A DNA stretch of 64,000 nt from Bacillus nitratireducens. GTDB taxonomy: Bacteria > Bacillota > Bacilli > Bacillales > Bacillaceae_G. Of the stretch, positions 1-64,000 are shown one piece after another. The notes under the pieces are model-generated. The model searched no databases. It was given only the letters and a program-made list of their open reading frames with translations, and was not told the DNA's origin. Numbering within the stretch: the stretch's first letter is position 1; each line of letters begins with the position of its first letter. The DNA is taken from positions 1-64,000 of the forward strand of contig NZ_MAOC01000076.1 in assembly GCF_001884135.1 (NCBI RefSeq), written 5' to 3'. The translations under genes and the position numbers were made by a program.

Positions 1-153
1 CCTCAAGGACTTCGTGGTGCTACTGGCGCTACCGGTGCTACTGGACCTCAAGGACTTCGTGGTGCTACCGGCGCTACTGGACCTCAAGGACCTCGTGGTG
101 CTACTGGCGCTACTGGACCTCAAGGACTTCGTGGTGCTACCGGCGCTACTGGA
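1..153 (+). repeat. 36-bp in-frame tandem repeat coding for collagen triplets
   Basis: A 36-bp unit encoding [12 protein letters not shown] is repeated about four times with few silent changes. One unit has CCT for CTT (Leu to Pro). The array runs off the left edge, so copy number is unknown. Such repeats vary in length between strains in bcl genes. Confidence 0.85.
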
Positions 154-564
154 CCGGCGGGCACACCAATCCCTGTAACTATAGCAGCAATAGGAAATTC
201 TAATCCACAAACTATATCTCCTGGAACAAACATCCAATTCAATCAAGTTTTCGAATTAAATAATATAACTTTTAACGACACTTCAGATACTTTAACTGTT
301 CTAGAAACAGGAGTATACGATATTAGTTTCTCAGCATCTACAACCTTCCCAGGTTCTTCACCATTTGGGTTCGGTATTTCATTCAACGGTCAACCACCTA
401 CTCGTAATTTTTCAACTAACGTTATCGGTAGTGCTGTTTCTTTCTCTACAATTGTTACTTTACAAGCTGGTACAACAATTGCTGTACAACCTACAGCAAA
501 TACTATTTCTATTCCTAACACTGGTGACACAACAGCTACACTATCAGTCTTCCGAATTTACTAA
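1..564 (+). CDS. Collagen-like exosporium-type glycoprotein, C-terminal part (5' end outside window)
   Basis: The frame is open from base 1 and ends at TAA 562-564, giving 187 residues. Residues 1-54 are Gly-X-Y triplets (PQG, LRG, ATG) rich in threonine, the usual site of O-glycosylation in BclA-type spore-surface proteins. The remaining ~130 residues are non-collagenous and rich in Ser, Thr, Asn and Phe, ending FRIY, and resemble the BclA C-terminal C1q/TNF-like jelly-roll that trimerises at filament tips. The N-terminal exosporium-targeting leader is not in view, so spore-surface location is inferred from the family. A strong terminator follows. Which Bcl paralogue this is cannot be told from the C-terminus. 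Confidence 0.85.
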
Positions 565-658
565 CTTTTAGTTTTTATCTTATTTTTGAAAGACCAAGAA
601 TATTTGATTTATAGTAATTTGTATTATTTTGATTGTATGTTAAATCTCTCTTTTAATA

Positions 659-697
659 AAAAGGAGTACTTATTTTGGAGGATAAGTACTCCTTCTT
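659..697 (+). terminator. Rho-independent terminator of the collagen-like gene
   Basis: A perfect 13-bp stem (661-673 with 682-694, AAGGAGTACTTAT) encloses an 8-nt loop and is followed by a short T-rich tail. Confidence 0.85.
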
Positions 698-784
698 TAC
701 GTTTCTTTACTTCAAATTTACTTTAGCTTAATTCTCTTTTTGTATGATAAATAGTGAAGACAAAGACATGAAAGAGGGATGATA

Positions 785-1213
785 ATGAGAATTATATCAC
801 TGACACGTTTTTGGTTTGTTCTTATGGTATGCATAATTTTATGTATAGGATTTCTTTTAACTCTAAAATATTCAAACATTTCAAAAGCAGAAAGAAAAAC
901 AGTTCCATACGAACTTCTGTATACAAAACAAAATGACATCCCTTATTCCTCTTCCACACAAAATGAAAAAAAGGTTATAAAAGGAATGCTTATTACAGAA
1001 GCTTCTAGTTACGAAGCGCTACTTCAAATTGCTGAAACGATTAAAGATCAGTATACAAATAAAGAAATTGATGAAATCACACTTTCTATTCACAATAAAA
1101 ATAATGGTAATTATGAAGAAGAATTACCTTACGAACCTATTAGTAAAGGTACAGTAATCGTCACATACGATTCTCAATCCTTTGGCAGTACGAACATTAT
1201 ACTTAACGAGTAA
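785..1213 (+). CDS. Hypothetical membrane-anchored protein
   Basis: This encodes 142 residues. An ATG at 779 is in frame, but the RBS AAAGAGGG (771-778) is only correctly spaced for the ATG at 785. Residues ~8-27 are a hydrophobic anchor or uncleaved signal (FWFVLMVCIILCIGF), followed by a polar extracellular or cytoplasmic domain with alternating beta-type sequence in its second half. No family is recognised. It is flanked by terminators and is probably monocistronic. Confidence 0.75.
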   Translation: MRIISLTRFWFVLMVCIILCIGFLLTLKYSNISKAERKTVPYELLYTKQNDIPYSSSTQNEKKVIKGMLITEASSYEALLQIAETIKDQYTNKEIDEITLSIHNKNNGNYEEELPYEPISKGTVIVTYDSQSFGSTNIILNE

Positions 1214-1238
1214 TATCATTTATTCCAATTGATATGTA

Positions 1239-1292
1239 CTAATAACTAGTAAAGGTATACAAAGATTTCCACCGATTAAAGTTCCACTTTAT
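1239..1292. repeat. Decayed copy of a 50-bp intergenic repeat (bcr-like)
   Basis: The right end (GATTAAAGTTCCACTTTAT, 1274-1292) matches the element at 11041-11090 with one mismatch. The left end CTAATAACTAGT matches its CTAATAATCAGT. The middle has diverged. It is the same module as at 58096-58146 and in the long copy at 59233-59392. Confidence 0.6.
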
Positions 1293-1302
1293 TTTCCATA
1301 CG

Positions 1303-1338
1303 AAAAAGAGGCGAATTTCGTTATTCGCCTCTTTCTTT
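1303..1338 (-). terminator. Terminator of the penicillin-binding protein gene
   Basis: AAAGAGGCGAAT pairs with ATTCGCCTCTTT around a TTCGTT loop. A-runs on the plus strand give the U tract on the minus strand, and T-runs allow it to work in both directions. Confidence 0.85.
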
Positions 1339-3380
1339 TACCAAAATGATGGAATCCACTCTTTCACTTTGTCAAACCACTCTTGTTGCTCTTTTTTTCT
1401 TTGTTGTTCCTCTTCTTTTCGTTTTTTCTCTTCTTCTTTTCTTCGTTTTTCTTCCTCAATCATTTTTAATTGCTTTGTATAATCCGCCTCAGGTATTAGT
1501 GATAACTGAAATGCCTTTTGAGCTGGATTTACATTCGCTTTCCTCATAATGTCCCGGAACATTGTCGTTGTAATTTGGCTGCCTCCTGGCACATAATGCT
1601 CACTATCTGTTTTATCATACCCTACCCAAATCGCACCTACTAAATCCGGCGTGTATCCAACAAACCACGAATCCTTCGCACCAGTACTTGGTCCATTTAC
1701 AAGCTGGGTAGTCCCCGTCTTGCCTGCGGTATCGATATTATTAACTTTCGCTTTTTCACCCGTTCCCCTTTCAATAACACCTTTTAATAAGTATGTCATC
1801 TTTTGGGCAACTTTCTCGTTCGTCACACGAGTTTCTTTCTTGTACCATTTTCCAATTGTTTCCCCTTCAGCATTTTGGATTTCTCTAATAGCATGAGCTT
1901 CTACTTGGACACCATCATTTGCCAATGTGCTATACGCTTGAGCCATTACAAATGGAGAAGTCCCTACATGCATACCGCCTAAAGCAATCGGATACGTACG
2001 ATCTTCAGGCTCTAATGGAATACCAAACCGCTCTAAAGATTTCAATCCTTTATCTAATCCAATTTGCTCTAATAGCCAAACTGCTGAAACATTATATGAC
2101 TTTGCCACTGCTTCATACATCGTCACATTACCATGGAACGTATGATCACTATTTTGTGGTGCATATTCTTTAATATTAAATGGTTCATCTTTTAAAACAT
2201 CGTATACTTCATATCCTTGCTCTAACGCTGGTACATACACTGCAAGAGGCTTTAACGTTGAACCGGGCTGCCTTTTTAATTGTGTTGCATGATTAAACTG
2301 TAAAAATTGATATGGACCTCTACCTCCAACTAAAGCTGGAACACCGCCAGTTTTGGGATTCATAAGGACCACTCCAGTTTGCATAAGCTGATCTGAACCA
2401 CTATCTTTAAAATAACTATCATTATTCACAACATCTTCAACCGCTTGTTGTTTTTTCGGGTCAAGTTCCGTATAAATACGATAACCACCTGCTAAAATTT
2501 CATTTTGTGTTAATTCATACTTGTCCATCGCTTCTCTAATAATATAATCTACGTATTGAGAATATTTCCCCTTATATTTATCGTCAACACCACGTCGTAA
2601 TACAAGACCTGATTCTTTCTCCTGATTATATTGTTCTTCAGAAATATATCCTTGTTCCTTCATTAAACCTAATACGACATTACGTCTTTCAATGGATTTA
2701 TTAAAGTTTTTATACGGCGAATACGCAGATGGCGCTTTAATTAATCCTGCAATCGTTGCAGCTTCTGAAATTGTTAAGTCTTTTACCTCTTTATCAAAAT
2801 AAGATTTAGCTGCTCTTTTTATCCCCCAAGCACCTTCACCAAAATAAATTTGATTCATATACATTTCTATAATTTCATCTTTTGAATAAGTACGCTCTAT
2901 TTTTTTTGTTAAAAAATATTCCTTTATTTTACGTGAGTATGTGCGATCTTGTGTTAAAAATACATTTTTTGCAAGTTGTTGCGTAATTGTACTACCACCA
3001 GCCACAACTTCACCAGCTGTAATGTTCTTAAATACAGCGCTTATGATTCCACTATAGTAAATGCCATGATGACTAAAAAATTCCTTATCTTCTACTGCAA
3101 CAATTGCTTGAACCATAATATCAGGAATGTCTTTCCTTTTGACCCCTTCTGTTTTAGAAGAAGCTAATTTAGTCGCAACTTCATTATTTGCATCATAAAT
3201 TAAAGTCGGTTGTGGCACAGCTTGTTTTAATTCAGATATATCTTGAATGGAAATTATTATATTTACAGCAATAAATAGAGTAACGAGCAAACTTCCCAAT
3301 ACAATTAATGAATTGCGTAGTTTTTTCCTCTGATTGAACCACTCAAGCGTTTTTTTAAAGTGAGTGTTCTTCAATTTCAT
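1338..3380 (-). CDS. pbpG: Class A penicillin-binding protein (PbpG/PBP2d-like)
   Basis: This bifunctional peptidoglycan glycosyltransferase/transpeptidase has 680 residues, a normal length. A short cytoplasmic tail leads to one membrane anchor (~24-45). The glycosyltransferase domain shows EDKEFFSHHG (97-106, catalytic Glu97), GGSTITQQLAKN (128-139), RKIKE and the EMYMNQIYFGEGAWG motif (~172-186). The transpeptidase domain shows STLK (374-377, acyl Ser374), SYN (428-430) and KTGT (554-557), so both activities should be intact. The C-terminus (~640-680) is a highly charged Lys/Glu/Arg tract. The start ATG is preceded by AGTGAACGAATG with only a modest RBS. It resembles B. subtilis PbpG, a sporulation-associated PBP; assignment among paralogues is less sure than the class. 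Confidence 0.9.
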   Translation of the reverse strand: MKLKNTHFKKTLEWFNQRKKLRNSLIVLGSLLVTLFIAVNIIISIQDISELKQAVPQPTLIYDANNEVATKLASSKTEGVKRKDIPDIMVQAIVAVEDKEFFSHHGIYYSGIISAVFKNITAGEVVAGGSTITQQLAKNVFLTQDRTYSRKIKEYFLTKKIERTYSKDEIIEMYMNQIYFGEGAWGIKRAAKSYFDKEVKDLTISEAATIAGLIKAPSAYSPYKNFNKSIERRNVVLGLMKEQGYISEEQYNQEKESGLVLRRGVDDKYKGKYSQYVDYIIREAMDKYELTQNEILAGGYRIYTELDPKKQQAVEDVVNNDSYFKDSGSDQLMQTGVVLMNPKTGGVPALVGGRGPYQFLQFNHATQLKRQPGSTLKPLAVYVPALEQGYEVYDVLKDEPFNIKEYAPQNSDHTFHGNVTMYEAVAKSYNVSAVWLLEQIGLDKGLKSLERFGIPLEPEDRTYPIALGGMHVGTSPFVMAQAYSTLANDGVQVEAHAIREIQNAEGETIGKWYKKETRVTNEKVAQKMTYLLKGVIERGTGEKAKVNNIDTAGKTGTTQLVNGPSTGAKDSWFVGYTPDLVGAIWVGYDKTDSEHYVPGGSQITTTMFRDIMRKANVNPAQKAFQLSLIPEADYTKQLKMIEEEKRRKEEEKKRKEEEQQRKKEQQEWFDKVKEWIPSFW

Positions 3381-3546
3381 TCGTTCACTTCCTTCGTTTG
3401 TTTACACGCTTCTTTTTAAAAGGAAGAATATACCTCCTTTTAAATTTATTATAATAACGTAGTCTTTCCTATAGTGTAAAGCTTTTCTTTCACATTCATA
3501 CTTTTTACAAGAAAAGGACATTCTACAAGTAAGATATTCACCATTA

Positions 3547-3565
3547 GTATTAATATTATTAATAC
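3547..3565. promoter_or_regulatory. AT-rich perfect palindrome upstream of the phosphate transport genes
   Basis: GTATTAATA-T-TATTAATAC is a perfect 9+1+9 palindrome about 80 bp upstream of the promoter at 3641. The rest of the 310-bp gap between the divergent PBP and DUF47 genes is AT-rich with no ORF I can support. It may be an operator; the binding protein is unknown. Confidence 0.35.
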
Positions 3566-3640
3566 AACAATGTGAGTTATGTTAAGTTTTTGTAAACTTT
3601 TCGATAAAATGTTTTAAAAAACGACAGTTTTTTGTTAGAA

Positions 3641-3669
3641 TTGACTAGCCAATATATTTTACATATATT
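3641..3669 (+). promoter_or_regulatory. Sigma-A type promoter of the DUF47-pit operon
   Basis: TTGACT (3641-3646), a 17-bp spacer and TATATT (3664-3669) put the start near 3676, directly ahead of the GTGGGGG ribosome site and the ATG at 3692. The 5' UTR would be very short. Confidence 0.7.
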
Positions 3670-3691
3670 ACTTTTGTGGGGGTAACTAATA

Positions 3692-4312
3692 ATGGTCTTT
3701 AAATCAAAAAAAGATAAATTTTCTGAAATGTTAATGAATGTTTCCGAAAATTTAAAAGAAGGCGCGCAGTTTTTCGTGGAGTATAAAATTAAAAATGCTA
3801 GCGATTTAAAAGAGTTTTCTATGCGCATGAAAGATTATGAGTCAAAAGGTGACTCATTCATTCACGAAATCATTATGGAGTTAAACAAAGCGTTTATCAC
3901 TCCTATTGAACGTGAAGACATCCTACAACTTGCAATGAGTATGGATGATGTATTAGACGGATTAGATCATAGTGCTGGTCTATTCGAAATGTATTCTATT
4001 ACAGAAGCTGATGAATACATGATTAAATTCGTAGAAGCAATTAATCAATGTGCAATTGAAATTGCAAACTCTGTTGAACTACTGTCTAAAAAGAAATTAG
4101 TCGACATTCGTACGAACGCGATTAAGATTAAGGATTACGAATCACAATGTGATGATATTCGCCGTCATGCGATTAAGCACTTATTCTCTCGTGAAAAAGA
4201 TCCGATTAAGATTATTCAATACAAAGAGATTTACGAAGAGCTTGAAGAAGTAGCAGATAGCTGCCAAAGCGTTGCAAACGTATTAGAAACAATCATTATG
4301 AAGAACGCGTAA
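3692..4312 (+). CDS. DUF47 family (PhoU-like) Pit accessory protein
   Basis: This is a 206-residue all-helical protein with two similar halves carrying PhoU-like acidic motifs (DYESKGD near 48 and DYESQCDD near 149), expected to bind metal. DUF47 proteins are commonly encoded next to Pit phosphate permeases and are thought to modulate them. The stop overlaps the ribosome site of pit and the two genes form an operon. No signal peptide is present; it is cytoplasmic. Confidence 0.9.
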   Translation: MVFKSKKDKFSEMLMNVSENLKEGAQFFVEYKIKNASDLKEFSMRMKDYESKGDSFIHEIIMELNKAFITPIEREDILQLAMSMDDVLDGLDHSAGLFEMYSITEADEYMIKFVEAINQCAIEIANSVELLSKKKLVDIRTNAIKIKDYESQCDDIRRHAIKHLFSREKDPIKIIQYKEIYEELEEVADSCQSVANVLETIIMKNA

Positions 4313-4323
4313 GGAGTTTGATC

Positions 4324-5322
4324 ATGGATACACTCTTGATACTGACCGTTTTAGTAGTCATTTGCGCTTTAGCTTTTGACTTTATCAATGGATTTCACGA
4401 TACAGCAAACGCTATTGCAACGGCTGTTTCAACGAAAGCTCTAAAGCCTAGACATGCAATTGTTATGGCAGCTATTATGAACTTTTTAGGTGCGATGACA
4501 TTTACAGGTGTAGCAAAAACGATTACAAAAGATATCGTTGACCCATTTGCTTTGCAAAATGGTTCCCTTGTAATTTTAGCTGCTTTGCTTGCGGCAATAG
4601 CTTGGAACTTAATTACTTGGTACTACGGTATCCCAAGTAGTTCTTCGCATGCAATCATTGGCGCAATCGCTGGTGCAGCAATTGCTGCTGCCGGTATTAG
4701 CTCATTAAACTTTAAAGGATTCATTAAAATTCTTGAAGCTTTAATCATTTCACCGATTATCGCTTTTGTTATTGGTTATATCGTATACAGTATTTTTAAA
4801 GTAGTCTTTAAAAACTTTAACTTAACGAAAACGAACAAAAACTTCCGTATATTCCAGATTTTCACTGCAGCATTACAAGCTTATACGCATGGTACGAATG
4901 ATGCGCAAAAAGCAATGGGAATCATTACGATGGCTCTTATGGCCAATAACTATCATACTTCTGACGACATTCCGTTCTGGGTACAATTATGTTGTGCAAT
5001 CGCAATGGGTCTTGGTACTTCTGTCGGTGGATGGAAAATTATTAAAACTGTCGGTGGACAAATTATGAAAATTCGTCCTGTAAATGGTGTAGCTGCCGAT
5101 TTATCATCATCACTTGTTATTTTCGGTGCAACATTCATTCACTTACCGGTTAGTACGACGCACGTTATCTCTTCTTCTATTTTAGGGGTTGGTGCTTCTC
5201 ATCGTGTGAAAGGTGTAAAATGGGGAACTGCAAAACGCATGTTAATTACATGGGTTATTACACTTCCAATTTCAGCTTCTTTAGCTGCGTTATTTTACTC
5301 CTTATTACACTTAATCTTTTAA
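4324..5322 (+). CDS. pit: PiT family low-affinity inorganic phosphate transporter
   Basis: This encodes 332 residues and about ten membrane segments. Both PiT signature repeats are visible: DFINGFHDTANA near the N-terminus (~14-25) and AYTHGTNDAQKAMG around residue 190. Substrate is phosphate (metal-phosphate complex) with proton or sodium. A TTG at 4318 is in frame, but AAGGAG (4311-4316) is well spaced only for the ATG at 4324. It lies 11 bp downstream of its DUF47 partner and is followed by a strong terminator. Confidence 0.93.
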   Translation: MDTLLILTVLVVICALAFDFINGFHDTANAIATAVSTKALKPRHAIVMAAIMNFLGAMTFTGVAKTITKDIVDPFALQNGSLVILAALLAAIAWNLITWYYGIPSSSSHAIIGAIAGAAIAAAGISSLNFKGFIKILEALIISPIIAFVIGYIVYSIFKVVFKNFNLTKTNKNFRIFQIFTAALQAYTHGTNDAQKAMGIITMALMANNYHTSDDIPFWVQLCCAIAMGLGTSVGGWKIIKTVGGQIMKIRPVNGVAADLSSSLVIFGATFIHLPVSTTHVISSSILGVGASHRVKGVKWGTAKRMLITWVITLPISASLAALFYSLLHLIF

Positions 5323-5324
5323 TT

Positions 5325-5366
5325 AAAAGTCGTCTTCCTTATTTTTCTAGGAAGACGACTTTTTTG
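5325..5366 (+). terminator. Terminator of the pit operon
   Basis: A 15-bp perfect stem (AAAAGTCGTCTTCCT, 5325-5339, with 5349-5363) is followed by T residues. Confidence 0.9.
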
Positions 5367-5439
5367 TGAACAAGCCTATTTCTTATTAAAAAGCGTGTAT
5401 AATGATTGGTGGATAAGTTATATAGAGGAGTTGGCAATT

Positions 5440-6240
5440 TTGGAATACACCATGTTACTTTTCATCGGACTAATCGCCGGGACAGTCGGGAGCCTAGTAG
5501 GGCTTGGGGGCGGAATTATTATCGTTCCGTTATTAATTGGATTACACAGTTTATCACCACAGCTCGCAGTAGGAACTTCTATGGTAACAGTCGTTTTTAC
5601 AGGGCTGGCTTCTACCCTTACTTATATGAAGCATAAACGGGTAGATTATAAAAGTGGACTTATTTTATTTATCGGGAGTGGCCCTGGTGGTATTATCGGA
5701 GCATGGGCAAACAAATTTTTAAACCAAGATACATTTTCTTTATACTTTGGGATTTTTCTTATATTCGTCTCCATTCTTCTTATACTACGAGACAAATTGA
5801 AACCTCTTTCCCTATCAAATATGACTGTAATTAAGCGATCTTTTACAGATAACGAAGGAAATACTGTAGACTATCAATTTCCACCATTTCTCGCTATCTT
5901 TATTGCCTTTATAGTTGGATTTATATCCGGATTATTTGGAATCGGTGGTGGTGCCTTACTTGTGCCAGCAATGATGCTCCTTTTTGCGTTCCCAGCACAC
6001 ATTGCTGTAGCAACTTCAATGTTTATCGTATTTCTCTCAGCAATTGTAAGTTCTTTAACTCACATCTCTCTAGGAAATGTCAGCTGGGCTTATGCATTAA
6101 TTCTTATTCCTGGTGCATGGGTTGGCGGAAAAATCGGGGCTTATATTAACACAAAATTAAGCGGTAATGCCGTAATTAATTTATTACGTATCACATTAAT
6201 TATTCTTGGAACTAGATTAATCATTACTTCATTTTTATAA
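5440..6240 (+). CDS. TauE/SafE family sulfite/organosulfonate exporter
   Basis: This is an integral membrane protein of 266 residues with two homologous halves, each starting with a glycine-rich segment (GSLVGLGGGIIIVPLL and GLFGIGGGALLVPAM) typical of the family. Family members export sulfite or sulfoacetate or carry sulfonates; the substrate here is unknown. The frame is open from GTG 5395, but that region contains a TATAAT box (5398-5403), and GAGGAG (5425-5430) is correctly placed for TTG 5440, which I take as the start. It is probably a single-gene transcript. Confidence 0.85.
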   Translation: MEYTMLLFIGLIAGTVGSLVGLGGGIIIVPLLIGLHSLSPQLAVGTSMVTVVFTGLASTLTYMKHKRVDYKSGLILFIGSGPGGIIGAWANKFLNQDTFSLYFGIFLIFVSILLILRDKLKPLSLSNMTVIKRSFTDNEGNTVDYQFPPFLAIFIAFIVGFISGLFGIGGGALLVPAMMLLFAFPAHIAVATSMFIVFLSAIVSSLTHISLGNVSWAYALILIPGAWVGGKIGAYINTKLSGNAVINLLRITLIILGTRLIITSFL

Positions 6241-6268
6241 CGCGTTCTTTCTAGAATGCGTTTTTTCT
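6239..6268 (+). terminator. Terminator of the TauE/SafE gene
   Basis: AACGCGTTCT pairs with AGAATGCGTT (one G-T) and is followed by six Ts. Confidence 0.75.
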
Positions 6269-6360
6269 TATACACATGAATATAAAAAGGCTCCTAGGAG
6301 AACAAATAAAACTAAACAAACACTTAATAACATAAAATTTGAAATATGTACTTTCTTCAA
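6268..6360 (-). CDS. Candidate 30-residue membrane microprotein
   Basis: Starting at TTG 6360 the frame gives MKKVHISNFMLLSVCLVLFV followed by LLGAFLYSCV and a stop. It has a basic N-terminus and one hydrophobic helix. AGGAG (6369-6373 on the minus strand) lies 8 nt upstream of the start, which argues for translation. The stop codon abuts the terminator shared with the TauE gene. Function is unknown; no homologue is recalled. Confidence 0.55.
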   Translation of the reverse strand: MKKVHISNFMLLSVCLVLFVLLGAFLYSCV

Positions 6361-6506
6361 GTTGATCACTCCTATAGCTACGACTGTTATCTTTATGATA
6401 GCGAAAAAAAAGGTCGCATGCAGTTACAAAGTGCTAACAATGCAAAATCATTTATTACAAATTTTATCCTTATATTTCATTTCTTTGTATAATCTATCGA
6501 TTCAAT

Positions 6507-6536
6507 AAAAAAAGATGTCGTATTGACATCTTTTTA
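6507..6536 (-). terminator. Terminator of the small 6534-6761 gene
   Basis: AAAAAAGATGTC pairs with GACATCTTTTT around a 5-nt loop, overlapping the end of the minus-strand gene. Confidence 0.75.
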
Positions 6537-6761
6537 GTGAAGAAGTGACCATCCCATAAAGTCTTCATGTACTTGGCACGCCCTCTTATCATTTCGATCA
6601 TATAATTCAGCATAACTATCTGTTTCTTCATCATAAGCCATCGTATAAATAATTTGGCCGTCTATTTCAACGGATAAAACGACTCCACCTTTCATCTCTT
6701 CTACATGAATGGTAGCATTCGCTGGAATTCTCATATCCGTCATCTTCATCGCATCTAACAA
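6534..6761 (-). CDS. Hypothetical 75-residue protein
   Basis: The TTG start at 6761 sits 9 nt after a GGGGG ribosome site (6771-6775); an ATG four codons in lacks proper spacing. The soluble acidic sequence contains alternating beta-strand-like stretches (VVLSVEIDGQIIYTMAYD) and one Cys. No family is recognised. It is monocistronic with its own terminator. Confidence 0.7.
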   Translation of the reverse strand: MLDAMKMTDMRIPANATIHVEEMKGGVVLSVEIDGQIIYTMAYDEETDSYAELYDRNDKRACQVHEDFMGWSLLH

Positions 6762-6931
6762 TATACTAAACCCCCTACAGCGTATTCATTGCTAGTACTA
6801 TTACACACTAAATAGTATACTACTGTAATAGCATACATTTCGTCAATGAAATTGCTGTTTAAAAAGCATATTGTCTTTATACATATACGCTAAAATATAA
6901 GAAATAGAAATGTTTTAATGGGGGGCTAACA

Positions 6932-7444
6932 TTGATTCTACATAAGGGAGATGTATTATTCCGTCAAGGTGAGGACGGTCCATTATATTTTATAAAAACA
7001 GGTTTATTAAAAGTTATTCGGTTAGAAGCAGACGGAACACCATTTTTATTTAATATTATCGTTCCTGGTGAAACGATACCTCACCATTCTTTAATTTCAC
7101 CGAAGGAATATCACGGTACCGCTATCGCTTTAATGAAAACAGAAGTTGAGCCTATACTTAGCAATGAATGGTACGATCAACTCCGGGCAAATCCTGCATC
7201 TTATGAAAATATCGCTATGCAATTACAATCGAAATTAAGAATGATGCAACAGCGTATCGATCAATTGACAACTGTCTCTCCTAAAGAGCGCCTTCATCGT
7301 TTACAAGAGTGGTTCACCTTATATTTAGGTGACATTCCTATTTATGAAATATTAACACAAACTGAAATTGGTCAGCTCATAGGTGTACGCCGCGAAACAG
7401 TAAATCGCTTATTAAGGGAACAAGCAAAAAACGAGGTAAAATAA
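6932..7444 (+). CDS. CRP/FNR family transcriptional regulator
   Basis: This encodes 170 residues. The N-terminal cyclic-nucleotide-type beta barrel is shortened and begins at the KGDVLFRQGEDGPLYFI motif. A long dimer helix (~95-115) precedes a C-terminal winged helix with the recognition helix VRRETVNRLL (~152-161). That helix keeps the CRP-type R-E-T-V-x-R contacts, which read TGTGA half-sites. There are no cysteines, so an FNR-type iron-sulfur cluster is excluded. TTG start at 6932 with GGGGGG (6920-6925) upstream. It converges on hmp with a shared terminator; a TGTGA-N6-TCACT site lies in front of hmp. Its ligand is unknown. Confidence 0.85.
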   Translation: MILHKGDVLFRQGEDGPLYFIKTGLLKVIRLEADGTPFLFNIIVPGETIPHHSLISPKEYHGTAIALMKTEVEPILSNEWYDQLRANPASYENIAMQLQSKLRMMQQRIDQLTTVSPKERLHRLQEWFTLYLGDIPIYEILTQTEIGQLIGVRRETVNRLLREQAKNEVK

Positions 7445-7458
7445 TACCTCGTTTTTTG
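7428..7458. terminator. Shared bidirectional terminator between the regulator and hmp
   Basis: AAAACGAGGTA pairs with TACCTCGTTTT, with A-runs on one side and T-runs on the other. Confidence 0.85.
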
Positions 7459-7473
7459 TTTAGTAATGTTAAT

Positions 7474-8682
7474 CTATTGTAAGCTTGCTGCGGGACCGAA
7501 AAATTCATAATGAATGTTCTCTTGTTTAACACCCAAATCAATTAATGCAGCATTTATATGCTTCATAAATGGTACTGGGCCACAGAAATAAAATTCTGCT
7601 TCAATTGTTGGAATAATGGTTTGTAACCATTCAGCGTCAATGAAACCTTCTTTATCAAAGTTTTTCATTTCCAGATCTTTTTCAGTCGGTGCCGAATAGC
7701 AAGTGTATGCTTTAACTTGTTCGTATTCATTATCTATTGTCTCAACGTGTTCTTTCATTGCATGTGTATTACTATTGATCGCTGCATGAACAAAACATAC
7801 ATTACGTTTTGAATTTTGTTCAATTAACGTATTTAGCATACTCATCATTGGTGTAATACCTACTCCACCACTAATTAGTACAACTGGTAATGTTGAATCC
7901 ATATTTAATACGAAATCTCCCGCTGGTGCACTTACTGATAAGGCATCTCCTTCCCCTACATGCTCATGTAAGTAATTAGATACTTTACCATCTGGTGTAT
8001 CTACACCTTTTTCTTTCTTTACACTAATGCGATAGTATTCTTTTCCAGGAGCATCAGATAAGCTATATTGACGATTATGCGTATATGTTTCACCTTCAAT
8101 ATTTATTTGAATCGTTACATATTGTCCCGGGATGAATGATGAAACTTTCCCGCCATCTTCAGGTTTTAAATAAAATGATGTAATAACATCGCTTTCCTTC
8201 ACTTTTTTAACAATCACAAAGTTGCGGAAATCTTTCCATCCACCTTCTTTATCTGCAGCTTCTTCATACATACCCGCTTCAATGCTAATGAATGCATCAG
8301 CAATTACGCCATACGCTTCTCCCCATGCATTTAAAACTTCATCAGGTGCGCCTGCGACCTCTTTAATCGCTCGTAGTAAGCATGTGCCTACTATTGGATA
8401 ATGCTCTGCTTTAATACCTAAACTTCTATGCTTATGACCGATTTGCTTTACAACCGGAATAATAGCCTCTAAATTATCAATGTACATTGCAGCTGCATAA
8501 ACCGCATTTGCTAATGCTTGTTGTTGTCTTCCCTTTTTCTGATTCGTATGGTTGAAAATATTCAATAACTCCGGATGTTCCGAAAATAAAATTTGATAAA
8601 ATCTCGTTGTAATTTCAACGCCTTTTTCCTGTAATAATGGTACTGTTGACTTAACGATTTCAATTGTTTTTGCACTTAACAT
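7474..8682 (-). CDS. hmp: Flavohaemoglobin (nitric oxide dioxygenase)
   Basis: NO dioxygenase (NO + O2 + NAD(P)H to nitrate), 402 residues, the family length. The globin domain (1-~140) has proximal His85 and distal-pocket Tyr29 and Gln53, as in E. coli Hmp. The FAD domain has RQYSLSDAPG (~204), and the NAD domain has GGVGITPMMSM and the FYFCGP motif near the C-terminus. It is cytoplasmic and detoxifies nitrosative stress. Expected regulators in the genus are NsrR and ResDE; here a CRP-type palindrome also lies at 8744-8759. It is monocistronic. Confidence 0.95.
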   Translation of the reverse strand: MLSAKTIEIVKSTVPLLQEKGVEITTRFYQILFSEHPELLNIFNHTNQKKGRQQQALANAVYAAAMYIDNLEAIIPVVKQIGHKHRSLGIKAEHYPIVGTCLLRAIKEVAGAPDEVLNAWGEAYGVIADAFISIEAGMYEEAADKEGGWKDFRNFVIVKKVKESDVITSFYLKPEDGGKVSSFIPGQYVTIQINIEGETYTHNRQYSLSDAPGKEYYRISVKKEKGVDTPDGKVSNYLHEHVGEGDALSVSAPAGDFVLNMDSTLPVVLISGGVGITPMMSMLNTLIEQNSKRNVCFVHAAINSNTHAMKEHVETIDNEYEQVKAYTCYSAPTEKDLEMKNFDKEGFIDAEWLQTIIPTIEAEFYFCGPVPFMKHINAALIDLGVKQENIHYEFFGPAASLQ

Positions 8683-8743
8683 TGTATCCCACTCCTCTAT
8701 TTCTTTAACTGTTTTTAGTTTAACTGAATTGTATAATACATAT

Positions 8744-8759
8744 TGTGATTTTAATCACT
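8744..8759. promoter_or_regulatory. CRP/FNR-type operator upstream of hmp
   Basis: TGTGA-TTTTAA-TCACT matches TGTGA-N6-TCACA with one mismatch. Its centre lies ~69 bp upstream of the hmp start codon. Candidate -10 boxes on the minus strand (TATTAT at 8738-8733, TAAACT at 8723-8718) would place it either over the -35 or near -41, so repression versus activation cannot be settled by eye. Confidence 0.6.
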
Positions 8760-8840
8760 ATTAACATGGTGTTTTTGTGAAAAATATATGAACAATGCAC
8801 ATATTAAGTAAATTTTAATTAGCCATCATTAATAGTGCTC

Positions 8841-8870
8841 AAAAAAAAGCTAACTAGAATTCTAGCTAGC
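8841..8870 (-). terminator. Terminator of the 8874-9392 gene
   Basis: On the minus strand GCTAGCTAGA pairs with TCTAGTTAGC and is followed by eight Ts. Confidence 0.75.
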
Positions 8871-8873
8871 CTA

Positions 8874-9392
8874 CTACTTCGTTTGTATTGCTTGTTCAAT
8901 TACTTGTATATTCTGCCCATCTCCAAACTCGGTATACCCCCACACATTCGTTTCACCTTTATATTTATTCACAAGTATATCCAAGTCATGATATACGCGA
9001 TGAGCATAGACTACATACTCAATATTCTGAAGCTCCACACCTTTTTTTACAATTTCATAACTTCTATTCACATCACGTTTTATTTTTTCATTTTTTATTT
9101 CTTTATGTATATTTTTTAATGAAGGTTCTTGCTCTTGAAACCATTGTTTAAAATGTTTCCAATCCCCATCTGTATATTTCTCTGCCTTACCATAGTTCAA
9201 GAAATTATTATAACTTTCATGTGTCGTACGAACAAATTCAAGTGGCTTCTTCTTCTCTTGCACATCTTCTATTTGTGCTACTGTATTTACTCCAGCAGAC
9301 TTATTCGCATAATACAATAGTACTTTCATAAGACTATAGCTCGCTATTGCCATTACAGTAATAGTTACCAATACACTTAACAATTTCTTCAT
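8874..9392 (-). CDS. Hypothetical membrane-anchored protein
   Basis: This encodes 172 residues. The N-terminal anchor or signal (~4-28) is followed by a charged, helix-rich Lys/Glu domain containing WKHFKQWFQEQEPSLKNI. AAGGAG precedes the ATG. It is likely extracytoplasmic with an N-terminal anchor; no family is recognised. A 7-2-7 palindrome (9432-9447) lies in its upstream region. It is followed by its own terminator and seems monocistronic. Confidence 0.75.
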   Translation of the reverse strand: MKKLLSVLVTITVMAIASYSLMKVLLYYANKSAGVNTVAQIEDVQEKKKPLEFVRTTHESYNNFLNYGKAEKYTDGDWKHFKQWFQEQEPSLKNIHKEIKNEKIKRDVNRSYEIVKKGVELQNIEYVVYAHRVYHDLDILVNKYKGETNVWGYTEFGDGQNIQVIEQAIQTK

Positions 9393-9431
9393 ATACAGAA
9401 CTCCTTTTCTACTATGAATATTACAATGTAC

Positions 9432-9447
9432 TGTTACACTTGTAACA
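9432..9447. promoter_or_regulatory. Perfect palindrome TGTTACA-N2-TGTAACA
   Basis: A 16-bp dyad sits 40-55 bp upstream of the start codon of the minus-strand gene ending at 8874. It is close to, but one base shorter than, the TnrA/GlnR consensus. Operator role is inferred. Confidence 0.4.
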
Positions 9448-9506
9448 TTCTCTCGCAGAAATGTAATTCCTGTTTAAATTCTTCTTGTCATTTCGACACT
9501 ATTTTC

Positions 9507-10604
9507 CTACAAATTTCTCTTTGGCAAATGCTCTTGTAAAACAATATAACCTTCATAAGCTGTATAACCGAGTATAGCCATTAATCCGATATAACAAGCA
9601 AAAACTGTCCATTTTGTTTTCGTATCAACTTTATAATAATTTTCTTGTTGTTCCTTTTCTATTTCCCATTCATTTAATTTTCTTTCCGACACTTCAAATG
9701 CTTCTCTTATATGAATTGTATACTCATCTTTTTCATCTTCATATGGGACATAATCAAGTGGCTCAAACTTTGGTAAAAGGTACTCTAGCACTTCGATTTT
9801 TTGAATTTCTCCTGTTTTTAATTCTTTCTCACGCTCTCTTTGTCTTAATACATTCATCTCATGATGAATCATATAAATCGTTCGATGCACCGCACCAGTT
9901 TCTTTTAATTCCTCTTCAAGCCTAGCAACATATTCTTTCATTCCATCGATTTTATATCCTAATTCCTTAATCGGTTCCTCTCTCTTTATTACTCTATACA
10001 ATTCCATACAACCGATAATAACAATAAATCCACCTAAAATACTTTTGAAGTAAATAGAATATCCAAGTAGTACAACTAGCCCTGCTCCCCAAATTTTCGT
10101 ACTTACAACTGAAATTATTCGTCCACCATCTAACGGAGAAACTGGAATTAAGTTAAAGAAATTAATCATACTTCCAAGTAAAATAATCAGCGCCCAAAAC
10201 GGCTCTTTCGTTATTATATAAAGTGGGATTGCGGGTAAAAATGAAAGTAATCCGAAAAGAGGTCCCATATATGCAATGTAAGCTTCATCTTTTGCATTTT
10301 TCGGCATCTCTTTCATCCCAATAAGAGCTCCCATAAATGGTATGAAGATTGCTGGCGATGTTGGTATACCTTTTCTTCTAGCTGCCCATAAATGCCCCAT
10401 CTCATGTACAAACAACAAATAAACGAGTGCTACCCCAAACTTCCAACCATATATGACTGCGTATGCACCAAGCGATAAAAACATACTAAATACTGTTGAA
10501 AATTTTGCTAACTTAAAAATGGCAAATACCCACTTTAACTTAGACAGTAAAAATAATCCTATTGCAACGATAATTCCCCATAACCCTTTTTTATTATTTT
10601 TCAT
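9507..10604 (-). CDS. M50 family (site-2 protease type) membrane zinc metallopeptidase
   Basis: This encodes 365 residues. HEMGH (67-71) supplies two zinc ligands and the catalytic Glu68 in a membrane helix, and NLIPVSPLDG (151-160) supplies the third ligand, so the active site is intact. Six or so membrane segments in the first 200 residues are followed by a charged cytoplasmic region (~215-330) and a last membrane segment (~335-355). The family cleaves membrane-bound substrates; the target is unknown. RBS AAGGAGAGG precedes the ATG. It is monocistronic; no clear terminator is seen. Confidence 0.85.
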   Translation of the reverse strand: MKNNKKGLWGIIVAIGLFLLSKLKWVFAIFKLAKFSTVFSMFLSLGAYAVIYGWKFGVALVYLLFVHEMGHLWAARRKGIPTSPAIFIPFMGALIGMKEMPKNAKDEAYIAYMGPLFGLLSFLPAIPLYIITKEPFWALIILLGSMINFFNLIPVSPLDGGRIISVVSTKIWGAGLVVLLGYSIYFKSILGGFIVIIGCMELYRVIKREEPIKELGYKIDGMKEYVARLEEELKETGAVHRTIYMIHHEMNVLRQREREKELKTGEIQKIEVLEYLLPKFEPLDYVPYEDEKDEYTIHIREAFEVSERKLNEWEIEKEQQENYYKVDTKTKWTVFACYIGLMAILGYTAYEGYIVLQEHLPKRNL

Positions 10605-10755
10605 ATTCCTCTCCTTTATCTCGCTTTACTGAGTCATTTACACTCATCAAAACTTATTCTTGTCTTTATTATGACATATTTTTTTCTATTGTTAGAAATA
10701 ATGTTTATTACATCCATTTTTAGCCAAAAATATAAATGAAAGGAGGTATATACAA

Positions 10756-10953
10756 ATGAAATTACAATCTCTTATGATAGGCGCTCTATCGTTTTTAGCT
10801 TCAACTCTTATTTTTTATACCGTTAGCTACGTATTATTATTAGATTTGTTGCCAAATCACTTATTTATTGCTCTTATCATTCTTTCCGCTCTTATGATTT
10901 CTTTTCTTATTACACGAAAATCAATGAGTGAGCCATCTGCAAAAGCAAAGTAA
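10756..10953 (+). CDS. Hypothetical small membrane protein (65 aa)
   Basis: A very strong RBS (AAAGGAGGTATATACAA) precedes the ATG. Two hydrophobic helices (~7-31 and ~36-52) are joined by a short loop, with a basic, Ser-rich tail. It ends just before a strong terminator. No family is recognised. Confidence 0.75.
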   Translation: MKLQSLMIGALSFLASTLIFYTVSYVLLLDLLPNHLFIALIILSALMISFLITRKSMSEPSAKAK

Positions 10954-10954
10954 T

Positions 10955-10982
10955 AGAGAGGGGAGTCTTTCCCCTCTCTTAT
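10955..10982 (+). terminator. Terminator of the 65-aa membrane protein gene
   Basis: AGAGAGGGGA pairs with TCCCCTCTCT around a short loop. Confidence 0.8.
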
Positions 10983-11040
10983 CATTTCCTAGGAAAATCT
11001 ATATAGGCTTCACGATTCACATTTATCTCGATTAGTAAAA

Positions 11041-11090
11041 GCTAATAATCAGTAGGGGATGCCCCCCACTGATTAAAGTTTCACTTTATC
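11041..11090. repeat. 50-bp intergenic repeat, reverse copy of the 59.2-kb element end
   Basis: Read on the minus strand it runs from GATAAAGTGAAACTTTAATC through a G/C-rich inverted repeat to GATTATTAGC and is nearly identical to 59233-59288. It overlaps the last five bases of the lipoprotein gene and could act as its 3' hairpin. Member of a bcr-like family by inference. Confidence 0.7.
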
Positions 11091-11937
11091 TTTGTAAATT
11101 CATTTTTTCACCATACTCTTTAACAATTTGAATAATGTTTCGAAATGCTCCTACTTTTTCTTTCTTACTATTTAATATTTGTAAATCGTAATTATCATAA
11201 TAGCTTTCTAGTGCTTTTAATTGTGATTCTGAAGCATCTTTTATGGGAACAGTAACCTTCAATTCATACTGTTTATACCCTTCCTTTACTTTTTCAGCTG
11301 GAATTATTTCACTTTCTTTCGCTCCAATTAATTTTTGAACCTTTTCAGGGAAAATCAATTGCAAATAATATTCTTGTTCCTTCGCTAACTTATTATATAG
11401 TGATTGTGAAATCGTATATCGTACTGTATAATTCATTTTTTGATCACCCGCTTTAATATGAAACGCGGTAATCTGCCAATCTTTTTTCGTTACTTCCGTT
11501 AAAGGCCCTACCTGCATCTCATCTTCTTTTTGTTCTGGAATTTTTGGAAATATAGCCAAAAGTTTTTCCGTATCTTTTTCATTCAGCATATACATAGCTT
11601 TTTTATATTGCACCCATCCCCGTCGATCTTCTCCTCTTAACCATGCATAATACGTTTCTATTTTCCCATCTCTACTAATTTGTATTTCATATTCTGGTTC
11701 GCCAAAGCTACCTGTTACTTCTTGTTTTTCTGCTTTGTTTATAATATCCACCACTAACTCCGCATCCATTTTCTTTAATTTTTTTTCTTCTGTACCTTTT
11801 TGTATAACAGTTACTTGTAATGGTTCTTTCACTTCATTCACTGTCTCCTCTACTTGTTTCGATTCTTTCTTTTCCTCGGCTTGACCACACGACGCGAGTA
11901 AAATAACACATAAAAAAATTAAATACTTCCCTTTCAA
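11086..11937 (-). CDS. Putative lipoprotein
   Basis: I choose TTG 11937, which follows AAGGAG by 7 nt; the frame is open to 11979 but lacks an RBS there. The product is 283 residues, beginning MKGKYLIFLCVILLASCGQ with lipobox LASC and lipidation Cys17. A Glu/Lys-rich linker follows, then a mostly beta-predicted domain with WLRGEDRRGWVQYKKAMYML. It is expected on the outer face of the cytoplasmic membrane. No functional family is recognised. Confidence 0.8.
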   Translation of the reverse strand: MKGKYLIFLCVILLASCGQAEEKKESKQVEETVNEVKEPLQVTVIQKGTEEKKLKKMDAELVVDIINKAEKQEVTGSFGEPEYEIQISRDGKIETYYAWLRGEDRRGWVQYKKAMYMLNEKDTEKLLAIFPKIPEQKEDEMQVGPLTEVTKKDWQITAFHIKAGDQKMNYTVRYTISQSLYNKLAKEQEYYLQLIFPEKVQKLIGAKESEIIPAEKVKEGYKQYELKVTVPIKDASESQLKALESYYDNYDLQILNSKKEKVGAFRNIIQIVKEYGEKMNLQR

Positions 11938-12045
11938 ATCGATTCTCCTTTTCCAATAAGAAATTCTTATGATCCTCATACATAAAACAAAAATGTTACA
12001 TTATATAGAATGAGCTATACTATACACTGAAGGGAGGATTTTACA

Positions 12046-12822
12046 ATGTCCATTAATTTTCATGATGCAAATAATAGGTATACGTATGCAAGTCGTAACG
12101 CACATATTTCATGGCAGGAAACAATAAACAATATTGTAGATGTGCAAAATAAACAAGTAATTGATATAGGTTGTGGTGGCGGCATTTATACGAAAGAACT
12201 TGCTCTTATGGGAGCCAAAAGTGTTGTTGGGCTTGATTTTTCAAAAGAAATATTACAAGCTGCAAAAGAAAACTGTAAAGGCTTCCCAAACATTTCATTC
12301 ATTCACGGTGATGCGCACAACATTCCATACCCTAACGAAACATTCGACCTGATCATTTCGCGTGCCGTCATTCATCACTTACAAGATATTCCTATTTTTA
12401 TACGAGAGGCTTCTCGCATATTAAAAAAAGACGGTATACTTATTTTACAAGACCGAACTATTGAAGATTGTACAATTCCAGGAAGCCCTGATCACATTCG
12501 TGGATACTTTTTCTCTGTATTTCCAAAACTCATTGAAATAGAATCAAAAAGAAGACCAAAAACCACTACTATACAGCAAGAATTACAACAATATTCTCTT
12601 CAAGCGTTCCCCATACAAACACAATGGGAAGTACGAAAAACACATAATTCTGTAGAAGCATTGCTGCAAGATTTATCCCCCCGAACTGGACGATCCATTC
12701 TATATGAATTAACAGATCATGAACTTTCTCAACTTCTACTTCATATCCAAACAGCATTGCAAAACGTCTCTCCTATTATCGAAAGAGATCGTTGGACCAT
12801 TTGGAGCGCCATGAAATTGTAA
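12046..12822 (+). CDS. Class I SAM-dependent methyltransferase
   Basis: This encodes 258 residues of the Methyltransf_11/UbiE-like type. Motif I is VIDIGCGGGIYTKELALMGA (~39-58), followed by the acidic VVGLDFS, the HGDAHNIPYPNETFDLIIS segment and a motif near HHL. The acceptor substrate is not predictable. RBS GGGAGGATTTTACA precedes the ATG. It is monocistronic with a strong terminator. Confidence 0.88.
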   Translation: MSINFHDANNRYTYASRNAHISWQETINNIVDVQNKQVIDIGCGGGIYTKELALMGAKSVVGLDFSKEILQAAKENCKGFPNISFIHGDAHNIPYPNETFDLIISRAVIHHLQDIPIFIREASRILKKDGILILQDRTIEDCTIPGSPDHIRGYFFSVFPKLIEIESKRRPKTTTIQQELQQYSLQAFPIQTQWEVRKTHNSVEALLQDLSPRTGRSILYELTDHELSQLLLHIQTALQNVSPIIERDRWTIWSAMKL

Positions 12823-12824
12823 GG

Positions 12825-12863
12825 AAGGAAGCCTCACAAAATAATGTGAGGCTTCCTTCTTTC
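12825..12863. terminator. Bidirectional terminator after the methyltransferase gene
   Basis: AAGGAAGCCTCACA (12825-12838) pairs with TGTGAGGCTTCCTT (12845-12858). It also covers the 3' end of the convergent small gene. Confidence 0.85.
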
Positions 12864-13071
12864 ATAATCTAATTTTGCAACACTCTTGATATCCTCCACT
12901 CCTGGCCTGTGCACTTCCACACTTCGGACATACTAAATATCTAGACTGATTTGTCAACAAACTACCTTTTTGAAAGAGTAAAACTTCTGCTTGTTTAAAC
13001 GAACGCGAATAATATAACCACATAAAACCAATTATAGCAATAATGCCAAATAATACTCCCATCGCAAGCAT
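12862..13071 (-). CDS. Small membrane protein with a zinc-ribbon-like knuckle
   Basis: This encodes 69 residues from ATG 13071, which is 8 nt after AGAGG; a GTG at 13080 is part of that ribosome site. An N-terminal membrane helix (~5-22) is followed by CPKCG and a C-terminal CC pair, possibly a degenerate zinc ribbon. Function is unknown. Confidence 0.65.
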   Translation of the reverse strand: MLAMGVLFGIIAIIGFMWLYYSRSFKQAEVLLFQKGSLLTNQSRYLVCPKCGSAQARSGGYQECCKIRL

Positions 13072-13285
13072 TTCAGTCACCTCTTTTGGTTTGTTCTTTC
13101 CAGCAAGTGGATTGTTGTATTATTCTCTGTAAATTCTAACAATACCTTCTTTACTCCTATAAATATCGATTTTCTCCATAAACTTTACAATTCCCTATAA
13201 TGTTTTACAGCATTTTTACAAACAGCATTCAACCTTATATTCTCAGCTATATTTCTACAGGAAAATATATTTCCCAAAAAATATA

Positions 13286-13314
13286 TTGACTTTCTAAAAA
13301 AAACGTGTGAAAAT
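13286..13314 (+). promoter_or_regulatory. brnQ: Promoter of the T-box/brnQ unit
   Basis: TTGACT (13286-13291), a 17-bp spacer and GAAAAT (13309-13314) with an extended TG element put the start near 13321. The gap 13072-13285 holds nothing else I recognise. Confidence 0.6.
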
Positions 13315-13339
13315 ACTGTCAGAATACTTGAATAAAAAT

Positions 13340-13611
13340 TCATTGACGAGAACGAGTACGTTATAGGACTGTTCCCCAGAGAGTTGGCGATTTGCTGAAA
13401 GCCAACGTTCAGTGCTTAACCGAAAATCATCTCCGAGAAGTAGAACCGAATGCTGAAGTAAGTTCTTACCGGATGTCCCCCGTTACAAGGAACACGTATC
13501 ATGTTGTACGTTGCAAAGCCGTATGCATATAGATTCATTTCTACATGTATAAATTAGGGTGGTATCGCGGGTAAATATAACTCGTCCCTTTCTTTAGGGA
13601 CGAGTTTTTTG
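13340..13611 (+). promoter_or_regulatory. T-box riboswitch, isoleucine specifier (ATC), upstream of brnQ
   Basis: The T-box sequence AGGGTGGTATCGCGGG is at 13556-13571, followed by the terminator hairpin CTCGTCCC/GGGACGAG and T-run (13580-13610). Stem I has AGTA (13355-13358) on the 5' side and GAAA-ATC-N6-GAG on the 3' side, with ATC at 13426-13428. The same GAA(N)-specifier-N6-GAG spacing holds in the other two T-boxes of this window. Uncharged tRNA-Ile should favour antitermination and raise BrnQ synthesis. Confidence 0.88.
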
Positions 13612-13648
13612 TGTTCTTACAATGAATTTACAAAAAGGAGGAAAAACA

Positions 13649-15004
13649 ATGAACACTGTATCAAAAAAACATGTTTTTTTCACAGGCCTTATGCTATTTT
13701 CTTTATTTTTTGGGGCAGGAAATTTAATTTTCCCTCCAATGCTTGGACAAAATGCTGGTGAAAACTTTTGGCCAGCGATGATTGGCTTTTTACTAACAGG
13801 AGTTGGTTTACCGTTACTTACTGTTATCGCTATTTCTTTATCAGGAAATGGAATGCAGCAACTTGCAAGTCATGTTCACCCATTATTCGGAATTTTCTTT
13901 ACAGTAGTTGTATACATTGCAATTGGTCCATCTATGGGCATTCCACGTGTTGCTAATGTCGCTTATGAAATGGGGGTTAGTTCTTTCTTACCAGAAACTA
14001 TTCGCTCTAGCAGCCTAGTGCTATTTTTATACACAGTCATCTTCTTTTCTATCGTATTTTGGCTTAGTTTAAACCCTTCTAAGCTCGTCGATCGTATCGG
14101 AAGTGTATTAACACCTATTTTATTACTCTCTATTTTTTTATTATTCGTTAAGAGTGTATTTACACCCCTCGGGCAATCTGGACCAGCAATGCAAGAGTAT
14201 CAAACTTCTCCAATCTTCAAAGGTTTTATGGAAGGATACTTAACGATGGATACCATTTCAGCACTTGCATTTGGGATTATCGTTGTAAATGCAATTCGCT
14301 CAAAAGGTGTGAGTGATCGTAAATCAATTGCCATCGCAACAGCAAAAGCAGGACTTATTGCCGCTACTGGTCTCGTACTTGTATATGGTGCACTTGGCTG
14401 GCTCGGTACAACTAGTGTCTCTCTCGGATACGCAAAAAATGGAGGACAGCTACTTACCGCTATCGTACAACAATTATTCGGTCCATATGGTCTAATTCTG
14501 TTATCTCTTATCGTTACACTTGCTTGCTTAACAACATGCGTTGGACTTGTATCTGCATGCAGTCAATACTTCTCAACATTATTGACAAAATTTTCATACA
14601 AAATATTTGCAAGTGTCATTTGCTTGTTAGGATTATTAGTTGCCAATCTAGGGTTAACAAAAATTATCGCAATCTCTGTTCCTATTTTACTTGTTGTATA
14701 TCCAGTTGCAATTGTACTCGTGTTATTATCATTACTTCATAAATATTTCGGTGGCTATCGATCTGTTTATGTATGTGCTTTAATCGGAACAGCAGTTGTT
14801 AGCGTTTTTGACGGATTAAAACAAGGGAATATTCCTGTTTCATTTATCACATCTTATTTTGAGTTTATTCCATTATATAATGAAGGAATTGGCTGGTTAG
14901 TACCAGCATTAGTTGGGGCTATTATCGGTTTTGCTATCGCAAAATTAAGTGGTGCAAAAACAGTGCCATTAACGGATCATTCACCTGAATCGAAAGCATC
15001 ATAA
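13649..15004 (+). CDS. brnQ: Branched-chain amino acid:cation symporter (LIVCS family)
   Basis: This is a 451-residue, about 12-helix permease for Ile, Leu and Val with Na+ or H+. The N-terminal LFFGAGNLIFPPMLG (~20-34) is the LIVCS signature. An upstream ATG at 13622 is in frame, but AAAGGAGG (13634-13641) is correctly spaced only for ATG 13649. Control by an Ile T-box directly upstream supports the substrate. It is monocistronic with a terminator. Confidence 0.93.
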   Translation: MNTVSKKHVFFTGLMLFSLFFGAGNLIFPPMLGQNAGENFWPAMIGFLLTGVGLPLLTVIAISLSGNGMQQLASHVHPLFGIFFTVVVYIAIGPSMGIPRVANVAYEMGVSSFLPETIRSSSLVLFLYTVIFFSIVFWLSLNPSKLVDRIGSVLTPILLLSIFLLFVKSVFTPLGQSGPAMQEYQTSPIFKGFMEGYLTMDTISALAFGIIVVNAIRSKGVSDRKSIAIATAKAGLIAATGLVLVYGALGWLGTTSVSLGYAKNGGQLLTAIVQQLFGPYGLILLSLIVTLACLTTCVGLVSACSQYFSTLLTKFSYKIFASVICLLGLLVANLGLTKIIAISVPILLVVYPVAIVLVLLSLLHKYFGGYRSVYVCALIGTAVVSVFDGLKQGNIPVSFITSYFEFIPLYNEGIGWLVPALVGAIIGFAIAKLSGAKTVPLTDHSPESKAS

Positions 15005-15031
15005 AAAAACTCCCATTTCGGGAGTTTTTTA
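15003..15031. terminator. Bidirectional terminator after brnQ
   Basis: AAAAAACTCCC pairs with GGGAGTTTTTT around ATTTC. Confidence 0.85.
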
Positions 15032-15292
15032 CATTTGATAAGAAGTATGATTAAAGCTACTTACTTTATAAGCTTTCGTATAGTAATCAATATTCGTATC
15101 CACCGTTTCTACTTTTACAACATCATAGCAATCTTCTTGCTTTACTAAAAATAAATAATATTCTTCTGTCGCCTCGATAATTGCGATGCGATCTGTTTCA
15201 ATATCATATTGTTCACAAAGTGCTTGCAACGCATTCACATAGTTACCTAATTTTTTAGTTTCATCCATTCCAAATATCGTTTGAACTAACAT
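15029..15292 (-). CDS. Hypothetical 87-residue protein, predicted CcpA-controlled
   Basis: The ATG at 15292 follows GGGGAGAGAGTGT; the frame upstream of it is open but covers the promoter. It is soluble, with a helix (~9-24) and hydrophobic beta strands (DRIAIIEATEEYYLFLV). No family is recognised. A consensus promoter overlapped by a perfect cre site lies immediately upstream, so carbon catabolite repression is the best clue to its role. Confidence 0.75.
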   Translation of the reverse strand: MLVQTIFGMDETKKLGNYVNALQALCEQYDIETDRIAIIEATEEYYLFLVKQEDCYDVVKVETVDTNIDYYTKAYKVSSFNHTSYQM

Positions 15293-15329
15293 ACACTCTC
15301 TCCCCTTTGTATGTACTGTTAACACCTTA

Positions 15330-15358
15330 ATGATAACGCTTACAATGTTAACCGTCAA
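15330..15358 (-). promoter_or_regulatory. Promoter overlapped by a perfect cre (CcpA) site
   Basis: On the minus strand TTGACG (15358-15353), a 17-bp spacer and TATCAT (15335-15330) form a promoter. TGTAAGCGTTATCA (15344-15331) matches TGWAARCGYTWNCW at every position and covers the -10 region, the classic arrangement for CcpA repression. Confidence 0.75.
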
Positions 15359-15390
15359 CAAAAAGCTTTGACCATATATAGTCAAAGCCT
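15358..15390 (-). terminator. Terminator of the lia locus
   Basis: GCTTTGAC and GTCAAAGC form the stem just after the liaR stop; TTTTTG follows on the minus strand. Confidence 0.8.
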
Positions 15391-15395
15391 CCTTC

Positions 15396-16028
15396 TTATT
15401 TCGTCAATTGATGTCTAAACGCATAAATAACCGCCTGTGTCCTGTCACTTACATTTAGCTTATTTAATATATTACTCACATGTGTCTTTACTGTTTTGAG
15501 AGCAATAAACAACTCATCTGCAATCTCTTGATTACTTTTCCCCTCTGCAATTAATAACAAAATTTCAGACTCTCTTTCTGTTAACTCCTCATGCAAAGGT
15601 TGTTCTTTCTTCTGACGCATACGAGACATCATTTTGCCAGTAACTTTTGGCTCTAATACCGTTTCTCCATCATAAGTAGCTCGTACAGCGTCTGCTATAT
15701 CACTTGCTCTTGATGTTTTTAATAAATAACTTGTCGCCCCCGCCTCAATAACAGGATACAACTTCTCATCATCTAAAAAGCTCGTTACAACCACAATTTT
15801 CGCTTCTGGCCATTCCTGAATAATAGCACGTGTTGCTTCAACACCGTCCATCTCATCCATGACAAGGTCCATCAAAATAATATCCGGTCTTAATTGCAAA
15901 GCTAACTCTGAACCTTTTCTTCCATTTTCAGCTTCTCCAACCACTTCAATATCTGGCTGCGTTGATAAATATGCTGATACACCCATTCGAACCATTTCAT
16001 GGTCATCAACTAGTAATACTTTTATCAT
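15396..16028 (-). CDS. liaR: LuxR-type response regulator of cell-envelope stress, LiaR/VraR
   Basis: This encodes 210 residues. The receiver domain has acidic Asp8/Asp9 and phospho-acceptor Asp54 ([12 protein letters not shown]), followed by a LuxR/NarL helix-turn-helix (~147-207, [23 protein letters not shown]). ATGA overlaps the end of liaS by 4 nt, so the pair is translationally coupled. It should bind the palindrome at 19082-19109 and drive liaI-liaH. Confidence 0.92.
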
Positions 16029-17080
16029 GACTCTCCCCCTCTCTCAATCATAATCGGTACTTTCACTTCTATTTGCGTACCTTTATTTGGAAAACTAAGT
16101 ACTTTTAATGTACCACCAATTTCATGAACTCGCTCTTGCATTGATCTTAAACCGTATGAACCTGCCTTATTAACCCCAACTTTAAAACCAACACCATCAT
16201 CAATAATTTTCAAAATCGCATATTGATCAATTTTACGTAGGCGTACTTCGGTTTTCTTTGCCTTCGCATGCCGTAAAGTATTAGACAACGCCTCTTGCAC
16301 AATACGGAATAAATGATCTTCTACACCTTTTTTTAATTGAATTGGTTCAATTAACCATTCAATTTTCATATGTTGCTTTCTAGACAGTTCTGTTAATAAT
16401 TCTTCTATACCCTCTGTTAGTTTCTTACCTTCTAACTGCACTGGGCGTAAGTGAAGGAGCAATGCTCTCATTTCTGATTGTGCATTTACAACCATATTCT
16501 CAACAAGCTGCAACTGTTTTTTCGTCGTGTCTGGAATTTCAGCTACTTGTTCATTAATAGCTGACATCATCATCGACATTGCAAAAAGCTGCTGACTTAC
16601 AGAATCATGCAGCTCCCTCGCCAATCGATGCCTTTCTTGGGAAATCGCTTCTTGTCTCATCTCTTCATTCCAATGAGCTCGTTCATTCGTTACTTTTTGA
16701 AATAGCCCAGCTTGCTCCTCTAATCGACGAGCAAGGCCGATTACTTTTCGTTCCACTTCATGAAATTCATCATCCGCAGTAAACGAAACATCACTCGGAA
16801 AATTCCCTCGCTCTACTTCAAATAGAAAAGTATTTAATCCTTGTATACGCTGCTCTATATAATAACCGATTGCATAGCCTACAATTCCTCCGATAAGAAG
16901 ACTAGTACTCATAATAAACAAGCCAATTGGAACAGAAGCAATGGATTCTTTCCATAGTAAATCATAAACTTGTTGTTCGCTTTTCCATACATATACAATT
17001 GTACAAATAAGTGCGATACTCACAGAGGACAACATAGAATAACGAATATACATCCACGAAATATTCTTTTGTTTTTTCAT
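16025..17080 (-). CDS. liaS: Membrane sensor histidine kinase LiaS
   Basis: This is an intramembrane-sensing kinase of 351 residues. Two membrane helices (~15-33, ~47-75) are separated by a very short outer loop, then HAMP, a HisKA_3 box with [12 protein letters not shown] (phospho-His158) and an HATPase domain ending in DDGVGFK and [12 protein letters not shown]. Start ATG overlaps the liaF stop by one base. It acts with LiaF and LiaR. Confidence 0.92.
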
Positions 17081-17820
17081 TATACTTTCCTCACTTCCGT
17101 ATCGCCTACGACAAGCGAAGAAATAATTTTTATACGGCGAGGAGCTTCTTTATACTGTTCTGTTCTAAACGTAACATTACGGTTAAATCCTGTTTCTTCG
17201 TGCCCCGGCAAGAGCACTCGCCCAACAATAACAGAATGATTTAAAGACAGTTCGATATCATACGGCACATATAAACGAATATTACCAACGACTCCCCGAA
17301 TAACAATTACCGTTTCTCCCTCTGGAATCATCGCAGTTGTTAAATCAATCTCGACATCACATGCACCATATTGGACGTTAATATCCTCAAGCTCATAAAT
17401 ATGATCCATCATTCGTACATTACCTACGAACATATTTTTTATATACGGTTCTGTACGGTATATTTGTTTTTCTTCATCTATATATCCCTTTTCTTTAATT
17501 TCAACTTTCATTGCTTTTTGCTGGTGCCCTTGTTGAATAAGTTGATAACCAATTAAAGCTAAACAAGCAAATACAACAAGTACGAATGCTGCTGATGAAA
17601 ATAAGAAGAATAAGAATACAATACCACCGACAAATAAAAATACATTCCCTCTTACATAACGGTTTTTCTTTCGGTAATGCCTTCCAAACATAATCATAAT
17701 AAATGCAAATATTAGACCACCTGGTTCAAAATGCCCAAGTATCATATCAAGAAAAAGACCGAATCCAAATATGATGAGGAGCATCCCCATTAATTGTGTT
17801 TTTGAAAAGTGCTTCTTCAT
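17080..17820 (-). CDS. liaF: LiaF, membrane inhibitor of LiaSR signalling
   Basis: This encodes 246 residues. Four hydrophobic segments in the first ~100 residues precede a C-terminal beta-rich domain (NMFVGNVRMMDHIYELEDINV, IRGVVGNIRLYVPYDIEL) of the cell-wall-active antibiotic response family. In Bacillus LiaF keeps LiaS inactive without stress. The gene overlaps liaS by one base. Confidence 0.9.
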   Translation of the reverse strand: MKKHFSKTQLMGMLLIIFGFGLFLDMILGHFEPGGLIFAFIMIMFGRHYRKKNRYVRGNVFLFVGGIVFLFFLFSSAAFVLVVFACLALIGYQLIQQGHQQKAMKVEIKEKGYIDEEKQIYRTEPYIKNMFVGNVRMMDHIYELEDINVQYGACDVEIDLTTAMIPEGETVIVIRGVVGNIRLYVPYDIELSLNHSVIVGRVLLPGHEETGFNRNVTFRTEQYKEAPRRIKIISSLVVGDTEVRKV

Positions 17821-17928
17821 TTCAGCTCCCCTCCCTCTTTGTCACATATACATAGAAGAAAAGGCATTGCTTTCCAACACCTTTTCTTCTATCACTATAT
17901 CATAAGCCTATTTTATTATATACTACAA

Positions 17929-18591
17929 TTATTTTGTTAACTCTTTCGTTAATGATACTTCATTTTTCTCTTTCATTTCACGCTCTAGTTTTGCAATTTT
18001 CATATCAAATGTATCACGCTCATGCTCTTCATTTATACGAAGCTCTATGTCACGAATGTGATCTTCAATTTCTTCGAATCGTAAGAACGGATTATTTTCA
18101 TCCATTTTATGAATGGCAGTATTCATACGGCGATTTGCATGCGCCATATTTTCACGTGCCATTAATTCCATACGCTTTGCGTTCATTTCTTTTAATTTGT
18201 TTTTCATTTCTGAAAGACGACGCTCTAACTCATCAATTTGCTCTACAACGCCAGCATACATTTCTTCTAAGCGAGTTACTTGCCCTTCATAATACGCTAC
18301 TTCTTCTAATGCACGTTCATGTAGTTGTAATTCGCCTGCTTCTTGTGCGATGATAGCTTGCTTTGATCTTTTATTAACAAAATAACGTGCTTGCTCAAGC
18401 TCACGAGCAAAGTTAGATTTTAATGTTTTATGACGCTGAATTAATTTCTCAATTTTTGTTATTTCACGCTCACTGTCGCGTAAATATTGGTTTAACATAG
18501 CAATTGGATTTTTTCTTTCTTTCTCATCTAACACATTATGAAAATCAGCTAAAATTGCATCGCGCACACGTCCGAATAAAGATTGTTTCAT
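17929..18591 (-). CDS. liaH: PspA/IM30 family membrane-stress protein LiaH
   Basis: This encodes 220 residues, almost entirely coiled coil, beginning with the amphipathic MKQSLFGRVRDAILADFHNVLDEKE typical of PspA (only the first residues are quoted from that motif). It is cytoplasmic and assembles at damaged membrane. It lies between liaI and liaF with short gaps (54 and 108 bp); the order liaI-liaH-liaF-liaS-liaR is kept but liaG is absent. Confidence 0.9.
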   Translation of the reverse strand: MKQSLFGRVRDAILADFHNVLDEKERKNPIAMLNQYLRDSEREITKIEKLIQRHKTLKSNFARELEQARYFVNKRSKQAIIAQEAGELQLHERALEEVAYYEGQVTRLEEMYAGVVEQIDELERRLSEMKNKLKEMNAKRMELMARENMAHANRRMNTAIHKMDENNPFLRFEEIEDHIRDIELRINEEHERDTFDMKIAKLEREMKEKNEVSLTKELTK

Positions 18592-18645
18592 TATAATCTT
18601 CCTCTCTTCTACTTTATAATTTAATTTGATTTGATTTATTCTATA

Positions 18646-19002
18646 TTAGTTTTTCATTAACTTGTTCCACTCATCTTCAAAGTTGCTATATGGTTTAGAA
18701 CTTTCTGGAGCAGAATCAACAACTACGTTTTTTTCTTTTTTCCACTCACGGTAACCGTAGTATAAAACTACTAATGCTGCGATACCGATTAATGCTGGGG
18801 AATGAGAAAGTGCAATGGACAAACCGATTAAACCAACAATACCCCAAGCTAACTTTCCAAAGAATGATTTAGCTCGCACAAATGATTTATAGCTCCAGTA
18901 CACAACTCCTGCTCCAATGGCGAATCCTACAATACCAGCAAGACTACCAAGAGCAATTAAAGCCAAAATACCGGCTGCGATAAACGCTAGAAATTGTTTC
19001 AT
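18646..19002 (-). CDS. liaI: LiaI-like small membrane protein
   Basis: This encodes 118 residues with three to four hydrophobic segments in residues 1-85 and a polar tail. It is the first gene before liaH, the place of LiaI, which anchors LiaH at the membrane. Strong RBS AAGGGAGG. The symbol rests mainly on position and topology rather than sequence. Confidence 0.75.
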   Translation of the reverse strand: MKQFLAFIAAGILALIALGSLAGIVGFAIGAGVVYWSYKSFVRAKSFFGKLAWGIVGLIGLSIALSHSPALIGIAALVVLYYGYREWKKEKNVVVDSAPESSKPYSNFEDEWNKLMKN

Positions 19003-19081
19003 CTTGTGCTTGCCTCCCTTCGATTTGATACTCTTATCTTAACTATTTTTTCTTTTTTCCATAACGAGCTTAAGAACCGTT

Positions 19082-19109
19082 TTTAACTCAGACTTAAGAC
19101 TGAGTTAAA
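19082..19109. promoter_or_regulatory. 28-bp palindrome, probable LiaR operator
   Basis: Arms TTTAACTCAG and CTGAGTTAAA flank a CTTAAG core with a single A-A mismatch in each half. It is 80-107 bp upstream of the liaI start codon, the position expected for a LiaR box. Assignment to LiaR is inferred from position and symmetry. Confidence 0.6.
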
Positions 19110-19163
19110 TTCAGCCTTTTGTAAAACATAAGGTAGGATAGGATAATTCCCTCTTTTACCATA

Positions 19164-19201
19164 CAAAAAAAGCCGTACAGAGAATATTCTCTGTACGGCT
19201 T
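19164..19201 (-). terminator. Terminator of the NhaC-family transporter gene
   Basis: A 15-bp stem AGCCGTACAGAGAAT/ATTCTCTGTACGGCT is followed by seven Ts on the minus strand. Confidence 0.9.
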
Positions 19202-19230
19202 CTGTTGCTACGAATAAAATTCATATTTAA

Positions 19231-20547
19231 TTATGCTGTTTTATGATACTCTTTTTTTTCCGCTACTTTAGAAAATCTCGGGAAACCAATTAATATAGAA
19301 ATGATTCCACATACTCCAACTAAGATCGGATAAAATGCATATGGTAACAATTCAACCGGAGATAACGCAGCAAATCCTGCCGCAGTTAACATTTGAGCAC
19401 CATATGGGATTAACCCTTGCACACAACATGAGAAAAGATCTAATACACTCGCTGATTTACGTGGATCAATTTCATATTGATCCGCAATGTTCTTCGCAAG
19501 AGGACCAGTAAAAATAATCGAAATCGTATTATTCGCTGTACACATATTCGTCATACTCACTAAACCAGCAATACCGAACTCTGCTCCTTTTTTCGAACGA
19601 ATGTTACGTGTTAAAAGATTCATTAAATATTGAATACCACCATTATATTGGATCAGTTCAACCATACCACCGATTAATATAGCAAGTAGTACTAGCTCCA
19701 TCATACCGCCCATTCCAGTCGTTACACTTTTAAAGAAACTCTCTAACGTGTAACTTCCATCTATAAGACCGATAGCACCTGATAATATTGTTCCACCAGT
19801 TAACACAATAAGTACATTCCAACCAAGTAGTGCTGTAATAAGTACTCCTGCATACGGTAAAATCTTTATCCAGTCAAAACTATGGGCTTTAACTTGTGTA
19901 TCACTTCCTAAAGTAATGATTACTAATAGTACAATTGTAATCATAGCGGCTGGTAATACAATTAAAAAGTTCGTTTTAAACTTATCTTTCATTTCTGTTC
20001 CTTGTGAACGAACAGCAGCGATTGTTGTATCTGAAATAAATGATAAATTATCACCAAACATCGCTCCGCCCACAACAGTAGCCATCGCAAGTGCAATTGA
20101 GATATCAGTTTGTCCACTAATCCCTACAGCAATTGGTGCTAGTGCTGCAATTGTTCCCATTGAAGTTCCCATCGCTAATGAAATAAATGCCCCTATAACA
20201 AAAATTCCAGCAACGATAAATCCTGGTGGCAAAATAGATAACGCTAAATTAACAGTTGAATCAACTCCACCCATTCCTTTTGCTGTTTCAGAAAAAGCCC
20301 CTGCAAGTACAAAAATTAATACCATAATCATAATATCTGGATTTCCTGCACCTTTAGCAAATCGTTCTACTTTCACATTAAAGCTTTCTTTACGATTCAT
20401 CACTAAAGCAATTCCTACAGCAATTGAAATTGCTACAAGTATCGGCAATTTATAGAAATCACCTGTAATAATTCCAGAACCAATAAATAGCGCCAAAAAT
20501 ATTCCAAGTGGTAATAACGCTAAACCATTTCCTCTCGTTTCTTTCAA
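19231..20547 (-). CDS. nhaC: NhaC-family transporter, probable methionine transporter (MetT-type)
   Basis: This is a 438-residue integral membrane protein of the NhaC Na+/H+ antiporter family, with about 11 helices and conserved GTSMGTIAALAP, MFGDNLSFISDTTIAA and MTNMCTANNTISIIF motifs. TTG start with GGGAGAG 9 nt upstream. A SAM-I riboswitch and terminator precede it. S-box control of NhaC-type genes in Bacilli has been taken to mean methionine uptake (MetT), so I favour that over simple sodium export; the transport reaction itself is not shown by the sequence. Confidence 0.85.
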   Translation of the reverse strand: MKETRGNGLALLPLGIFLALFIGSGIITGDFYKLPILVAISIAVGIALVMNRKESFNVKVERFAKGAGNPDIMIMVLIFVLAGAFSETAKGMGGVDSTVNLALSILPPGFIVAGIFVIGAFISLAMGTSMGTIAALAPIAVGISGQTDISIALAMATVVGGAMFGDNLSFISDTTIAAVRSQGTEMKDKFKTNFLIVLPAAMITIVLLVIITLGSDTQVKAHSFDWIKILPYAGVLITALLGWNVLIVLTGGTILSGAIGLIDGSYTLESFFKSVTTGMGGMMELVLLAILIGGMVELIQYNGGIQYLMNLLTRNIRSKKGAEFGIAGLVSMTNMCTANNTISIIFTGPLAKNIADQYEIDPRKSASVLDLFSCCVQGLIPYGAQMLTAAGFAALSPVELLPYAFYPILVGVCGIISILIGFPRFSKVAEKKEYHKTA

Positions 20548-20587
20548 AGTATCATCTCTCCCTAGTTTTCAACCTTTTCTAATGAAC

Positions 20588-20750
20588 AACAAAAGACCTC
20601 TTCCAACGAGAAGAGGTCTTATACATCTATAAGAAACACTCTTCTCATCTTTCAAGCACATGCTTGCTGGATTTGGCACAGCACTCTAAAATCGAGTCCG
20701 CTGCCGAGGCATCGTAGGGCCAGTCCCTCCGCCTCTCTTTATAAGAAGGT
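20588..20750 (-). promoter_or_regulatory. SAM-I riboswitch (S-box) with terminator, upstream of the NhaC-family gene
   Basis: On the minus strand the aptamer reads TTATAAAGAGAGG, CGGAGGGACTGGCCC, GATG, CGGCAGC, GTGCTGTGCCAAATCC and closes P1 with GATGAGAAG (about 20750 to 20641). A terminator with stem GACCTCTTC/GAAGAGGTC and T-run lies at 20620-20588. Upstream (20751-20867) is AT-rich with no other feature recognised. Confidence 0.9.
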
Positions 20751-20867
20751 TTCATATTTATTTTTTAATAATAATTTCTTCCCTAACTTTACTCGCTTAC
20801 AAAACAAAAGTCAATTATTTTTTGTATGGATTTTTTTGGTGATTATACAAAAATATGAATACGCCAA

Positions 20868-21386
20868 TCATTTTAACTTTTCAATTTCTTTATCTAATAT
20901 TGAAATCCAATAAAATTCACTATTGTTTATTGCTGCCATTATCCATTTCGTTGTTCGCCAGGCTAATTCATATTCTTCCTTAGTAACATCACCTATACTA
21001 TAAGCATCCTCTAACTCATCTTCATCCAATACATAAATCTCACCGCTCGGTAACAATACTACATCTAAGTATAAATCATCAAAATAAGGCAAACCACGAT
21101 CGTCAATTTTAAATTCTTTCGTCACATCGATATAATATTGCACTAATTTTTGCTGATCATCTAACATAGCTGTAATTGCAAAGTTTTTGCCGTTTATAAA
21201 ATATTGCATCCATGTATACCCATCACCTGCAATGCAAAGCTTTTTACCATTATATTCTTTATGACTAGGTTCTCTCACTTTTTTTATGTCCAGTATTCCT
21301 AACATTCCATCCTCTACTTGCTTAACCCTGTAATCCTTATCTGTTAGTCGCTTCCACGAAGAACCGTCACCATATTTACGTTTCAT
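20868..21386 (-). CDS. DUF402 domain protein, probable nucleoside tri-/diphosphatase
   Basis: This encodes 172 residues. The DUF402 core DDRGLPYFDDLYLDVVLLP with DEDELEDA carries the acidic residues expected to bind metal and phosphate; homologues (YgaC type) hydrolyse nucleotides. AGGAG precedes the ATG. It is cytoplasmic, with no operon partner. Confidence 0.75.
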   Translation of the reverse strand: MKRKYGDGSSWKRLTDKDYRVKQVEDGMLGILDIKKVREPSHKEYNGKKLCIAGDGYTWMQYFINGKNFAITAMLDDQQKLVQYYIDVTKEFKIDDRGLPYFDDLYLDVVLLPSGEIYVLDEDELEDAYSIGDVTKEEYELAWRTTKWIMAAINNSEFYWISILDKEIEKLK

Positions 21387-21411
21387 TACGTCCGCTCCTC
21401 TTCTATATATA

Positions 21412-21444
21412 GAAAAGCCCCCACATATTATGTGAGAGCTTGTT
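21412..21444 (-). terminator. Terminator of gltT
   Basis: AGCTCTCACAT pairs imperfectly with ATGTGGGGGCT and is followed by TTTT on the minus strand. Confidence 0.65.
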
Positions 21445-21454
21445 CATATTATAA

Positions 21455-22729
21455 TTAAGCTGCTTGACCCTTTTCAGATATCTCTTTTAAATAGGCTTGT
21501 CCTTTTTCAGCGTCATATTGACCTTCCCACTTAGACATAACTACAGCCGCTAAAGAGTTACCTACAACGTTAACTGCTGTACGAGCCATATCTAGAATAC
21601 GGTCAATACCAGCGATGAAGGCTAAACCTTCAGCTGGAATACCTACTGTACCAAGTGTTGCTAATAATACAACGAATGATACGCCAGGTACACCCGCAAT
21701 ACCTTTTGATGTAAGCATTAATACAAGTAATAATGTAATTTGTTGTGTAATGGATAAATCAATACCGTACATTTGCGCTAAGAAAATAGCTGCAATTGCT
21801 TGATATAAAGTTGATCCATCTAAGTTAAATGAATAACCTGTTGGAATAACGAAAGATGTAATTGCTTTCGGACAACCGAATTTCTCCATTTTCTCCATGA
21901 TTTTTGGTAAAACCGTTTCTGAACTTGCTGTAGAGTATGCTAAGATCAGTTCGTCTTTTAAAATCTTAAAGAATTGGAAAATGTTAATTCCAAATATTTT
22001 CGCTGTAAGTCCTAATACGACTACAACGAAGAAAATCATTGCTCCGTATACTACAACTAATAATTTCCCTAATGGAATTAATGAAGAAAGACCAAATGTA
22101 GAAACTGTAACTCCAATTAGTGCAAACACACCAAATGGTGCAAATTTCATAACTTGGTTTGTTACGTAAAACATTGCATCAGCTACACCTTGGAAAAATT
22201 GAAGAACCGGCCTTCCTCTTTCACCAATTGCCGCTACACCTAAACCGAATAATACAGAGAAGAAGATAATAGCAAGCATATCTCCGTCAGCTAATGATTT
22301 CATAATGTTCGTCGGAACAATATTTACAAACGTATCCGCAAACGAATGACTTTGTACTTGCTCTGTCGTATGTGTATATTTCGAAATATCTGTCTTTGTT
22401 AACTGCTCCATATTTACGCCTTTTCCCGGTTGGAAAATATTCGCAATTAATAGACCGACAATAATTGCAATTGTTGTAATAATTTCAAAGTAAATAATTG
22501 TTTTTCCGCCTAGTCGACCTAATTTTTTAACATCGCCAACACCAGCAACCCCAACAACAATACTCGCTACAACAATCGGCACAACGATCATCTTAATCAA
22601 TCGAATAAAAATATCACCAATTGGTTGTAAGTAACTCACCACTGCCGGATTGCCAAAGAAAATCGCCCCAACTGCAATACCCAGCGCAAGACCAATTAAT
22701 ATTTGCCATGCAAGTCCTATTCTTTTCAT
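21455..22729 (-). CDS. gltT: Proton/sodium-glutamate (aspartate) symporter
   Basis: This encodes 424 residues of the DAACS family. It closely resembles B. subtilis GltT throughout: LQPIGDIFIRLIKMIVVPIV, YSTASSETVLPKIMEKM (the serine-rich hairpin), TGYSFNLDGSTLY and GIDRILDMARTAVNV. Eight membrane helices plus two re-entrant loops. It takes up glutamate/aspartate with H+ or Na+. RBS GAGGGGG, ATG start, monocistronic. Confidence 0.93.
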   Translation of the reverse strand: MKRIGLAWQILIGLALGIAVGAIFFGNPAVVSYLQPIGDIFIRLIKMIVVPIVVASIVVGVAGVGDVKKLGRLGGKTIIYFEIITTIAIIVGLLIANIFQPGKGVNMEQLTKTDISKYTHTTEQVQSHSFADTFVNIVPTNIMKSLADGDMLAIIFFSVLFGLGVAAIGERGRPVLQFFQGVADAMFYVTNQVMKFAPFGVFALIGVTVSTFGLSSLIPLGKLLVVVYGAMIFFVVVVLGLTAKIFGINIFQFFKILKDELILAYSTASSETVLPKIMEKMEKFGCPKAITSFVIPTGYSFNLDGSTLYQAIAAIFLAQMYGIDLSITQQITLLLVLMLTSKGIAGVPGVSFVVLLATLGTVGIPAEGLAFIAGIDRILDMARTAVNVVGNSLAAVVMSKWEGQYDAEKGQAYLKEISEKGQAA

Positions 22730-23222
22730 ATTTGTTGTAACCCCCTCTTCGATGTGTCACTCTATCTCTCATTCTATCTCTATAAAACTCGAAATTAAGA
22801 GTATTACATATTATTCGACAATTCACTACATTTTGTCCCTGTTAAAAATCATAAATCAAAATTTTAAATCTGACAACAAAATAAGTTTTCCCGAACGCAA
22901 ATAATTTTCTTGACAAAAATAAAACTCATGTCAGAAAACCTCACATGAGAACGATTCCTTACTAGTGATTGATAGGTTTTTAAAATACTGTTTCATTATG
23001 GAGAACCCCATCATTTTCCATGATTTTTAAAAAAATATATAGAAATTGATATCTTTTTCTATACATTCAAGACTTTTAACTTTATGACAAACACTACGAA
23101 AAGATACTAAATTCCGACAAAACTTAGCAAAATTATAAAATTTTCTTTACATTATGATTACAACGATAGACACTCCTCTTCTTATGATATATAACTTTCA
23201 TAGGGAAAGGAGCTAGACAACA
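22730..23222. other. 493-bp divergent intergenic region
   Basis: This very AT-rich gap contains TTGACA at 22910-22915 and a hairpin CTCATGT (22925-22931) / ACATGAG (22943-22949) without a following T-run. AAAGGAG precedes the M23 gene start. I see no riboswitch, no ORF with a ribosome site and no second promoter I can defend. Confidence 0.5.
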
Positions 23223-24497
23223 ATGAAAAAGAAATTTGCAGCGCTTAGTGTTTTAGCAGCGGGAACGATTTTTGCTTCCCCGTTACTTTCACCCGTGTAC
23301 GCTGAAACAAATCAAGATAAATTAACTGACATTCAATCCGAATTAGAAGGCAAACAAAATGACTTACAAAATAAATCAGCTGAGAAAGAGCAAATAGAAA
23401 AAGAAATCCAAGAATTACAAAAGAAAATCGACGAATTAACTACTTCTATTAATAAAAACGAAGCTGAATTGAACGATACAAAAAAGGAAATTAGCAACAC
23501 ACAGCAAGTTATTACCGAAAAAAAGAAACATATAGAGCAATTACAAACGAATATAGATACACGACAGGAAGTTATTAAACAAAGACTACAATCTATGCAA
23601 GAAAAGCCTCGTACGAGTATCATTACAGAAGTACTAACAAGTTCTGCAAACATTGCCGATCTTGTTGATAATATGTATTCAGTAAGTTTGATTTTAAATA
23701 ACGATACAGATATTGTGAAAAAGCAAACAAGCGATCAAAATGCTGTGACGACAGAAAAAGAGGCTGTTGAGAAAAAAGAGCAACAACTGAAAGAATCTGA
23801 GCAAAAATTAGAACAAAAACAGCAAGAATTACAAAGTAACCAACAACAGCAACAAACTTTTATTAACGATCTACATACGAAAGTAGCAAAAGTAGATTCA
23901 GAGATTGAAGGGTTAGAAGAATCAAAAGGCATTTTAGAAAACCAGCGTCAAGCTGTTCAAAAAGCAATTGAAGAAGAAAAACGTGCAGAAGAAGCGCGTA
24001 AAGCTGAAGAGGCACGTAAGGCTGAGGAAGCAAAAAAACAGGTCGCCGCTTCTGCTAAAGAAAGCACACAATCCGCATCAACACCGCAAGATACGAACAA
24101 AGGTGGATTTATTAAACCAGCCGCTGGATCGAAAACTTCAGGATTTGGTACACGTTCTTTAGATAACCATAAAGGAATCGATATCGCAGCTTCAGGAACA
24201 GTGCCTATCGTAGCTGCTGCAGATGGCGTCGTTATCCGTTCAGAATTATCATCTAGTTACGGAAACGTTGTATACTTATCTCACCGTATAAACGGAAAAA
24301 CATATACGACAGTATATGCTCATATGAGTAGCCGTTCTGTATCAAATGGACAAACTGTAAAACAAGGCACTCAACTTGGATTTATGGGGAACACTGGCCA
24401 ATCATACGGACAACATTTACACTTCGAACTTCACCTTGGGGAATGGAATGTCGGCAAGACAAACGCAGTTGATCCATCTCCTTATATCGGATTATAA
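23223..24497 (+). CDS. Secreted M23 peptidoglycan endopeptidase with N-terminal coiled coil (EnvC/CwlO-like layout)
   Basis: This encodes 424 residues. A signal peptide (~1-27, ends SPVYA-ET) is followed by a long coiled coil (~30-275, Gln/Glu/Lys-rich with a KAEEARKAEEA tract) and an M23/LytM domain (~295-424). The zinc ligands are visible: HKGIDIAA (His and Asp) and the HLHFELH motif. It should cleave peptide cross-links of peptidoglycan outside the cell; coiled coils of this kind often connect to FtsEX. AAAGGAG precedes the ATG, and a terminator follows. Confidence 0.9.
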   Translation: MKKKFAALSVLAAGTIFASPLLSPVYAETNQDKLTDIQSELEGKQNDLQNKSAEKEQIEKEIQELQKKIDELTTSINKNEAELNDTKKEISNTQQVITEKKKHIEQLQTNIDTRQEVIKQRLQSMQEKPRTSIITEVLTSSANIADLVDNMYSVSLILNNDTDIVKKQTSDQNAVTTEKEAVEKKEQQLKESEQKLEQKQQELQSNQQQQQTFINDLHTKVAKVDSEIEGLEESKGILENQRQAVQKAIEEEKRAEEARKAEEARKAEEAKKQVAASAKESTQSASTPQDTNKGGFIKPAAGSKTSGFGTRSLDNHKGIDIAASGTVPIVAAADGVVIRSELSSSYGNVVYLSHRINGKTYTTVYAHMSSRSVSNGQTVKQGTQLGFMGNTGQSYGQHLHFELHLGEWNVGKTNAVDPSPYIGL

Positions 24498-24523
24498 AAA
24501 ACTCGGTGCATACCGAGTTTTTT
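24495..24523 (+). terminator. Terminator of the M23 peptidase gene
   Basis: AAAAACTCGGT pairs with ACCGAGTTTTT around GCAT. Confidence 0.85.
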
Positions 24524-24597
24524 TACTATCATTTCACACTTTGTAGGCATTTCACATAGACTACAACTAAATGCCTATATGTTGCGGGGTGATTAAT

Positions 24598-24759
24598 ATG
24601 AATACACAATTACAACAAGAAATAGAAGAAGCTAGAGAAACATACATTGGTCGGTTATTTACATTCGGCGGCTCAGCGCTATTTTTAATTGGATCATTTA
24701 TCGCCGTTGTCACAGCTTATAAAGCATATAATCGTTTATTAAATACGTCTACAACATAA
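24598..24759 (+). CDS. Hypothetical 53-residue membrane protein
   Basis: ATG 24598 follows GGGGTG; the in-frame ATG at 24571 has no RBS. A polar amphipathic N-terminus (MNTQLQQEIEEARETYIGR) is followed by one membrane helix (~23-44). The unknown protein is flanked by terminators on both sides. Confidence 0.7.
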   Translation: MNTQLQQEIEEARETYIGRLFTFGGSALFLIGSFIAVVTAYKAYNRLLNTSTT

Positions 24760-24792
24760 TAAAAAGACGGAGATTTCTCCGTCTTTTTATTA
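24760..24792. terminator. Bidirectional terminator between the 53-aa gene and the NSS transporter
   Basis: AAAAAGACGGAGA pairs with TCTCCGTCTTTTT. Confidence 0.9.
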
Positions 24793-26148
24793 TGCAAACA
24801 TTTTAAATACGCCTATCGCATTTAAAAATACGATAATTACAGTTACCGGAATAACATAACGAAGCAAGAAGAACCAAATATTAAATAATGTTTTCCCTTT
24901 TGTTTCCGTAACTTCTAATTCTTTCATTAACATTTCTTTACTCATTTTATTTGGTACGAATAGCGAGATGGCTAGTACGCCCAGCGGCAGTAATACATTA
25001 CTTACCGAAAAATCGACGAAATCAAAGAATGTCTTACCAAATATTTTCACATCACTCATAATTCCAAACGATAATGCCGACGGGATTCCAACTGCAAAAA
25101 TAAGAATACCAATTAATAATGATGCTGACGGACGCTTTTTCTCATTATCTTTCGCAACAGATGCTACTACAATTTCAAGCATAGAAATCGCAGATGTTAA
25201 CGTTGCAAAGAAGAATAAAACTAAAAACATAATGAAGAAAAATTGTCCAAATGGTATTTTCGCAAATACTGCTGGAAGGACGATAAACAGTAGTCCTGGT
25301 CCTTCAGTCGGCTTAACACCTAATGCGAAAATCGCCGGGAAAATTGCTAATCCTGCAAGCACTGTAATAAAAACAGTTAAACTTACAATAGATGTTGCTG
25401 ATTTAGCTAAATGTTCTTCTTTCTTCAAATATGAACTATACGTGACCATTACTGAGGCACCTACTGTTAGCGAGAAGAACGATTGTCCCATCGCGTATAA
25501 AATCGTATCTGCTGTAAGCTTTGAAAAATCTGGTTTTAAGAAGAACTCTACCCCAGCCATAGCACCATCAAGTGTTAACGCACGAATAATGATAGCAATA
25601 AATAAAATGAATAATAGCGGCATCATGTACTTACTTGCTTTTTCTATACCTTTTTCTACACCTTTACTAACAACAAAAATGGTACAAAGCATAAAGATGA
25701 ATTGTGCCCCAATCGCACTTACTGGATTTGAAATTGTTTCACCAAACAATTTCCCATAATCGACTACTCCGTTCCAGAAGCTACCTGTAACACTATAATA
25801 TAAATAAAGTAAAATCCATCCACCTACAACACTATAAAAAGATAGTACGCTAAAACAAGTAACAACTCCCATACGACCAATCCAAGGATATAACTTGCTA
25901 TTCGGTACTAATACTTTATAAGCTGTAACTGCCTCTTTTTGAGTACTACGGCCAATAACAAATTCAGCTAAAAGTAGAGGCATACCAATAAATAAAGTTA
26001 ATAGTAAGAATACAAGGAAGAATGCGCCTCCCCCTCCATTACCTGCAACATATGGAAACTTCCATATTGCACCAAGACCTACTGCGGCTCCGGCTGCTGC
26101 GAGTACAAAGCCAATTTTCGACGTCCATTGCTGTGTTTCTTTCATCAT
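24790..26148 (-). CDS. NSS (neurotransmitter:sodium symporter) family amino-acid transporter, predicted tryptophan carrier
   Basis: This is a 452-residue LeuT-fold permease with about 11-12 helices. The helix-1 motif AAAGAAVGLGAIWKFPYVAG and GGGAFFL are diagnostic for Na+-coupled NSS proteins; helix 6/8 regions (FFSLTVGASVMVTYSSY, TSAISMLE) are intact. Two ATGs start the gene one codon apart after AAAGGGG. A T-box whose specifier reads TGG lies upstream, so I infer tryptophan (or an aromatic amino acid) as substrate; the bacterial NSS member MhsT also takes tryptophan. Confidence 0.88.
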   Translation of the reverse strand: MMKETQQWTSKIGFVLAAAGAAVGLGAIWKFPYVAGNGGGGAFFLVFLLLTLFIGMPLLLAEFVIGRSTQKEAVTAYKVLVPNSKLYPWIGRMGVVTCFSVLSFYSVVGGWILLYLYYSVTGSFWNGVVDYGKLFGETISNPVSAIGAQFIFMLCTIFVVSKGVEKGIEKASKYMMPLLFILFIAIIIRALTLDGAMAGVEFFLKPDFSKLTADTILYAMGQSFFSLTVGASVMVTYSSYLKKEEHLAKSATSIVSLTVFITVLAGLAIFPAIFALGVKPTEGPGLLFIVLPAVFAKIPFGQFFFIMFLVLFFFATLTSAISMLEIVVASVAKDNEKKRPSASLLIGILIFAVGIPSALSFGIMSDVKIFGKTFFDFVDFSVSNVLLPLGVLAISLFVPNKMSKEMLMKELEVTETKGKTLFNIWFFLLRYVIPVTVIIVFLNAIGVFKMFA

Positions 26149-26227
26149 AAATTCCCCTTTTCTGAATATTTAAACTTTTGTCAATTATACACTTTCATTT
26201 CATACTCGCACACCTCCTTCAGAAAAT

Positions 26228-26520
26228 AAAAAAGTCCCCTACACGCAAATATGCATGTAGAGGACGATATATGTAATGTAAATACCGTGGTACCACCTCA
26301 ATTGGATCAATAAATCCCACTTGTTCAAGTACAGGAAACATTCCGATACTCTATCCTTTTAACGGCGGAACCCGGGTTGCCTACTGCAATGTTCAGCATA
26401 CCTCTCGCAAGCCCATTCTGTATATTTTATCGTACCGGGCTCACACCTTACCCCAGCTCTCTGAACGCCTCAAATATACGTACTCTTCTTGCTCATCGAT
26501 TTCATCTATTGAAGTTACTA
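26228..26520 (-). promoter_or_regulatory. T-box riboswitch with tryptophan specifier (TGG) upstream of the NSS transporter
   Basis: On the minus strand the T-box core is AATTGAGGTGGTACCACGG (26303 downward) followed by a terminator GTCC-stem with TTTTTT (26265-26228). Stem I shows AGTA (26484-26481), the distal GAGAGCTGGGG...GGTGTGAGCC region and GAA-TGG-N6-GAG with TGG at 26415-26413. Spacing equals that of the other two T-boxes in the window. Confidence 0.85.
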
Positions 26521-26523
26521 GTG

Positions 26524-26552
26524 ATTATAAATTATATTTTTATATTTGTAAA
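26524..26552 (-). promoter_or_regulatory. Promoter of the Trp T-box unit
   Basis: TTTACA (26552-26547), a 17-bp spacer and perfect TATAAT (26529-26524) on the minus strand place the RNA start just before stem I. Confidence 0.75.
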
Positions 26553-26566
26553 GCACCATTCATTCA

Positions 26567-27184
26567 CTATCCTACATGAAGTTCCCTCTCTAATTCTTGT
26601 AAAAAAATTTCTCTTTTTTGTTCATTTTGAACATATATCGACTTTAATACTTCTTGCAATAATATATTTTTCTGCCTTTTCTCTACTTGTAATTCTTTCA
26701 CTTTTATTCTAACTTCATATAAAAAATCAAGATATGATTCATAGTTCTCATCATATTTATTTGCAATATCATCACGAATTTTTTTTGCAAGTTTCGGACT
26801 AGCCCCTCCAGTAGAAACAGCTACATTAAGCAATCCGCGATGAATTGCCGCCGGAAAATGAACATTTCCACTTTCCGGATTCGTAATAACATTTACCAAT
26901 TGATTTGCCGAGGCATCTTCAGCAATTTGTTCATTTAGTACCGAATCGCTAGTCGCTGCAACTACTAAAAAAGCATCGTCGATATCGCTTTTCTCATACT
27001 CCCTTTGATACCAACGAATTTGCTTTTCTTCTACAAGTTTTACTAAATTCGCATCTAATTCTGTACTTATCACAATTATATCCGCGCCTTGTTTTAGTAA
27101 GGGAACAATTTTAAACCCTGCTACTTTCCCTCCACCAATGACAACTACACGTTTCTTATCAACTCGCACTGTAAGTGGATACAT
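26567..27184 (-). CDS. sirC: Precorrin-2 dehydrogenase (siroheme synthase, NAD-binding)
   Basis: This encodes 205 residues. The N-terminal Rossmann motif VVVIGGGKVAGFKIVPLL (~13-30) is followed by the TNPESGNVHFPA and STGGASPKLAKKIRD motifs of the Met8/SirC family. It oxidises precorrin-2 to sirohydrochlorin with NAD. Last gene of the operon; its start lies inside the end of sirB (26-nt overlap). Confidence 0.9.
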   Translation of the reverse strand: MYPLTVRVDKKRVVVIGGGKVAGFKIVPLLKQGADIIVISTELDANLVKLVEEKQIRWYQREYEKSDIDDAFLVVAATSDSVLNEQIAEDASANQLVNVITNPESGNVHFPAAIHRGLLNVAVSTGGASPKLAKKIRDDIANKYDENYESYLDFLYEVRIKVKELQVEKRQKNILLQEVLKSIYVQNEQKREIFLQELERELHVG

Positions 27185-27911
27185 ATTGTTCCCCCTCCAA
27201 TATTCCCTCTGTTTTCTGAATTAACATCTCTCGAAACGCTTCATTCTTCCCTAAATATGGACTTATTTTTATCTCTTCCAACTCATATTGACGCACTTCT
27301 TTCTCAACATGTTTCATAAGTAAGCCTGTAAACAATAAATAAGGTAGTACAACAACGCTCTTTTCTTTTCGTTCTACAACTTCCCTCAATTTCTCCTCAA
27401 ACTTTGGCTCCGCAGCTGCTAAATAACAAATTTCCACCTCTTTAATGTTCTCTTCTTTTTGAAATAAAGAAGAGATCCACTTCATGTCTTGTAAAGTTTC
27501 CGGATCACTGCTTCCTCTTGCAACGAGCAAAAGTGTTACTTCTTCTTCATAGTCTTTAATGCCACTTCCGTTATATACCGCTTTTACAAGCACTTCTGAT
27601 ACACCAAATGGATTACCATACACTATTTTGATACCCGGATATTCCTCGTTTAACTTTCGTAATTCAAGCGGAATATCTTTCTTTACATGTCCTGCCGCTA
27701 ATAAAAAAACAGGAATAGCGACAATCTCTGTAGCACCACGCTTCACACATGTACGAAATCCTTCTTCAATAGAAGGACTCGCTAGCTCTAAAAAACAAAC
27801 TTCTTGAATATTTGCCTCTACACGGTTCATACATGACGTAATAAATGCAACCGCTTCTTCTTTTGCTGCTTTCAAACGACTTCCATGACATATATACAAA
27901 ACAGCCTTCAT
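27159..27911 (-). CDS. sirB: Sirohydrochlorin ferrochelatase (CbiX family)
   Basis: ATG 27911 (after GGAG) is chosen over an in-frame codon at 27926 and yields 250 residues. Two CbiX-like halves are visible: the N-terminal AVLYICHGSR with metal-binding His, and a second half starting LLLVARGSSDPE. It inserts Fe2+ into sirohydrochlorin to give siroheme, the cofactor of the sulfite reductase of this operon. It begins 1 nt after the SUMT stop. Confidence 0.9.
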   Translation of the reverse strand: MKAVLYICHGSRLKAAKEEAVAFITSCMNRVEANIQEVCFLELASPSIEEGFRTCVKRGATEIVAIPVFLLAAGHVKKDIPLELRKLNEEYPGIKIVYGNPFGVSEVLVKAVYNGSGIKDYEEEVTLLLVARGSSDPETLQDMKWISSLFQKEENIKEVEICYLAAAEPKFEEKLREVVERKEKSVVVLPYLLFTGLLMKHVEKEVRQYELEEIKISPYLGKNEAFREMLIQKTEGILEGEQYVSTYSAS

Positions 27912-27912
27912 T

Positions 27913-28689
27913 TTACAATACTCCACTTACTGGATATGCATTTTCCGCTTGTTTCTCAAACCAATGTATCTTTTCTCGAAAACGGACAACTTCTCCAATA
28001 ATAATCATACTTGGATTTTGAATTTTTTCTTTTTTAGCAACATCTATAATTGTTCCTAACGTCCCTGTAACAGTACGCTGCATAGATGTCGTCCCCCACT
28101 CAATGATAGCGGCAGGTGTACTTAGATCTTTTCCATATTTTATAAGTTGTTCACATATATAAGGTAAATTACTAACCCCCATATAGACCGCTAATGTATC
28201 CACACCTTTAGCTAAACTTTCCCACTTCACTTCCTCTTCAGCATCTTCTTTCCGATGCCCTGTCACAATAGCAAAACTTGCACTTGCATCGCGGTGCGTT
28301 ACTGGAATTCCAGCGTAAGCAGGAGCAGCTATACCAGCTGAAATACCAGGAATAATTTCAAATGGGATACTTTGCTTCGCTAACGCTTCAGCTTCTTCTC
28401 CACCTCTTCCAAATACAAATGGATCTCCACCCTTAAGTCTCGTTACAACTTTTCCTTTTTTCGCATATTTAATAAGAAATGTGTTAATTGTCTCTTGCTT
28501 CATCGTGTGATAATTTGGGAGTTTCCCACAATAAATTAAATCCGCTTCAGGCTTTGCATAAGAAAGCAATTCTTTATTTACGAGACGATCGTACAAAATA
28601 ACATCCGCCTTCTCGATGCATCTCAACCCTTTAACAGTAATTAAATCCGGATCACCAGGACCCGCCCCAACGATATAAACCTTCCCCAT
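27913..28689 (-). CDS. cobA: Uroporphyrinogen-III C-methyltransferase (SUMT)
   Basis: This encodes 258 residues. The SAM-binding start GKVYIVGAGPGDPDLIT, VTRLKGGDPFVFGRGGEEA (~88-106) and the GISAGIAAPAYAGIPVTHR motif are classical. It makes precorrin-2, the first step of siroheme synthesis. Two ATGs are adjacent (28692, 28689); the second has better spacing to GGAG. Confidence 0.92.
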   Translation of the reverse strand: MGKVYIVGAGPGDPDLITVKGLRCIEKADVILYDRLVNKELLSYAKPEADLIYCGKLPNYHTMKQETINTFLIKYAKKGKVVTRLKGGDPFVFGRGGEEAEALAKQSIPFEIIPGISAGIAAPAYAGIPVTHRDASASFAIVTGHRKEDAEEEVKWESLAKGVDTLAVYMGVSNLPYICEQLIKYGKDLSTPAAIIEWGTTSMQRTVTGTLGTIIDVAKKEKIQNPSMIIIGEVVRFREKIHWFEKQAENAYPVSGVL

Positions 28690-28773
28690 CATCTCTCCTC
28701 ATTTCTACTATAAAATGAAACTTCCACTCTTCATCACGAATGGAAGTTACTATTATTTCGTATTACATGTTCT

Positions 28774-28974
28774 CTACTCATGAATAACAAATGCCGCTCC
28801 TTTTCGAATCTTCTTTTTTTCAAACAAAGAAATCTCTTTCACTTCTGGTAACGGTAAAAAATGTTTTTCAAGCTCAATTTCCGCAAGCTTAAATGCCTGT
28901 TCTTCACTCTGAGCAACGACAACAATTGGAACAATACTGTTTACTAATACAGCTTCAAATCGATATAAGTCCAT
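28774..28974 (-). CDS. Small DUF3906-type protein of the sulfur operon
   Basis: This encodes 66 residues beginning MDLYRFEAVLVNSIVPIVVV. It resembles DUF3906 members found beside sulfite reductase genes in Bacillaceae. It lies 9 bp after the reductase gene; a hairpin without a T-run (about 28717-28752) separates it from cobA. Function is unknown; a role in reductase assembly or siroheme delivery is only a guess from context. Confidence 0.65.
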   Translation of the reverse strand: MDLYRFEAVLVNSIVPIVVVAQSEEQAFKLAEIELEKHFLPLPEVKEISLFEKKKIRKGAAFVIHE

Positions 28975-28983
28975 ATTGCCCTC

Positions 28984-30606
28984 CTAAGACGCTATTACTT
29001 CTTCTAATACACGATTTAGTACAATTTGTAATTCTTCCACTCCAACACGTCCGACGAAATCATAAAACGTTTCGGCTAGTAGTTTATTCTTTTGGAAATA
29101 ATTCAAAAATGATACGAGAACATCAGGCAAATCTTCTCCATCTATTTTCCCTTTTAACTTTTCGTTATATGCTCCTCCGTCTAATAGCGTTCCGCCTACA
29201 TATATTTCAAACGCCTCAACGATTCCCTTTTCCTTCGTTTTCAGTTTTATCCCTTGCAAACCAATATCAGCAATTTGACGTTGACCACATGAGTTCGGGC
29301 ATCCTACCATATGAATTCGAACTGGAACATCGAGTGCGATTTGTGTATCTAAGTACTCTGCGATTTTACGTAATCTTTCTTTCGTTTCTACTAACGCAAG
29401 ATTGCAATATTCAATACCAGTACATGAAACCGCATGACCAATAAACGATTTCGGATTTGCTGAAATTGCTTCAAACAACGGTTCACTTAATAATCCTGCA
29501 ACATTTTCTGGCGGAACATTCGGAATAATGAAGTTTTGTGAGTTACAAGTACGAATTTGCCCGTTTCCATATTGCTTTGCAATTCTAGCAATCTCAAACA
29601 TTTCTTCTGCATGTAAACGCCCTACCGGCACATTAAAACCGACATATTTTAACCCTTCTTGTTTTTGATCTTGGACGCCATAAAAGTATCCTGCATTCCA
29701 TCCTTTGAGTGCACTTTCCCCTTTACTTTGCAATGGTCCTGTATACTCTATTAGTTTCTCTTTAAATTTCTCCGCACCCCAGTCAGCAACAAGAAATTTC
29801 AAACGTGCTAAATGACGTTTTTCACGATATCCAAAATCACGGAATATAGTAGCAATTGCAATTGCTATCCCCTTCACTTCTTCTGGTAAAACGAATACAT
29901 CTAATTCTTCCGCTAAGTATGGACGAGCTGATAATCCTCCGCCTATTTTTATATGAAACCCAACCTTTTTCTCACCATTTATTTCTTTCGTAGCAGGTGT
30001 AAACGCCACACAGTTAATCTCTGCATTTGCTGAATTATAAATGTTAGAACTAATAGACATTTTGAATTTACGTGGTAGATTAGAAAACTCTTCATTATGT
30101 TGGAAGTAATCGTATATTTCTTTAACAATCGATGTTGTATCAAATAGTTCATTTCCATCAATTCCAGCAAGTGGATTTCCCGTAATATTACGCGTAATAT
30201 CACCGCATGCCCCCGCTGAAGATAAACCAACTCTAGCTAGCCTCTTAAAAATATCCGGAATTTGCCCAATTTCTAACCAATGAAACTGAATCGCCTGTCT
30301 TGTCGTAATATCTAACACATCACGCCCATAATCTTTAGCAATGGAAGCCAGCACCTCTGCCTGCGCATTTGTAATAATTCCAGAAGGAATGTTGACACGC
30401 ATCATAAAATAGCCCGCTTCTTTTGGTCTTTGCAAATACAATCCCGCCCATTTAAAAGCGTCCCACTCTTCTTTCGGAATAGATTCAAATCCATTCTCCG
30501 CATAGTAAGGAATATCATTAAAGATTTCTAATCCGTCTTTCTCTAATTTCTTTTTCTCTGTTTGATTTAATTTTTCATTATTAGCCCACACTTTTTCATA
30601 ACTCAT
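28984..30606 (-). CDS. Siroheme/[4Fe-4S] assimilatory sulfite reductase (nitrite/sulfite reductase family)
   Basis: This encodes 540 residues. Two ferredoxin-like/SiR halves are present; the cluster and siroheme ligands appear as SCTGIEYC and GCPNSCG in the C-terminal third, and TRQAIQFHW and RNITGNPLAG bind siroheme. Ferredoxin-type one-subunit enzymes reduce sulfite to sulfide with six electrons. Position between cysC and siroheme genes makes sulfite rather than nitrite the likely substrate. Confidence 0.88.
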   Translation of the reverse strand: MSYEKVWANNEKLNQTEKKKLEKDGLEIFNDIPYYAENGFESIPKEEWDAFKWAGLYLQRPKEAGYFMMRVNIPSGIITNAQAEVLASIAKDYGRDVLDITTRQAIQFHWLEIGQIPDIFKRLARVGLSSAGACGDITRNITGNPLAGIDGNELFDTTSIVKEIYDYFQHNEEFSNLPRKFKMSISSNIYNSANAEINCVAFTPATKEINGEKKVGFHIKIGGGLSARPYLAEELDVFVLPEEVKGIAIAIATIFRDFGYREKRHLARLKFLVADWGAEKFKEKLIEYTGPLQSKGESALKGWNAGYFYGVQDQKQEGLKYVGFNVPVGRLHAEEMFEIARIAKQYGNGQIRTCNSQNFIIPNVPPENVAGLLSEPLFEAISANPKSFIGHAVSCTGIEYCNLALVETKERLRKIAEYLDTQIALDVPVRIHMVGCPNSCGQRQIADIGLQGIKLKTKEKGIVEAFEIYVGGTLLDGGAYNEKLKGKIDGEDLPDVLVSFLNYFQKNKLLAETFYDFVGRVGVEELQIVLNRVLEEVIAS

Positions 30607-30617
30607 CTTTTATCCCC

Positions 30618-31211
30618 CTATATGAAACTACGCTCTTGTAAGTACTTCACAATTTGTTCTGCACATTCTTCAATAGAATACTTGTGCGTTTCTACAATTA
30701 ATTCTGCTTGTTTTGGTTCCTCATACGGTGAATCGATACCTGTAAACTCTTTAATATCACCTTTTCTTGCCTTTTTATAAAGTCCTTTCGGATCGCGTTT
30801 CTCACACTCTTCAATTGGACATTTTACAAACACTTCTATAAACTCATCCGCTATCAAAAGGTCTCTAACTTGTTTTCGGTCTACTCGAAATGGTGAAATA
30901 AACGCTGTAAGGACAACAGTTCCTTGATCAACAAATAGCTTCGCCACTTCACCAATACGTCTTATATTTTCCATACGATCACTTTCAGAAAAACCTAAAT
31001 CTTTATTTAAACCTTGGCGAATATTATCCCCATCTAGCACATAATTTCCGATATTCTTTTCAAACAGTTTACGAGCAACCGCATTCGCTACTGTAGATTT
31101 ACCCGAAGCAGATAAACCAGTAAACCAAACTACAAAACTGTGATGCCCATTCTTCACTCTTCTCTCATCTTTTGAAACAGAAGCTGTATGCCAAGTAATA
31201 TTCGTATCCAT
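30618..31211 (-). CDS. cysC: Adenylylsulfate (APS) kinase
   Basis: This encodes 197 residues. P-loop GLSASGKST (32-40), DGDNIRQGLNKDLGFS and the ISPFRVDRKQVR lid are all present. It phosphorylates APS to PAPS using ATP. It starts 12 bp after sat in the sulfate assimilation operon. Confidence 0.95.
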   Translation of the reverse strand: MDTNITWHTASVSKDERRVKNGHHSFVVWFTGLSASGKSTVANAVARKLFEKNIGNYVLDGDNIRQGLNKDLGFSESDRMENIRRIGEVAKLFVDQGTVVLTAFISPFRVDRKQVRDLLIADEFIEVFVKCPIEECEKRDPKGLYKKARKGDIKEFTGIDSPYEEPKQAELIVETHKYSIEECAEQIVKYLQERSFI

Positions 31212-31223
31212 CTCATTCTCTCC

Positions 31224-32363
31224 CTATTCTGTTACTACTTCTTTTTTCAGACCTTTAATTAGCACTTCCACTACTTCTTTACGACTAAATGTACTTGGCG
31301 GAATCTCACCATTCCTTAACATTTCTCGTACTTTCGTACCTGATAAGATGACACGGTCTTCTTTTCCATGCGGACACGTTTTCGTTGAAGCCATCGCTTC
31401 ACATTTCGTACAGTAAAAACTATGTTCAAAAAATAGCGGCGTAATTCCTAACTCTTCTACTGTAAAGTTCGTAAAAATTTCTTGTGCTTCATAAGTCCCA
31501 TAATAATCTCCTACTCCTGCATGATCGCGCCCTACAATAAAGTGGGTACAACCAAAGTTCTTTCTTACTAGTGCATGAAATATCGCTTCCCTTGGTCCTG
31601 CGTAACGCATTGCTGCAGGAAATACGCCTAAAAAGACACGGTTTTTCGGATAATAGTTTTGAAGCAGTGCTTCATAGCTTTCCATCCTTACATCAGCAGG
31701 AATATCATCTGACTTCGTTTCCCCAACGAGTGGATTTAAAAAGAGACCGTCTACAATTTCAAGAGCAGACTTTTGAATATACTCATGGGCACGATGTACT
31801 GGGTTTCTCGTTTGAAATCCGACTACTGTTTTCCAACCACGGTTTTTAAATTCTTCTCTCGTTTCAATTGGATCTAAATGATAAGAAGGAAATGGATTAT
31901 TCCCAAAACGTTTTGTAAGAATAATAGCTCCTCCAACGTAAACATTTGGTCGTTCATATAATTTCTTCACTCCTGGATGGGCCTCATCCGTCGTTTTATA
32001 TACAAGTAACGCCTCTTTTTCTTTATCAGGTACAAAAATATCTTCTATTTGAATGACACCATATACATTTCCATCGTTAACAAGTTTTACTTCCTCTCCG
32101 GCTTTCAGACTTTTTGCTACTTCTTCTGTTACTGGTAATGTAATCGGTATACTCCATACGCTACCATTTGCTAAACGAAGCGTTTCTACGACCGAATCAT
32201 AATCTTCCTTCCCTAAAAAACCAGTAAGCGGGCTATATGCCCCTGTTGCCAACAGTTCTAAGTCACTTAACGCAATATTGTCTAGTTTAATTTCTTTTTC
32301 AATTTGTGATACGTTGTATGTCTCATCTACACGGTTTATTAATTCGTTGTTTCTTGTACTCAT
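31224..32363 (-). CDS. sat: Sulfate adenylyltransferase (ATP sulfurylase)
   Basis: This encodes 379 residues. The nucleotide-binding [12 protein letters not shown] (around residue 191) and [12 protein letters not shown] motifs are intact, and [16 protein letters not shown] looks like the zinc site of bacterial Sat. It activates sulfate to APS. Strong RBS AGAGGGG. It is second in the operon after cysH. Confidence 0.95.
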
Positions 32364-32401
32364 TTTCTATATCCCCTCTTAGCTTTATTTCAAGATTCAC
32401 C

Positions 32402-33106
32402 TTATTGATAATGAAGACCACATTCTGTTTTCACTTTCCCAGCCCATCTACCATCTCTTGAATCACCACCATCTCCTACAGGTAGCGTACATTTCTCACA
32501 CCCAATACTCGGATAGCCAACATCATGCAATGGGTTATACGGCAAACTATGTTTGTATACATATCGCCACACTTCTTTCCACGTCCAATGAATAAGTGGA
32601 CAAACTTTAATAGATTGAAAGCGATGATCTTGATTTATAAACTTTGTATGCTTACGCGTTTCTGATTGTTCCCTTCTTAAGCCCGATATCCACGCTTTTT
32701 CCGCTGCTAATGATTTTTCTAACGGTAAAATTTTTCTAATCTTACAACAAAGATTCGGATTACTTTCCCATAACTTCTCACCATGTAACTTCGCTTGTTC
32801 ATCAAGTGTAAGTTCCGGCTGTTTTTCCATAATATTCAATGAAGGAAATCTTTCTCGCACTTTTTGAATTAATTCATACGTTTCTTGAAAATGAACATTT
32901 GTATCCAAAAATACAACTTTAGCAGATGGATTTACTTGGTTTATAAGGTGCAGTAATACCATACCTTCTACTCCAAAGCTACATGCGTATACAATCTCAT
33001 CCTTATACTCTTTATAAGCCCAACTTAATACTGACAGTGCGCCTTTCGTTTCATCTTCTTCCGAAAATGAAACACTATTTTCTTTCCACGTTTCGTACGT
33101 CAACAT
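32402..33106 (-). CDS. cysH: APS/PAPS reductase
   Basis: This encodes 234 residues. The N-terminal SFGVEG PP-loop and the cysteine set CC (120-121) and CxxC (203, 206) of the [4Fe-4S] type are visible, with catalytic Cys229 in KTECGLH. Such enzymes reduce APS (in Bacillus also PAPS) to sulfite with thioredoxin. It follows yezD and an S-box; unlike the B. subtilis cysH operon no sulfate permease gene follows. Confidence 0.93.
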
Positions 33107-33125
33107 ATTTTTTCCCCCTGTAAAA

Positions 33126-33178
33126 GCAAAAAGACGGCTTTAACCTATTAAAAATAGATTAAAACCGCCTCTAGTTTT
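33126..33178 (-). terminator. Hairpin/partial terminator between yezD and cysH
   Basis: A long stem (GGCGGTTTTAATCTA with TAGGTTAAAGCCGTC, several G-U pairs) is followed by TTTTT on the minus strand. It should reduce read-through from yezD into cysH or protect the 5' end of a processed cysH mRNA. Confidence 0.6.
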
Positions 33179-33193
33179 TCTAGTCAGCGCTTT

Positions 33194-33337
33194 TTACTTT
33201 AAACGTACTTTTTCACTTTTTTCTAATTGAATCACTTTTCCATCTTGCACAACAATTGTAATTGAGCCATATTTCATATCAGCAAGCATCGCTTGAATTT
33301 TCTCAGATACTTCATCAAAATGTTCCCGTACACTCAC
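33194..33337 (-). CDS. yezD: YezD family small protein (DUF2292)
   Basis: This encodes 47 residues from GTG 33337, 8 nt after a GGGGGG ribosome site; begins MSVREHFDEVSEKI and contains YGSITIVVQDGKVIQLEKSE, the family hallmark. It is the first gene after the SAM riboswitch, ahead of cysH. YezD-type proteins cluster with sulfur assimilation genes; biochemical role is not known. Confidence 0.8.
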   Translation of the reverse strand: MSVREHFDEVSEKIQAMLADMKYGSITIVVQDGKVIQLEKSEKVRLK

Positions 33338-33361
33338 GCGAACAGCCCCCCTTTTTATTCA

Positions 33362-33516
33362 TAAAAAAAATCTTTCCCATTTCGAAAAGACTGTTCGGTA
33401 ATATATTTTACCTTATCTTTCAAAATGGACTCCATTTTGCTGGATTTAGCACCTTGCTTTCTATAAGCAGGTTGCCGAGCTTCGTAGGGCCAGTTCCCTC
33501 AGCTTCTCTTGATAAG
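33362..33516 (-). promoter_or_regulatory. SAM-I riboswitch (S-box) with terminator for the sulfate assimilation operon
   Basis: On the minus strand CTTATCAAGAG, CTGAGGGAACTGGCCC, GAAGCTCGGCAACC, GGTGCTAAATCC and closing GATAAG (33516-33412) are the canonical aptamer. A terminator TCTTTTC/GGGAAAGA with eight Ts follows (33392-33362). High SAM should stop transcription before yezD-cysH. Confidence 0.93.
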
Positions 33517-33596
33517 CTTTGTATTTGTATTTTATCACAATTCTGATTTTTTTCAATCCTAGTTTTCCGATATATTTAATTATTTTTATTTTTTAA

Positions 33597-33625
33597 AAGG
33601 AGTTGCCTTTACTAGACAACTCCTT
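33597..33625 (-). terminator. Terminator of lysA
   Basis: AAGGAGTTG pairs with CAACTCCTT; TTTT follows on the minus strand. Confidence 0.8.
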
Positions 33626-33634
33626 CTTTCTCAT

Positions 33635-34951
33635 TCACACCAGCTCTTTAATACGTATGCGATCGTTCCCAATGATATTTTCATATGTTTCACGTTCTAC
33701 GACAATTTGTGACGTCCCGCCTTTTGCAAAGACGACAGCTGGTCTACGAATACGATTATAATTATTCGCCATCGAGTACCCATATGCCCCCGTACAAGAA
33801 ATTGCTAGTAAATCAGAAGGAGCAACTTGCGGTAAGTTAATATCCCAAATCAGCATATCTCCACTTTCACAGCATTTCCCAGCAATCGAAACGAGTTCCT
33901 CATTCTCATCATTCCCTCGATTCGCCAACATCGCCTCATAACGCGCTCCATATAGAGCAGGTCTTAAATTATCTGTCATCCCACCATCGACTGAAACATA
34001 TTTCCGAATACCAGGAATCTCTTTCACCGCTCCAACTGTATAAATTGTTGTTCCCGCATCACCTACGATACTACGACCTGGTTCAATCCATATTTCTGGA
34101 AGCGGGTATTCACATACTGTAAACTGCTCTCTTATCGTACTTGTTACAGCGTGCACATACGTTTCAAGTGTTAACGGTGTATCTGACTCCGTATAACGTA
34201 TACCGAAACCTCCGCCCACATTCAATACTTTCACTACATAGTTTGTTCGCTCTCTCACTTCCTCTAAAAATTGACGTAATACTTCAATTGCTCGAACAAA
34301 ACCAGCCGTTTCGAATATTTGTGATCCAATGTGCGAGTGAATTCCTAGCACATTATAATTTGATTTTTGCAAAGCTAGCTCAATTGCTTGCATCGCTTGA
34401 CCATTTGAAACACCAAATCCAAATTTCGAATCCTCTTGACCTGTTGTTATATATTCGTGTGTATGTGCCTCTACTCCTGGCGTTACACGGATTAATATGT
34501 TCACAAACTTTCCATGTTGCACTGCTAAATCATGTAAGATTTCTAATTCCAAGAAATTATCTACGACAAAACAACCTATATTCGCCTGAAGAGCCATCAC
34601 GATCTCTTCTTCTGTTTTATTATTGCCGTGAAAATGAATGCGCGATGCTGGAAATCCTGCTTGAAGCGCCGTATATAATTCCCCTCCAGAAACAACATCT
34701 AATGACATATTCTCTTCACGAGCTACTCGGCACATCTCCATGCACAAGAACGCCTTGCTTGCATATGCTACTTGATAAGAGAAACCACTTTCTTTAAAAG
34801 CACGATGAAACGCGCGGCACTTTCCTCGAATAGACTCTTCATCGTATACATAAAGTGGTGTTCCGTATTGTTTTGCTAGCTGCGTCGTATCGCACCCACC
34901 AATTTCTAAGTGTCCTTGCCCATTGATTCGGCTTGTGCCGTGTAAATACAT
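33635..34951 (-). CDS. lysA: Diaminopimelate decarboxylase
   Basis: ATG 34951 follows GGGAGG; the frame is open to 34984 without an RBS. The product is 438 residues, a fold-type III PLP enzyme: VAYASKAF carries the Schiff-base lysine, HSHIGSQIF and GGGFGIRY bind PLP phosphate, EPGRSIVG and CESGDML (catalytic Cys) with GAYGYSMANNYN complete the site. It decarboxylates meso-DAP to lysine. It is preceded by a lysine riboswitch. Confidence 0.95.
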   Translation of the reverse strand: MYLHGTSRINGQGHLEIGGCDTTQLAKQYGTPLYVYDEESIRGKCRAFHRAFKESGFSYQVAYASKAFLCMEMCRVAREENMSLDVVSGGELYTALQAGFPASRIHFHGNNKTEEEIVMALQANIGCFVVDNFLELEILHDLAVQHGKFVNILIRVTPGVEAHTHEYITTGQEDSKFGFGVSNGQAMQAIELALQKSNYNVLGIHSHIGSQIFETAGFVRAIEVLRQFLEEVRERTNYVVKVLNVGGGFGIRYTESDTPLTLETYVHAVTSTIREQFTVCEYPLPEIWIEPGRSIVGDAGTTIYTVGAVKEIPGIRKYVSVDGGMTDNLRPALYGARYEAMLANRGNDENEELVSIAGKCCESGDMLIWDINLPQVAPSDLLAISCTGAYGYSMANNYNRIRRPAVVFAKGGTSQIVVERETYENIIGNDRIRIKELV

Positions 34952-35027
34952 TTGAATTCCTCCCTTATTTCCTCTAAAACTCATAACCCCAATCTGCTAT
35001 TCATTGCAGCACGCTTTTAGATAGACA

Positions 35028-35330
35028 AAAAACGCGCGGAACAATGTTCACACGCGTTTCTTATTAGGAAAAATATATATTGAAAAAATAAACGAGTTGT
35101 TATCTCCTCAAAATAAGAAACCGCATCAACATCTCCAAATAGCTCTCCATAAAATAAATCTTATGACAGTACTACATTTATTCAATGCAGTCCCAATATA
35201 TGAATAAGATGGTTATTCTTATATTTCGGCAATAGTCCCTTTCAACCTATGATCACAGATTCCATTAAATCTCCCATAGTTTACTCTTTCCTATCGCGGC
35301 CTCTACCTTTGAGAGTAGATGAGGTAAGTC
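35028..35330 (-). promoter_or_regulatory. Lysine riboswitch (L-box) with terminator upstream of lysA
   Basis: On the minus strand GTAGAGGCCGCGAT, GGTTGAAAGGGACTATTGCCG (core split across the junction), ATATTGGGACTGCAT, TACTGTCAT and GGAGAGCTATTTGGAGATG match the L-box core (about 35330 to 35120). The terminator AAACGCG...CGCGTTTTTT is at 35059-35028. Lysine binding should stop lysA transcription. Confidence 0.92.
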
Positions 35331-35402
35331 TATTTAATTTTCAAACATCTAATTGTTGCTATTAACAATACCAAAGGACCATTTTATTTGTCAAACAATT
35401 TT

Positions 35403-35798
35403 TTATATTGTTTTTTTACAGTTTAATTTTGTATCATTTGGTAAGCGCTTTACTGAAACCTTTGTCACTTCCCATTCGCCCTCTTCGTTATTAAATGTAA
35501 TCGTTACCTTCTCAAATGGTGGAGCAATTTTCCCAGCAACACGTTCATACTTCGTTACTTCAATACTCGCTTGAAATAAATATGTACCACTATACACTTT
35601 TTTTAAACTAATAATTTTAGGACATTGATAAGGCTTCAAGCTCCCATATTGTTTTTCAATTGCTTTATTTATTTTCGGAAATAAAACAGAATAAAGGGCA
35701 TCTTCCATAAGAGGTGCATCATATTGTGCTACCGACACACTCGGTGAAGCAAAAAGTATAACACTACTGCATACTATAAAATATAATAATTTTCGCAT
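35403..35798 (-). CDS. Secreted DUF3888 family protein
   Basis: ATG 35798 follows CGGAGG; the frame continues upstream to 35852 without an RBS. It encodes 131 residues with a signal peptide (~1-24, ending SVSVA). The body starts YDAPLMEDALYSVLFPKI, typical of DUF3888, and has two Cys that may form a disulfide. Function is unknown. Confidence 0.75.
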   Translation of the reverse strand: MRKLLYFIVCSSVILFASPSVSVAQYDAPLMEDALYSVLFPKINKAIEKQYGSLKPYQCPKIISLKKVYSGTYLFQASIEVTKYERVAGKIAPPFEKVTITFNNEEGEWEVTKVSVKRLPNDTKLNCKKTI

Positions 35799-36051
35799 TA
35801 TAACCTCCGTTTTATTACTCGATTCTTTCTGTGCACGATAATTATCATACATAGAAACTCCGTTTTATTGTCTCCCACTGCCCTTTTTCTACTCAATTAT
35901 TATAAAAAAGCCCACAACTCTCTTTTATTTTCGTATAATGATACTCATAGTATAATAAACATAATAATAAAGGACTGTTCGTATATATAAAATGAGGCGC
36001 TAATCAAACCGGCTCACAAGAACTGTCATGCTTTTAGGAGAGGAGTATATT

Positions 36052-37938
36052 ATGCTACAAAATCTGTTTCCAAAACTGCGATTTGCACTAGTTGCAGTCG
36101 TTTTATTATGGATAAAAACATATATTGTGTACAAGCTAGCATTTGATATTAGAATTGATAACTTCTTTGAAGAATTTATGCTTTTTATTAACCCACTAGC
36201 TTCGTTACTTTTATTTTTTGGTTTCGCTTTACTTGCATCTAAGTACCGAAACCGAATTATTATTGTAATTAGTTTTATACTGTCATTTATTTTATTTGGA
36301 AATGCAATGTTTTACGGGTTCTATAACGATTTTGTTACTTTCCCTGTTTTATTCCAAACAAATAATATGGCTGACTTAGGGACGAGTATAAAAGAACTCT
36401 TTACGTATAAAACATTACTTTTATTTGCAGACGCAATTATTTTAATGTTTATTTCGCGTAAATTCCCATCATTTGGTGATAAAACACCACTTTCTCGCTC
36501 TGAGAAGCGAACTTTCTTTAGCGGTGTAACAGCATTATTAGCACTACAAATTGTTGTTTCAGTTATATATAAACCACAAATGTTCTCACGCTCATTTGAT
36601 CGTCAAACTGTCGTGAAAAATTTAGGGTTATACACATATCATCTATTTGATATTACACTTCAATCTAAGTCTTCAGCTGAGCGTGTATTTGCAAGTGGAG
36701 ACGGATTCTCTGAAATTAAAAACTATACAGACTCAAAAGATAAACAAGTTGATAAAAACTTATTTGGAGCTGCAAAGGGTAAAAATGTAATTTTAATTTC
36801 AATGGAATCTACACAAAGTTTTGTTATTAATAAAAAAATAAATGGAAAAGAGATTACTCCATTTTTAAATGAGTTTATTAAAGATAGTTTTTATTTCGAT
36901 AACTTCTATCATCAAACGGGACAAGGTAAAACTTCTGATGCTGAATTTATCGTTGAAAATTCCCTCTATCCGTTAGACCGTGGTTCTGTATTCTTTACTC
37001 ATGCGACAAATGAATACACTGCCACACCAGAACAATTAAAGAAATACGGATATTCTTCTGCTGTCTTCCATTCAAACGATAAAACGTTTTGGAATCGTGA
37101 TGTAATGTATCCTGCGCTTGGATATGATCGTTACTTTAATTTAAATGATTACGTAGGAACGGAACAAATGTCTGTCGGTTGGGGATTAAAAGATAAAGAG
37201 TTCTTTGAGCAATCTATTCCAAAGTTAAAATCTTTACCACAACCGTTCTATACGAAATTTATTACGTTAACAAACCATTTTCCATTTCTTCTAAATCCAG
37301 CAGATCAATATGTTGATGAATTTAATTCCGAAAGTGGTGTTTTAAATCGCTACTTCCCAACCGTTCGTTACACGGATGAAGCTCTTAAATTATTTATTAA
37401 ACAATTGAAAGACGAAGGACTGTATGATAATTCCGTTATTGTCATTTATGGTGATCATTACGGCATTTCTGAAAACCATAATGCAGCTATGGCTCAGTTC
37501 CTTGGGAAAGACGCTATTACACCATTTGATTCTATGCAATTACAACGCGTCCCTCTCATTATTCATGTGCCTGGCCAAGAAGGAAAAGTCATCTCTAAAG
37601 TATCTGGTCAAATTGATATTAAACCAACGTTACTTCATTTACTTGGTATTAAAACAAATCAATCCGTAGAATTTGGAACAGACTTATTTACGAAAGAAAA
37701 AGACCCTCTTATGGTAATGCGGGACGGCAGTTTTGTTTCGGAAGATTATGTTTATACAAAAAATATGTGCTATAAAAGAAGCACAGGTGAAGAAGCTGAT
37801 TTAACACTATGTCAGCCTTATATTGAAAAAGCAAAAACAGAATTAAAATTATCCGACAAACTCATTTATGGAGATTTATTACGATTTGATCCTAACAATC
37901 GATATAAAACCGGAACGATGACAACGAAATTTGAATAG
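36052..37938 (+). CDS. Lipoteichoic acid synthase family membrane sulfatase-fold enzyme
   Basis: This encodes 628 residues from ATG 36052 after AGGAGAGG. Five N-terminal membrane helices (~1-205) are followed by an extracellular alkaline-phosphatase-like domain with ISMESTQSF (metal Glu), GQGKTSDAEF (nucleophile Thr), FHSNDKTFWNR and VIYGDHYG (metal Asp/His). The family polymerises glycerophosphate from phosphatidylglycerol onto a glycolipid. Whether it is the main LtaS or a paralogue (YfnI/YqgS/YvgJ type) is open. Confidence 0.88.
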   Translation: MLQNLFPKLRFALVAVVLLWIKTYIVYKLAFDIRIDNFFEEFMLFINPLASLLLFFGFALLASKYRNRIIIVISFILSFILFGNAMFYGFYNDFVTFPVLFQTNNMADLGTSIKELFTYKTLLLFADAIILMFISRKFPSFGDKTPLSRSEKRTFFSGVTALLALQIVVSVIYKPQMFSRSFDRQTVVKNLGLYTYHLFDITLQSKSSAERVFASGDGFSEIKNYTDSKDKQVDKNLFGAAKGKNVILISMESTQSFVINKKINGKEITPFLNEFIKDSFYFDNFYHQTGQGKTSDAEFIVENSLYPLDRGSVFFTHATNEYTATPEQLKKYGYSSAVFHSNDKTFWNRDVMYPALGYDRYFNLNDYVGTEQMSVGWGLKDKEFFEQSIPKLKSLPQPFYTKFITLTNHFPFLLNPADQYVDEFNSESGVLNRYFPTVRYTDEALKLFIKQLKDEGLYDNSVIVIYGDHYGISENHNAAMAQFLGKDAITPFDSMQLQRVPLIIHVPGQEGKVISKVSGQIDIKPTLLHLLGIKTNQSVEFGTDLFTKEKDPLMVMRDGSFVSEDYVYTKNMCYKRSTGEEADLTLCQPYIEKAKTELKLSDKLIYGDLLRFDPNNRYKTGTMTTKFE

Positions 37939-37940
37939 TG

Positions 37941-37978
37941 TAGGAAGCAACTTTTGTAAAGTTGCTTCCTATTTTTTT
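37941..37978 (+). terminator. Terminator of the LTA synthase gene
   Basis: AGGAAGCAACTTT pairs with AAAGTTGCTTCCT, followed by seven Ts. Confidence 0.9.
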
Positions 37979-38122
37979 ACTTATTTTTCAAATTTCTCTT
38001 CTATACAATCTTTCACAAATTGGGAATTTCTTTCGTATGAGGAAGAAATTTATGGTATGATAAAATAAGTAAACTTTCATACACTAATTAAGAATTTATT
38101 ACAGAAAGCAAGGGATCAGATT

Positions 38123-38824
38123 TTGTATAGAGCAGCTATTCCAAACTTATTTACGCTCGGAAATTTATATAGCGGATTTTTGTCAATCGGCTATGCATCT
38201 TTAGGATATTATAAATCAGCTGCTATTTTAGTACTTATCGGGATGATGTTAGATAGTCTTGACGGTCGTGTTGCTCGTTTATTACGCGTTGATTCACAAA
38301 TGGGAAAAGAGCTTGATTCACTCGCAGATGTTGTAACGTTTGGCGCGGCACCTGCTGTGTTAATGTATTACACATCTTTCTCCAACTATGGCATCATTGG
38401 ACTATACATAGCGGGATTATTCCCACTGTTCGGAGCATATCGCTTAGCACGATTTAATGTAACACCATCATCGACTTCTATGAAATATTTCACTGGAGTT
38501 CCGATTACTGCAGCAGGAGGGCTTGTCGCTTTCCTAACATTATTTTCACATACCATTCCAAAAATCGTTCTTATTACAGTATTTGTAACGTTCGCATTTT
38601 TAATGGTGAGTCGTATTCGTATCCCAAGTTTAAAAGATGTACCAATTCCACGATATAGCATAATTATTACATTATTTTTAATTGGGATCATTATCACAAT
38701 GTATCAAACAGGGTTCGGTAATTTTTCTGTTTTCTTATTCATTGCTATTCCACTATATATTTTGTATATGCTATCTCAATTCATTAGACAAAGACCGTCT
38801 AAAAAAACGAATAAAGAAAAATAA
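38123..38824 (+). CDS. pssA: CDP-diacylglycerol-serine O-phosphatidyltransferase
   Basis: This encodes 233 residues from TTG 38123 (AAGGGA upstream). The CDP-alcohol phosphotransferase motif DSLDGRVAR-N8-GKELDSLAD (~47-70) is complete. About six to seven membrane helices follow. It makes phosphatidylserine for phosphatidylethanolamine. It is monocistronic; no psd gene is adjacent. Confidence 0.92.
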   Translation: MYRAAIPNLFTLGNLYSGFLSIGYASLGYYKSAAILVLIGMMLDSLDGRVARLLRVDSQMGKELDSLADVVTFGAAPAVLMYYTSFSNYGIIGLYIAGLFPLFGAYRLARFNVTPSSTSMKYFTGVPITAAGGLVAFLTLFSHTIPKIVLITVFVTFAFLMVSRIRIPSLKDVPIPRYSIIITLFLIGIIITMYQTGFGNFSVFLFIAIPLYILYMLSQFIRQRPSKKTNKEK

Positions 38825-38862
38825 AAAGAAACCTTCCGAATACGGAAGGTTTCTTTTTATTT
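38824..38862. terminator. Bidirectional terminator between pssA and the dehydrogenase gene
   Basis: AAAGAAACCTTCCG pairs with CGGAAGGTTTCTTT around AATA. Confidence 0.9.
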
Positions 38863-39828
38863 TGTAACTAATAATTTTTGAGTTACAGGTGTTACAGGTT
38901 CTTCATCGTTTAATACAGCTAAAATATTTCTCACTGCCATTTCAGCCATCGCATCACGAGTTTCGAATGTTGCATTTCCTACGTGAGGAGCAAGTACTAC
39001 ATTCTTTAATCCTTTTAGCTCTTCTGTAATTTTCGGTTCAAATTCAAATACGTCAAGAGCTGCACCTTCAATTTCATTCGTTTTTAGTGCATGAGCAAGT
39101 GCTGATTCATGCATAATTGGTCCACGTGAAGCATTTATAATATACGCTGTTTTCTTCATCATTTTAAACTGTTCTTCATCAATCATATGATGTAATTTCG
39201 GATTATAAGCACAGTTAATTGTAATAAAGTCCGCTGTTTGTAATAATTCTTCCAACGTTACGTATGTTGCTTCCAGTTCACTTTCAGCTTCAGGCTTTCG
39301 ATTTGGTCCTGTATATAAAACATTCATTCCAAATGCTTTCGCACGCTTTGCAACTGCCTTCCCGATTTCTCCAAGGCCAATAATTCCGATTGTCTTACCG
39401 TGTACTTCGCGGCCCAAGAAGAATAATGGTGCCCATCCGTTAAATCCAGTTGTACGACATAACGTATCACCTTCAGGAATTCTACGTGCAGCTGCTAAAA
39501 GAAGTGCAAATGTTAATTCTGCTGTCGCTTCAGTTGATACTTTCGGTGTATTCGTTACCGCAATTCCTTTTCCTCCTGCATAAGTGAAATCAATATTATC
39601 GTAACCAGCACCGTAGTTTGCAACAATCTTTAAATGAGGTGCCGCATCAATAACTTCTTTCGTCACCTTTGTAGAAAGTAAGCTTAACAATGCATCTTTA
39701 TCTTTTACACGCTCTGTTAATTCATCTAAAGAAATCAATTCTTCTTTATCATACATTTCTACATCATGATCCTTCAATAGTTCTAATCCGATTGCTGGAA
39801 TTTTTCCTGCTACTAATATTTTCGCCAC
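38857..39828 (-). CDS. D-isomer specific 2-hydroxyacid dehydrogenase (glyoxylate/2-ketogluconate reductase type)
   Basis: GTG 39828 is 8 nt after AGAGG; an in-frame GTG at 39837 overlaps that site. It encodes 323 residues with NAD-binding GIIGLGEIGKAVAKRA (~147-162), catalytic Arg in NASRGPIM (~235), Glu in ALDVFEFEP and His in LAPHVGNAT. It reduces a 2-keto acid with NAD(P)H; the exact substrate is unknown. A terminator is shared with pssA. Confidence 0.88.
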   Translation of the reverse strand: MAKILVAGKIPAIGLELLKDHDVEMYDKEELISLDELTERVKDKDALLSLLSTKVTKEVIDAAPHLKIVANYGAGYDNIDFTYAGGKGIAVTNTPKVSTEATAELTFALLLAAARRIPEGDTLCRTTGFNGWAPLFFLGREVHGKTIGIIGLGEIGKAVAKRAKAFGMNVLYTGPNRKPEAESELEATYVTLEELLQTADFITINCAYNPKLHHMIDEEQFKMMKKTAYIINASRGPIMHESALAHALKTNEIEGAALDVFEFEPKITEELKGLKNVVLAPHVGNATFETRDAMAEMAVRNILAVLNDEEPVTPVTQKLLVTK

Positions 39829-39940
39829 TACTAACACCTCTTCTATACAAAATAAGATATCTCTTATATTTCATTGTAAGAAATCCACATATAAAAACCA
39901 AGGAATTTGATTATAGTTTTGAAAATCGACACTTTTCCAT

Positions 39941-39975
39941 TAAAAAAGAGGAGATACAAGTCTCCCCTCTTTTTA
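39941..39975 (-). terminator. Terminator of the 55-aa gene
   Basis: AAAGAGGGGAGAC pairs with GTCTCCTCTTT-type arm (GTATCTCCTCTTTTTT) on the minus strand, overlapping the stop codon. Confidence 0.75.
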
Positions 39976-40140
39976 CGCTTTTTCTTGCGATTCTTTTCCA
40001 AGCTTCACATCAATTGTTCCCTCTGCAACCGTATCGCTAATTTGCTCCTCAATAACTGACTGAGCAGTATTCGTTGTTTCAGAAGTATAAGATTGTTGCT
40101 GTGCACCTTGTACATTTTGTTTATTTTGTTGTTTCGCCAT
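39973..40140 (-). CDS. Small glutamine-rich acidic protein (55 aa)
   Basis: AAGGAGGG stands ideally before ATG 40140. The sequence opens MAKQQNKQNVQGAQQQSYTS and ends in a charged helix; there is no hydrophobic segment. Composition is like small spore or coat-associated proteins and possibly DUF4025 (YozP), but I cannot confirm the family. It has its own terminator. Confidence 0.7.
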   Translation of the reverse strand: MAKQQNKQNVQGAQQQSYTSETTNTAQSVIEEQISDTVAEGTIDVKLGKESQEKA

Positions 40141-40208
40141 TTCTTACCCTCCTTTTTATTCTTTCTTATTTTGAACAAAAAGGGTGGTTTTCATCAAAAA
40201 ATCGTTTT

Positions 40209-41228
40209 TTATTTTGAAACTGTTACTTCTTCTTCAAGCAATTTCATCGTTCTTACTCGTTTCGTAAAGGTAGCTATGTGGGAAATATCATGATTACGTA
40301 ATGTTTTTATATTCTCTTCCACATACTTTCCTAAATCATTCGGATAATGAGCATCTGAGGAGAGAGTAATCGGAACTCCATGGTTAGCTAATACTTGTAA
40401 ATAAAGCGGACTTGGACACATTTCGCGCACAGGATAGCGATAATACAATCCTGCATTTATTTCTGTTGCGGTATTCGTTTCTACTAACGCACGCGCAATT
40501 TCCTTATAATAAGAAAGCTGTTCATTCTCATCTAACCGGTAATTAAATACTTTTATGTTATCAAGATGAGCTATTATATCAAAGAGCTCAGAACGAACAG
40601 CACTTTCAACTGTAGCGAAAAAATTATGATATAGAGTATGTAACTCATGCTTACCAAAATACTCTTTCGTATCTGGATTATCAAATCCCCATCCCTCTAT
40701 AAAATGGACTGAACCGATTACATAATCAAAGTCTCCTAATGCTAGTAACTCTTTTAACTCTTGTTCGCCGCCGATAAAATAATCCGCTTCAATTCCAAGT
40801 TTGAGCGTTACCCCTCGTTTACTCCATCGTTCTTTTGCCTCTTCAATCGCCTTTGTAAAATCATAAAGAGACGTTACTCTTACTTGGTCTAGCCATTCCT
40901 TCTGTAAACGACCAAGGTTTGAATCACTAATATCTACATATTTTTCATAATATCCTTTCGCCTCGTGAAAACGATATAAATGATCGACAATGCCAACTTC
41001 TTTTATCCCTTTTCGCAACGCCTCTTCTAAATATAAATCAATCCATTTCGCTGTAAATGGGCCTTCCTTTACACGTTTTTGCAGGCGTTCTTGTGTTTTC
41101 ACAAGCCATTCCATAGAATGTTTTTCTTCTTTAAGCGGTTCATAATATTGTAGTGCATCATTTATTTTAGCAAGCCAGCCTATTGAATAAGGCCCTTCTT
41201 CTAAATGAAGGTGATAGTCCACTTTCAT
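40209..41228 (-). CDS. hisJ: Histidinol-phosphate phosphatase, PHP family (HisJ type)
   Basis: This encodes 339 residues. PHP metal motifs are visible: DYHLHLEEGP at the start, VDHLYRF, GIEADYF, HFIEGWGFDN, DIIAHLDN and SSDAHYP. It removes phosphate from histidinol phosphate, the penultimate step. It is the last gene, 13 bp after hisE, which completes a full pathway in one operon. It is longer than B. subtilis HisJ (~268). Confidence 0.88.
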   Translation of the reverse strand: MKVDYHLHLEEGPYSIGWLAKINDALQYYEPLKEEKHSMEWLVKTQERLQKRVKEGPFTAKWIDLYLEEALRKGIKEVGIVDHLYRFHEAKGYYEKYVDISDSNLGRLQKEWLDQVRVTSLYDFTKAIEEAKERWSKRGVTLKLGIEADYFIGGEQELKELLALGDFDYVIGSVHFIEGWGFDNPDTKEYFGKHELHTLYHNFFATVESAVRSELFDIIAHLDNIKVFNYRLDENEQLSYYKEIARALVETNTATEINAGLYYRYPVREMCPSPLYLQVLANHGVPITLSSDAHYPNDLGKYVEENIKTLRNHDISHIATFTKRVRTMKLLEEEVTVSK

Positions 41229-41241
41229 CCATATTCCCTCC

Positions 41242-41565
41242 TTATAATGTATCTATTTCTTTTCGATCTCCTACTCTCGAAAGCTTTCCATTTCTTTCTT
41301 TCACTTCTTGCATGACATCTTCTAATGAAATATTTTTTTCAGCTAATAGAACAAAACAGTGATAGAACACATCAACCATTTCTTTTACTAGTTCTTCTTT
41401 ATCATTATTTTTAGACGCGATAATTACTTCGGTGCACTCCTCACCAATTTTCTTTAAAATTTTATCTTCACCTTTTGAAAATAAATAGTTCGTATATGAT
41501 TCAGAGAGTGGATTTTTCTTTCGTTCTTCAATTGTTTCAAATAATAACTTAAGGATATCTTCCAT
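41242..41565 (-). CDS. hisE: Phosphoribosyl-ATP pyrophosphohydrolase
   Basis: This encodes 107 residues of the all-alpha MazG-like fold: [28 protein letters not shown] carries the ExxE metal ligands (quoted only to show the acidic motif). It hydrolyses PR-ATP to PR-AMP, second step. RBS GGGGGT. It is separate from hisI, 9 bp downstream. Confidence 0.93.
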
Positions 41566-41574
41566 ATGTACCCC

Positions 41575-41880
41575 CTATATAATTTTATAGTGAAAACACG
41601 TTTTTTCTCCCGTATGGCAAGCAGGCCCTATTTGCTTTACGACAACAACGATTGAATCTTGATCACAGTCTAAATAAAGTGACTGAACATATTGGAGATT
41701 ACCTGATGTTTCTCCTTTATTCCATAACGATTGTCTCGAGCGGGAATAAAACCATGTTTTTTTCGTTTCTAGCGTTCTTTCATACGCTTCTTTATTCATA
41801 TAAGCTAGCATTAAAACTTCTTTCGTACCTTCTTCAATTACAACTGCTGGTAATAATCCTTTTGAAAAGTTAGGTTTCAT
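41575..41880 (-). CDS. hisI: Phosphoribosyl-AMP cyclohydrolase
   Basis: This encodes 101 residues. The [16 protein letters not shown] motif (~47-62) and zinc-binding cysteines (DCDQDS, GPACHTG, TCFH) are present. Third step. Its ATG overlaps the hisF stop by 4 nt. Confidence 0.94.
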
Positions 41881-42635
41881 AACCGCACCTCAACGTTTGC
41901 GTCTCTTAGTTTTCTCTTTACGTCCTGCACTGTCGCCTCGCCATAATGAAAGATGGATGCTGCTAATGCTGCGTCAACAGTTGTCTTTTGAAAGACTTCT
42001 ATAATGTGATCCGCATGACCACATCCTCCAGATGCGATAACTGGGACGGAAACATTTTTTGAAATTGCTTCTGTTAACCGAAGTTCATATCCATTTTTTG
42101 TTCCATCTGCATCCATACTCGTCAGTAAAATTTCACCTGCCCCTAGCTGGACAACGCGCTTTGCCCATTCGATTGCATCCATCCCTGTATCGACTCTTCC
42201 GCCGTTCACGTATACATTCCATTTATCTTCCTCTACTTTTCTAGCATCAATTGCTACAACAATACATTGTGAGCCAAAATGTTCTGCACCTTCCTGGACT
42301 AACTTCGGATTTCTCACTGCCGCTGAGTTTATTGAAACTTTATCTGCTCCAGCTCTTAGTAAATTGTACATATCTTTAACACTTGAAATCCCTCCGCCAA
42401 CTGTAAGAGGGATAAATACTTTTGAAGCTGTTTTTTCTACAACATCTATAATCGTTTTTCGTCCTTCATGCGTTGCAGTAATATCTAAAAATACAATTTC
42501 ATCTGCTCCCGCATCATTATATAAAGCAGCTATTTCAACAGGATCACCGACGTCTTGTAACCCTATAAAATTTACGCCCTTTACGACTCGCCCCTCTTTC
42601 ACATCTAGACATGGAATAATGCGTTTCGCTAACAT
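41877..42635 (-). CDS. hisF: Imidazole glycerol phosphate synthase, cyclase subunit
   Basis: This is a 252-residue TIM barrel. [17 protein letters not shown] near the start holds the catalytic Asp11-type residue, and VAIDARK the second. Works with HisH using ammonia from glutamine. Start overlaps the end of hisA by 7 nt. Confidence 0.95.
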
Positions 42636-43348
42636 AACTTTGTTACCTCTAGCACTTCTTCTAAATCAATCGTTTTCTCGTAAAGCGCCTTCCCAATTAT
42701 GACGCCGTATATATTCATATCATTTAATTTTTTCACATCTTGAATAGATGCCACTCCTCCAGAAGCAATAAGACGAATGCCCACGCTTTTTTGTAGTAAC
42801 TCCAATTGCTCAAAATTCGGCCCTGCAAGTGTCCCGTCTTTCGAAATGTCTGTAAACACAATCGTTTGAACACCTACATTCTCCATTTGCTTCGCTAAAT
42901 CAATGTAAGAAATTTCAGACATATCAAGCCAGCCTCTCGTTGCTACAAAACCATTTTTTGCGTCAATTCCAACTATGATTTTCTCTTTGTATAGACGAAC
43001 TGCTTCTTCTAAAAATACCTTATCATAAAGAGCTGCTGTTCCTAAAATTACTTTTTCTACACCGACTAACAATAACTTCTCTACTGCCGCAAGTGATCGA
43101 ACTCCTCCTCCAACTTGCACAGGAATACGTACCGCCCTGCATATCCTTTCAATTACGGGCAAATTTACTGACTCCCCAGCAATTGCACCATCTAAATCAA
43201 CAATGTGTAGTATTTTCGCTCCAAACTTTTCAAATATGATCGCTTGCGCAACCGGGTCTTCATTCATTACTGTTTCTTTACTAAATTCCCCTTGATAAAG
43301 TCTAACGCATCGACCTTCTTTTAAATCGATAGCTGGGAAGATTTCCAT
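42629..43348 (-). CDS. hisA: ProFAR isomerase
   Basis: This is a 239-residue TIM barrel starting [20 protein letters not shown], paralogous to HisF, with catalytic Asp in AIDLK and a second Asp in [11 protein letters not shown]. It isomerises ProFAR to PRFAR. Its start lies 28 nt inside hisH. Confidence 0.94.
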
Positions 43349-43950
43349 GCTTCTACCACCCCTTTGAAATTTTTCAACATTTGCATTCCAATGTCACCAC
43401 TTTTTTCAGGATGAAACTGTGCGCCGTATATATTTCCTTTTGCTACAAAACCAGGTACTTGCACTCCATACTCACTTGCCCCATACACAATTTCATTTGG
43501 ACAATCTGCATAATAAGAGTGGACATAATATACGAAAGAACCGTCCTCTACTCCATTCCAAAGCGATATTTCTCCCTCTTTCTTTAACTCATTCCACCCC
43601 ATATGTGGAATTTTATAAGGAACTTTTAACTTTCTAATGATACCTGGCAATAAATTTAATCCGTTACAGTCTTGTAGTTCCTCACTTTTTTCAAATAAAA
43701 GCTGCATTCCTAAGCAAATGCCTAGAAGCGGTTTTCCTGAACTCCCAACTTCTTTTAGCACACATACTAAATCTTTTTCTTCTAAAACGTCCATTGCTTT
43801 CGGAAATGCGCCTACTCCTGGTAAAATCACTCCATCACTTCTAAAAATCTCTTCTTTATCACTCGTTACAATGTACTCTGCTCCAATATATTTTAATGCT
43901 TGTTCTACACTACGAATATTTCCCATTCCATAATCTATAATGGCAATCAA
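43321..43950 (-). CDS. hisH: Imidazole glycerol phosphate synthase, glutamine amidotransferase subunit
   Basis: This is a 209-residue class I amidotransferase: nucleophile Cys in [11 protein letters not shown], His/Glu in [10 protein letters not shown]. It supplies ammonia to HisF. TTG start at 43950 directly abuts the hisB stop, so initiation probably depends on coupling. Confidence 0.94.
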
Positions 43951-44535
43951 TTACAACATCCCTTTCGTTGAATTTACACCAGTAATGTTGGCATTTCTTT
44001 CGACTGCTTCTCTAAGCGCTCTACCAAACGCTTTAAATAATGCTTCAATTTTGTGATGTGTATTGCTTCCGTATAAGATGCGAGCATGTAATGTAATATT
44101 GGCAGCATGAGCAACTGCTCTAAAAAATTCTTCCGTTAATTCTGTGTCAAAATCTCCAAGCTTCGGATTTGTTAATTCTCCTTGAAATACAATATATGAG
44201 CGTCCGCTTATATCAATTGCGACAAAACCTAAAGACTCATCCATCGGTACATATGCTGAGCCGTACCTGTTAATCCCCTCTTTATTTTGCAACGCTTCTT
44301 TCAAGCAAGTTCCGAGTACAATTCCAACATCTTCAACTGTATGATGCGCATCAACGAATACATCGCCTTCCGCCTCCACTTGCAAACCGAATCTTCCATG
44401 CCTTGCAAATAAAGTTAACATATGATCAAAGAATCCAACTCCCGTTTGCACAGAAACATTTTTGCTTTCATCGAGCTGCAAACTTAATTTTATTTTTGTT
44501 TCTGTCGTCTCACGTATTTGACTGGACTCACGCAT
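43951..44535 (-). CDS. hisB: Imidazoleglycerol-phosphate dehydratase
   Basis: This encodes 194 residues. [24 protein letters not shown] and a second [19 protein letters not shown] repeat provide the His/Glu manganese ligands. It is monofunctional; the phosphatase is hisJ. It overlaps hisD by one base. Confidence 0.95.
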
Positions 44536-45824
44536 TATTCTTCCTCCTCAAATCTTATTTGAATTGCTCTCGCATGCGCATGTAACCCTTCTTTATTTGC
44601 AAGTTCTACAATATGATGTTGTACATCTCTTAACGCTTCCTCCGTATAAGATAGAAAGCTTGATTTTTTCACGAAATCATCGACTGATAACGGTGAGAAA
44701 AACCTTGCCGTTCCACTTGTCGGTAACACATGATTCGGTCCTGCTAAATAATCACCGAGCGGTTCCGGTGCATATGGTCCAAGAAAGATAGATCCTGCAT
44801 GTTTCACATACGCTAGAGTATTCATCGGCTCTTTTATATGTAACTCTAAATGTTCTGGAGCGATTTCATTCGATAACTTTAGTGCCTCCTCTAAAGAAGG
44901 AACGATAAAGATGGCTCCATTTCTATTTATCGATTCACGTGCGATTTCACTTCTTGGTAATGTCGCTAGCTGTCTTTCTATCTCTCTTTCTACTTCTTTC
45001 GCTAACTCTATACTCGTTGTAATGCAAATCGCTGTAGCTCTTACGTCATGCTCTGCTTGTGATAATAAATCAGCAGCGATATATTTTGCATTTCCTGTTT
45101 CATCAGCGATAACTACAATTTCTGATGGTCCAGCAATCATATCGATATTTACTATTCCGTATACTTCTCGTTTCGCTAGAGCGACGTACAAATTTCCTGG
45201 TCCAACTATTTTATCCACTTTCGGAATCGATTCCGTCCCGTATGCTAAAGCAGCAATTGCTTGCGCACCACCTATCGCATAAATTTCATCTACTCCTGCA
45301 AGGCTTGCAGCAACTAAAATATGTGGATCAATTCCTCCTTGCCTTGGTGGTGTCACCATTACAATTTTTTTCACGCCTGCGATTTTTGCTGGCAATACAT
45401 TCATCAACACTGACGAAGGATACGAAGCAGTTCCGCCAGGCACATATACCCCTACATTTTCTAAAGGCCGAATGATTTGTCCTCTAATGATGCCCTCACT
45501 CGTGCAATCGAACATCGATTGTCTTTTTTGCTTTTCATGATACGAGATAATATTTTTCTTTGCCTCTTTTAACGCATCTAAAAATGAATTCTCTACAAAC
45601 CTACGCGCTTGTTTTATTTCTTCCTCACTTACAAGAAACTCTTTAACCTCCACACCATCGAACTTTTTTGTATAGAAAGATACAGCCTCATCTTTACTCT
45701 CCCTTACATTTTGAACGATTTCGCTTACACTTCTTTGAACAGTTTCTTCTATTATATTAGCGTTTTCACGTAGCAATTTTATTTTCGATAACGCCTTTTG
45801 AAAATCTTCACAAACTATCTCCAT
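44535..45824 (-). CDS. hisD: Histidinol dehydrogenase
   Basis: This encodes 429 residues. [37 protein letters not shown] and APEHLELH (catalytic Glu-His) are the family signatures. It carries out the last two steps, histidinol to histidine with 2 NAD. It lies 11 bp after hisG. Confidence 0.95.
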
Positions 45825-45835
45825 TACAAGTCCCC

Positions 45836-46471
45836 CTATTTTCCTGACAAAATTTCTTGCTCCATCATATTTATAATACCGAATATTTCGTCTTTTTTAG
45901 TTTTTAATGCAGCCTTATTTACAATCATTCGAGCAGATATAGAACACATTTCCTCAAATACAATGAGTCCATTTTCTTGTAATGTTTTTCCTGTTTCAAC
46001 AATATCAACAATCGCATCTGCCAATCCAAGAATAGGAGCGATTTCTACAGAACCTTCTATTTTTATAATCTCTACATCCTCCCCTTTATCATGAAAATAG
46101 TTAGAAGTAATATGTGGATATTTCGTAGCAATGCGTTTCTTCCGGTAGCTCTTCGGATTATAAGTAGGAATAGAAGCAACACAAAACTTACACACACCTA
46201 CTCCTAAATCCAACATTTCATAAATATCTTTCTCGTTTTCCATTAAAATATCTTTTCCAACGACCCCAATATCAGCTACTCCATGTTCTACATAAGTAGC
46301 AACATCTACTGCTTTCACTAAAATAAATGAGATATCTGTATTTCTACTTTGAAAGACAAGCTTTCGTCCTTTATTTTTGAGCTCCGAACAATCAATTCCA
46401 ATCTGCTCAAACAACGGAATCACATGCTTCTCTAATCTTCCTTTCGTTAACGCAATTTGAATGTTACGCAT
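45836..46471 (-). CDS. hisG: ATP phosphoribosyltransferase, short form
   Basis: ATG 46471 after AGAAGGAG gives 211 residues starting [19 protein letters not shown]. The C-terminal regulatory domain of long HisG is absent, which requires HisZ for activity; hisZ lies directly upstream and overlaps by 25 nt. First step and feedback point of the pathway. Confidence 0.94.
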
Positions 46472-47709
46472 GAAGTTTCTCCTTCTTTCTGGAATACCCA
46501 TTTCTCTTTCCATACATATTCCACTAATGATTCGTTCTTTGCCTCTACGACCGTTACTATTTTATTTTTTCTGGCAAATTGAAAGGTCTCGTTTAAATTA
46601 GGGAATAAAGATAGCTCTACTTTTTTCCCGTCCTTTTGAAGTAAATTTCGTAATCTTTCCGCTTCTGCTAATCTATTTAACTCATAATGAATCATAATAT
46701 CTATTTTCTTTCGTTCATATGGTTCTTGCTGCTCTTGCAGCGCCTTCACAATTTGATTGACTTGCACCGCGAGTCCAACAGCCGGCAGCATCTCTCCAAA
46801 ATTCCCAATTAACTCATCATATCTTCCTCCACTAACAATTTCTTCTCCAATTTCATATATATACCCTTTGAAAATAACACCTGTATAATAATCCAAATGT
46901 TGAATCATACCTAAATCAATTGAGATGTAAGATCCATATCCTAGTTTTTCAATTGCTTCATATATTTCTTTCACTCTGGCAATCGCCATTTTCATTTCAT
47001 TACTTGAGGCGAGCTTTTCCGCTTCCTCAATAACTTCTAAATTTCCAAATAGCCTTGGCAATTTCTCAAGTAATCTTACTGTTTCATCACATCGATCTAA
47101 TTTCTTTTCTCTAATAAAATTTGATAGAGCAGCATAATTTTTACTTTCAATATATGTTCTAAGCACACTCTCTTCTTCATCACGAATGGAGAGTTTTTTT
47201 ACAATACATTTATATAACTGTACTTGCCCAATCTCAATTGTAAAAGATTGCACCTTTAACTTTTGAAGTGCCTGAATAACACTTATTACGCATTCAATTT
47301 CAGCTCTTACATTATCAATCCCGATAATTTCAATACCACTTTGTACGATTTCATTATATTTTCCAGAATGGGACTCATTCGCCCGAAATACATTCCCGCT
47401 ATACGTCAGTTTAAGTGGAGTATCCCACCTCTGCGTTCCCATCACTCTCGCTAAAGGAATTGTCATATCTGGGCGTAACACGATAATCCGTCCTTTTTCA
47501 TCAAAAAATTTATACATCTTTTCCTCATCTATCGGCCTGTTTTGAAATGCAAAAACATCATAAAATTCTATTGTCGGTGTCCTTATTTCTTCATAACCTC
47601 GCTCTAAAAAAGTACGCCTTAATTTCTGTTCTACTTCTTCAATTAACGTACATTCTTCGAATAAATAGTCCCTCGTTCCATTTGGGTTTGCCCGTTTCCA
47701 TTTTGTCAT
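46447..47709 (-). CDS. hisZ: ATP phosphoribosyltransferase regulatory subunit
   Basis: This is a 420-residue histidyl-tRNA-synthetase-like paralogue: GTRDYLFEE near the start, [12 protein letters not shown], and [16 protein letters not shown]. It lacks tRNA-binding function and forms the hetero-octamer with HisG. It is first in the operon, about 60 nt after the attenuator; AAAGGTG is the nearest ribosome site. Confidence 0.93.
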
Positions 47710-47766
47710 CTAAATTCTCACACCTTTCCCTTTCTAATGTATGCCTATTTCATTCACCTAAACCGA

Positions 47767-47957
47767 AAATAAAAAGAGCCTTGTAGACAAAATACCTACA
47801 AGGCTCTTTAGTAGAGTGTAGGTACAACGGGAATAACCCTTGTGCCTACACGTTTTCACGCTAGGTTCAAGGGTTTTATGTATGATGATGTAGTTGTGTA
47901 AGCATTTTAATAGATTGCACGATATTCATAATACTTACTCCCTTTCTCCTCTGATTT
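47767..47957 (-). promoter_or_regulatory. Ribosome-mediated attenuator of the his operon
   Basis: On the minus strand, five segments follow the leader ORF. A is 47875-47862 and B is 47848-47835; their arms AACCCUUG/CAAGGGUU and CCUA/UAGG pair, with a GCGU-GAAA-ACGU cap. C (47831-47813) pairs either with B (GUGUAGG/CCUACAC, CAA/UUG, GGG/CCC) or with D (UACCUACA/UGUAGGUA plus CUCU/AGAG). D and E form a 14-bp terminator (47809-47796 with 47786-47773) followed by Us. A ribosome on the stop codon would mask A, allowing B:C and the terminator; one stalled at the His codons leaves A:B and C:D, which prevents it. Confidence 0.85.
47876..47929 (-). CDS. Histidine leader peptide
   Basis: The 17-residue ORF reads MNIVQSIKMLTQLHHHT, with three consecutive CAT codons just before the stop. 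GGGAG lies 8 nt before the ATG. The stop codon ends immediately before segment A of the attenuator, the geometry of classical his, trp and leu leaders. Confidence 0.85.
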   Translation of the reverse strand: MNIVQSIKMLTQLHHHT

Positions 47958-47963
47958 TTACAT

Positions 47964-47992
47964 AGTATATAATACTTAATTCTGAATGTAAA
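47964..47992 (-). promoter_or_regulatory. Promoter of the his operon leader
   Basis: TTTACA (47992-47987), a 17-bp spacer and TATACT (47969-47964) on the minus strand; start near 47957, about 28 nt ahead of the leader ATG. Confidence 0.75.
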
Positions 47993-48017
47993 TACATTTT
48001 AAAAATTCCGTTATTTC

Positions 48018-48599
48018 TTAATATAAAGCTAAATTCCTTTCATACTCTCCAATTTCTTGTTCATATTGCATCGTAATACTAATTTCGTCTAGACCATTTA
48101 ATAATTTTTCTTTCCACATTTTCTCGATTGTAAAATGAAACCTGTGCGTATTCGTAGTAATTACTTCATTCTCTAAATCGACTTCCATTTGATCTCTCGC
48201 ATCCGTTTTGGCAAGTTGTTCACGAGTTTCTTTATCCATTACAATCGGTAACATACCATTCTTCATACAATTCATATAAAAAATATCTGCAAATCCTCCG
48301 GCGATAATAACGCGGAAACCATAATCAGCAAGTGCCCACGGAGCATGTTCTCTTGAAGAACCACATCCAAAATTATCACCTGTAATTAATATACTTGCTC
48401 CTTTTCGTTCTTGTGCATTAAGAGGGAAATTAGGATTTTCATGACGCTCATTATCGTAGCGCCACTCATCAAATAAATACTGTCCAAATCCCGTCCTTTC
48501 AATTCTCTTTAAATATTGCTTCGGAATAATTTGATCTGTATCAATGTTATCATTCATAAGTACTGCGGCAGTACCTTTATGAATACGAAATGGCTCCAT
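48018..48599 (-). CDS. leuD: 3-isopropylmalate dehydratase small subunit
   Basis: ATG 48599 follows AAAGGAGAG; the frame upstream overlaps leuC. The product is 193 residues with [13 protein letters not shown] (~18-30) and [17 protein letters not shown], the swivelling aconitase domain. It partners LeuC. Last gene of the ilv-leu operon; no clear terminator before the his promoter. Confidence 0.95.
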
Positions 48600-49971
48600 C
48601 GTAACTCTCCTTTCTAATATCAACAAAATGCCCATATAACGCAGCCGCCGCTGCCATTGCCGGGCTAACTAAATGCGTTCGTGCTCCTTTTCCTTGTCTT
48701 CCTTCAAAATTACGATTTGAAGTAGATGCACAATGTTCTCCTTCAGGTACTTGATCTGGATTCATTCCAAGACACATTGAACATCCGGGTTCTCTCCATT
48801 CAAATCCAGCTTCTTCAAATATGTGATGTAGTCCTTTTTGCATCGCAGCTTCTCTTACCTTTTTAGACCCAGGCACAACAAGTGCTCGCACACCATCTTT
48901 TACCTTTCTCCCTTTTACAACAGATGCGGCAATTTCTAAATCAGATAGCCTGGAATTTGTACAAGATCCAATGAAAACATGCTGAACTGGAATTTCAAAA
49001 GTGCTTTGTCCAGGACTCAATCCCATATACGAAAATGCTCTTTCATCATTTTCATCATGCTTTTCTGGTAATTTTTCATCAATGCGAACACCCATACTAG
49101 GATTTGTTCCCCAAGTAACATACGGTGCTAAATCCGTAACATCTATCGAAATATGTAAATCATAAATTGCATCTGAATCTGTATAAAGCTCCGACCATAT
49201 TTCCGTAAAACTTCCATAGTCTTTCGGTGCATATTTACGACCTTTTACATAAGAAAATGTTTTTTCATCTGGTGCAATGATACCAGCCTTCGCTCCTCCT
49301 TCAATTGCCATATTGCAAAGTGTCATTCTCTCTTCCATCTCCATAGCTTGAATCGTCTCACCGTAAAATTCCATTACATATCCGGTTCCAACTGCTACGC
49401 CGTACTTTGAAAGGAGATGTAAAATAATATCTTTTGCATACACACCTTTCTGTAACTTTCCTTTTAATTCAATACCCATCGCTTTCGGTTTTCGTTGCCA
49501 TAACGTTTGAGTTGCCAATACGTGTTCCACTTCACTCGTACCAATACCAAATGCTAGCGCTCCGAAAGCACCGTGGGTTGCTGTATGACTATCACCGCAA
49601 ACAATTGTTTTTCCTGGCTGTGTGAGTCCAAGTTCTGGTCCGATAACATGAACAATCCCTTGCTCTTCATCACCAATATCAGCTAATGACACTTGAAATT
49701 GTTTGCAGTTCTCACGAAGTGTATCCAATTGCTGCTTCGCAATACGATCCGTAATATTCCAAACATCTTTCGTTGGAATATTATGATCCATCGTTGCAAA
49801 TGTTAATTCTGGTCTCCGAACAGTTCTATTTGTAAGCCGCAAGCCTTCAAAGGCTTGCGGTGACGTTACTTCATGAACGAGATGAAGATCGATATATAAT
49901 AAATCCAATCCATTTTCGTTTGTCGCAACTACATGTCTCTCCCAAAGCTTATCTAGTAATCTTTTTCCCAT
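48577..49971 (-). CDS. leuC: 3-isopropylmalate dehydratase large subunit
   Basis: This encodes 464 residues. The [4Fe-4S] ligands appear as FIGSCTNSR and the [10 protein letters not shown] motif, plus [21 protein letters not shown]. It isomerises 2- to 3-isopropylmalate. ATG overlaps the leuB stop (TAATG). Confidence 0.95.
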
Positions 49972-51044
49972 TATCGTCCTCTCCCTACTAGTGCTTGCTC
50001 TTCCATCTCTTGTATAACTGCCTTCGTAAATGAAGTTGTCGTCTCATTTCCCCCAATATCTGCTGTATATTTTCCAGATTGAAGAACTGCAGATATTGCG
50101 GATTCAATTGCATACCCTTCTCTCGTTAATCCAAATGATTGCCCAAGCATCATTGCAACAGAACGCAACATTGCGATTGGGTTCGCCTTATTTCTCCCCG
50201 CAATATCCGGTGCTGATCCGTGAATAGGCTCATATAATGAAGGACCATTTTCCGCATGGCTTGCTGATGGAAGCATTCCTAACGATCCTGCTAATACAGA
50301 AGCCTCGTCACTTAAAATATCACCAAATAAATTTTCTGTTACGATAACGTCAAATCGACCTGGATTACGAATTAATTCCATAGCGGCTGCATCGACTAAA
50401 ATATGCTCTAATTCAACATTTGGATAGCGAAGGGCTACTTCTTCCGTAACAGTTCTCCATAGTTTACTAGACTCTAAAACATTTGCCTTATCAATAGATG
50501 TAACTTTTTTCTTCCGTTTGCTCGCTAATTGAAAAGCATACGAAACGATACGTTCAATTTCATGACGATGATACGTAAGTGTATCGGTTGCTACTTCATC
50601 CGTTCGTTCTTTCGGATAAGAAAAATAAATACCGCCTGTTAATTCACGAACAACAACGAAATCAATTTCATCAGCGTTTTTTAATGGCGATAAATGTGCA
50701 GTTGCGCTTTCTACCGTTACAGGTCGAACATTCGCAAATACACCAAGTCCTTTTCTTAAAGCTAATAATCCTTTCTCTGGCCTTTCTTTCGCACCATCCC
50801 ACCGTGGACCACCAACCGCTCCAAGTAAAACCGCATCACTTGCTAAACAAGCGGCAAGTGTTCGTTGTGGTAATGGTTGCCCGGTTAAGTCGATAGCACT
50901 CCCGCCAAAGTACTCATCTTGTAAATGAAAATGATGTCCATATAGCCTCTCTACCATATGCAATACTTCCTTCGCACTTTCCATAATTTCCGGACCAACA
51001 CCATCACCAGCTAAGCAAACGATACGTTTTTCCAATTTCAACAC
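49971..51044 (-). CDS. leuB: 3-isopropylmalate dehydrogenase
   Basis: This encodes 357 residues. GDGVGPEIM at the N-terminus, [29 protein letters not shown] and [12 protein letters not shown] are intact. It oxidatively decarboxylates 3-isopropylmalate with NAD. It follows leuA with a 69-bp gap that contains a CodY-like box. Confidence 0.95.
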
Positions 51045-51057
51045 TCCTTTTTAACTG

Positions 51058-51072
51058 AATTTTCAGAACTTT
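51058..51072 (-). promoter_or_regulatory. CodY-like box between leuA and leuB
   Basis: AATTTTCAGAACTTT agrees with AATTTTCWGAAAATT at 13 of 15 positions. It lies inside the operon, where a CodY roadblock or an internal promoter would be needed for function. Confidence 0.4.
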
Positions 51073-51113
51073 AATTTGATAGGTGAGGAAAGCTTCTCTC
51101 ACCTATCAAACAC

Positions 51114-52634
51114 TTATTTCACAAGCGCTATAAGAGATTTTAATTTCCCTGCTGCATGGACATAAGCTCTCGCCGATGCTTCCAATACGTCTTGCGCAAC
51201 GCCAAAACCTGATACTTGATGCGTGCCTTCTTTTAATTCAACATGAACATGAGCCAGTGCGTCTTGACCTTGTGTAATAGATTGTATGCGATAATCCGCT
51301 AAGTCACATTCTAATCCTAAAATTCTTTGAATTGCATTATAGATTGCTTCTATACTTCCAGAACCAGTTGCTGCATCTTCATACATATTTCCTTCCTCAT
51401 CTTTTAGTACAACTGTTGCACACTGCGTACTATTGGATACGAAATGTACTTGTAATTGCGTAATACTATATTGTTGTGCCGAAAATGCTGCTTCGCCCAG
51501 CATAAGCGCGCGTAAATCTTCTTCTGTAATTTCCTTTTTACGATCAGCCAATTTTTTAAATGCTTCAAACACCGCATCTCGTTCTTCTTTTGTAAATTCA
51601 TAGCCTAGTTCTTTCATTTTTTCCGTAAATGCGTGACGACCAGAATGTTTTCCAAGTACAAATAGATTTTGAGATTCACCTATAAGCGCCGGTTCAATAA
51701 TTTCATATGTCGTCACTTCTTTTAAAACACCGTCTTGATGAATACCTGATTCATGAGCAAATGCATTTGCTCCAACAATCGCTTTATTTTTTGGTACAAC
51801 CATACCTGTTAAACGACTTACTAATGTACTTGTCGCTTTAATTTCTTTTAACGTCATAGAAGACTCTGCTTCATAGAAATCTTTTCTAATATGAAGAGCA
51901 ACTGCGACCTCTTCTAGAGCTGCATTCCCCGCTCTTTCTCCAATCCCATTAATCGTTCCTTCTACTTGTAACGCTCCGCCTTCAACTGCAGCTAACGAAT
52001 TCGCTACCGCCATCCCAAGATCATCGTGACAGTGACAAGAGAAAATTGTTTTTTCATACGAAGGAACGGATTCTTGTAAGTATTTAAAAAGAGAATAATA
52101 TTCTTCTGGATTCGTATATCCAACTGTATCAGGAATATTGATTACATTCGCTCCTGCACGAATCGCTACTTCTACTGCTTCAGCTAAAAATGCTCTCGAT
52201 GTTCTTGTCGCATCTTCTGCTGAAAATTGCACTGTCGGAAATAATGATTTCCCGAGCGTAACCGAGCGATGTATGCTATCTAATACATCTTCTTTTGACA
52301 TACAAAGCTTATATTTCATATGAATGTCACTTGTAGCTAAAAATACGTGTAAACGAGGAGAGACAGCGCCTTTCACAGCTTCATAGGCTCTTCGAATATC
52401 ACTTTCTTTCGCTCTAGCTAAACTCATAACCGTAGCATTTTGAATGGTATTTGCGATACGTTTTACCGATTGAAAATCACCTTCAGAAGCTGCTGCGAAT
52501 CCCGCTTCCATTACATTAATACCAAGTCTCTCTAGTTGCCTTGCAATCTGTAATTTCTCTTGTTCATTTAAATTAACTCCTGGTGATTGTTCGCCATCAC
52601 GAAGCGTCGTATCCATGAACAAAATCTGCTTCAT
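51114..52634 (-). CDS. leuA: 2-isopropylmalate synthase
   Basis: This encodes 506 residues. Catalytic TIM barrel with [15 protein letters not shown] at the start and the zinc motif SCHCHDDLG; the C-terminal ~120 residues form the leucine-sensing regulatory domain. It condenses acetyl-CoA with 2-ketoisovalerate. It starts 1 nt after ilvC. Confidence 0.95.
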
Positions 52635-52635
52635 A

Positions 52636-53658
<1,023 letters not shown>

Positions 53659-53672
53659 CTATATTTAAATAA

Positions 53673-54185
53673 TTATTGAATTAACATCACTTGTTTATCT
53701 TGTTTTTTCATACTACGCGTAAATGCTGTTACACCTGTTCTAGCAATTTCTTTCAAACCGTATGGACGAAGTAATTCAATTAACGCTTCTACTTTCTCCT
53801 GGGTACCTGTTACTTGCACCACTATGGAATCCTTCCCAACATCTATTACAGCGGCTCGGAACGGTTCAATTAAACTATATAATTCTGCTCTTGTTACACT
53901 TGAGGTTGCCACTTTAATAAGCGCAAGTTCTCTAGCAATCATTGCTTCTTCTGTAATATCAGATACTTTTAGGACATCGATTTGCTTATGCAGTTGTTTA
54001 ATTAACTGTTCAACCTGCTGTTCACTTTCAACATGTACAACAATCGTCATCCTTGAAATATCCGACGATTCCGTATGCCCTACTGAAATACTTTCAATAT
54101 TAAAATGTCTACGTGTCATAACGCCTGTAATTCGATTTAACACACCGCTTTGATTTCGAACTGTCGCTGTAACAATTCTCTTCAC
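53673..54185 (-). CDS. ilvN: Acetolactate synthase regulatory (small) subunit
   Basis: This encodes 170 residues (ilvH in B. subtilis nomenclature). N-terminal ACT domain [21 protein letters not shown] binds valine for feedback control. It overlaps ilvB by 4 nt (ATGA). Confidence 0.94.
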
Positions 54186-55882
54186 CTTTTCTCCACTCCC
54201 TCCATTTGGTGAACCCCTTTTCCTGGAGCAACCATCGGCATAACCTTTTCAGATTGAAGTACGCGGCAATCAATTACGACTGGCTCTTGTAACTCAATCA
54301 CATGTTGTAATTGCTTCTTTGCAAGAAGTGGATCATCAATACGAACACCTTTTATGCCATACGCATTCGCAAGAGCAACAAAATCTGGTTGACATGGCAA
54401 TAAGGAATGTGAATATCTTTGATTATAAAATTCATCTTGCCATTGTCTTACCATTCCTAAAGCTTCATTATTTAAAATAAACACTTTAACTGGTAAAGAA
54501 TGTTCTTTTAATACACTTAGTTCTTGCAGGGTCATTTGAAATCCCGCATCACCGACAATGGCAATAACTAATTCCTCTGGCTTTGCAATTTGTGCACCAA
54601 TTGCTGCTGGAAATCCGAAGCCCATTGTTCCTAAGCCTCCAGAAGTTACCCATTTATCTGGATTTTTCAGCGGATAATATTGAGCTGCCCACATTTGATG
54701 TTGCCCAACATCTGTCGTTACAATCGCTTCTCCCTTCGTAATTTCATATAACATATCAATTGCGTATTGAGGCTTAATACTTTCAGAGCTTCGTTTATAA
54801 GAGAATGGATACTGTTCTTTTCTACTCTTTAATAAAGTGATCCATTCATGATGATTTTCTTTCCTTCCTTCCGGTTGAAGTAATACTTCCAACGCTTGCT
54901 TAGCACTTGCAACAATAGGAATTTCAGTCGGCACATTTTTTCCGATTTCTGCTGGATCAATATCGATATGCGCAACAGTCGCCCCTTTAGCAAAATAAGC
55001 TAAATTTCCAGTAAGACGATCGTCAAATCTTGCTCCTATATTTATAAGTAGATCACATTCATATAACGCCATATTAGCCGTGTAAGAACCGTGCATTCCT
55101 CCCATCCCAAGAAATAATTTATCATCTGGTGGAAAACCACCAAGACCAAGTAATGTATGCACAACAGGGATTTCATATTTACGAGCAAATCTTGTTAATT
55201 CTTTCGATGCCTTTGCATGTAATACACCTGCTCCAGCTAAAATCAACGGTTTTTTTGAAGTCGCAATCGCTTGTAATAATTTGTTTATTTGTAGTAGATT
55301 CGGTTCGTAATTAGGCTGGTATCCTGGTAAATCCATTTGTACATCACTACATCGCTCGCCTTTCTCTACTACCATATCTTTCGGAAGGTCAATTACGACT
55401 GGGCCTGGCCTTCCTGTTCTAGCGATATGAAATGCTTCTTTAATAATTCGGGGTAAATCCGATGCTTTTCGTACTTGATAATTATGTTTTGTCACCGGCA
55501 TCGTAAGCCCCATAATATCAGCTTCTTGGAAAGCATCACTCCCGATTAACGTCGTTGCTACTTGCCCTGTAAATACAACAAGTGGCAATGAATCAATCAT
55601 CGCGTCAGCTAGACCAGTAATAACATTTGTAGCACCAGGCCCGCTTGTTGCAATGACAACTCCTGGATTTCCTGTAATTCTTGCATATCCTTCAGCCGCA
55701 TGAATTGCACCTTGTTCATGCCGCGTTAAAATATGCGGAATCTCACAATCATAAAGCGCATCATATAGAGGTAAAACAGCACCACCCGGATAACCGAAAA
55801 TCACTTCTACCCTTTCCTTTTCTAGCGCTTCTAACAATAGCTGTGCACCAGTTGCCAGTTTCTCTTCTGTTTTTGAAGACAT
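54182..55882 (-). CDS. ilvB: Acetolactate synthase catalytic (large) subunit
   Basis: ATG 55882 (AGGGGGC upstream) is preferred to the in-frame codon at 55939, which lies in the T-box terminator. It encodes 566 residues with catalytic Glu in [18 protein letters not shown] domain in the middle, and the TPP motif [15 protein letters not shown] with 26-residue spacing to LNN. First enzyme common to Ile and Val. Confidence 0.95.
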
Positions 55883-55919
55883 TTTTCTTATAAGCCCCCT
55901 TTTTATACCCTTTATAAAA

Positions 55920-56170
55920 TAAAAAAATCCTACGTCCACACTCCAGCTATGTGCTGAAGGGACGAAAGATTTCGCGGTACCACCCTTCTTTGCAAGAATA
56001 CTCTTGCCTCAGTGACTCGGGATGAGTCTAGCTAATAACGGAGCTACCGTCTAAGCCTAGACAAATGCTTCAGCTTAGCACTCAAGGGCGATGTTCGTCG
56101 ACGTGAACCATCGGTTTTCAGCAACCACCGACTCTCTGTGAGGCTTCACAATCAACTACTCCTCCCTATC
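55920..56170 (-). promoter_or_regulatory. T-box riboswitch, isoleucine specifier (ATC), upstream of ilvB
   Basis: On the minus strand the T-box core is AGAAGGGTGGTACCGCGAAA (55991-55972), followed by a long terminator hairpin and seven Ts ending near 55920. Stem I has AGTA (56160-56157), AGAGAGTCGGTGGTTGCTG and GAAC-ATC-N6-GAG with ATC at 56092-56090. It lies in the ilvE-ilvB gap, so ilvE is outside its control. A weak promoter TTGGAT-N17-TGATAA overlaps the ilvE stop codon. Confidence 0.9.
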
Positions 56171-56197
56171 AACGTTTTATCATGTCATAAAGGATTA

Positions 56198-57094
56198 TTA
56201 TCCAACTTTATTTTCTTCGTAAATTTTCTCACCATCTTTTACAACTAATTTACGAAATTCTTCTAATAGACGATTCGTATGTGGACCTGTTTTTCCTAAA
56301 CCAATCGTTCTACCATCTACTGTCGTAACAGCAATGACTTCAGCAGCTGTTCCTGTTAAAAACACTTCATCAGCTACATATACATCGTGCCTTGTAAATA
56401 ATTCTTCTCTTACGTCATATCCAAGCTTTTCACCGATTTCTAAAATCGCATTTCTTGTAATACCTTCTAACGCCCCAGCAGAACTTGGCGGTGTAATTAA
56501 TTTATTTCCTTTTACAATAAATACGTTATCTCCAGAGCCTTCAGCTACATACCCTTGATCATTTAGCATAAGTGCTTCTTGTACTCCAGCTAATTTCGCT
56601 TCAATGCGAACTAAAATATTATTTAAGTAATTTAAAGATTTTACTTGAGGCGACAAAACATCTGGGCGATTACGACGCGTTGCAACTGTTATAATTGGAA
56701 TCCCTTTTTCATAATATTCTTGTGGGAATAAAGATAGTTGTTCTGCAATTACTACTACATTTGGTTTCGGACAAGAATCGGGATCTAATCCAAGATTCCC
56801 TGGTCCTCTTGACACGACTAGGCGGATATATCCATTAGATAGTTTATTATGTCGAATCGTTTCAACAACGATCTTCGTTGCTTCTTCTAACGTATATGGA
56901 ATTTCTAACATGATGGATTTCGCTGATTCATATAATCGGACAAGATGCTCTCTCAAACGGAAAACATTACCGCTATACACCCTAATCCCTTCGAACACTC
57001 CATCGCCATATAAATAGCCATGATCATATACTGAAACTTTTGCTTCGTCTTTTGGAACAAATTCTCCATTTAAGAAAATCCATTGCTCGTTCAC
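56198..57094 (-). CDS. ilvE: Branched-chain amino acid aminotransferase (class IV)
   Basis: This encodes 298 residues from GTG 57094 (GGGGGC upstream). Fold-type IV PLP enzyme: VKSLNYLNNI carries the Schiff-base lysine (~158), EGSGDNVFIV and LTGTAAEV bind PLP. It interconverts Ile/Leu/Val and their keto acids. It stands before the T-box of the ilv-leu operon and has its own CodY-box promoter. Confidence 0.94.
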   Translation of the reverse strand: MNEQWIFLNGEFVPKDEAKVSVYDHGYLYGDGVFEGIRVYSGNVFRLREHLVRLYESAKSIMLEIPYTLEEATKIVVETIRHNKLSNGYIRLVVSRGPGNLGLDPDSCPKPNVVVIAEQLSLFPQEYYEKGIPIITVATRRNRPDVLSPQVKSLNYLNNILVRIEAKLAGVQEALMLNDQGYVAEGSGDNVFIVKGNKLITPPSSAGALEGITRNAILEIGEKLGYDVREELFTRHDVYVADEVFLTGTAAEVIAVTTVDGRTIGLGKTGPHTNRLLEEFRKLVVKDGEKIYEENKVG

Positions 57095-57168
57095 TGGAAA
57101 GCGCCCCCTATGTTCTATGAGTTTTTTATTGTTTCCTAGTTTACTCTCCTTTCTAAATAAATCAAGTG

Positions 57169-57183
57169 AATTTTTAGAAAATT
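57169..57183. promoter_or_regulatory. CodY box at the ilvE promoter
   Basis: AATTTTTAGAAAATT matches AATTTTCWGAAAATT at 14 of 15. On the minus strand it sits directly upstream of TTGATT-N16-TAAACT, a plausible ilvE promoter, so CodY would compete with polymerase when branched-chain amino acids and GTP are high. Confidence 0.7.
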
Positions 57184-57343
57184 TTTAATTTTTAATCGTA
57201 CGTACATCTTTATTTATATTGATTTAACAACATTGTTAACGTTTACAAAAAGTCAAAAAATTTTTTTCGCCAATTTCTACTAAAAAAAATATTTGTTTAA
57301 AAGAAGGATTTTTGTCAATTGATACGAATCTATTGTATTCAAT

Positions 57344-57359
57344 AAACGGACGTCCGTTT
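57344..57359. promoter_or_regulatory. Perfect 16-bp palindrome, operator-like
   Basis: AAACGGACGTCCGTTT is a perfect dyad of the type bound by TetR-family repressors. It lies just after TTGTCA (57312-57317)-N18-TATTCA (57336-57341), over the expected transcription start on the plus strand, about 150 bp before the gene at 57511. Rest of the 57095-57510 gap is AT-rich without further features. Confidence 0.5.
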
Positions 57360-57510
57360 TTATAAATTTGGGAATATACAACGACTTTTGCTGAAAAAGG
57401 GGGAAAATAATAAAAATAACGCTGTCTAAAAATAACATTCATATTTTTCATTTCGTAATCATAATCCTATTTTTAAAAAACAATTTGTCAAAATGAAGGA
57501 GGAAATCAAT

Positions 57511-57750
57511 ATGGCGTGTGTACAAATTAAAGGAACGAGACAAGAGGTAGTAGAAATGCTTCAACTATTTGACCTAATGGATACGAAAGGTTTTTGTAAA
57601 TTCGATAATTACGTTGAAGTAGAACCACATAGCAAGAAACATAACAACTATACAGCTTCAATCGACATTCATTCAAATACTTCTTCCGCCCAAGATACTT
57701 TAAACGATCAATTCGTAAGTCAAATGCTTACTGGTGTATATAACGACTAA
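57511..57750 (+). CDS. Hypothetical small protein (79 aa), possibly YvzF/DUF3970-like
   Basis: AAGGAGG lies 6 nt before ATG 57511; the in-frame codon at 57493 is part of that site. It is soluble, starting MACVQIKGTRQEVVEMLQLF; an alpha/beta pattern with two Cys. The family guess rests on the opening KGT-EEV pattern only. It may be controlled by the palindrome at 57344. Confidence 0.7.
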   Translation: MACVQIKGTRQEVVEMLQLFDLMDTKGFCKFDNYVEVEPHSKKHNNYTASIDIHSNTSSAQDTLNDQFVSQMLTGVYND

Positions 57751-57835
57751 ACAAATATTCTCTTCCTACCATCTTTCATAAATATATGCTATGAACTTGA
57801 GCATACTAGCAACTAGATGGTAGGAGGTGAAAATT

Positions 57836-58075
57836 ATGGCTAGAATTGGTGTTGAGAACTCTTTAACTGATGTTCAACAAGCCCTTCAGCAACAAGGGCA
57901 TGAAGTGGTTTCACTTAACTCTGAAAGTGATGCACAAGGTTGTGATTGTTGTGTTGTAACTGGGCAAGATTCTAATATAATGGGCATTGCAGATACATCG
58001 ATAAAAGGATCTGTAATTACAGCACATGGTTTAACAACAGATGAAATTTGTCAGCAAGTTGAAAACCGCGCTTAA
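57836..58075 (+). CDS. YkuS family protein (UPF0180)
   Basis: This encodes 79 residues; AGGAGGTG precedes the ATG. It starts [20 protein letters not shown] and contains [17 protein letters not shown] and an [12 protein letters not shown] tail, the features of UPF0180/YkuS proteins. Function is unknown; small soluble Rossmann-like domain. Confidence 0.8.
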
Positions 58076-58095
58076 TCATTTTTATCACATGATTT

Positions 58096-58146
58096 GTGAG
58101 CTAACATTTAACGGGAATGGTCTCACTGATTATAGTTTCAATTTAT
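58096..58146. repeat. Decayed copy of the 50-bp intergenic repeat
   Basis: CACTGATTATAGTTTCAATTTATC differs at two positions from the 11041-11090 copy, and GCTAACATTTA/GGGAATGG lines up with its left half. It is in the same orientation as the 11-kb copy. Confidence 0.6.
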
Positions 58147-58152
58147 CTATAG

Positions 58153-58189
58153 AAAGAGGGCTCCTTTTCAAAAGGAGCCCTCTTTTTTA
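58153..58189. terminator. Strong bidirectional terminator
   Basis: AAAGAGGGCTCCTTTT pairs perfectly with AAAAGGAGCCCTCTTT. It can end both the ykuS-like gene (plus strand) and the transcript from the minus-strand promoter at 58455. Confidence 0.9.
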
Positions 58190-58420
58190 TATTCACCTAA
58201 CGGGAAAGTAACATATACTGGATGAAAGCCCTACCTCTCTCTCACCATTACGGTTCCACTGACCGCTCCTTGATTCACTAGTATACATATAAAGCTTACA
58301 TATACAATTTATAGGGTTTGTTCACAAAAGTTGTTGGTAAGACTACCCGATCTTTCGCAAACTTTTCGTATTATATTCATAAGATTTATTTACTTTACAC
58401 TAGCTTTAACCGAGACACGA
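58153..58420 (-). ncRNA. Candidate ~265-nt non-coding RNA
   Basis: It runs from a consensus promoter (58455-58427) to a strong terminator, with no ORF that has a ribosome site; the longest frames are 15-23 codons. Short hairpins such as CGGU-N7-ACCG are visible. It matches no RNA family I know (not 6S, SRP RNA, tmRNA or RNase P). Convergent with, but not overlapping the coding part of, the ykuS-like gene. Confidence 0.5.
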
Positions 58421-58426
58421 ATTAAA

Positions 58427-58455
58427 ATTTTAACACCAATACAATAACTTGTCAA
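58427..58455 (-). promoter_or_regulatory. Consensus sigma-A promoter, orphan
   Basis: TTGACA (58455-58450), 17-bp spacer, TAAAAT (58432-58427) on the minus strand; no protein gene follows in that direction. Confidence 0.7.
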
Positions 58456-58498
58456 CATTTTTTACAAATTAAAAACAGACATTAACGGTTTGTCTGTT

Positions 58499-58588
58499 TT
58501 AGAATGGAGCTTTTTCTTTTATTACATATACAACAAAACCGCTTACTAACATAAATAAGCCAACTACTAAGTTTTTGATATTAATCAT
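58499..58588 (-). CDS. Candidate 29-residue membrane microprotein
   Basis: ATG 58588 is 5 nt after GAGAGGA. The sequence MINIKNLVVGLFMLVSGFVV is one membrane helix, ending YVIKEKAPF. It is too short for usual annotation; the ribosome site and clean helix support it. Function is unknown. Confidence 0.55.
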   Translation of the reverse strand: MINIKNLVVGLFMLVSGFVVYVIKEKAPF

Positions 58589-58696
58589 AAATTCCTCTCC
58601 CTTATTCCACACATCATATATATTTACAGTTCAATTATTCCGATCATCCTAAAGCGCACTTTTTCTAATATATCATAATTCCTAAAAAATGCAAGT

Positions 58697-59104
58697 TCAC
58701 TTGTGGCGACCATTTACAAATTTATCTACAGTGCTTGGTACAGTATTTAAAGCTTTTTCAATTAAATGTGTACTACTATTGAGATGCAATACTTGCACAC
58801 CGTTAGAACCAACTACTAAAAAAGCAACTGGGCTAATAGAAACCCCAGCCCCGCTTCCGCCTCCGAATGGATGACTTTGCTTGTTCTCTTTATGCTGTCC
58901 TTGTCCGTTATTATGTTTTTCGGAAATAAAATCACCTTTAAAGTCACTTCCGCCGGCACCAAAACCGAAAGCCACTTGAGACACTGTTAATACTACATTT
59001 CCGTCAGCTGTTGAAACTGGACTTCCAACAATCGTATTTACATCTACCATCTCTTTTAAATTTGTCATCGCTGTTTTCATTAAATTTTCAATTGGATGTT
59101 CCAT
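58697..59104 (-). CDS. gerW: GerW family spore protein (YtfJ)
   Basis: ATG 59104 starts EHPIENLMKTAMTNLKEMVD as in known family members; the frame extends to 59164 but not by homology. The product is 135 residues with IVGSPVSTADGNVVLTVSQV, VAFGFGAGGSDF, a Gly-rich GGGSGAGVSISPVAFLVV and a C-terminal helix. GerW is needed for germination with some nutrients in B. subtilis. Confidence 0.88.
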   Translation of the reverse strand: MEHPIENLMKTAMTNLKEMVDVNTIVGSPVSTADGNVVLTVSQVAFGFGAGGSDFKGDFISEKHNNGQGQHKENKQSHPFGGGSGAGVSISPVAFLVVGSNGVQVLHLNSSTHLIEKALNTVPSTVDKFVNGRHK

Positions 59105-59232
59105 TATGTATTGCACCCTTTCCTCATTATTCTTTTTTATACTTTCCAAAATAGAGGAAGTCATACTTAGTTTTCCTATTTTGAAAAAACATTTTTACTT
59201 TCCAATTGGATATTACTCCCTGTACAGGTTCA

Positions 59233-59392
59233 GATAAAGTGAAACTTTAATTAGTGGGGGGTTTGTTCATCCCCCACTGATTATTAGCCTTTACCAATCG
59301 GGCGTTTACGCGCAGCAGGGCTCCCACCTAACTTCTTCGCTCCAGCCGAATTTTGAGGCGGAAGTCTTACCGCTCGCAAATAGCGGGATAAA
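59233..59392 (+). repeat. Full-length ~160-bp intergenic repeat (bcr-like)
   Basis: It starts GATAAAGTGAAACTTTAAT, contains an inverted repeat AGTGGGGG/CCCCCACT, the stretch GCCTTTACCAATCGGGCG, a TCCCACCTAACTTCTTCGC segment and ends CGCAAATAGCGGGATAAA. Only the first ~56 bp occur in the three other copies in the window. Length and content recall the bcr1 class of B. cereus-group mobile repeats; that identity is from memory. The remainder of 59105-59447 holds nothing else. Confidence 0.7.
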
Positions 59393-59447
59393 AACAGTAA
59401 AGAGAAACATACTATTATTGAACCTTGTTATGAAAGGAGTCCTTACT

Positions 59448-59813
59448 TTGACTGAGAAATTTGATGAATATAAAAAAAGAGATCGAATAGATAGTGATTA
59501 TAGTGACTATAAAGAAGAATACGCAGCTGAAGTTGCACCACAGCGTATTGACTATGATGATAAAGATAATGATGATGTAAGATCATCTGCAGCTGGATCG
59601 ACTGCTGGTTTTATCGCTCTTGCTTTAGCAATTTTATCGCTATTCACATTCCCAACACTGTTTGGTCTTGTGTCTGTTTTACTCGGTATTTACGCATATA
59701 ATCGTGGGGCTACTGTAACTGGCGGTATCGCTGCCATTGTAGGTGGTATCGCTGCACTCATTGCGATTTTATTCCGAGTGGCGCTTATCGGGTTATTGTT
59801 CTCTCTTTTTTAA
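59448..59813 (+). CDS. Small membrane protein with acidic N-terminus (DUF308/DUF4190-like)
   Basis: TTG 59448 is 8 nt after AAAGGAG; in-frame upstream codons lack an RBS. It encodes 121 residues: an Asp/Tyr-rich soluble N-terminus (~1-45) and two to three Gly/Ala-rich membrane helices (~50-121, with AIVGGIAALIAILF). Resembles YqfX-type proteins; role unknown. Confidence 0.7.
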   Translation: MTEKFDEYKKRDRIDSDYSDYKEEYAAEVAPQRIDYDDKDNDDVRSSAAGSTAGFIALALAILSLFTFPTLFGLVSVLLGIYAYNRGATVTGGIAAIVGGIAALIAILFRVALIGLLFSLF

Positions 59814-59818
59814 AAAGA

Positions 59819-59849
59819 AAAAGGTATCTCGCTTTATGCGGGATACCTT
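59819..59849. terminator. Bidirectional terminator between 59448 gene and ktrB
   Basis: AAGGTATCTCGC pairs with GCGGGATACCTT around TTTAT. Confidence 0.85.
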
Positions 59850-61191
59850 ATCCTGTAAATACATCTTCTGATGGATATTTAATTTTTTGTTTCGCTGGTC
59901 GTGCCAAAGAGAAAACAAGTGTTAGCGGTCCGATTAATCCACAAAACATAACAAACATAATAATACATTTTCCAAATGCCGATAGCTTCGCAGTAATCCC
60001 CATTGTTAACCCTACTGTGCCAAACGCTGAAATTGTTTCAAATAATAACTGAATAAAACTGAAGTCTTCTGTAAGCATTAATACAAATACCGCTGTAAAA
60101 ATAAGTATTTGACTAGCAACGACAATTGCTAACGCTCTCGTTACTGTCGACATTTTAATCGTACGATGAAATAAAATAAAATCCTCTTTCTTTCTAAAGA
60201 AAGAAAGAACTGATGTAATTAAAATAACGAATGTCGTTAACTTAATTCCACCACCTGTCGATACACTTCCTGCACCAATAAACATTAATATCATCGTAAA
60301 TAATATCGATGACTCTTCCATTCCGCCATAATCTATCGTGTTAAAACCGGCTGTACGAGGTGTAATTCCTTGGAAGAACGAAGCCCATAACTTTTCATTT
60401 AAAGATAGTTGTCCCAAAGTCTTCACATTATTATATTCCAATACGAAAATCACAATCATTGCAATAATGTTAAGTGCTATCGTTCCAACAATCATGATTT
60501 TGGAGTGAAGCGATAATTTTCGGAAGCTGCGGCTATACCATATATCAATTAATACCGTAAACCCTAGCCCTCCTATTACAATTAAAGAACAAATCCCAAT
60601 ATTAATAATAGGATCTCCTACGTATCTTGTTAAATTATCTGGCCAAAGCGCAAAACCGGCATTATTATATGACGCAATAACGTGAAAAATACTATAGTAT
60701 AAACCTTTTCCAAATCCAAACTCTGGAATAAAGCGAATCGATAAAAATATAACTCCAATTAGCTCAATACAAATAGAAAAAATAAAAACTCGTTTCACTA
60801 ATTTCACAAGACCACCAATATTTGTTTGATTAAATGCTTCTCCAATTAATAATCGGTGACGTAAACCAATTTTTTTACCTAATACCCAAACAATTAAAAT
60901 GGCTATCGTCATAAGACCGAGACCACCTGTTTGAATTAAAAACATAATAACAATTTCACCAAACATCGTAAATGTACTTGCAGTATCTACAACGCCTAAA
61001 CCCGTTACAGTCGCTGCCGACGTAGCTGTGAAGAAAGCATCTACCCAACTAATATGTACTTTCGTTGCAAACGGTAACTTTAATAACAATCCTCCGACCA
61101 CAATTAAACAAAAAAAGCCTAATGCTAAAATTTGTGGTGGATTTAATCGTATAAAACGATTATACAACCCTTGTTTTTTTGCTACTTCCAT
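59848..61191 (-). CDS. ktrB: Ktr potassium uptake membrane subunit (TrkH/KtrB family)
   Basis: ATG 61191 follows GGGAG by 8 nt; an upstream in-frame codon is not supported. It encodes 447 residues with four pore repeats: ATSAATVTGLGVVD, ASYNNAGFALWPDN, GITPRTAGFNTIDY and SAFGTVGLTMGIT. The gating loop GAGSVSTGGGIKLTTF is intact. It imports K+ with a cytosolic RCK subunit (KtrA/KtrC), which is not encoded nearby. It resembles KtrB more than KtrD. Confidence 0.9.
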   Translation of the reverse strand: MEVAKKQGLYNRFIRLNPPQILALGFFCLIVVGGLLLKLPFATKVHISWVDAFFTATSAATVTGLGVVDTASTFTMFGEIVIMFLIQTGGLGLMTIAILIVWVLGKKIGLRHRLLIGEAFNQTNIGGLVKLVKRVFIFSICIELIGVIFLSIRFIPEFGFGKGLYYSIFHVIASYNNAGFALWPDNLTRYVGDPIINIGICSLIVIGGLGFTVLIDIWYSRSFRKLSLHSKIMIVGTIALNIIAMIVIFVLEYNNVKTLGQLSLNEKLWASFFQGITPRTAGFNTIDYGGMEESSILFTMILMFIGAGSVSTGGGIKLTTFVILITSVLSFFRKKEDFILFHRTIKMSTVTRALAIVVASQILIFTAVFVLMLTEDFSFIQLLFETISAFGTVGLTMGITAKLSAFGKCIIMFVMFCGLIGPLTLVFSLARPAKQKIKYPSEDVFTG

Positions 61192-61440
61192 ATCACTAAC
61201 TCCCTTTATCAAGTGAAGCTTTTACCCCTCATAAATAAAGACTCTTTAAGAGCCCACAAGTAGCGGGATAACCCTTATATTCTCATAATATAGTTGAGCA
61301 TAATCCTTTTTTTCATAGATTTCAACTTTTATTTATATTCAGATTCCTATTATTTTACAAAAGAATATTTTCTATTATATCTCCACTTATACTATAACTC
61401 TTACACCAACAACTATTTTACCCCTTTTTCAAATTCCCAT
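61192..61440. other. Upstream region of ktrB
   Basis: AT-rich. It contains a short stretch GCCCACAAGTAGCGGGATA (61251-61269) reminiscent of the 3' end of the bcr-like repeat, and GGGAG before ktrB. I searched for the c-di-AMP (ydaO) riboswitch known for ktr genes and could not recognise it. Confidence 0.4.
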
Positions 61441-61493
61441 ATCTTTCACGCCAAGTTCACACGAGGGTCACATCTTCCTTTTATAGTATACGT

Positions 61494-61620
61494 ATCGGAG
61501 CTGTTCCTCCCTAATTTATAAGACATTCCCCAGTGTCTTGAACAGCTTTCCATCCCTAATTAAATTGACATAAATTGTCCCCTTCCTTGGCCATCCTATA
61601 TGTGATGGTCTTATTTTTTT
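61494..61620 (+). ncRNA. Tandem small RNA copy 1
   Basis: -10 TATAGT at 61482-61487; terminator GGCCATC...GATGGTC plus T-run at 61589-61620. Stem GAGCTGTTC (61498-61506) with GAACAGCTT (61540-61548), inner hairpin AAGACA/TGTCTT, and unpaired C-rich motifs CUCCCUAA, UUCCCCAG, AUCCCUAA, GUCCCC that could pair with Shine-Dalgarno sequences. Transcription inferred, not shown. Confidence 0.65.
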
Positions 61621-61706
61621 ATTCTCTCTTTCTTCTTACTTAAAACTCCCTCTCTCTTTCACTCTATGTACACACCCTGGTCACATCTATCTTTTATAGT
61701 ATATGT

Positions 61707-61835
61707 ATCGAAGCTGTTCCTCCCTAATTTATAAGACATTCCCCAGTGTCTTTGAATAGCTTCCATCCCTAATTAAATTGACATAAATTGTCCCCTTCCC
61801 TAGGCCATCTCATATGCGATGGTCTTATTTTTTTA
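61707..61835 (+). ncRNA. Tandem small RNA copy 2
   Basis: -10 at 61695-61700; stem GAAGCTGTTC (61710-61719) with GAATAGCTTC (61754-61763), one G-U pair; the same inner hairpin and UCCC motifs; terminator GGCCATC...GATGGTC with TTATTTTTTT at 61803-61834. Confidence 0.65.
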
Positions 61836-61920
61836 TTCTCTCTACCTTCTTACTTAAAACTCCCTCTCTCTTTCACTCTATGTTCACACCCTGGTCACAT
61901 CTTCCTTTTATAGTATATGT

Positions 61921-62046
61921 ATCGAAGTTGTTCCTCCCTAATTTATAAGACATTCCCCAGTGTCTTGAACAACTTCCATCCCTAATTAAATTGACATAAA
62001 TTGTCCCCTTCCCTAGACCATCATATGCGATGGTCTATTTTGTTTT
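61921..62046 (+). ncRNA. Tandem small RNA copy 3
   Basis: -10 at 61909-61914; stem GAAGTTGTTC (61924-61933) with GAACAACTTC (61967-61976): the C-G pair of copies 1 and 2 is replaced by U-A, a compensatory change. Terminator GACCATC...GATGGTC, TATTTTGTTTT at 62016-62046. Confidence 0.65.
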
Positions 62047-62119
62047 CTAAATAGATCATCTAACTTTTTTGCTTATTTTAGTAAAAGCAATCTATATTTA
62101 AATAGATATTTTTATACAA

Positions 62120-62134
62120 AATATTCAGAAAATA
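62120..62134. promoter_or_regulatory. CodY-like box upstream of the DAACS symporter
   Basis: AATATTCAGAAAATA matches 13 of 15 positions of AATTTTCWGAAAATT, ~75 bp before the start codon at 62207. Confidence 0.45.
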
Positions 62135-62206
62135 CTGTCGAAACAGGTAGTTTTTCGGTACAATTAATTTAGAAAGTAATTTCACAAAAATAAGGGGGGG
62201 GTTTTA

Positions 62207-63442
62207 TTGAAACAAACAAAAGCAATCTTAATTGCATTATTTCTCGGTTTAGTTGTCGGACTCACTTTAAATTTAGCTGCACCATCCATTTTTGAACCAT
62301 TAAATCAATATGTGTTCAATCCACTTGGTCAATTGTTTATTCGTCTCATTAAAATGCTAGTTGTTCCTGTTGTATTCATTTCTATCGTGCTTGGGGCTGC
62401 TGGGCTTGGAGACCCGAAGCAACTTGGAAGAATCGGCTTAAAATCAATTTCATTCTTTCTTGTAACTACAGCCATTGCGATCTCTATTGCAGTTACATTT
62501 GCACTTATCATCAAACCAGGATCTGGCGGTAACTTTAAAACAGACGGGCTTAAGTATGAAGGTGCAAAAACTGAAACATCTTTCATCGACACAATACTTA
62601 ACATCGTGCCAGATAACCCAGCAAAAGCGATGGCTGATGGTAACATGTTACAAATCATTGTCTTTGCCGCATTAATCGGACTCGGTTTAGCTGTTTTAGG
62701 AAAACGAGTTCAAGGTATCCATTCATTACTTGAACAGGGCAACGAATTAATGATGTATCTTGTTAATCTCGTTATGAAATTAGCTCCAATCGGAACATTT
62801 GGATTACTCGCTTCATCCGTTGGTAAAATGGGTCTTGCAGGCGTCGCTGCGATGTTCAAGTATATGATTGTCGTTATGTTGGTACTCATTATTCACGGTG
62901 TCTTCGTATACGGCGGCTTATTAAAGGTATTGGCAAAAGAAAGTATTATTCGTTTCTTTAAACATTTCGGACCGGTAATGGCAATTGGATTTAGTACATC
63001 TAGCTCTAATGCATCTCTTCCATTTGCTATGAAAACCGCACAAGAAAAACTTGGAGTTCCAAAAGCGATAAGCTCTTTTGTACAACCACTAGGTGCAACG
63101 ATTAATATGGATGGCACTGCCATTATGCAAGGTGTGGCAACTGTATTTATCGCTCAAGTGTACGGAGTTGAACTTACATTAGCACAATTAGCCATGGTCG
63201 TATTAACTGCCGTACTAGCTAGTATTGGCACTGCTGGTGTACCAGGTGTTGGACTTGTAATGCTTACGATGGTTTTAAATCAAGTAAACCTACCAGTAGA
63301 AGGTATTGCTTTAATTATCGGTATTGATCGCATCCTAGATATGTCTAGAACAGCTGTAAATATTTCCGGTGATGCAATTTGCGCAATGATTGTCGCAAAA
63401 TCAGAAGAAAAATATAATACAGACCAATCGGCAGCATCTTAA
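62207..63442 (+). CDS. Dicarboxylate/amino acid:cation symporter (DAACS family)
   Basis: This encodes 411 residues; TTG start after a run of G. Conserved LFIRLIKMLVVPVVFISIV, GFSTSSSNASLPFAM (serine-rich hairpin), GATINMDGTAIMQGV and GIDRILDMSRTAVN. Transports glutamate/aspartate, C4-dicarboxylates or a related substrate with Na+/H+; clearly divergent from gltT of this window (SSSNASLP instead of ASSETVLP), so the substrate may differ. Terminator follows. Confidence 0.9.
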   Translation: MKQTKAILIALFLGLVVGLTLNLAAPSIFEPLNQYVFNPLGQLFIRLIKMLVVPVVFISIVLGAAGLGDPKQLGRIGLKSISFFLVTTAIAISIAVTFALIIKPGSGGNFKTDGLKYEGAKTETSFIDTILNIVPDNPAKAMADGNMLQIIVFAALIGLGLAVLGKRVQGIHSLLEQGNELMMYLVNLVMKLAPIGTFGLLASSVGKMGLAGVAAMFKYMIVVMLVLIIHGVFVYGGLLKVLAKESIIRFFKHFGPVMAIGFSTSSSNASLPFAMKTAQEKLGVPKAISSFVQPLGATINMDGTAIMQGVATVFIAQVYGVELTLAQLAMVVLTAVLASIGTAGVPGVGLVMLTMVLNQVNLPVEGIALIIGIDRILDMSRTAVNISGDAICAMIVAKSEEKYNTDQSAAS

Positions 63443-63446
63443 ATCA

Positions 63447-63478
63447 AAAAAGGAGTGAATTATTTCACTCCTTTTTTG
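63447..63478. terminator. Bidirectional terminator after the symporter
   Basis: AAAAGGAGTGAA pairs with TTCACTCCTTTT; overlaps the 3' end of the convergent 51-aa gene. Confidence 0.85.
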
Positions 63479-63620
63479 ATTTGCTTCCTTTTTTCGAACG
63501 ATATTCTTTTCCTTTGTTATCATTACCTGTTTCAAATTCAGTACTAAACTCCTGCTGGAATTGCCCTGATTTCGGTGAACCTTGATTTCCGCTACCTTTA
63601 CTACCATTACGATTCGTCAT
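63465..63620 (-). CDS. Small basic protein with gamma-SASP-like motif (51 aa)
   Basis: ATG 63620 follows GGGGG. It is hydrophilic, Gly/Ser/Lys/Gln-rich, with QEFSTEFETGND in the middle, similar to the TEFATET germination-protease site of gamma-type small acid-soluble spore proteins, and a Lys-rich tail. Spore role is inferred from that motif only. The stop codon lies in the shared terminator. Confidence 0.65.
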   Translation of the reverse strand: MTNRNGSKGSGNQGSPKSGQFQQEFSTEFETGNDNKGKEYRSKKGSKSKKE

Positions 63621-63693
63621 ATTTCTGCCCCCTTCCTTTACTAGTAGTATGGTACATATTTTCTTTTTTATAATCTTTTACATACGAAAGAAG

Positions 63694-63726
63694 ACCTTCC
63701 CTATATAAGGAAGGCCTTCTTCGCCA
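63694..63726 (-). terminator. Terminator of the MarR-type gene
   Basis: GAAGACCTTCC pairs with GGAAGGCCTTC; A/T-rich flank on both sides. Confidence 0.75.
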
Positions 63727-63756
63727 TTACGTAAGCGTTTTCTTACTTTTAATTAT

Positions 63757-64000
63757 TTAAATAAGTTTTTTAGAAATAGATATCATTACATTCATTTCGT
63801 CTTCTGAAAGTGCAGAGAATCTTTCTTGTAAATATTTCTTTTTCTCACCTTCCATTTTCGCCACTAAATCTTTCCCTTGTTCTGTAATCTCTAAATATAC
63901 AACTCGGCGATCTGACGTAGAACGTGAACGAGTGACAAAACCTTTATTAATTAATTTTTCTGTAACGGCTGTAATATGACTATTTGACACATTTAACTCA
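63757..64000 (-). CDS. MarR family transcriptional regulator, C-terminal part (5' end outside window)
   Basis: The frame stays open to the window edge (ELNVSNSHITAVTEKLI). VTEKLINKGFVTRSRSTSDRR is the end of the recognition helix and the wing, with the family's DRR; LEITEQGKDL and a long C-terminal dimer helix follow. Target genes are not visible. Confidence 0.88.
   Translation of the reverse strand, partial: ELNVSNSHITAVTEKLINKGFVTRSRSTSDRRVVYLEITEQGKDLVAKMEGEKKKYLQERFSALSEDEMNVMISISKKLI

What the first reader, a model, noticed from the sequence alone, without database searches (positions are those of the whole stretch)
61441..62047. Tandem triplet of promoter-terminator small-RNA units with 11-bp-phased TCAC boxes
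Seen: three 213/214-bp repeats, each with TATAGT, three boxes TCAC spaced exactly 11 bp apart upstream (one degenerate), a C-rich transcript of ~125 nt and its own terminator. The outer stem shows a compensatory change (C-G in copies 1-2, U-A in copy 3) plus a G-U. Known: LhrC RNAs of Listeria are also tandem multi-copy, carry UCCC motifs that block ribosome sites and are induced by an envelope-stress two-component system; direct repeats at 11 bp suggest an OmpR-type response regulator. Inference: these are multicopy anti-Shine-Dalgarno regulators under a two-component system. I cannot tell whether the locus is already named.
Basis: partly seen in the sequence, partly recalled or inferred. Interest (0 to 1): 0.9.

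Follow-up and report, generated by a model that had tools for sequence, protein, structure and literature searches.

The report
Three tandem regulated small-RNA genes
Next to a transporter gene sit three near-identical small-RNA genes in a row, each with its own switch-like promoter and terminator, which probably let the cell turn down selected proteins under one stress, most likely phosphate shortage; it looks like a new set of a known kind of regulator.

Summary
Three head-to-tail units (spacing 213 and 214 bp) each carry three 11-bp-phased TTCAC-like boxes, a TATAGT -10 without a -35, a predicted 123-126 nt C-rich RNA and a terminator. The boxes are kept between the diverged copies 1 and 3 (15 of 15 positions) while the spacers (6 of 12) and upstream DNA (20 of 53) are not. 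The box triple occurs only at these promoters in 64 kb and in none of 60 shuffles. Unpaired C-rich stretches hardly change while stems vary, with one compensatory pair. No Rfam family reaches its threshold; two short open frames do not behave like genes.

I read it as a multicopy, response-regulator-activated, anti-Shine-Dalgarno sRNA array. The LhrC/LisR envelope-stress analogy is weaker: LhrC's element lies at about -55 to -75, these boxes at about -49 to -22. They fit the published Bacillus PhoP repeat best of the five repeats tried (11, 10 and 11 of 12), suggesting phosphate starvation. Layout is closest to streptococcal CiaR csRNAs. Expression, regulator and targets are inferred. No relatives could be retrieved (no own genome held; the one genome scan hit only a cyanobacterial contig), and I cannot exclude that the locus is already named.

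The parts
61434..61439 (+). possible fourth, weak hexamer TTCCCA in phase, copy 1 only
   Evidence: 11 bp upstream of box 1; scores 5 of 6 against TTHACA; the same place reads TCCCTC in copies 2 and 3
61445..61472 (+). copy 1 box triple: TTCACG 61445-61450, TTCACA 61456-61461, GTCACA 61467-61472
61482..61487 (+). copy 1 -10 TATAGT, no -35 hexamer (at most 2 of 6)
61494..61618 (+). copy 1 predicted sRNA, 125 nt; start inferred 7 nt after the -10
   Evidence: fold z -4.7 for 61492-61618; length and composition; ends not measured
61589..61610 (+). copy 1 intrinsic terminator stem
61658..61685 (+). copy 2 box triple: TTCACT, TACACA (degenerate), GTCACA
61695..61700 (+). copy 2 -10 TATAGT
61707..61832 (+). 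copy 2 predicted sRNA, 126 nt
   Evidence: fold z -6.4 for 61705-61832
61802..61825 (+). copy 2 terminator stem
61872..61899 (+). copy 3 box triple: TTCACT, TTCACA, GTCACA
61909..61914 (+). copy 3 -10 TATAGT
61921..62043 (+). copy 3 predicted sRNA, 123 nt
   Evidence: fold z -7.6 for 61919-62043
62014..62037 (+). copy 3 terminator stem
61933..62016 (+). stretch of copy 3 that holds the three C-rich pairing segments (CCUCCCUAAUUUAU, AUCCCUAAUUAAAUU, GUCCCCUUCCCUAG), nearly unchanged in all copies
   Evidence: mean unpaired probability in copy 3: CCUCCC 0.84, AUCCCUAA 0.92, GUCCCC 0.50, UUCCCUAG 0.63; segment identities 13 of 13, and 37 or 38 of 38

Best explanation
Three tandem, independently transcribed sRNA genes. 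A phosphorylated OmpR-family response regulator, most likely PhoP of the PhoPR phosphate-starvation system, binds the three 11-bp-phased boxes on one face of the helix just upstream of a -10 that has no -35, and recruits RNA polymerase. Each unit then yields a roughly 125-nt RNA that ends at its own terminator. Unpaired C-rich stretches (two UCCCUAAUU copies and GUCCCCUUCCCU) pair with the G-rich ribosome-binding sites of chosen mRNAs and block translation or speed decay. Three copies give a large, fast dose. Shown in sequence: units, boxes, phasing, footprint-like conservation, predicted structures, near-invariant C-rich stretches. Inferred: transcription, regulator identity, pairing mechanism, targets. 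My step probabilities: sRNA genes 0.93; OmpR-family activator 0.85; anti-SD action 0.75; PhoP specifically 0.5.
For: Copies and phasing. Copy 1 against copy 3: boxes equal at 15 of 15 positions, spacers 6 of 12 (Fisher p 0.003), further upstream 20 of 53 (p 7e-6); copy 1 against copy 2: 14 of 15, 6 of 12 (p 0.016) and 22 of 53 (p 3e-4). No -35 (at most 2 of 6 at spacing 16-18). Match to TT(A/T/C)ACA-N4-6-TT(A/T/C)ACA, the B. subtilis PhoP consensus quoted in PMC12404567 (passage): 11, 10 and 11 of 12, against 10, 9, 10 of 12 for WalR and 7, 6, 6 of 9 for ResD (both consensuses recalled), 7, 8, 8 of 12 for CiaR, and 11, 10, 11 of 14 for the Streptomyces Pho repeat. Of 5 places in the window that score 16 of 18 or more for three such hexamers in phase, 3 are in the array (two registers of copy 1, and copy 3; copy 2 scores 15). 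Pho boxes are 11-nt direct repeat units, also in B. subtilis (PMC4415409 passages). YCCC occurs 6, 7 and 7 times per RNA against about 1.2 in composition shuffles; 12, 5 and 3 of 2000 shuffles reach this. Folding z -4.7 to -7.6. Unpaired segments nearly unchanged while stems vary. C-rich stretches pair better with the translation starts of 56 window genes than with mid-gene stretches (means -10.2 against -4.9, -9.0 against -5.0, -11.7 against -6.6 kcal/mol).
Against: The PhoP match is not specific alone: 21 sites in the 64-kb window (both strands) score 11 of 12 or better. Shuffled versions of the C-rich stretches pair with translation starts almost as well (means of 12 shuffles -8.9, -8.1, -10.4); the best shuffle beats the real stretch 2 (-9.32 against -9.02) and ties stretch 3 (-11.63 against -11.66), so no target is singled out. 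No relatives were retrieved, so the box conservation rests on three paralogues, of which copies 2 and 3 are nearly the same. No transcript data were seen. A scan of the 84,980-species genome collection for a 20-mer shared by all three RNAs found no Bacillus hit, odd for a conserved sRNA unless the relevant stretches are masked, differ slightly or are not held. Two short frames are open in all three copies, though they change like non-coding sequence.
Confidence: 0.5

Rival explanations
1. Same sRNA mechanism, but driven by an envelope- or haem-stress response regulator (LisR-, HitR- or HssR-like), as in the first reader's LhrC analogy.
For: LhrC1-5 are multicopy, carry three UCCC sites each and depend on LisRK (PMC4132741 passages). 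B. anthracis HitR and HssR act through direct repeats (PMC3968170 passages).
Against: The LisR-responsive element of lhrC5 lies at about -55 to -75, and that paper says no LisR consensus had been identified; here the boxes lie at about -49 to -22. The HitR and HssR repeat letters were not in the passages read, so no letter-by-letter test was made.
Confidence: 0.2
2. Another OmpR-family regulator (WalR or ResD) activates the array.
For: WalR's recalled repeat, read on the other strand, scores 10, 9 and 10 of 12. Cross-talk of PhoPR and YycFG/WalRK is reported in PMC13403408 (abstract). RoxS, a C-rich sRNA of B. subtilis, is ResD-activated (PMC4409812 passages).
Against: 295 sites in the window score as well for WalR as copy 1 does; ResD's recalled box scores at most 7 of 9, and the RoxS ResD-like site is around -65.
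Confidence: 0.15
3. The array is a cis-acting leader of the downstream symporter-family gene (start 62207), or its RNAs mainly act on that neighbour.
For: The gene has a run-of-G ribosome-binding site; the C-rich stretches 1 and 3 rank it 4th and 7th of 56 genes. Two mutually exclusive hairpins of similar energy follow copy 3.
Against: Each unit has its own terminator and 163 bp lie between the last predicted RNA end and the start codon. Stretch 2 ranks the gene 17th. Three promoter-terminator cassettes are not needed for a leader.
Confidence: 0.08
4. The unit is an already described intergenic repeat or sRNA of the Bacillus cereus group, for example a bcr family or an sRNA on a published list. 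This can be true together with the best explanation.
For: bcr10 and bcr18 are repeats with conserved structure predicted to be RNAs (PMC3446304 passages). 1512 sRNAs were predicted in one B. cereus strain (PMC6704327 passages). KrrA bound 19 further intergenic regions in B. anthracis (PMC8938561 passages).
Against: bcr10 and bcr18 were found as parts of 5' UTRs, and bcr18 only on pXO1-like plasmids; the defining paper was not held. No Rfam 15 family reaches its threshold at the array.
Confidence: 0.2

Closest known systems
CiaR-dependent csRNAs of streptococci
   Same: Two to six csRNA genes per genome; response-regulator repeat with 11-bp period (TTTAAG-N5-TTTAAG) set 10 bp before a -10 (9 bp here); stretches complementary to Shine-Dalgarno sequences; own terminators (PMC3091779 passages).
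   Different: Different box sequence (CiaR pattern scores only 7-8 of 12 here); three boxes rather than two; predicted fold with an asymmetric bulge that carries CCUCCC.
LhrC1-5 of Listeria monocytogenes
   Same: Multicopy, each with three UCCC sites, under a two-component system (PMC4132741 passages).
   Different: Activator element at about -55 to -75 instead of about -49 to -22. Sequence homology was not tested.
RoxS/RsaE
   Same: C-rich anti-SD sRNA of Firmicutes with a duplicated C-rich motif, activated by a response regulator (PMC4409812 passages).
   Different: Different duplicated motif (CCCCUUUGUU there, UCCCUAAUU here); ResD-like site around -65; not described as a tandem array in the passages seen; no Rfam match here.
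PhoP (Pho) regulon promoters of Bacillus
   Same: TTHACA-type repeats with N4-6 spacing (consensus quoted in PMC12404567).
   Different: [quoted passage not shown] subtilis are not excluded. I met no PhoP-driven tandem sRNA array in the searches made.

Membership tests
CiaR csRNA family | TTTAAG-N5-TTTAAG repeat | tested here: not met
   7, 8 and 8 of 12 at best
CiaR csRNA family | regulator repeat about 10 bp upstream of the -10, RNA of 51-202 nt, terminator | tested here: met
   9 bp; 123-126 nt; terminators; the RNA is predicted, not measured
LhrC family | three UCCC-containing, mostly unpaired sites | tested here: met
   CCUCCC 0.84, AUCCCUAA 0.91-0.96, GUCCCC 0.50-0.51, AUUCCCC 0.63 mean unpaired probability
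LhrC family | LisR-responsive element upstream of -53 | tested here: not met
   boxes at about -49 to -22 from an inferred start; only copy 1 has a weak hexamer reaching -60
LhrC family | sequence and structure homology | not tested
   no LhrC sequence was fetched, and I did not check whether Rfam holds an LhrC model
RoxS/RsaE | match to an Rfam model | tested here: inconclusive
   no such match at the gathering level or up to E 5; that Rfam holds an RsaE model is recalled
PhoP regulon | TTHACA-N4-6-TTHACA repeats in the promoter | tested here: met
   11, 10 and 11 of 12, so near but not perfect; 21 such sites in 64 kb, so weak alone
PhoP regulon | activation by PhoP~P in low phosphate | not testable with these tools
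   needs expression data or a binding assay
bcr repeats of the B. cereus group | match to a bcr1-bcr18 consensus | not testable with these tools
   defining paper not held

The most novel reading that the evidence does not exclude
A PhoP-activated tandem triplet of sRNAs that carries out a phosphate-sparing response after transcription in a Bacillus, the counterpart of the iron-sparing sRNA FsrA (role recalled) and of CiaR csRNAs.
Probability: 0.4. Interest if true: 0.65.

Novelty: new member of a known kind. Interest (0 to 1): 0.45.

Why it matters
Multicopy sRNAs wired to a two-component system are known in Listeria and streptococci. A phosphate-linked set in Bacillus would add a post-transcriptional arm to the Pho response, and the near-invariant C-rich stretches together with the promoter footprints make regulator and targets directly testable.

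Tried and rejected
Coding explanation. No minus-strand ORF of 40 aa or more overlaps the units; three plus-strand ones of 75, 41 and 44 aa do (61294-61521, 61788-61913, 61814-61948). Two short frames are open in all three copies. (a) Minus strand, 26 codons from an ATG at 61526, 61739 and 61953, running back through promoter and boxes, with GGGGA directly before the ATG. (b) Plus strand, the last 22 codons before a shared TAA, crossing boxes and -10, with an ATG in copies 2 and 3 only and no Shine-Dalgarno sequence before it. Changed codons mostly change the amino acid: (a) 7 of 8, 6 of 7 and 3 of 3; (b) 6 of 8, 4 of 6 and 2 of 4, for copies 1/2, 1/3 and 2/3. I reject coding as the cause of conservation, but a made peptide is not excluded. 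A first script read the wrong plus frame and was redone.

Further copies. The covariance model of the three units finds the three units; the other five listed hits have E 0.36 to 5.7 (its input alignment has a misplaced gap in the outer stem). Rfam up to E 5 gave 3 hits, all below their gathering scores: a Burkholderia sRNA model over the copy-3 terminator (E 0.0018) and two snoRNA models.

Targets. Whole-RNA duplex energies (symporter 44th and potassium transporter 12th of 56) were dropped because they allow long interior loops; the segment version replaced them. There the potassium transporter ranks 25, 22 and 38, and the lipoteichoic acid synthase gene 5, 15 and 32 of 56.

Relatives. Plasmids (symporter DNA), phages and viral-contig patterns gave nothing. 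The symporter protein gave two distant viral contigs, L002 at 46% and L003 at 65% over 104 residues, not read further. The potassium-transporter protein gave none. PDB searches meant to name the species did not. A CodY-like motif is not in excess: 9 sites against 14.9 expected.

Full report
What is there. Between a TrkH-family potassium transporter gene (59848-61212, minus; above its family cut-off) and a glutamate/dicarboxylate symporter-family gene (62207-63442, plus; below the curated cut-offs of its best families) lie three direct repeats spaced 213 and 214 bp. Each has three boxes at -37, -26 and -15 relative to a TATAGT, no recognisable -35 (at most 2 of 6), a predicted C-rich RNA of 123-126 nt and an intrinsic terminator. 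The sigma-70 scan listed none of the three promoters, as expected if they lack a -35. RNA starts are inferred from the -10 and were not measured.

More than chance. The box triple occurs only at the three promoters in 64 kb and in none of 60 dinucleotide shuffles; the pattern was written after seeing the boxes. A within-array footprint is stronger evidence. Copy 1 has diverged from copies 2 and 3 upstream (22 of 53 and 20 of 53 columns equal) and in the spacers (6 of 12 in both comparisons), yet 14 of 15 and 15 of 15 box positions are equal. Copies 2 and 3 are nearly the same, so this is one informative comparison rather than two.

The RNA. Each unit folds far better than shuffles on the plus strand (z -4.7, -6.4, -7.6; 0 of 200 each); the minus strand does so less (z -2.1, -3.5, -4.5; 7, 1 and 0 of 200). 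The outer stem carries one double compensatory change (C-G to U-A, copy 3) and G-U pairs. Exchanging the 5' arm between copies costs 1.4 to 5.4 kcal/mol relative to either parent (natives -30.6, -31.2, -34.0; four chimeras -28.6 to -29.7). The C-rich stretches hardly vary: 13 of 13, and 37 or 38 of 38. This is the pattern of pairing stretches held by selection, although three young copies are a small sample. UCCCUAAUU occurs twice in copy 3, and the alignment shows the same letters in copies 1 and 2.

Two short frames, 26 codons on the minus strand and 22 on the plus strand, are open in all three copies and overlap the promoter. Most changed codons change the amino acid (minus 7 of 8, 6 of 7, 3 of 3; plus 6 of 8, 4 of 6, 2 of 4), and neither has a well-placed ribosome-binding site. 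They do not explain the conserved boxes or stems.

What it most likely does. C-rich unpaired stretches in Firmicute sRNAs commonly bind ribosome-binding sites (PMC4132741 and PMC4409812 passages). In the window, translation starts pair with these stretches 4 to 5 kcal/mol better than mid-gene stretches do. Shuffled stretches do almost as well; the best of 12 shuffles beats real stretch 2 and ties stretch 3. The test therefore supports a general anti-SD ability and names no target. The best match for stretch 1 is lysA (33635-34984; family), 13 pairs with one mismatch; this is the best of 56 genes and is not claimed as a target.

Which regulator. Pho boxes are 11-nt direct repeat units, also in B. 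subtilis (PMC4415409 passages). The B. subtilis PhoP consensus TT(A/T/C)ACA-N4-6-TT(A/T/C)ACA (PMC12404567 passage) fits 11, 10 and 11 of 12, better than the other consensuses tried. Of 5 places in the window with three in-phase hexamers at 16 of 18 or more, 3 are in the array. From an inferred start at 61494, box 3 ends at -22 and box 1 begins at -49. I recall, without a call, that PhoP-activated Bacillus promoters carry their core site in about this place. The two-box match alone is weak: 21 sites of that score lie in the window. The LhrC regulator element sits further upstream, which is why I rank envelope stress lower.

What could not be done. No genome is held for the window. The only genome-collection scan, with a 20-mer shared by all three RNAs, hit one Anabaena contig and no Bacillus. 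That cannot be read as absence, because stretches can be masked in that collection and one exact 20-mer is a strict probe. Ten paper searches showed, by title and start of abstract in their capped lists, no paper about a PhoP-driven or tandem-triplet sRNA in Bacillus. Most listed papers were not opened, those opened were seen only as passages or abstract, and the bcr and response-regulator papers most likely to matter were not held. Whether the locus is already named stays open.

Verdict. A well-built array of three predicted, regulated sRNA genes: a new member of a known kind by what I could test, with a plausible and testable phosphate link.

Noticed in passing
window 62014-62060: After copy 3, the terminator hairpin (62014-62037) overlaps a second hairpin (62029-62060, followed by TAACTTTTTT); the two are mutually exclusive and nearly equal in energy.
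   Followed up: partly
window 61449-61526, 61662-61739, 61876-61953 (-): A 26-codon minus-strand frame is open in all three units and ends within box 1; it changes like non-coding sequence.
   Followed up: yes
window 62120-62134: AATATTCAGAAAATA upstream of the symporter-family gene is 2 mismatches from the recalled CodY consensus; sites with up to 3 mismatches are not in excess in the window.
   Followed up: partly
window 58214-58293 (+): Match to the Rfam sRNA family BsrC at 55 bits against a gathering score of 38, about 3 kb from the array.
   Followed up: partly
window 62194-62201: The symporter-family gene has a run of eight G at its ribosome-binding site.
   Followed up: no
window 15396-17820 (-): A LiaF-family protein, a kinase nearest to LiaS (below its cut-off) and a NarL-type response regulator gene lie together.
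   Followed up: no
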